Source: Faecalicoccus sp. (GTDB lineage: Bacteria; Bacillota_I; Bacilli_A; Erysipelotrichales; Erysipelotrichaceae). From it: a stretch of 12,990 nucleotides of DNA. The stretch spans positions 1 through 12,990 of the forward strand of contig JAGAWH010000043.1 of the NCBI GenBank assembly GCA_017941505.1, given 5' to 3'. The notes beneath the pieces are model-generated. The model saw nothing but the letters and a program-made list of their open reading frames with translations, had not been told where the DNA came from and did no database searches. The position numbers and the translations under genes were made by a program. The first letter of the stretch is position 1. Every line of letters begins with the position of its first letter. Positions 1-12,990 of this stretch are shown here, one piece after another.

Positions 1-21
1 AATCCTTAATTTAAAGCGGAA

Positions 22-57
22 AATTTTAATGGGAGGGGTACCCCTCCCATTAAAATT
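22..57. repeat. Perfect 36-bp palindrome, GC-rich core in AT-rich flanks
   Basis: Every base pairs with its mirror about the centre between 39 and 40. The core is GGGAGGGG-TA-CCCCTCCC, flanked by AATTTTAAT and its complement. As RNA it would form a long stem with a minimal loop from either strand. There is no run of T directly after the stem on either strand; the arms themselves end in AAAATT. It is therefore not a textbook intrinsic terminator, although it could still stop transcription of a gene lying to the left. A protein-binding site or a mobile-element remnant are alternatives. Confidence 0.9.
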
Positions 58-108
58 CAATACTATTCAGCTTCTATATGTCTACATAGAAATACTTACA
101 CAATTATC

Positions 109-138
109 TTGACAAAGCCAAAATGGCTTACATATCGT
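109..138 (+). promoter_or_regulatory. Possible promoter with a hairpin in its spacer
   Basis: A consensus TTGACA lies at 109-114. The best -10 match is TATCGT at 133-138 (18-bp spacer, 4 of 6), which is weak. The spacer begins with the hairpin AAGCCA-AAA-TGGCTT (115-129). If active it would read rightward, antisense to the lysine-tailed protein gene. This rests on one good box only and may be chance. Confidence 0.2.
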
Positions 139-182
139 CCGTTTTCCATTTTTCTTAACATAATTATTTTCTCAACATAAAG

Positions 183-212
183 AAAAAAAGAAGACTAATT
201 TCTTAGTCTTCT
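183..212 (-). terminator. Intrinsic terminator of the lysine-tailed protein gene
   Basis: Read on the minus strand, AGAAGACTAA pairs with TTAGTCTTCT around a four-base loop (stem 189-198 with 203-212). A run of T follows (188-183). The stop codon of the gene (205-203) lies inside the stem, so the last codons form part of the hairpin. Confidence 0.9.
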
Positions 213-1153
213 AATAATTTAACGATATCCGAGTAATAAGTATAACGGTCATCGACAACTCCCAGAGCTTCCTGGGCAATGGCGCGTGATTTTTCACGGT
301 CTACATCCGCATATACTTTCGCAAAGCGATAGTAGATGTAATCCTTCAACTGGTTCTCACGAAGGATATAGCTGTAGTTAGAATCACCTAAACGATAATC
401 ACCATGAACAATATACAGATCGGCAACATCCATCTGTGCACGGTTTTCATTAGATTCATATAAATCAGTAAACTGTGATAATACGGCATAGATGAAGTTT
501 TCATAATATTTCACATCGTCATATTGCCAGTTCTTTAAAACAACTAAGGCAACATCCATGAACTTGTTTACAAATTCAGTAGGATCCACTTTCAATAATG
601 ACTTCATTTCAGCCATTGTATGAATATCTTTTCTTTGAGCAATCATAAGTACACGCTTGATAATTTCAAATTGTGCCTTATACTCATCGTTATTTTCAAC
701 AGCGTCATCTTTGATTTCATAAGCTACATGTGCCTTGATATCCCTGGCAAGATCCGCAAAATCGCTGGCCTTAATATCCATCGTATCGGCAATCTTCTTA
801 ACAAGAACTTCAACTAAATCTGCATCATAACCATCTTCATCAAAAGTATGTTTTGAAACTTCAGCTTCATTGTCCTTAACAATTTTTGCAGCTACTTTTT
901 TCAAATCTGAGTTATCCAATAGTAATGATGCATATTGATCATAACCCATGTTAATACCCATTGCGCGTGCCATATCAATACATGTATCTAAAGAGAACTG
1001 GTTATACTGATTAATCTTCTGGTCATCAACCTTCTTAGCTGTTGACTTTTTCGGTGCCGCTTTCTTCGCAGCCGGCTTTTTAGCAGTCGTCTTTTTTACT
1101 GTTTTTTCCTCTGTTTTAGCGCTTTCTTCTTTAATCACTTTTTTAGCAGGCAT
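203..1153 (-). CDS. Unrecognised protein with histone H1-like lysine tail
   Basis: This 316-residue protein matches no family I recognise. Residues 1-46 are extremely rich in Lys, Ala and Thr. Pairs of lysine recur every five residues (20-21, 25-26, 30-31, 35-36, 40-41), with units such as KKPAA, KKAAP and KKSTA. This resembles the C-terminal tails of eukaryotic histone H1 and the lysine tails of some bacterial HU proteins, which bind DNA without sequence specificity. Residues 50-316 look like a folded, mainly helical acidic domain with many Asp, Tyr and Lys and no membrane segment or visible catalytic motif. The ATG at 1153 is preferred because AAGGAGGG lies 11 bases upstream; a TTG three codons earlier sits too close to it. 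A TATAAT (1184-1189) lies upstream and a terminator overlaps the end, so it is probably transcribed alone. Nucleic-acid or polyanion binding is inference from the tail. Confidence 0.85.
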   Translation of the reverse strand: MPAKKVIKEESAKTEEKTVKKTTAKKPAAKKAAPKKSTAKKVDDQKINQYNQFSLDTCIDMARAMGINMGYDQYASLLLDNSDLKKVAAKIVKDNEAEVSKHTFDEDGYDADLVEVLVKKIADTMDIKASDFADLARDIKAHVAYEIKDDAVENNDEYKAQFEIIKRVLMIAQRKDIHTMAEMKSLLKVDPTEFVNKFMDVALVVLKNWQYDDVKYYENFIYAVLSQFTDLYESNENRAQMDVADLYIVHGDYRLGDSNYSYILRENQLKDYIYYRFAKVYADVDREKSRAIAQEALGVVDDRYTYYSDIVKLLED

Positions 1154-1183
1154 AATACTCAAAGCCCTCCTTAAACAAGTTAG

Positions 1184-1189
1184 ATTATA
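1184..1189 (-). promoter_or_regulatory. -10 box for the lysine-tailed protein gene
   Basis: A consensus TATAAT on the minus strand lies 30 bases upstream of the ATG at 1153, in the divergent region shared with htrA. I see no good -35 at 16-18 bases from it, so the promoter may be weak or factor-dependent. Confidence 0.45.
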
Positions 1190-1269
1190 TCACTTATTTT
1201 ATTTTTTTCATATCTTAGACCAATAAAAATCAATATTTTTCATTTTTTTTGCGATTTCACACAAAATCT

Positions 1270-1301
1270 AATTGTTTTAACACACAATTCGAGAATATAA
1301 T
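1270..1301 (+). promoter_or_regulatory. htrA promoter with small inverted repeat
   Basis: TATAAT at 1296-1301 has TTGTTT at 1272-1277 (18-bp spacer). An inverted repeat AATTGT-N8-ACAATT (1270-1275 and 1284-1289) covers the -35, where a repressor could bind. A second partial repeat, GAATA-N6-TATTC, straddles the -10. HtrA genes in Firmicutes are commonly stress-controlled, for example by CssRS in Bacillus; which regulator acts here cannot be read from the sequence. Confidence 0.45.
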
Positions 1302-1331
1302 ACTATTCGAAATCATGAAAAGGGGGTTTTT

Positions 1332-2471
1332 ATGCCAAATAATCAAACACCACCGGAATTTAAAGCACGGAAGAAAAAAAGTCGTGTCGGTGCTTTAATC
1401 GCAGGTGCACTTGCGACAATCCTTTTATCAGGAGCCATTGGTTATGGCTGTGCTAAATTTGCGATCAATCAGTCCATTTCCACTTCCAATGGAAATGGTG
1501 TAACCATCGTCCAGCAGACCGGTAACGCATCCGGCAGTGCGACAACTGTTGAAGATGTCAGCGATGTAGCCGCAAAATGCGGACCATCTGTTGTAGAAAT
1601 CATCGTTGAAAAAACACAGAACGATCAATGGTTCGGTCAATATACAGCAGCCGGTGCCGGCTCAGGAGTGATCATCAGCGAGGATGGATACATCGTCACC
1701 AATAACCACGTTATTGCCGATGCGACCTCCATCGTTGTAAGAACGACAGAAGGAACAGAATATGCTGCCAATCTTGTCGGAACCGATGTTGATTCCGATA
1801 TTGCGGTAATCAAAATTGATGCGAAAAACTTAACCGCAGCAGCCTTCGGTGATTCCGATTCCTTAAAGGTAGGAAATCCTGCCATTGTAATCGGAAACCC
1901 ATTAGGTATGTTAGGTGGTACAGTTACAACCGGAATTATTTCTTCTTTAGACCGTCAGCTTACCATTGACGGTGTAACGATGACACTACTTCAAACCGAT
2001 GCTGCCATTAACCCGGGTAACTCCGGAGGAGGCTTATTTGACACCAACGGAAATCTGATTGGAATTGTGAACGCCAAGACCAGCCAGGAAGGTATTGAAG
2101 GCTTAGGTTTTGCGATTCCGATCAACAGCGCTATTGATATCATCAATGAATTAATGACCAATGGTGAAGTAACAACACGTCCGGCATTAAATGTATCGCT
2201 TTACGATCATAACGCTTCCAGCTACTACATGAGCTCTAAAGAAGAGGCCGGTGTATACATCGTTCAGATTGTACCGGGTGGAGCAGCGGATGAAGCCGGC
2301 TTACAGACAAACGACCGCATTATCTCCGTAGATGGCACTAAGGTCATGACAGCTTCCGAAGTCAAGGCAGTCCTTTATAAACATAAAGTTGGCGACACCA
2401 TTGAAATCGTCGTTGTTCGAGATGGCGAAGAAAAGAGCTTCCAAGTTACTCTGCATTCGCAATCGCAATAA
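1332..2471 (+). CDS. htrA: HtrA/DegP-type membrane-anchored serine protease
   Basis: The 379-residue protein is a quality-control protease that degrades misfolded or damaged proteins at the outer face of the membrane. Residues 1-18 are basic, 19-45 form a single membrane anchor, and a Ser/Gly/Asn linker follows to about 72. The trypsin-like domain (about 75-275) shows the complete triad: H126 in NNHVIAD, D156 in SDIAVIK and S231 in NPGNSGGGLF. One PDZ domain follows (about 285-375), including GGAADEAGLQTNDRI. This is the usual Gram-positive HtrA layout of an anchor with a single PDZ. The ATG has AGGGGG seven bases upstream. It is the only plus-strand gene in the left half and ends in a terminator shared with the convergent phosphoesterase gene. 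The family and active site are clear; the substrates are unknown. Confidence 0.96.
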   Translation: MPNNQTPPEFKARKKKSRVGALIAGALATILLSGAIGYGCAKFAINQSISTSNGNGVTIVQQTGNASGSATTVEDVSDVAAKCGPSVVEIIVEKTQNDQWFGQYTAAGAGSGVIISEDGYIVTNNHVIADATSIVVRTTEGTEYAANLVGTDVDSDIAVIKIDAKNLTAAAFGDSDSLKVGNPAIVIGNPLGMLGGTVTTGIISSLDRQLTIDGVTMTLLQTDAAINPGNSGGGLFDTNGNLIGIVNAKTSQEGIEGLGFAIPINSAIDIINELMTNGEVTTRPALNVSLYDHNASSYYMSSKEEAGVYIVQIVPGGAADEAGLQTNDRIISVDGTKVMTASEVKAVLYKHKVGDTIEIVVVRDGEEKSFQVTLHSQSQ

Positions 2472-2472
2472 A

Positions 2473-2495
2473 AAACAGGTTTATTCAACCTGTTT
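2473..2495. terminator. Shared terminator of htrA and the phosphoesterase gene
   Basis: AAACAGGTT (2473-2481) pairs perfectly with AACCTGTTT (2487-2495) around a five-base loop. On the minus strand it is followed by six T, giving a good terminator. On the plus strand only TTTCC follows, so it is weaker for htrA. The stop codon of the minus-strand gene (2483-2481) lies within the hairpin. Confidence 0.85.
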
Positions 2496-3209
2496 CCAAT
2501 CTTCGATACGAATGATTTTATTAAAGAGGCAGACAGCAGGTCTGCCTTTTTTAGCGTAGTGGACTTCATCTTCATGATAATGTCCATGAAACCAAACCTT
2601 ATAATCCAGTTTATTATTTACTTCTTCCAAAAAAGAATGAATATCTACATATCCTTCACCATAGGGTTCCATTTTCCATTCATAGCGGTCGGTAAAATGA
2701 GAAGACCCATAAATATCATGCGTTATGACATAATCAACTTTCCAATCTGCAGCTTCCAGAACGTTTTTGGCATGACTTACTTCCTCGATGGTAGGAAGCT
2801 CATCCTTCCACCAGGAGCGATGCTCTGTTCGATATTGATAGTCATGCGAGAAGCCTCCGCCAAATACGAAAATTTTCTGACCATCAATGGAAAAGATTTC
2901 ACCGCGCATCAAATGATAAATATTCTCGCGAATGCGGTGTACCTTTCCCCCATGCCATGTTTCGATTGGATATGTATTTAACTCATCAAAATTTTCATGA
3001 TTTCCATCAATAAACAAAGTTGTCCACGGTAAGGAATTGATCCATTTCAACCAGAACCTGTCCCCGTCGGCCGCATCCCAAATACATCCAAAATCACCGG
3101 CTATGATGACATAATCATCCCGTGTGAGATTTCTTCCTTCCACAAATTCATCCGGATTGATCGTATGGATATCCAGTTCTCTATGCGTATCACCGGTTAT
3201 ATAAATCAT
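2481..3209 (-). CDS. Calcineurin-like metallophosphoesterase
   Basis: The 242-residue cytoplasmic enzyme has the full motif set of the calcineurin-like phosphoesterase superfamily, which binds two metal ions: GDTH (6-9), GDFG (38-41), GNHE (69-72), HD (164-165) and GHYH (209-212). There is no signal peptide or membrane segment. Substrates in this superfamily range from nucleotides to phosphoproteins and nucleic acids, and the sequence does not settle which applies. The ATG at 3209 is chosen because AGAGGTG lies eight bases upstream and the protein then begins directly with MIYITGDTH, as family members do; a TTG six codons earlier overlaps that ribosome binding site. It follows fakA after a terminator, so it may depend on read-through or its own undetected promoter. 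Confidence 0.9.
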   Translation of the reverse strand: MIYITGDTHRELDIHTINPDEFVEGRNLTRDDYVIIAGDFGCIWDAADGDRFWLKWINSLPWTTLFIDGNHENFDELNTYPIETWHGGKVHRIRENIYHLMRGEIFSIDGQKIFVFGGGFSHDYQYRTEHRSWWKDELPTIEEVSHAKNVLEAADWKVDYVITHDIYGSSHFTDRYEWKMEPYGEGYVDIHSFLEEVNNKLDYKVWFHGHYHEDEVHYAKKGRPAVCLFNKIIRIEDWKQVE

Positions 3210-3225
3210 ATTTTCAACACCTCTC

Positions 3226-3254
3226 AAAAAAGGAAAAACCTGATTGCTCAGGCT
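3226..3254 (-). terminator. Terminator of the yloU-fakA operon
   Basis: On the minus strand AGCCTGA pairs with TCAGGTT (one G-T pair) around a GCAA tetraloop, starting at the base after the fakA stop codon. It is followed by TTTTTCCTTTTTT. The T-rich end runs to just before the ribosome binding site of the phosphoesterase gene. Confidence 0.8.
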
Positions 3255-4994
3255 TTATTCAACACCGATGATAAATGAATAAACCGGTTGTTTTCCTTCG
3301 TGAATTTCTACTTCTGCATCACTGTTATCTTCAATATAAGCGGCAAGCTCTTCTGCCTGTTCCTTGGTTGCGTCTACACCATAAATCAGTGTAACGAGTT
3401 CGGAATCCTCATCTAACATGGTATCTAACAATTTTCTTGTTGTATCCATGCAGTCAGGTAACGATACGGAAATGCCTTTTCCGAAAATACCCATGTATTC
3501 GCCCTTCTTGATTTCCAAACCTTCATAGGTTGTATCCTTGATGGCATAGGTAACTTCACCGGATTTTACATTGGCAATCGCATCTTCCATTTCGGAAAGG
3601 TTTTCATCAATATCCTCATCCGGATTGAACATTACACAGGCTGAAAGTCCCTGTGGAATCGTCTTTGTCGGTAAGATATGGATATCTCTATCCTCTACTA
3701 CCTGAGCTGCCTGTTGGGCTGCAAGGATGATATTGGAGTTATTTGGAAGAATGATGATATGATCTGCATTCATCTGTTCGATGGCACCCACAAAATCTTC
3801 CGTACTTGGGTTCATCGTCTGACCGCCGCTGATTACCTTGTCTGCTCTTAATTCATAGAACATGTTGGTAATACCTTCACCCGGAGCCACGGTAATAATA
3901 CCGTATTTTTTATGCTCAGCGGAAGCCGGACGGATATTTGAAGAGTTTCCTGCTTTGGCAATAGCTGATAAATTCTGTGCTTCTTTCGGTCCATCTAATG
4001 GCTGTGCACCGGAATGTACAGCTGCACTTTCATGGAATTTTTCCGCTTCGGCAACCATGATCACATCATGCTGCTCCTGCATATTTTCAATTTTTAATTT
4101 CGCAAAACGACCCTGACGTTTGGCCATCTTGATAGCTGTCTGAGGCTCAAGGGTATGTACATGAACCTTAACTAAATCTTCATCCTGTACGCATACGATC
4201 GAATTACCGATTGTGGCAAGTTCATCACGGAATTGAACTTCTGAGAAGTTACGCATACCGCGCTCACTTAAACGCAGAATAAACTCAGTACAGAAACCGT
4301 ATTCGCTTTCTCCGTTATCGATCTTAGCCTGTGCCATTTCGCCGGCTTCTAAAGTTTCAGAGCGCTCAATCGGCTCACCTTTAAGAGCAGCTAAGAAGCC
4401 TTCCAAAATGACACATAAACCCTTTCCGCCGCTGTCGACTACGCCAACTTCTGCAAGTACCGGTAAAAGTTCCGGTGTACGCATAAGGGATTCATTGGCC
4501 TCATCCACCATTTTCTGCATAACAAGTACGCAATCCGTAATTTCCTCAGTAACGGTATATGCATAAGTATAATCCGCAGCTTCGCGGACAACCGTTAAAA
4601 TCGTTCCTTCGACCGGACGCATTACGGCGCGATAAGCTACACGGGAACCGTTTACCAATGCGTTTGCTAACTGCATCGCATCGAGTGTATCCTCATCTTT
4701 TACAGATTGATAAAAACCTCTAAAAATCTGCGATGTGATAACACCGGAGTTACCGCGGGCTCCCATCAATAAGCCGCGGGATAATACTTTGGCAACCTTT
4801 CCAACAGAGTTTTCATTGCACTCTAAAGCAGATTTAACACCATTGGTAAAAGTTAAATTCATATTTGTACCCGTATCACCATCCGGTACCGGGAAAACAT
4901 TCAACGCATCCACCTGTGCGGCATGATTAGCCAGGTTATTCATACCTGAGCTGATCATCTGTTTAAATAACTGTACATCGATCGTTTCTACCAT
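3255..4994 (-). CDS. fakA: FakA/YloV family fatty acid kinase, DhaL-type
   Basis: FakA phosphorylates fatty acids held by a FakB (DegV-type) partner, feeding exogenous fatty acids into phospholipid synthesis. The 579-residue protein has the normal family length and order. The N-terminal DhaL-like ATP-binding domain (1-200) contains VPDGDTGTNMN (D38 and D40 bind Mg in the family), GARGNSG (78-84) and DSGGKGL (187-193). The middle domain has YGFCTE (C235) and VKVHVHT (H278, H280), matching the Cys/His/His zinc site reported for S. aureus FakA. The C-terminal domain (about 355-579) includes GEGITNMFYELRAD and the PNNSNI loop. AGGGAG lies six bases before the ATG, and the gene follows yloU by 15 bases, the pairing conserved across Firmicutes. 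No fakB is visible in the window. Confidence 0.95.
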   Translation of the reverse strand: MVETIDVQLFKQMISSGMNNLANHAAQVDALNVFPVPDGDTGTNMNLTFTNGVKSALECNENSVGKVAKVLSRGLLMGARGNSGVITSQIFRGFYQSVKDEDTLDAMQLANALVNGSRVAYRAVMRPVEGTILTVVREAADYTYAYTVTEEITDCVLVMQKMVDEANESLMRTPELLPVLAEVGVVDSGGKGLCVILEGFLAALKGEPIERSETLEAGEMAQAKIDNGESEYGFCTEFILRLSERGMRNFSEVQFRDELATIGNSIVCVQDEDLVKVHVHTLEPQTAIKMAKRQGRFAKLKIENMQEQHDVIMVAEAEKFHESAAVHSGAQPLDGPKEAQNLSAIAKAGNSSNIRPASAEHKKYGIITVAPGEGITNMFYELRADKVISGGQTMNPSTEDFVGAIEQMNADHIIILPNNSNIILAAQQAAQVVEDRDIHILPTKTIPQGLSACVMFNPDEDIDENLSEMEDAIANVKSGEVTYAIKDTTYEGLEIKKGEYMGIFGKGISVSLPDCMDTTRKLLDTMLDEDSELVTLIYGVDATKEQAEELAAYIEDNSDAEVEIHEGKQPVYSFIIGVE

Positions 4995-5009
4995 ATAATT
5001 CTCCCTTTA

Positions 5010-5369
5010 CTACTTTTCCGGACGAACGCCCTGAACATAGATATTTACGGAGCGACATTTTACTTCCAGAGATTTTTCTACAACATATTTAACGCGCTTC
5101 TGTGCTTCTTTGACAACTTCACTTAATTTAATACCCTGCAGGGCAATAATATATAAATCTAAGATGATTCCATCTTCGGATTGATTTACAACTACACCGC
5201 GGGAATAGTTATCTTTTTTTAATAACTCAGCCCATCCATCACGTACTGTCTTCTGAGAGGACATACCAATGACGCCATAACACTCTGTGATTGCGCCGCC
5301 TGCTAAGCTGGATATCGCTTCCAGCGAAATGGAAATACTTCCGAATTCTGTGGATTTATTAATCGACAT
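5010..5369 (-). CDS. yloU: Asp23/YloU family protein
   Basis: The 119-residue protein belongs to the Asp23 family (alkaline shock protein 23-like) of small cytoplasmic proteins common in Gram-positives. In B. subtilis the homologue YloU is encoded just before yloV, the same order as here. Family signatures are the N-terminal GSISISLEAISSLAGGAITECYG region, then GIILDLYIIALQGIKLSEV and the C-terminal VNIYVQGV. The ATG at 5369 is preferred over an earlier in-frame ATG at 5402, because AGGAGG lies seven bases upstream and the family begins near here; the earlier start would also lie upstream of the TATAAT (5399-5394). The molecular role is not settled; links to envelope stress are reported for the family. 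Confidence 0.93.
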   Translation of the reverse strand: MSINKSTEFGSISISLEAISSLAGGAITECYGVIGMSSQKTVRDGWAELLKKDNYSRGVVVNQSEDGIILDLYIIALQGIKLSEVVKEAQKRVKYVVEKSLEVKCRSVNIYVQGVRPEK

Positions 5370-5393
5370 AACAATTCCTCCTGATTTATTTCG

Positions 5394-5422
5394 ATTATAC
5401 ATGAATTATTTTTTCAATACAA
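5394..5422 (-). promoter_or_regulatory. Promoter of the yloU-fakA operon
   Basis: On the minus strand TATAAT (5399-5394) has TTGTAT (5422-5417) upstream with a 17-base spacer. It lies between the divIB stop and yloU, about 25 bases before the start codon. No terminator is obvious after divIB, so read-through from the wall cluster could add to this promoter. Confidence 0.55.
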
Positions 5423-5458
5423 ATTGTACGATTGCACATACTACTCTCTTTAATACGA

Positions 5459-6556
5459 TTAACTGCCTGCTTCTACAAAATTACCATACTCATCCCAGAC
5501 ATAAATGGTTCCGTAGTCATCCATATACTGCCCGGTGTTTGGATTATACTGCATGCCCATATCCTCATCGTAGACCCATTCGCTTTCTGCCTGCGGCTCT
5601 TCTTGCGGCACTTCTTCTTGTGGCTGTTCTTGAGGTTCAGCTTCTTCTTCCGGCTGTTCTTCCGACTGCTCTTCCGGTTGGTCCTGGGCTTCTTGTTCAG
5701 CCTGCTGGGCAGCGGCCTGTTCAGCCTTGGCATCGGCAGCTGATACGATTTCAGAACAATCTACTTTCATAATCGTTGAGTTATTGGCATCGAGTAAAAG
5801 ACATACCGATTGACCGGATAACTGCGTTAACATCGCCTGATATTTGGCAATCATCACAACATCATTCAGACTGGTATAGATGGTATTTCCATCCTGCATG
5901 GTCATACGGATCATGTTGTCATCATAGGTCGATTGAAAAGGTACCATTTCGGCAATTTTTTCAATCACTTCTTTTGTCAGCTGTTCACTGTTTTTCTTAA
6001 AGACATCCGCAATAGCTTTCAGCTGTTTCTTATTAAAGCCATTAAGAAGCGGATAGTGGATAATGCTCTTTAAATACTGTTCTTCAACGGGAATCTTCTC
6101 ATTATCGATTGTGAGAAGATAGTTCTGGTTTTCTTCCACAAAATATCCGATTACCGTTTTTTCGGTGATTTTTAATGTGATCTTACCACCGACTTTGGAT
6201 ACCTCAGCACTTTCAATTAACGGTTCTTTTTCCAGTTTGTTTCGGATTGAGAAGCTCGGTGTCAAAAACATGCGTGTATCCATATCCAAACCGGCAATCG
6301 AATAAATTTCCTGGTCGGTATAATAATAATTACCTGTACATGCCAATACCTTTACTTTGGAATCGGGGGAAAGATAATAAACAAATAAACTTCCTAAAAT
6401 CAATCCGATAAGAGCATAGATGTAGCACATACGAAGATTGAAGTAATCACGACGCTTCGTTCTTTTCTTTGGAGTAGAAGGCTGACCGGCCGCCTGTTTG
6501 CGCATTCGAGACAGGCGCTTACGTAATTGTAGCCCCTTTCTTCTCGATGACTTCAT
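5459..6556 (-). CDS. divIB: Cell division protein FtsQ/DivIB with long acidic tail
   Basis: DivIB/FtsQ is a single-pass divisome protein that forms the FtsQLB (DivIB-DivIC-FtsL) complex at the septum. The 365-residue protein has a very basic cytoplasmic start (1-38), one membrane helix (about 43-62), a POTRA domain (about 66-133, KVKVLACTGNYYYTDQEI to KITLKITEKTVIGYF) and a beta domain (about 134-268). It then departs from the usual plan: residues 274-325 are almost only Glu, Gln, Pro and Ala, and 326-365 form a Tyr/Asp/Trp-rich end containing YNPNTGQY and YGTIYVWDEYGNF. Both would be outside the cell. It starts three bases after the murB stop with only a poor ribosome binding site (GGTGTGG), so translation is probably coupled to murB. 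No clear terminator follows. The identity is firm; the role of the tail is unknown. Confidence 0.9.
   Translation of the reverse strand: MKSSRRKGLQLRKRLSRMRKQAAGQPSTPKKRTKRRDYFNLRMCYIYALIGLILGSLFVYYLSPDSKVKVLACTGNYYYTDQEIYSIAGLDMDTRMFLTPSFSIRNKLEKEPLIESAEVSKVGGKITLKITEKTVIGYFVEENQNYLLTIDNEKIPVEEQYLKSIIHYPLLNGFNKKQLKAIADVFKKNSEQLTKEVIEKIAEMVPFQSTYDDNMIRMTMQDGNTIYTSLNDVVMIAKYQAMLTQLSGQSVCLLLDANNSTIMKVDCSEIVSAADAKAEQAAAQQAEQEAQDQPEEQSEEQPEEEAEPQEQPQEEVPQEEPQAESEWVYDEDMGMQYNPNTGQYMDDYGTIYVWDEYGNFVEAGS
5582..5737 (-). repeat. Low-complexity Glu/Gln/Pro coding repeat in divIB
   Basis: This stretch encodes residues 274-325 of DivIB. The DNA shows degenerate 12-base units, for example at 5651-5662, 5663-5674 and 5675-5686 (plus strand CGGCTGTTCTTC, CGACTGCTCTTC, CGGTTGGTCCTG). 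Such tracts can change length by slippage, so the tail may vary between strains. Confidence 0.7.
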
Positions 6557-6559
6557 GGA

Positions 6560-7459
6560 CTACCACACCAATCTTTCCACTTCTGTAATCAATTCGATGT
6601 TGTAATGTTTCTTAGCTAATTCCTGGATTAATTCAATCAATTCTATAACATCTTTCGCTTTGGCATTCCCTGTTTCATTGACAATAAAATTACAGTGTTT
6701 TTCCGAAATCTTAGCACCGCCGATCTGCTTGCCCCTTAGGCCTAATTCTTCAATCAAGCGCCATGCAGGAACGATATCCGGGTTGCGGAACACGCTGCCG
6801 GCACACGGCATATCAAGAGGCTGGGCTGACATACGCCTATGGCGTCTGGAATCCATTAAAGTACGAATTTCCATCTGGTCACCTTTTTGAAGACGGAAAC
6901 AGCCGGCAAGAATGATCCAATCCCGATGGGATTGAAAAATCGAATGACGGTAATCATAATCGAGTTCTGATTTTTCAAACCATTCGATCTTGCCATCAAT
7001 CAAAACGTAAACAGACTCTAAGATATTCGAAAGATTGGATTTATAGGCTCCGGCATTCATAAAAAGGCCGCCGCCAATAGAACCGGGAATACCAGAGGCA
7101 AATTCTAATCCCGAAAAGGAACGTTTCATTGCCTCAACTGACAGATTTATAATAGAACAGCCTGCCTGCGCAATCAGACGGCCGTCTTCTTCAAAATAAA
7201 AACGATTTAACGTTTTATCCAGATTGATAATGGCACCATTGAAATCTTCGTCCGAGCATAAGATATTGGAACCTCTTCCCAAAACATGGTAAGGAACTTC
7301 ATTCTCTTTTAAGATTTCCAGAATGCGGACAAGCGCCACTTCGTTTTCCGGATAGATATAATACGCAACACTCCCCCCAATATGGTATGTTGTGTGTTTT
7401 TTCATGGATTCGTTTGTTAAGACGGTCCCGTAAACCGCCAATTGTTCTTCCAAACGCAT
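6560..7459 (-). CDS. murB: UDP-N-acetylenolpyruvoylglucosamine reductase MurB
   Basis: MurB is the FAD enzyme that reduces UDP-GlcNAc-enolpyruvate with NADPH to UDP-MurNAc, the second step of peptidoglycan precursor synthesis. The 299 residues have the expected length. FAD-binding motifs are HTTYHIGGSV (22-31), GRGSNILCSD (61-70) and SGIPGSIGGGLFMNAGAY (122-139). Catalytic residues are R171 in YRHS, S222 in CAGSVFRNP and E293 in TEVERL. The compact form after the Ser motif fits the type II enzymes of Gram-positives. I chose the ATG at 7459, one base after the murG stop codon and with GGGGGG six bases upstream; an in-frame ATG ten codons earlier (7489) overlaps the end of murG and is less likely. 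It sits between murG and divIB in an operon. Confidence 0.96.
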   Translation of the reverse strand: MRLEEQLAVYGTVLTNESMKKHTTYHIGGSVAYYIYPENEVALVRILEILKENEVPYHVLGRGSNILCSDEDFNGAIINLDKTLNRFYFEEDGRLIAQAGCSIINLSVEAMKRSFSGLEFASGIPGSIGGGLFMNAGAYKSNLSNILESVYVLIDGKIEWFEKSELDYDYRHSIFQSHRDWIILAGCFRLQKGDQMEIRTLMDSRRHRRMSAQPLDMPCAGSVFRNPDIVPAWRLIEELGLRGKQIGGAKISEKHCNFIVNETGNAKAKDVIELIELIQELAKKHYNIELITEVERLVW

Positions 7460-7460
7460 A

Positions 7461-8543
7461 CTATTTCCCCCCGTTAACAAGACCTTCACAAAGCTCTATA
7501 ATGTCATATGCAGCATTTGGTTTACCCAGCTTTTTAGCGTTGTTGGAGACAATCTCCATCCGTGCAGGATTGGCAAAAAGCGCAAGGATAGCCTTCTGCA
7601 GACTTTGGGCATTCAGGTCTTTTTCTTCGATCATTAATGCGGCATCCTGATCAACCAGAACGCTGGCATTGTAGAACTGATGGTTGTTGGCAACATATGG
7701 ACTTGGAATCAAAATTGATGGAATTCCTAAGGAAGTTACCTCAGCCAGAGTTGTTGCCCCTGCCCGGCAGATCATACCATCAATATGTCCGTAAATACGC
7801 ATGCTGTCCACATAACCAACTACATGAATATTTTCTTCATCATCAAATAGATGAATATCGTCTAAATTATCCTTCCCGCAGACATATAAAAACTGCAGTC
7901 CGAAATCCACCCCTTTTAACGCATCCTTCATCAATTGATTGACACTGCTGGAACCAAGCGAGCCCATCATGATCAAAATAGTCCGCTTATTTAGATCCAG
8001 TCCCATGGAAGTAAAATATTCCTCATCAAAAACAGCCTCTTTTACAAGCGTTGCCCGGGGATTTCCCAGAAGCGATACTTTATCAGCCGGGAAAGTTTCA
8101 GTGCATTTTTCATAACATGTAACAATCGCACTCACCCTGTTCATAACCAGATGATTGGCCTTGCCGACAATGGAATTCTGTTCATGAATAACCGTAGGAA
8201 TCCCCATTCTACTGGCCGTTAAAATCACCGGTGCACTTACATATCCACCAAATCCAATCGCCACATCCGGCTGGAATTCTTCTAAATACTGACGTGCTTT
8301 TTTTAACGCTAAAAGCATCTGACCTACAGCTCTTCCCTTTCTAAGGACAGAACCCACGAGTCCAGATGTATGCAGAGGCTTAAATTCATAACCGCAGGAA
8401 GGCACTAACTGTGCCTCCATACGATCATCGTTGCCGATAAAAATAATTTCATTAGAAGGATCTTTCTGCATAAATTTATCCGCCAAGGCGATGGCAGGAT
8501 AAATATGCCCTCCCGTTCCTCCTGTCACAATACATATTTTCAT
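7461..8543 (-). CDS. murG: Lipid II glycosyltransferase MurG
   Basis: MurG transfers GlcNAc from UDP-GlcNAc to lipid I, making lipid II at the inner face of the membrane. The 360-residue length is typical. The glycine loop GGTGGHIYPA (8-17) opens the N-terminal domain, followed by GFGGYVSAP (98-106) and HEQNSIVGKANH (120-131). The C-terminal donor-binding domain has GSLGSSSVN (194-202), CRAGATTLAEVTSLGIPSIL (259-278) and NNHQFYNA (286-293). The ATG at 8543 is fixed by the family N-terminus, yet no Shine-Dalgarno precedes it; only AGG two bases away. A TGTTATACT extended -10 (8564-8556) would give a very short leader. murB begins one base after the stop codon, so the two are surely cotranscribed. 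Confidence 0.97.
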   Translation of the reverse strand: MKICIVTGGTGGHIYPAIALADKFMQKDPSNEIIFIGNDDRMEAQLVPSCGYEFKPLHTSGLVGSVLRKGRAVGQMLLALKKARQYLEEFQPDVAIGFGGYVSAPVILTASRMGIPTVIHEQNSIVGKANHLVMNRVSAIVTCYEKCTETFPADKVSLLGNPRATLVKEAVFDEEYFTSMGLDLNKRTILIMMGSLGSSSVNQLMKDALKGVDFGLQFLYVCGKDNLDDIHLFDDEENIHVVGYVDSMRIYGHIDGMICRAGATTLAEVTSLGIPSILIPSPYVANNHQFYNASVLVDQDAALMIEEKDLNAQSLQKAILALFANPARMEIVSNNAKKLGKPNAAYDIIELCEGLVNGGK

Positions 8544-8547
8544 AACC

Positions 8548-8581
8548 TAAAAAAAAGTATAACACAAACCTTAAAAAGGTT
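8548..8581 (-). terminator. Weak terminator-like hairpin between srtB and murG
   Basis: AACCTT-TTT-AAGGTT (8581-8567 on the minus strand) forms a six-pair stem. The run of eight T (8555-8548) starts 11 bases after the stem rather than directly, so termination is likely partial at best. The hairpin overlaps the upstream part of the possible murG promoter. Confidence 0.35.
8556..8564 (-). promoter_or_regulatory. Extended -10 in front of murG
   Basis: TG-T-TATACT on the minus strand ends 12 bases before the murG start codon. Transcription from it would begin about 6 bases before the ATG, giving a nearly leaderless mRNA. No clear -35 is visible at the usual distance. The alternative is that murG is expressed by read-through from srtB. 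Confidence 0.35.
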
Positions 8582-8586
8582 AAATC

Positions 8587-9321
8587 TTAATCAACAATGT
8601 TAACCGGGCCGAGCATAGGCTGCAGTTTTCCGGTCAATACAAAACGGTGGTCACTGTTAAAACCATAATCCAAATCGCAGGTAGAAATGGTCACAAAACG
8701 TCCCTCACTTAAATCCACATTCCCTGCATAGGTGGTCTGCGCCATCATATCTGCCATCGTCTGGTCTCTAAAATCACCAAAGCTGGTGGTATAGAAGGCA
8801 GATCCATCCAGTGTAGCCGCAAAGAAGGCAACCTGGCATTCATAATTCTGCTCCGGTGTTAATAAATAGAACGTTTGATGGGTATCAAAGAAATTTTTGT
8901 CCAGATAATTTCTTAGATCCGTACACATTCCGCCTCCTTCTACGGAATGACCGTAGATGATCGAGTTATCATCCGCAAAACCGGGATTGGCCGCATAATC
9001 AAGGAAGAAAGCACCCATTTCGTTATATTCACCGGAAATCGTGTGATTTAAATAGAATGAGTTATTATCCCCCTGTACAACAGGATAGGATACATTGCAT
9101 CCCGGGATATAGAGCCATGCCACAATATCCGGACTCTGTGCCTGTAAGGCTGCCCAATCCGGTTCCAGGGTTTTACTCTCCGTAACTACATTCTGTGATA
9201 GAATTTCAACTTCTTTCTCAACTGCCTGCTTTGTAGAGTAAATTTGCCACAGGTTATAGGCACTGTAGGCAAATACACCGATACATACGGCAAGCAGGAT
9301 TCTATATATCCATTTTTTCAT
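8587..9321 (-). CDS. srtB: Class B sortase
   Basis: Sortases are membrane transpeptidases that cut a sorting signal in secreted proteins and attach them to peptidoglycan or pilin subunits. The 244-residue protein has MKKWIYR followed by a membrane anchor (about 7-27) and the catalytic domain outside. The triad is H125 in YGHS, C215 in ISTC and R226 in DHRFVLTG. EMGAFFLDY and the long segment between the catalytic His and Cys are typical of class B. AGGAGG (9346-9341) lies 19 bases from the ATG, too far for normal initiation, but a 15-base palindrome fills most of the gap. The ATG is kept because it gives the expected Lys-Lys then anchor start. No classical substrate with a C-terminal sorting signal is encoded in the window. 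It lies upstream of murG-murB-divIB, separated by a weak hairpin. Confidence 0.93.
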   Translation of the reverse strand: MKKWIYRILLAVCIGVFAYSAYNLWQIYSTKQAVEKEVEILSQNVVTESKTLEPDWAALQAQSPDIVAWLYIPGCNVSYPVVQGDNNSFYLNHTISGEYNEMGAFFLDYAANPGFADDNSIIYGHSVEGGGMCTDLRNYLDKNFFDTHQTFYLLTPEQNYECQVAFFAATLDGSAFYTTSFGDFRDQTMADMMAQTTYAGNVDLSEGRFVTISTCDLDYGFNSDHRFVLTGKLQPMLGPVNIVD

Positions 9322-9336
9322 GTTTATAATATAAAC
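9322..9336. promoter_or_regulatory. Palindrome between srtB Shine-Dalgarno and ATG
   Basis: GTTTATA-A-TATAAAC abuts the srtB start codon. AGGAGG lies four bases beyond it. In mRNA the palindrome could fold and bring the Shine-Dalgarno close to the ATG. It may instead be an operator; its plus strand also contains TATAAT (9325-9330), but no matching -35 is seen. Confidence 0.6.
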
Positions 9337-9404
9337 TTATCCTCCTTAATTTACAACTCTTTGATTTTAAGTTCATTCATTCCTTTTATTTATTCACATT
9401 TTGA

Positions 9405-9412
9405 ATTATATT
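9405..9412. promoter_or_regulatory. Possible overlapping -10 boxes for srtB and the HNH gene
   Basis: On the minus strand TATAAT (9410-9405) would serve srtB, leaving a leader of about 75 bases. On the plus strand TATATT (9407-9412) would serve the HNH gene 27 bases downstream. Neither has a good -35, so both assignments are tentative. The 117-base divergent region holds no other feature I can support. Confidence 0.3.
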
Positions 9413-9438
9413 TAAAGCATCAAAAGAAAGGTCTTTTT

Positions 9439-10419
9439 ATGAATAAGCACTACCTTAAAATCATCATCATGGTTCTCAATGAACTATCCTTACAATATAA
9501 TGACCGCATGGAACTGCAGGAAGCAACTATTGAAACGGCTTATATGAAAGATAATCACATCGTAGGGAATATATTGATTCAAGCCATGGATTTATTAACA
9601 GAGCTTGAAGCATACGAATGGATCGACGATGTACTGGATTTCTTTCCTCCTGCTGTCATCTATTCCCACTCCGCATCCAACTCCCAGCTTGAAGCATTAG
9701 CTGCTTTTGAACTTGTCTGTCACAGTCATACCAACCGCAAGATCATCAAAGCCGGCTATTTACCGGGAGGTGCTGCCAGAGAAATTATGCGAAACTCTAT
9801 CCTTCTCAAAGATAATATGATCAATCCTACATTAGAACCGTATTGCCGGCAGATTCTGGAAGAGATGGATAGAGATGAAATCATCTCCGATACGTTGGCA
9901 GTTATGTATACAAGAGAGCTCTATAAGGTGCAGCATATCGTAGAATATCGCAACGAAGATAAAGAACCGATTGCATTTCGCAATATGGACTTTATTATGA
10001 AAAACCTGCCGCATAAAGGAATTCCTGCCAACAGAGATACCGCCAAAAATCTGCAGTCCTACTACAAGGATACCCAGATGCATGAATTTGACCATCAATG
10101 CCCGATCTGCGGAGCAAATATCCCGGCCATGTTGATCGCATCCCATATTAAGCCATTCAGAGACTGTGCCCATATTTTTGAATGTGCCGATCATAATAAC
10201 GGATTGTTATTATGCCGCAATCACGACTATCTTTTCGATCAGGGTTATTTTTCTCTTAATGAGGATGGAACACTGCTTTATTCCGAACCATTAAAAAAAA
10301 TCGAGAACTTCAATTCCCGATTTAATCTGAAAGATAATTATGTTCTTCCCAAAGTATACCAAACAGAAAACCGCATGAAGTATCTGCAATATCATCGTGC
10401 AAATATTCTGAAAAAGTAA
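9439..10419 (+). CDS. HNH endonuclease-domain protein with unknown N-terminal region
   Basis: The 326-residue protein ends in an HNH nuclease domain of the type with CPICG (221-225), ASHIKPF (234-240), a DHNNGLLLC core (251-259) and NHDYLFDQGYFS (261-272). The paired cysteines, the SH motif and the NGLLLC-LFDxG signature match HNH_2-like domains that cut DNA with a metal ion. Residues 1-215 are mostly helical and acidic and match no family I recognise; they may bind DNA or a partner. The ATG at 9439 has GAAAGG seven bases upstream; extending further left would run into srtB without a ribosome binding site. It stands alone on the plus strand, with no methylase, helicase or toxin-antitoxin partner beside it. 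It could be a solitary modification-dependent nuclease or defence gene; that is inference. Confidence 0.85.
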   Translation: MNKHYLKIIIMVLNELSLQYNDRMELQEATIETAYMKDNHIVGNILIQAMDLLTELEAYEWIDDVLDFFPPAVIYSHSASNSQLEALAAFELVCHSHTNRKIIKAGYLPGGAAREIMRNSILLKDNMINPTLEPYCRQILEEMDRDEIISDTLAVMYTRELYKVQHIVEYRNEDKEPIAFRNMDFIMKNLPHKGIPANRDTAKNLQSYYKDTQMHEFDHQCPICGANIPAMLIASHIKPFRDCAHIFECADHNNGLLLCRNHDYLFDQGYFSLNEDGTLLYSEPLKKIENFNSRFNLKDNYVLPKVYQTENRMKYLQYHRANILKK

Positions 10420-10447
10420 AAAGTCCCGAAAGGGACTTTCTATTTTT
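10420..10447. terminator. Bidirectional terminator between the HNH gene and EIIB
   Basis: AAAGTCCC-GAAA-GGGACTTT (10420-10439) is a perfect eight-pair stem with a GAAA loop. It starts at the base after the HNH stop codon. CTATTTTT follows on the plus strand. On the minus strand the stem's own TTT leads into ACTTTTT, so it can serve both converging genes. Confidence 0.85.
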
Positions 10448-10922
10448 ATAATCCTAATTTTGCGAGATCTTCAACATCACTGGAAGGAACACGCTGAATA
10501 GTCAGTTCAATTCCACGATCTTTCATTTTGCGGAAAATTTCTACATCGGCATCATCCACTGCAACCGAAGAGCCAACCTGGCGCTTTCCGGAATTCATTG
10601 CCATATTACCGATGTTCACTTTTGTGATCGGAACTCCGCCTTCAATTAATGTGAGGGCATCCTGTGGATTTTCTACGATGATAAAAATCTTCTGATCCGG
10701 GGAAGCTTTATCGATAATATCAATTGTCTTTTGAAGGCTGAAGAAACGGGTAGCTACTCCGCTTGGAGCTGCCATGTTCATAATTCCCTGTTTAAATGAA
10801 TCCGCAGCCACTGCATCATTGGCAATTAATAATAAATTTGCTCCCAGACTTTTTGTCCATTGTGAGCCAATCTGACCATGCATCAAACGCTCGTCAATTC
10901 TTGTTAATAAAACGTTAGCCAT
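10446..10922 (-). CDS. agaV: PTS EIIB, mannose family, AgaV-like, stand-alone
   Basis: EIIB of the mannose/fructose/sorbose PTS family takes phosphate from EIIA and passes it to the sugar entering through EIIC/EIID. The 158 residues match the family length. The phosphorylated histidine is H15 in RIDERLMHGQI, followed by VEN and GGVPITKVNIGNM motifs. By eye it is closest to AgaV of the N-acetylgalactosamine/galactosamine system, so the symbol is by resemblance and the substrate is not proven. It has its own AAGGAG site 12 bases upstream of the ATG, its own -10 and a terminator on each side, and no EIIC or EIID follows. It must therefore work with membrane subunits encoded elsewhere. Confidence 0.92.
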   Translation of the reverse strand: MANVLLTRIDERLMHGQIGSQWTKSLGANLLLIANDAVAADSFKQGIMNMAAPSGVATRFFSLQKTIDIIDKASPDQKIFIIVENPQDALTLIEGGVPITKVNIGNMAMNSGKRQVGSSVAVDDADVEIFRKMKDRGIELTIQRVPSSDVEDLAKLGL

Positions 10923-10976
10923 AAAAGTAAAGATCTCCTTTCAATTTAAACCTATAACGTACTTCTTCTTACAACT

Positions 10977-10982
10977 ATTATA
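10977..10982 (-). promoter_or_regulatory. -10 box for the EIIB gene
   Basis: TATAAT on the minus strand lies 54 bases before the EIIB start codon and 39 bases after the HPr-LDH terminator. No convincing -35 is present at 16-18 bases. Together with the terminator upstream, it indicates that EIIB is a separate transcription unit. Confidence 0.5.
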
Positions 10983-11021
10983 TTAGGAAACAACCTTTTT
11001 TTCTACCGAAATTTTACACAG

Positions 11022-11052
11022 AAAAAAAGGCTTTTCAAAATCGAAAAGCCTT
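11022..11052 (-). terminator. Intrinsic terminator of the HPr-LDH gene
   Basis: On the minus strand AAGGCTTTTC (11052-11043) pairs perfectly with GAAAAGCCTT (11036-11027) around a six-base loop. At least five T follow (11026-11022). It is a strong, well-placed terminator 18 bases after the stop codon. Confidence 0.93.
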
Positions 11053-11070
11053 CTTAAAATTCAAATAAAA

Positions 11071-12372
11071 TTATTTAACTTCAGCCTGTCCGTAAGGGTT
11101 GCCTTCGTTGAAGTTACGGGCATTTTCCATAGTTACGGCAGCGATAGCCTGCAATGCTTCACGAGTGAAGAATGCCTGGTGGCTTGTTAAGATTAACTGT
11201 GGGAACATCATCAAACGTCCGGTGATTGCAGTCTGTAGAGGTTCGTCAGAACGGTCTGTATAAACGTTTGCATCTTCACCTTCATAAACGTCTAATGCAA
11301 CAGCGTGGAATTTGCCGGCCTTTAATGCAGAAATCAAAGCTTCTGTATCAATTAAGCCACCACGTGCAGTGTTAACTAACATTACATCGTCTTTCATCTT
11401 AGCGATTGCGTCTGCATCGATGATATGATATGTTCCACCATCACCCATGATTAACGGAGCATGTAAAGAGATTAAGTCAGCCTTTGCGAACAATTCATCT
11501 TTTGTTACGTAAGCACTTAATAATCCTTCGTCGATTAATCTCTGGTTAGGGAATGCGTCCCAACCGATAACGGTCATGCCAAATCCTTTACAGATGGCTG
11601 CCATACACTGACCGATACGTCCTGTACCAACGATACCAGCAACTTTGTTGTGGAGGTCTACACCTAATAATCCACTTAATGCGAAGTTGTTGTCTTTTAC
11701 TTTGAAGTAAGACTTGTGGATACGACGGTTAGCAGATGTAATGATTGTCATTGCATGTTCTGCAACTGCATATGGTGAGTAAGCAGGTACACGTAATACA
11801 GTGATTCCATATTCTTTTGCAGCCTGTAAATCAACGTTGTTGAATCCGGCGCAACGTAACAGAATTAAGCGAACGCCGCCATCGTGTAATACTTCAATTA
11901 CATCTCTTCCGCATTCGTCATTTACGAAGATACATACTGCATCGAAACCTTTAGCTAAGCCTGCAGTTTCAATAGTAAGACGAGAGTTGAAATACTTAAT
12001 GCTGGTGTTATAAGTTCCTTCACCACGTTCTTTAGCTAATTCGCTGAAGAAGATACGGTCGTAATCTTTTGTTCCGAAGAATGCAACTTTTAATACTTCA
12101 GTCTTCTTTGACTTCGGTGTCATTGTTTCAAATACAGATTTAATCTTTTCTGCACATGCTTCTTCATCTAAGCCGTCGCATGTAACTTCAACTGTCTGTC
12201 CCTTAGCTGCCTTAAGAGCTAAGATCTGAAGAACGTTATTACCTGCAGCTTCGATGCCATTGCATTTGAAAGTAGTCTGGCACTTGAATTCAACACAAGC
12301 CTGAGCTAATAAAGCAGCCGGGCGGGCATGAATTCCTAACGGATCAGTGATCACATAAGAAAAAGTTTTCAT
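11071..12372 (-). CDS. ldhA: HPr–D-lactate dehydrogenase fusion protein
   Basis: The 433-residue protein joins two enzymes of sugar fermentation. Residues 1-85 are an HPr domain, the small PTS phosphocarrier, with DPLGIHARPAALL giving H15 and R17 at the classical positions. Ser46, the HPr kinase site, is replaced by Asn (GNNVLQILALKAAKG). A short linker (about 86-93, PKSKKTEV) leads to a full NAD-dependent D-lactate dehydrogenase (94-433) close to E. coli LdhA. It shows CIFVNDE, RCAGFNNVDL, the Rossmann loop GTGRIG (249-254) with D272 for NADH, R337 in NTARGG, E364 in DVYEGE and H398 in TSHQAFFTREA. These are the substrate-binding Arg and the Glu/His catalytic pair. AGGAGG lies 12 bases before the ATG. 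The gene has its own promoter and terminator and lies between EIIA and EIIB genes. It may couple PTS phosphate flow to pyruvate reduction; this is inference. Confidence 0.95.
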   Translation of the reverse strand: MKTFSYVITDPLGIHARPAALLAQACVEFKCQTTFKCNGIEAAGNNVLQILALKAAKGQTVEVTCDGLDEEACAEKIKSVFETMTPKSKKTEVLKVAFFGTKDYDRIFFSELAKERGEGTYNTSIKYFNSRLTIETAGLAKGFDAVCIFVNDECGRDVIEVLHDGGVRLILLRCAGFNNVDLQAAKEYGITVLRVPAYSPYAVAEHAMTIITSANRRIHKSYFKVKDNNFALSGLLGVDLHNKVAGIVGTGRIGQCMAAICKGFGMTVIGWDAFPNQRLIDEGLLSAYVTKDELFAKADLISLHAPLIMGDGGTYHIIDADAIAKMKDDVMLVNTARGGLIDTEALISALKAGKFHAVALDVYEGEDANVYTDRSDEPLQTAITGRLMMFPQLILTSHQAFFTREALQAIAAVTMENARNFNEGNPYGQAEVK

Positions 12373-12443
12373 AATAGTTTTTTGCCTCCTTTAATAAAAA
12401 CTACAATATGTGCAATACTTTTTTATGAGTATTCTCTTCTCAT

Positions 12444-12469
12444 ATAATACCAAAATATAGTGGTATTAT
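12444..12469. promoter_or_regulatory. Inverted repeat, likely operator of the HPr-LDH gene
   Basis: Plus-strand ATAATACCA (12444-12452) and TGGTATTAT (12461-12469) are perfect inverted arms with an eight-base spacer. One arm coincides with the extended -10 and the other reaches the -35, the arrangement expected of a repressor site. It does not resemble the Rex box (TTGTGAAN...TTCACAA type) often found at ldh genes. The cognate regulator is not visible in the window. Confidence 0.6.
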
Positions 12470-12472
12470 CTA
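12444..12472 (-). promoter_or_regulatory. Promoter of the HPr-LDH gene
   Basis: On the minus strand an extended -10, TG-G-TATTAT (12452-12444), has TAGATA (12472-12467) 17 bases upstream as a modest -35. Transcription would start near 12437, leaving a leader of about 65 bases. The core promoter is almost fully covered by the inverted repeat at 12444-12469. Confidence 0.55.
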
Positions 12473-12491
12473 TTAAAAAATCAGAAATACG

Positions 12492-12506
12492 GCGTTTTTT
12501 AAACGC
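12492..12506 (-). terminator. Weak hairpin after the EIIA gene
   Basis: GCGTTT-AAA-AAACGC on the minus strand is a perfect six-pair stem beginning nine bases after the EIIA stop. A run of six T appears only about 10 bases later, so it is a poor terminator. The overlap with the cre-like sequence means the symmetry could be incidental. Confidence 0.3.
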
Positions 12507-12512
12507 TTTCAT
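12497..12512 (-). promoter_or_regulatory. cre-like catabolite-control site
   Basis: ATGAAAGCGTTTAAAA on the minus strand matches the CcpA cre consensus WTGNNARCGNWWWCAW at all but one position (A for the conserved C). Its centre lies about 67 bases upstream of the predicted HPr-LDH transcription start, a position where CcpA activates overflow genes such as ackA in Bacillus. It also lies just after the EIIA stop codon and overlaps the hairpin at 12492-12506. Confidence 0.5.
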
Positions 12513-12514
12513 AC

Positions 12515-12943
12515 TTAAATACCGTCTGTCGGAATATCCTGTACAATCGGCTGTAATTCAAACCGACGTACGGAATCCTTGGCTACTTCTACCGCCTGGG
12601 CTGCTAAGGCATGAACATCACCTGTCATAGCACGCTGGAAGTTAATTTCTAAGAGCATTCCCATATTGGTTCCGGCTACCACTTCTACATTTCCTTTTGG
12701 ATATCCTAACTCTACACTGCTTTTAAACGGTGAGCCGCCGGCTAAATCGGCCATGATCAAAATCGCATCGCAATCTGCCAGATCATCCATTGCCTTGGTT
12801 AACTTTTTTTCTAAGATTTCCACCGAATCGCTCAGTTCAAAATCCACCGCTCTGAAATGTTCAGGAACGCCGCCGATCACATGTAATCCGGCTTCCATGC
12901 CGGTCGCAAAATGTCCGTGACCCGTAACAATTAAACCAATCAT
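12515..12943 (-). CDS. agaF: PTS EIIA, mannose family, AgaF-like
   Basis: EIIA accepts phosphate from HPr and hands it to EIIB in mannose/fructose/sorbose-family sugar uptake systems. The 142-residue cytoplasmic protein starts MIGLIVTGHGHFATGME, with H9 at the phosphorylation site. It continues with ILIMADLAGGSPF and VEVVAGTNMGMLLE, both family signatures. By eye it is closest to AgaF of the N-acetylgalactosamine system; the substrate is not proven. The ATG at 12943 is chosen over an in-frame start 14 codons earlier, since only this one gives the family N-terminus and has GAGG nine bases upstream. It follows the preceding gene by one base, so it belongs to an operon extending beyond the window. 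Its downstream neighbour is the HPr-LDH fusion. Confidence 0.93.
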   Translation of the reverse strand: MIGLIVTGHGHFATGMEAGLHVIGGVPEHFRAVDFELSDSVEILEKKLTKAMDDLADCDAILIMADLAGGSPFKSSVELGYPKGNVEVVAGTNMGMLLEINFQRAMTGDVHALAAQAVEVAKDSVRRFELQPIVQDIPTDGI

Positions 12944-12944
12944 A

Positions 12945-12990
12945 TTAAAGAGCCTCGATGATGTAGTTTGTCTTGAAGGTTTCACCCGGT
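12945..12990 (-). CDS. C-terminal end of an unidentified gene (partial)
   Basis: The last 14 codons (PGETFKTNYIIEAL) and a TAA stop of a gene running in from the right edge are visible, one base before the EIIA start. The ribosome binding site for EIIA lies inside it, so the two are probably cotranscribed and perhaps translationally coupled. In related operons this position is often a PTS subunit or a sugar-phosphate enzyme. The fragment is too short and too hydrophilic to identify. Confidence 0.6.
   Translation of the reverse strand, partial: PGETFKTNYIIEAL

Follow-up and report, generated by a model that had tools for sequence, protein, structure and literature searches.

Enzyme I phosphorylates HPr reversibly, to an extent that depends on the PEP/pyruvate ratio; half of the pyruvate derived from a PTS hexose arises at Enzyme I, and pyruvate is at the same time the substrate of lactate dehydrogenase (LDH). 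To our knowledge, the control of metabolic enzymes by the PTS has been described mainly as non-covalent binding in trans. Passages of two reviews relate that E. coli HPr activates the pyruvate kinase PykF and has PfkB, NagB and Adk as further interaction partners, the last being inhibited by P~HPr (PMC10305011, PMC8167557), contacts through which the state of the PTS is proposed to act at or near the pyruvate node. HPr also occurs in longer chains, and its fusions to EIIA and EI are described in a survey of the phylogeny of PTS phosphoryl-transfer proteins (PMC2405797), while for the sigma-54 activators of Clostridiales another survey names PTS-HPr as one of the regulatory domains at the N-terminus (PMC6615313).

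The gene described here lies in a 12,990-nucleotide stretch of DNA (the window) and joins an HPr domain to an LdhA-type D-2-hydroxyacid dehydrogenase. Like the multiphosphoryl transfer proteins (FruB/FPr, DhaM-type, EIIA-HPr-EI), it holds HPr in a multidomain chain; their partners are PTS relay domains, whereas in this chain HPr is joined to a metabolic enzyme, and Pfam finds PTS-HPr and 2-Hacid_dh domains only, with no EIIA or EI domain in the protein. Like the HPr-sigma-54 proteins, it carries HPr at the N-terminus of a non-PTS effector, which in their case is a PAS/AAA+ activator and not a fermentation enzyme. The E. coli contacts involve separate proteins in trans, whereas the fused HPr is tethered to its enzyme one-to-one and would presumably regulate it within the chain. 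Crh and the D/E15 HPr-like proteins are HPr paralogues apparently specialised away from sugar transport, as the fused domain also appears to be, and it is their mirror image: the sampled D/E15 forms keep Ser46 (9/9) and lack H15, whereas the fusion keeps H15 and has lost Ser46. With HPr (PtsH) and other PF00381 proteins the fused domain has in common the family models, H15, R17 and the GIHARPA motif; it differs in being joined to an enzyme, in the change of Ser46 to Asn or Asp, and in a docking face less basic than that of the sampled free HPrs with H15 and R17. The enzyme part is homologous over its whole length to LdhA proteins of solved structure (5z21, 5z20, 5z1z, 4cuj) and retains their catalytic Arg, Glu and His; it differs from them by its N-terminal HPr and by scores below the NCBIfam D-LDH cut-offs (best 25 of 29 models).

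The first-pass annotation of this DNA knew of no described HPr-LDH fusion. For the literature this stands: in open-licence PMC we recognised no paper describing one, the word dehydrogenase was not found in the main text of the PTS survey (PMC2405797), and the word phosphocarrier was not found in a 2HADH classification paper (PMC6303947), whose displayed HPr-like hits are hydroxypyruvate reductase names. For the databases it does not, for three of the 120 homologues listed below (P0023, P0043 and P0046) bear the NCBI product name 'fused HPr family phosphocarrier protein/2-hydroxyacid dehydrogenase', and the architecture is already recognised by annotation. Beyond that annotation, the present analysis adds the loss of Ser46, the less basic docking face, the lack of a conserved PTS operon and the occurrence of HPr elsewhere as an N-terminal domain in sensor position. 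A stable one-to-one fusion of HPr and enzyme at the pyruvate node would open the question of whether the PTS phosphorylation state governs fermentation flux to a direct test, using a single protein and its H15A variant; if such control is real, sugar uptake may set lactate output directly in some bacteria of the gut and rumen.

Domain layout of the fused gene

The 433-codon frame runs on the minus strand from 12372 to 11071 with zero internal stops (Table 1). The first-pass annotation had proposed one uninterrupted frame holding a complete HPr domain with H15 and R17 and a complete LdhA with its catalytic residues; its coordinates prove exact, the strand that it left unstated is minus, and both domains are borne out by the family models. 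PTS-HPr (PF00381) matches residues 3-82 with 75.7 bits (cut-off 23), and the NCBIfam HPr model TIGR01003 passes with 69.3 bits (cut-off 47.9). In the remainder of the chain, 2-Hacid_dh (PF00389) matches residues 124-426 with 104.5 bits and 2-Hacid_dh_C (PF02826) residues 209-400 with 154.2 bits. The dehydrogenase part of the window protein contains the nucleotide motif G249-G254 with D272, in which the glycines and the acidic residue after strand 2 presumably bind the nucleotide, together with R337, E364 and H398, which we take, by analogy with the dehydrogenase family, to be catalytic. None of the best 25 of the 29 curated NCBIfam D-LDH models reaches its cut-off on the fusion; NF009127 (175.8 against 579) and NF006374 (169.3 against 356) are both narrow models.

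Table 1. Features of the fusion gene and its immediate surroundings (window coordinates)
Feature	Position	Strand	Basis or remark
HPr-D-lactate dehydrogenase fusion	11071..12372	-	433 aa, single reading frame; sequence and Pfam
HPr domain, residues 1-82	12127..12372	-	Pfam PF00381, TIGR01003, AF2, conservation
H15 codon	12330-12328	-	within HPr domain
R17 codon	12324-12322	-	within HPr domain
N46 codon (replaces Ser46)	12237-12235	-	within HPr domain
Linker, residues 83-93	12094..12126	-	11 residues in 210/219 distinct homologues
LdhA-type D-2-hydroxyacid dehydrogenase, residues 94-433	11074..12093	-	PF00389/PF02826, similarity to 5z21
Ribosome-binding region AAAGGAGG	12373..12392	-	Shine-Dalgarno-like, upstream of the fusion ATG; read directly from sequence
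Intrinsic-terminator-like hairpin, 14 pairs	11024..11055	-	just 3' of the fusion stop
Mannose-family EIIA (AgaF-like), upstream neighbour	12515..12943	-	PF03610; NF040761 122.3 bits, below cut-off 130
Mannose/sorbose-family EIIB, downstream neighbour	10446..10922	-	PF03830; NF007288 190.5 bits, cut-off 180

Among solved proteins the closest relative by sequence is 5z21, a D-lactate dehydrogenase of Fusobacterium nucleatum (E 2.4e-94, 45% identity), which is also the top Foldseek match; the superposition is poor (rmsd 6.7 over 339 columns), and the structural search adds no more than that the LDH part matches D-LDHs. The nearest solved proteins to the enzyme part are fermentative-type D-LDHs, those of Fusobacterium, Pseudomonas, E. 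coli and Salmonella among them, and the nearest to residues 1-88 are HPrs; the closest D-LDH relatives are tetramers, some of them allosteric. By these similarities the enzyme part would probably make D-lactate from pyruvate and NADH. An AF2 model built on an alignment of 64 of 121 proteins (window included) has a mean pLDDT of 82, rising to 89-95 across residues 1-80, and a pTM of 0.72; as it comes without PAE, we do not interpret its domain arrangement.

Recurrence, conservation and spread

The same three domains (PF00381, PF00389 and PF02826) are carried by each of at least 120 database homologues (the best of 8000 scored), whose lengths range from 431 to 469 residues and whose identities range from 71 to 99%, and at all 80 genome loci considered, the best of 246 confirmed, the match to the query spans residue 1-4 to residue 432-433. 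Carriers among the 80 loci include isolates of Mitsuokella multacida, Floccifex porci, Selenomonas montiformis, Sharpea porci and Lactimicrobium massiliense. The nearest locus (L001, CACYBS010000135.1, from the rumen MAG RUG11795) has the same frame at 99% identity and flanking genes in common with the window; its label, Erysipelothrix rhusiopathiae, is perhaps only approximate at species level. The window sequence being possibly a metagenome record itself, a frameshift, a chimeric assembly or an annotation error might have joined two genes, yet the same HPr-LDH junction occurs in 219 distinct sequences from isolates and many independent MAGs, which rules such an artefact out for practical purposes and leaves it a vanishingly small probability. 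Since the architecture recurs across homologues, loci and isolates, the fusion is real and conserved, and two outcomes that would have told against the first-pass annotation, an assembly error and absence of the architecture from related genomes, are excluded.

Conservation was assessed on these 219 distinct fused sequences (out of 221 rows). H15 and R17 are invariant (219/219), as are R337, E364, H398, G251, G254 and D272, with G249 present in 217; position 46 holds N in 203 sequences, D in 15 and S in just one. At 14 loci M14 replaces I14 with H15 intact, and the helix-2 residues V47, L48 and I50 are conserved. Over 23871 pairs the HPr domains have a mean pairwise identity of 0.59, the linkers 0.31 and the LDH domains 0.79, individual HPr pairs falling as low as 31%; the median dN/dS (164 non-independent pairs with dS of 0.1-1.0) stands at 0.093 in HPr and 0.052 in LDH, and purifying selection acts on both domains. 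Since these residues are invariant and dN/dS is low, the HPr domain is retained together with its phosphorylation site and the dehydrogenase together with its catalytic centre, and the invariance of H15 and R17 would fit PEP/Enzyme I-dependent phosphorylation. Separate translation of the LDH from an internal start is unlikely, 173 of the 219 sequences having no Met at 78-100 in a count that leaves GTG and TTG aside; the window protein itself has M84.

The distribution is patchy across genomes labelled Erysipelotrichaceae, Lachnospiraceae and Selenomonadaceae, and carriers are, by their record titles, largely rumen and gut bacteria. Counting matches at E <= 1e-130 with the centre genome included, 63 of 272 genomes match in the family of an Erysipelotrichaceae isolate (G018; the family also includes G001, the genome of L001), 61 of them near the whole query and two partially at contig ends; 11 of 299 match in the family of a Lachnospiraceae isolate (G011); the order of G002 contributes 3 of 392 genomes and the class of G018 contributes 11 of 395, while the match table of a looser search gives a full-length match in 2 of 398 genomes for the phylum of the Mitsuokella genome (G012). 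A quick tree of 88 rows (81 fused and 7 free dehydrogenases) clusters the window and L001 with seven Lachnospiraceae/Clostridia sequences, nine in all (98, starred), so that L001, although its genome stands in the G018 family group, has a fusion that groups with Lachnospiraceae-labelled sequences. On the same tree the Lachnospiraceae/Clostridia labels need 7 changes and the Erysipelotrichia labels 6, at least 5 of each being forced by starred branches; these label changes point to a spread of the fusion between families by horizontal transfer, so far as MAG labels are trustworthy. The nearly constant length of the linker would fit a single fusion event. The most divergent fusion found (L127 in G932, 61% identity) is also the only one of the 219 with Ser46, and is possibly closer to the ancestral fusion.

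In the window the fusion gene starts 142 bases after the EIIA gene and ends 148 bases before the EIIB gene, all three on the minus strand, and no EIIC or EIID gene was seen in the window beside this mannose/galactosamine-type pair. Among the 80 loci the two PTS neighbours recur in L001 only and are missing from the other 79, with more than 2 kb of flank available upstream at 68 loci and downstream at 65; the commonest neighbour cluster reaches 9 of the 67 loci tabulated, 13 of the 80 being left out where a simple gene picker did not recover the fusion. A conserved PTS operon is thereby ruled out: the PTS neighbours are a local feature of the window, and the surroundings of the fusion gene are not conserved from locus to locus. 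L001 has an aldose 1-epimerase gene upstream of its EIIA gene, and the C-terminus of this epimerase reaches the window end. On the other side, a gene for an HNH_2 endonuclease-domain protein (9244-10419, plus strand) converges on the EIIB gene, and both strands bear terminator-like hairpins near 10417-10442; the interval 10400-12990 contains 6 terminator-like sites against a mean of 1.9 in shuffles. Farther away, MurG-like, MurB, FtsQ-type POTRA protein, Asp23 and FakA-like genes stand in a row at 3255-8543 on the minus strand, a cell-wall/division cluster adjoining a fatty-acid-kinase-like gene.

Fused and free HPr domains in the carriers

All of the 22 fusion-bearing genomes searched have a match to Enzyme I and at least one further HPr frame unfused to LDH, ruling out the fusion as the sole HPr of any of them. 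HprK matches were obtained in 19 of the 22, with none in Mitsuokella (G012), Selenomonas montiformis (G016) and G022; the B. subtilis control gave none either, although B. subtilis has HprK, so that these three absences are not secure.

Forty free HPrs, hand-picked and mostly stronger, were taken from the 92 non-fusion matches in these genomes for comparison. At position 46 they carry S (25) or K (15) and never the N or D of the fused set, so that the HprK site Ser46 is absent from 218 of 219 fused and 15 of 40 free HPrs and is not family-defining. Nine of the 40 carry D or E at position 15, which indicates that H15 can be lost, though it is not lost in the fusion. A quick HPr tree (midpoint-rooted and built on 96 columns, which are few) sets 38 fused HPrs beside the K46-type free HPrs with a support of 91, unstarred. 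With this grouping, and with Ser46 present in L127, the loss of Ser46 is not established as an invention of the fusion and may be inherited.

The docking face was defined by a residue list based on known complexes, and on this list its mean charge is +1.7 in the fused HPrs against +6.0 in the free H15/K46 type (n=15), +3.5 in H15/R17/S46 (n=10), +2.8 in H15 without R17 (n=6) and +1.4 in D/E15 (n=9). The fused face is thus less basic than that of the free HPrs with H15 and R17 and nearest to that of the non-carrier D/E15 kind, which is not phosphorylatable at position 15. Positions 24, 27, 28, 45 and 46 are mostly lysine in the K46 type and mostly neutral or acidic in the fused set, in which a basic K57 has been gained in 189 of 219. 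Q24, C26, N46 and V47 are near-invariant in the fused set and rare in the sampled H15/K46 and H15/R17/S46 HPrs, though Q24 is found in 9/9 D/E15 forms and V47 in 4/6 of those lacking R17. The free H15/K46 HPrs (L083, L085, L088, L094, L096, L097, L106, L107, L111) and the Crh-like D/E15-S46 HPrs (L086, L089, L090, L091, L110, L112, L113, L116, L118) look as though catalytic and regulatory tasks were divided between them.

As regards lactate formation, the fusion is the sole match to the query at E <= 1e-40 in 18 of the 22 genomes, the other four having a second match of 32-35% identity, with stops in one case. L-LDH-type matches exceed 230 bits in ten genomes (five above the model cut-off), are weak in three more and are absent at E <= 0.001 in nine. 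The fusion thus often ranks first among the candidates for making lactate. In the genus of Sharpea porci it is the sole match at E <= 1e-40 in both genomes searched. According to Kamke et al. (PMC5069950), a D-lactate dehydrogenase gene of Sharpea azabuensis, which we infer to be the fusion, is highly expressed in low-methane sheep; in the same source the total reads mapped to that Sharpea genome rose about equally, from 937 to 11372 RPM, and the rise of the D-LDH gene is therefore not specific regulation.

Possible roles of the fusion

With H15 and R17 kept, the HprK site dropped and a less basic face, the fused HPr looks more like a sensor than a carrier. We accordingly favour, with a probability of roughly 0.45, the view that the protein could be a fermentative D-LDH with an in-cis PTS sensor, in which phosphorylation of H15 by Enzyme I would tune the LDH. 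Enzyme I would reversibly phosphorylate H15 of the fused HPr from PEP; the phosphorylated fraction would read the PEP/pyruvate ratio together with PTS sugar flux, and the state of the tethered HPr would in turn tune the LDH, its active state being most likely that with dephospho-HPr, when sugar is flowing in and pyruvate is high. The HprK input would be bypassed because Ser46 is gone. Phosphorylation by Enzyme I, its effect on LDH, the direction of that effect and the D-lactate product are all steps that we infer. An extended version, held more tentatively, would make the protein a self-contained PEP/pyruvate-ratio sensor enzyme, in which the state of H15, shielded from HprK by the loss of Ser46, switches the D-LDH, and which wires PTS influx to lactate in rumen and gut Bacillota, having been passed horizontally between families.

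In favour of a sensor speak the retention of H15 and R17 in all 219 sequences despite a mean HPr identity of 59%, the match to Enzyme I in all 22 genomes, and the N or D at residue 46 in 218/219 fused domains against S or K in 40/40 free ones. Against it, a less basic docking face could make the domain a poorer substrate for Enzyme I; with a variable linker and an unconserved context, nothing outside the protein points to PTS control; and the AF2 model, lacking PAE, supports no claim of an HPr-LDH interface.

The same conserved residues would also suit a role in which HPr is a mere tag that binds Enzyme I or EI clusters and places the LDH where pyruvate is released, the more so as helix 2 (V47, L48, I50) is conserved with H15 and R17, Enzyme I is found in every one of the 22 genomes and, by the stoichiometry given at the outset, half of the PTS-hexose pyruvate is released at Enzyme I. 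Pyruvate, however, diffuses fast, a tag need not retain H15, and a face less basic than that of the H15/R17 free HPrs is the opposite of what a stronger Enzyme I tag would have; we regard such docking as rather unlikely. A similarly low likelihood attaches to the proposal that the domain is an additional general phosphocarrier whose fusion only couples HPr dosage to LDH dosage. Full conservation of the phosphorylation site agrees with that proposal, as does, indirectly, the possibility that the fused gene is well expressed in Sharpea (PMC5069950); the unfused HPr frames present in all 22 genomes and the less basic docking face run counter to it. Lastly, HPr might aid the folding or oligomerisation of LDH, with H15 and R17 kept for structure or for contact with LDH, and the near-invariant Q24, C26, N46 and V47 may form such an interface. 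Free LdhA enzymes nevertheless have solved structures without an HPr domain, phosphorylation accounts better for the fact that precisely the two phosphotransfer residues are invariant, and the occurrence of Q24 in the D/E15 forms and of V47 in the R17-less free HPrs weakens the case for an LDH-specific surface, making a structural module the least probable of these three.

The sensing role is further favoured because the LDH fusion is not alone in carrying HPr at the N-terminus of an effector from outside the PTS. The Mitsuokella multacida genome (G012) encodes, at L151:828-2510 on the plus strand, a 560-aa protein with HPr at residues 6-90, a PAS domain at 116-216, a sigma-54 interaction domain at 254-419 and a C-terminal helix-turn-helix, and its gene lies directly upstream of the free HPr and Enzyme I genes of that genome. 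In Selenomonas montiformis (G016) an HPr match falls in a similarly long frame of 567 aa.
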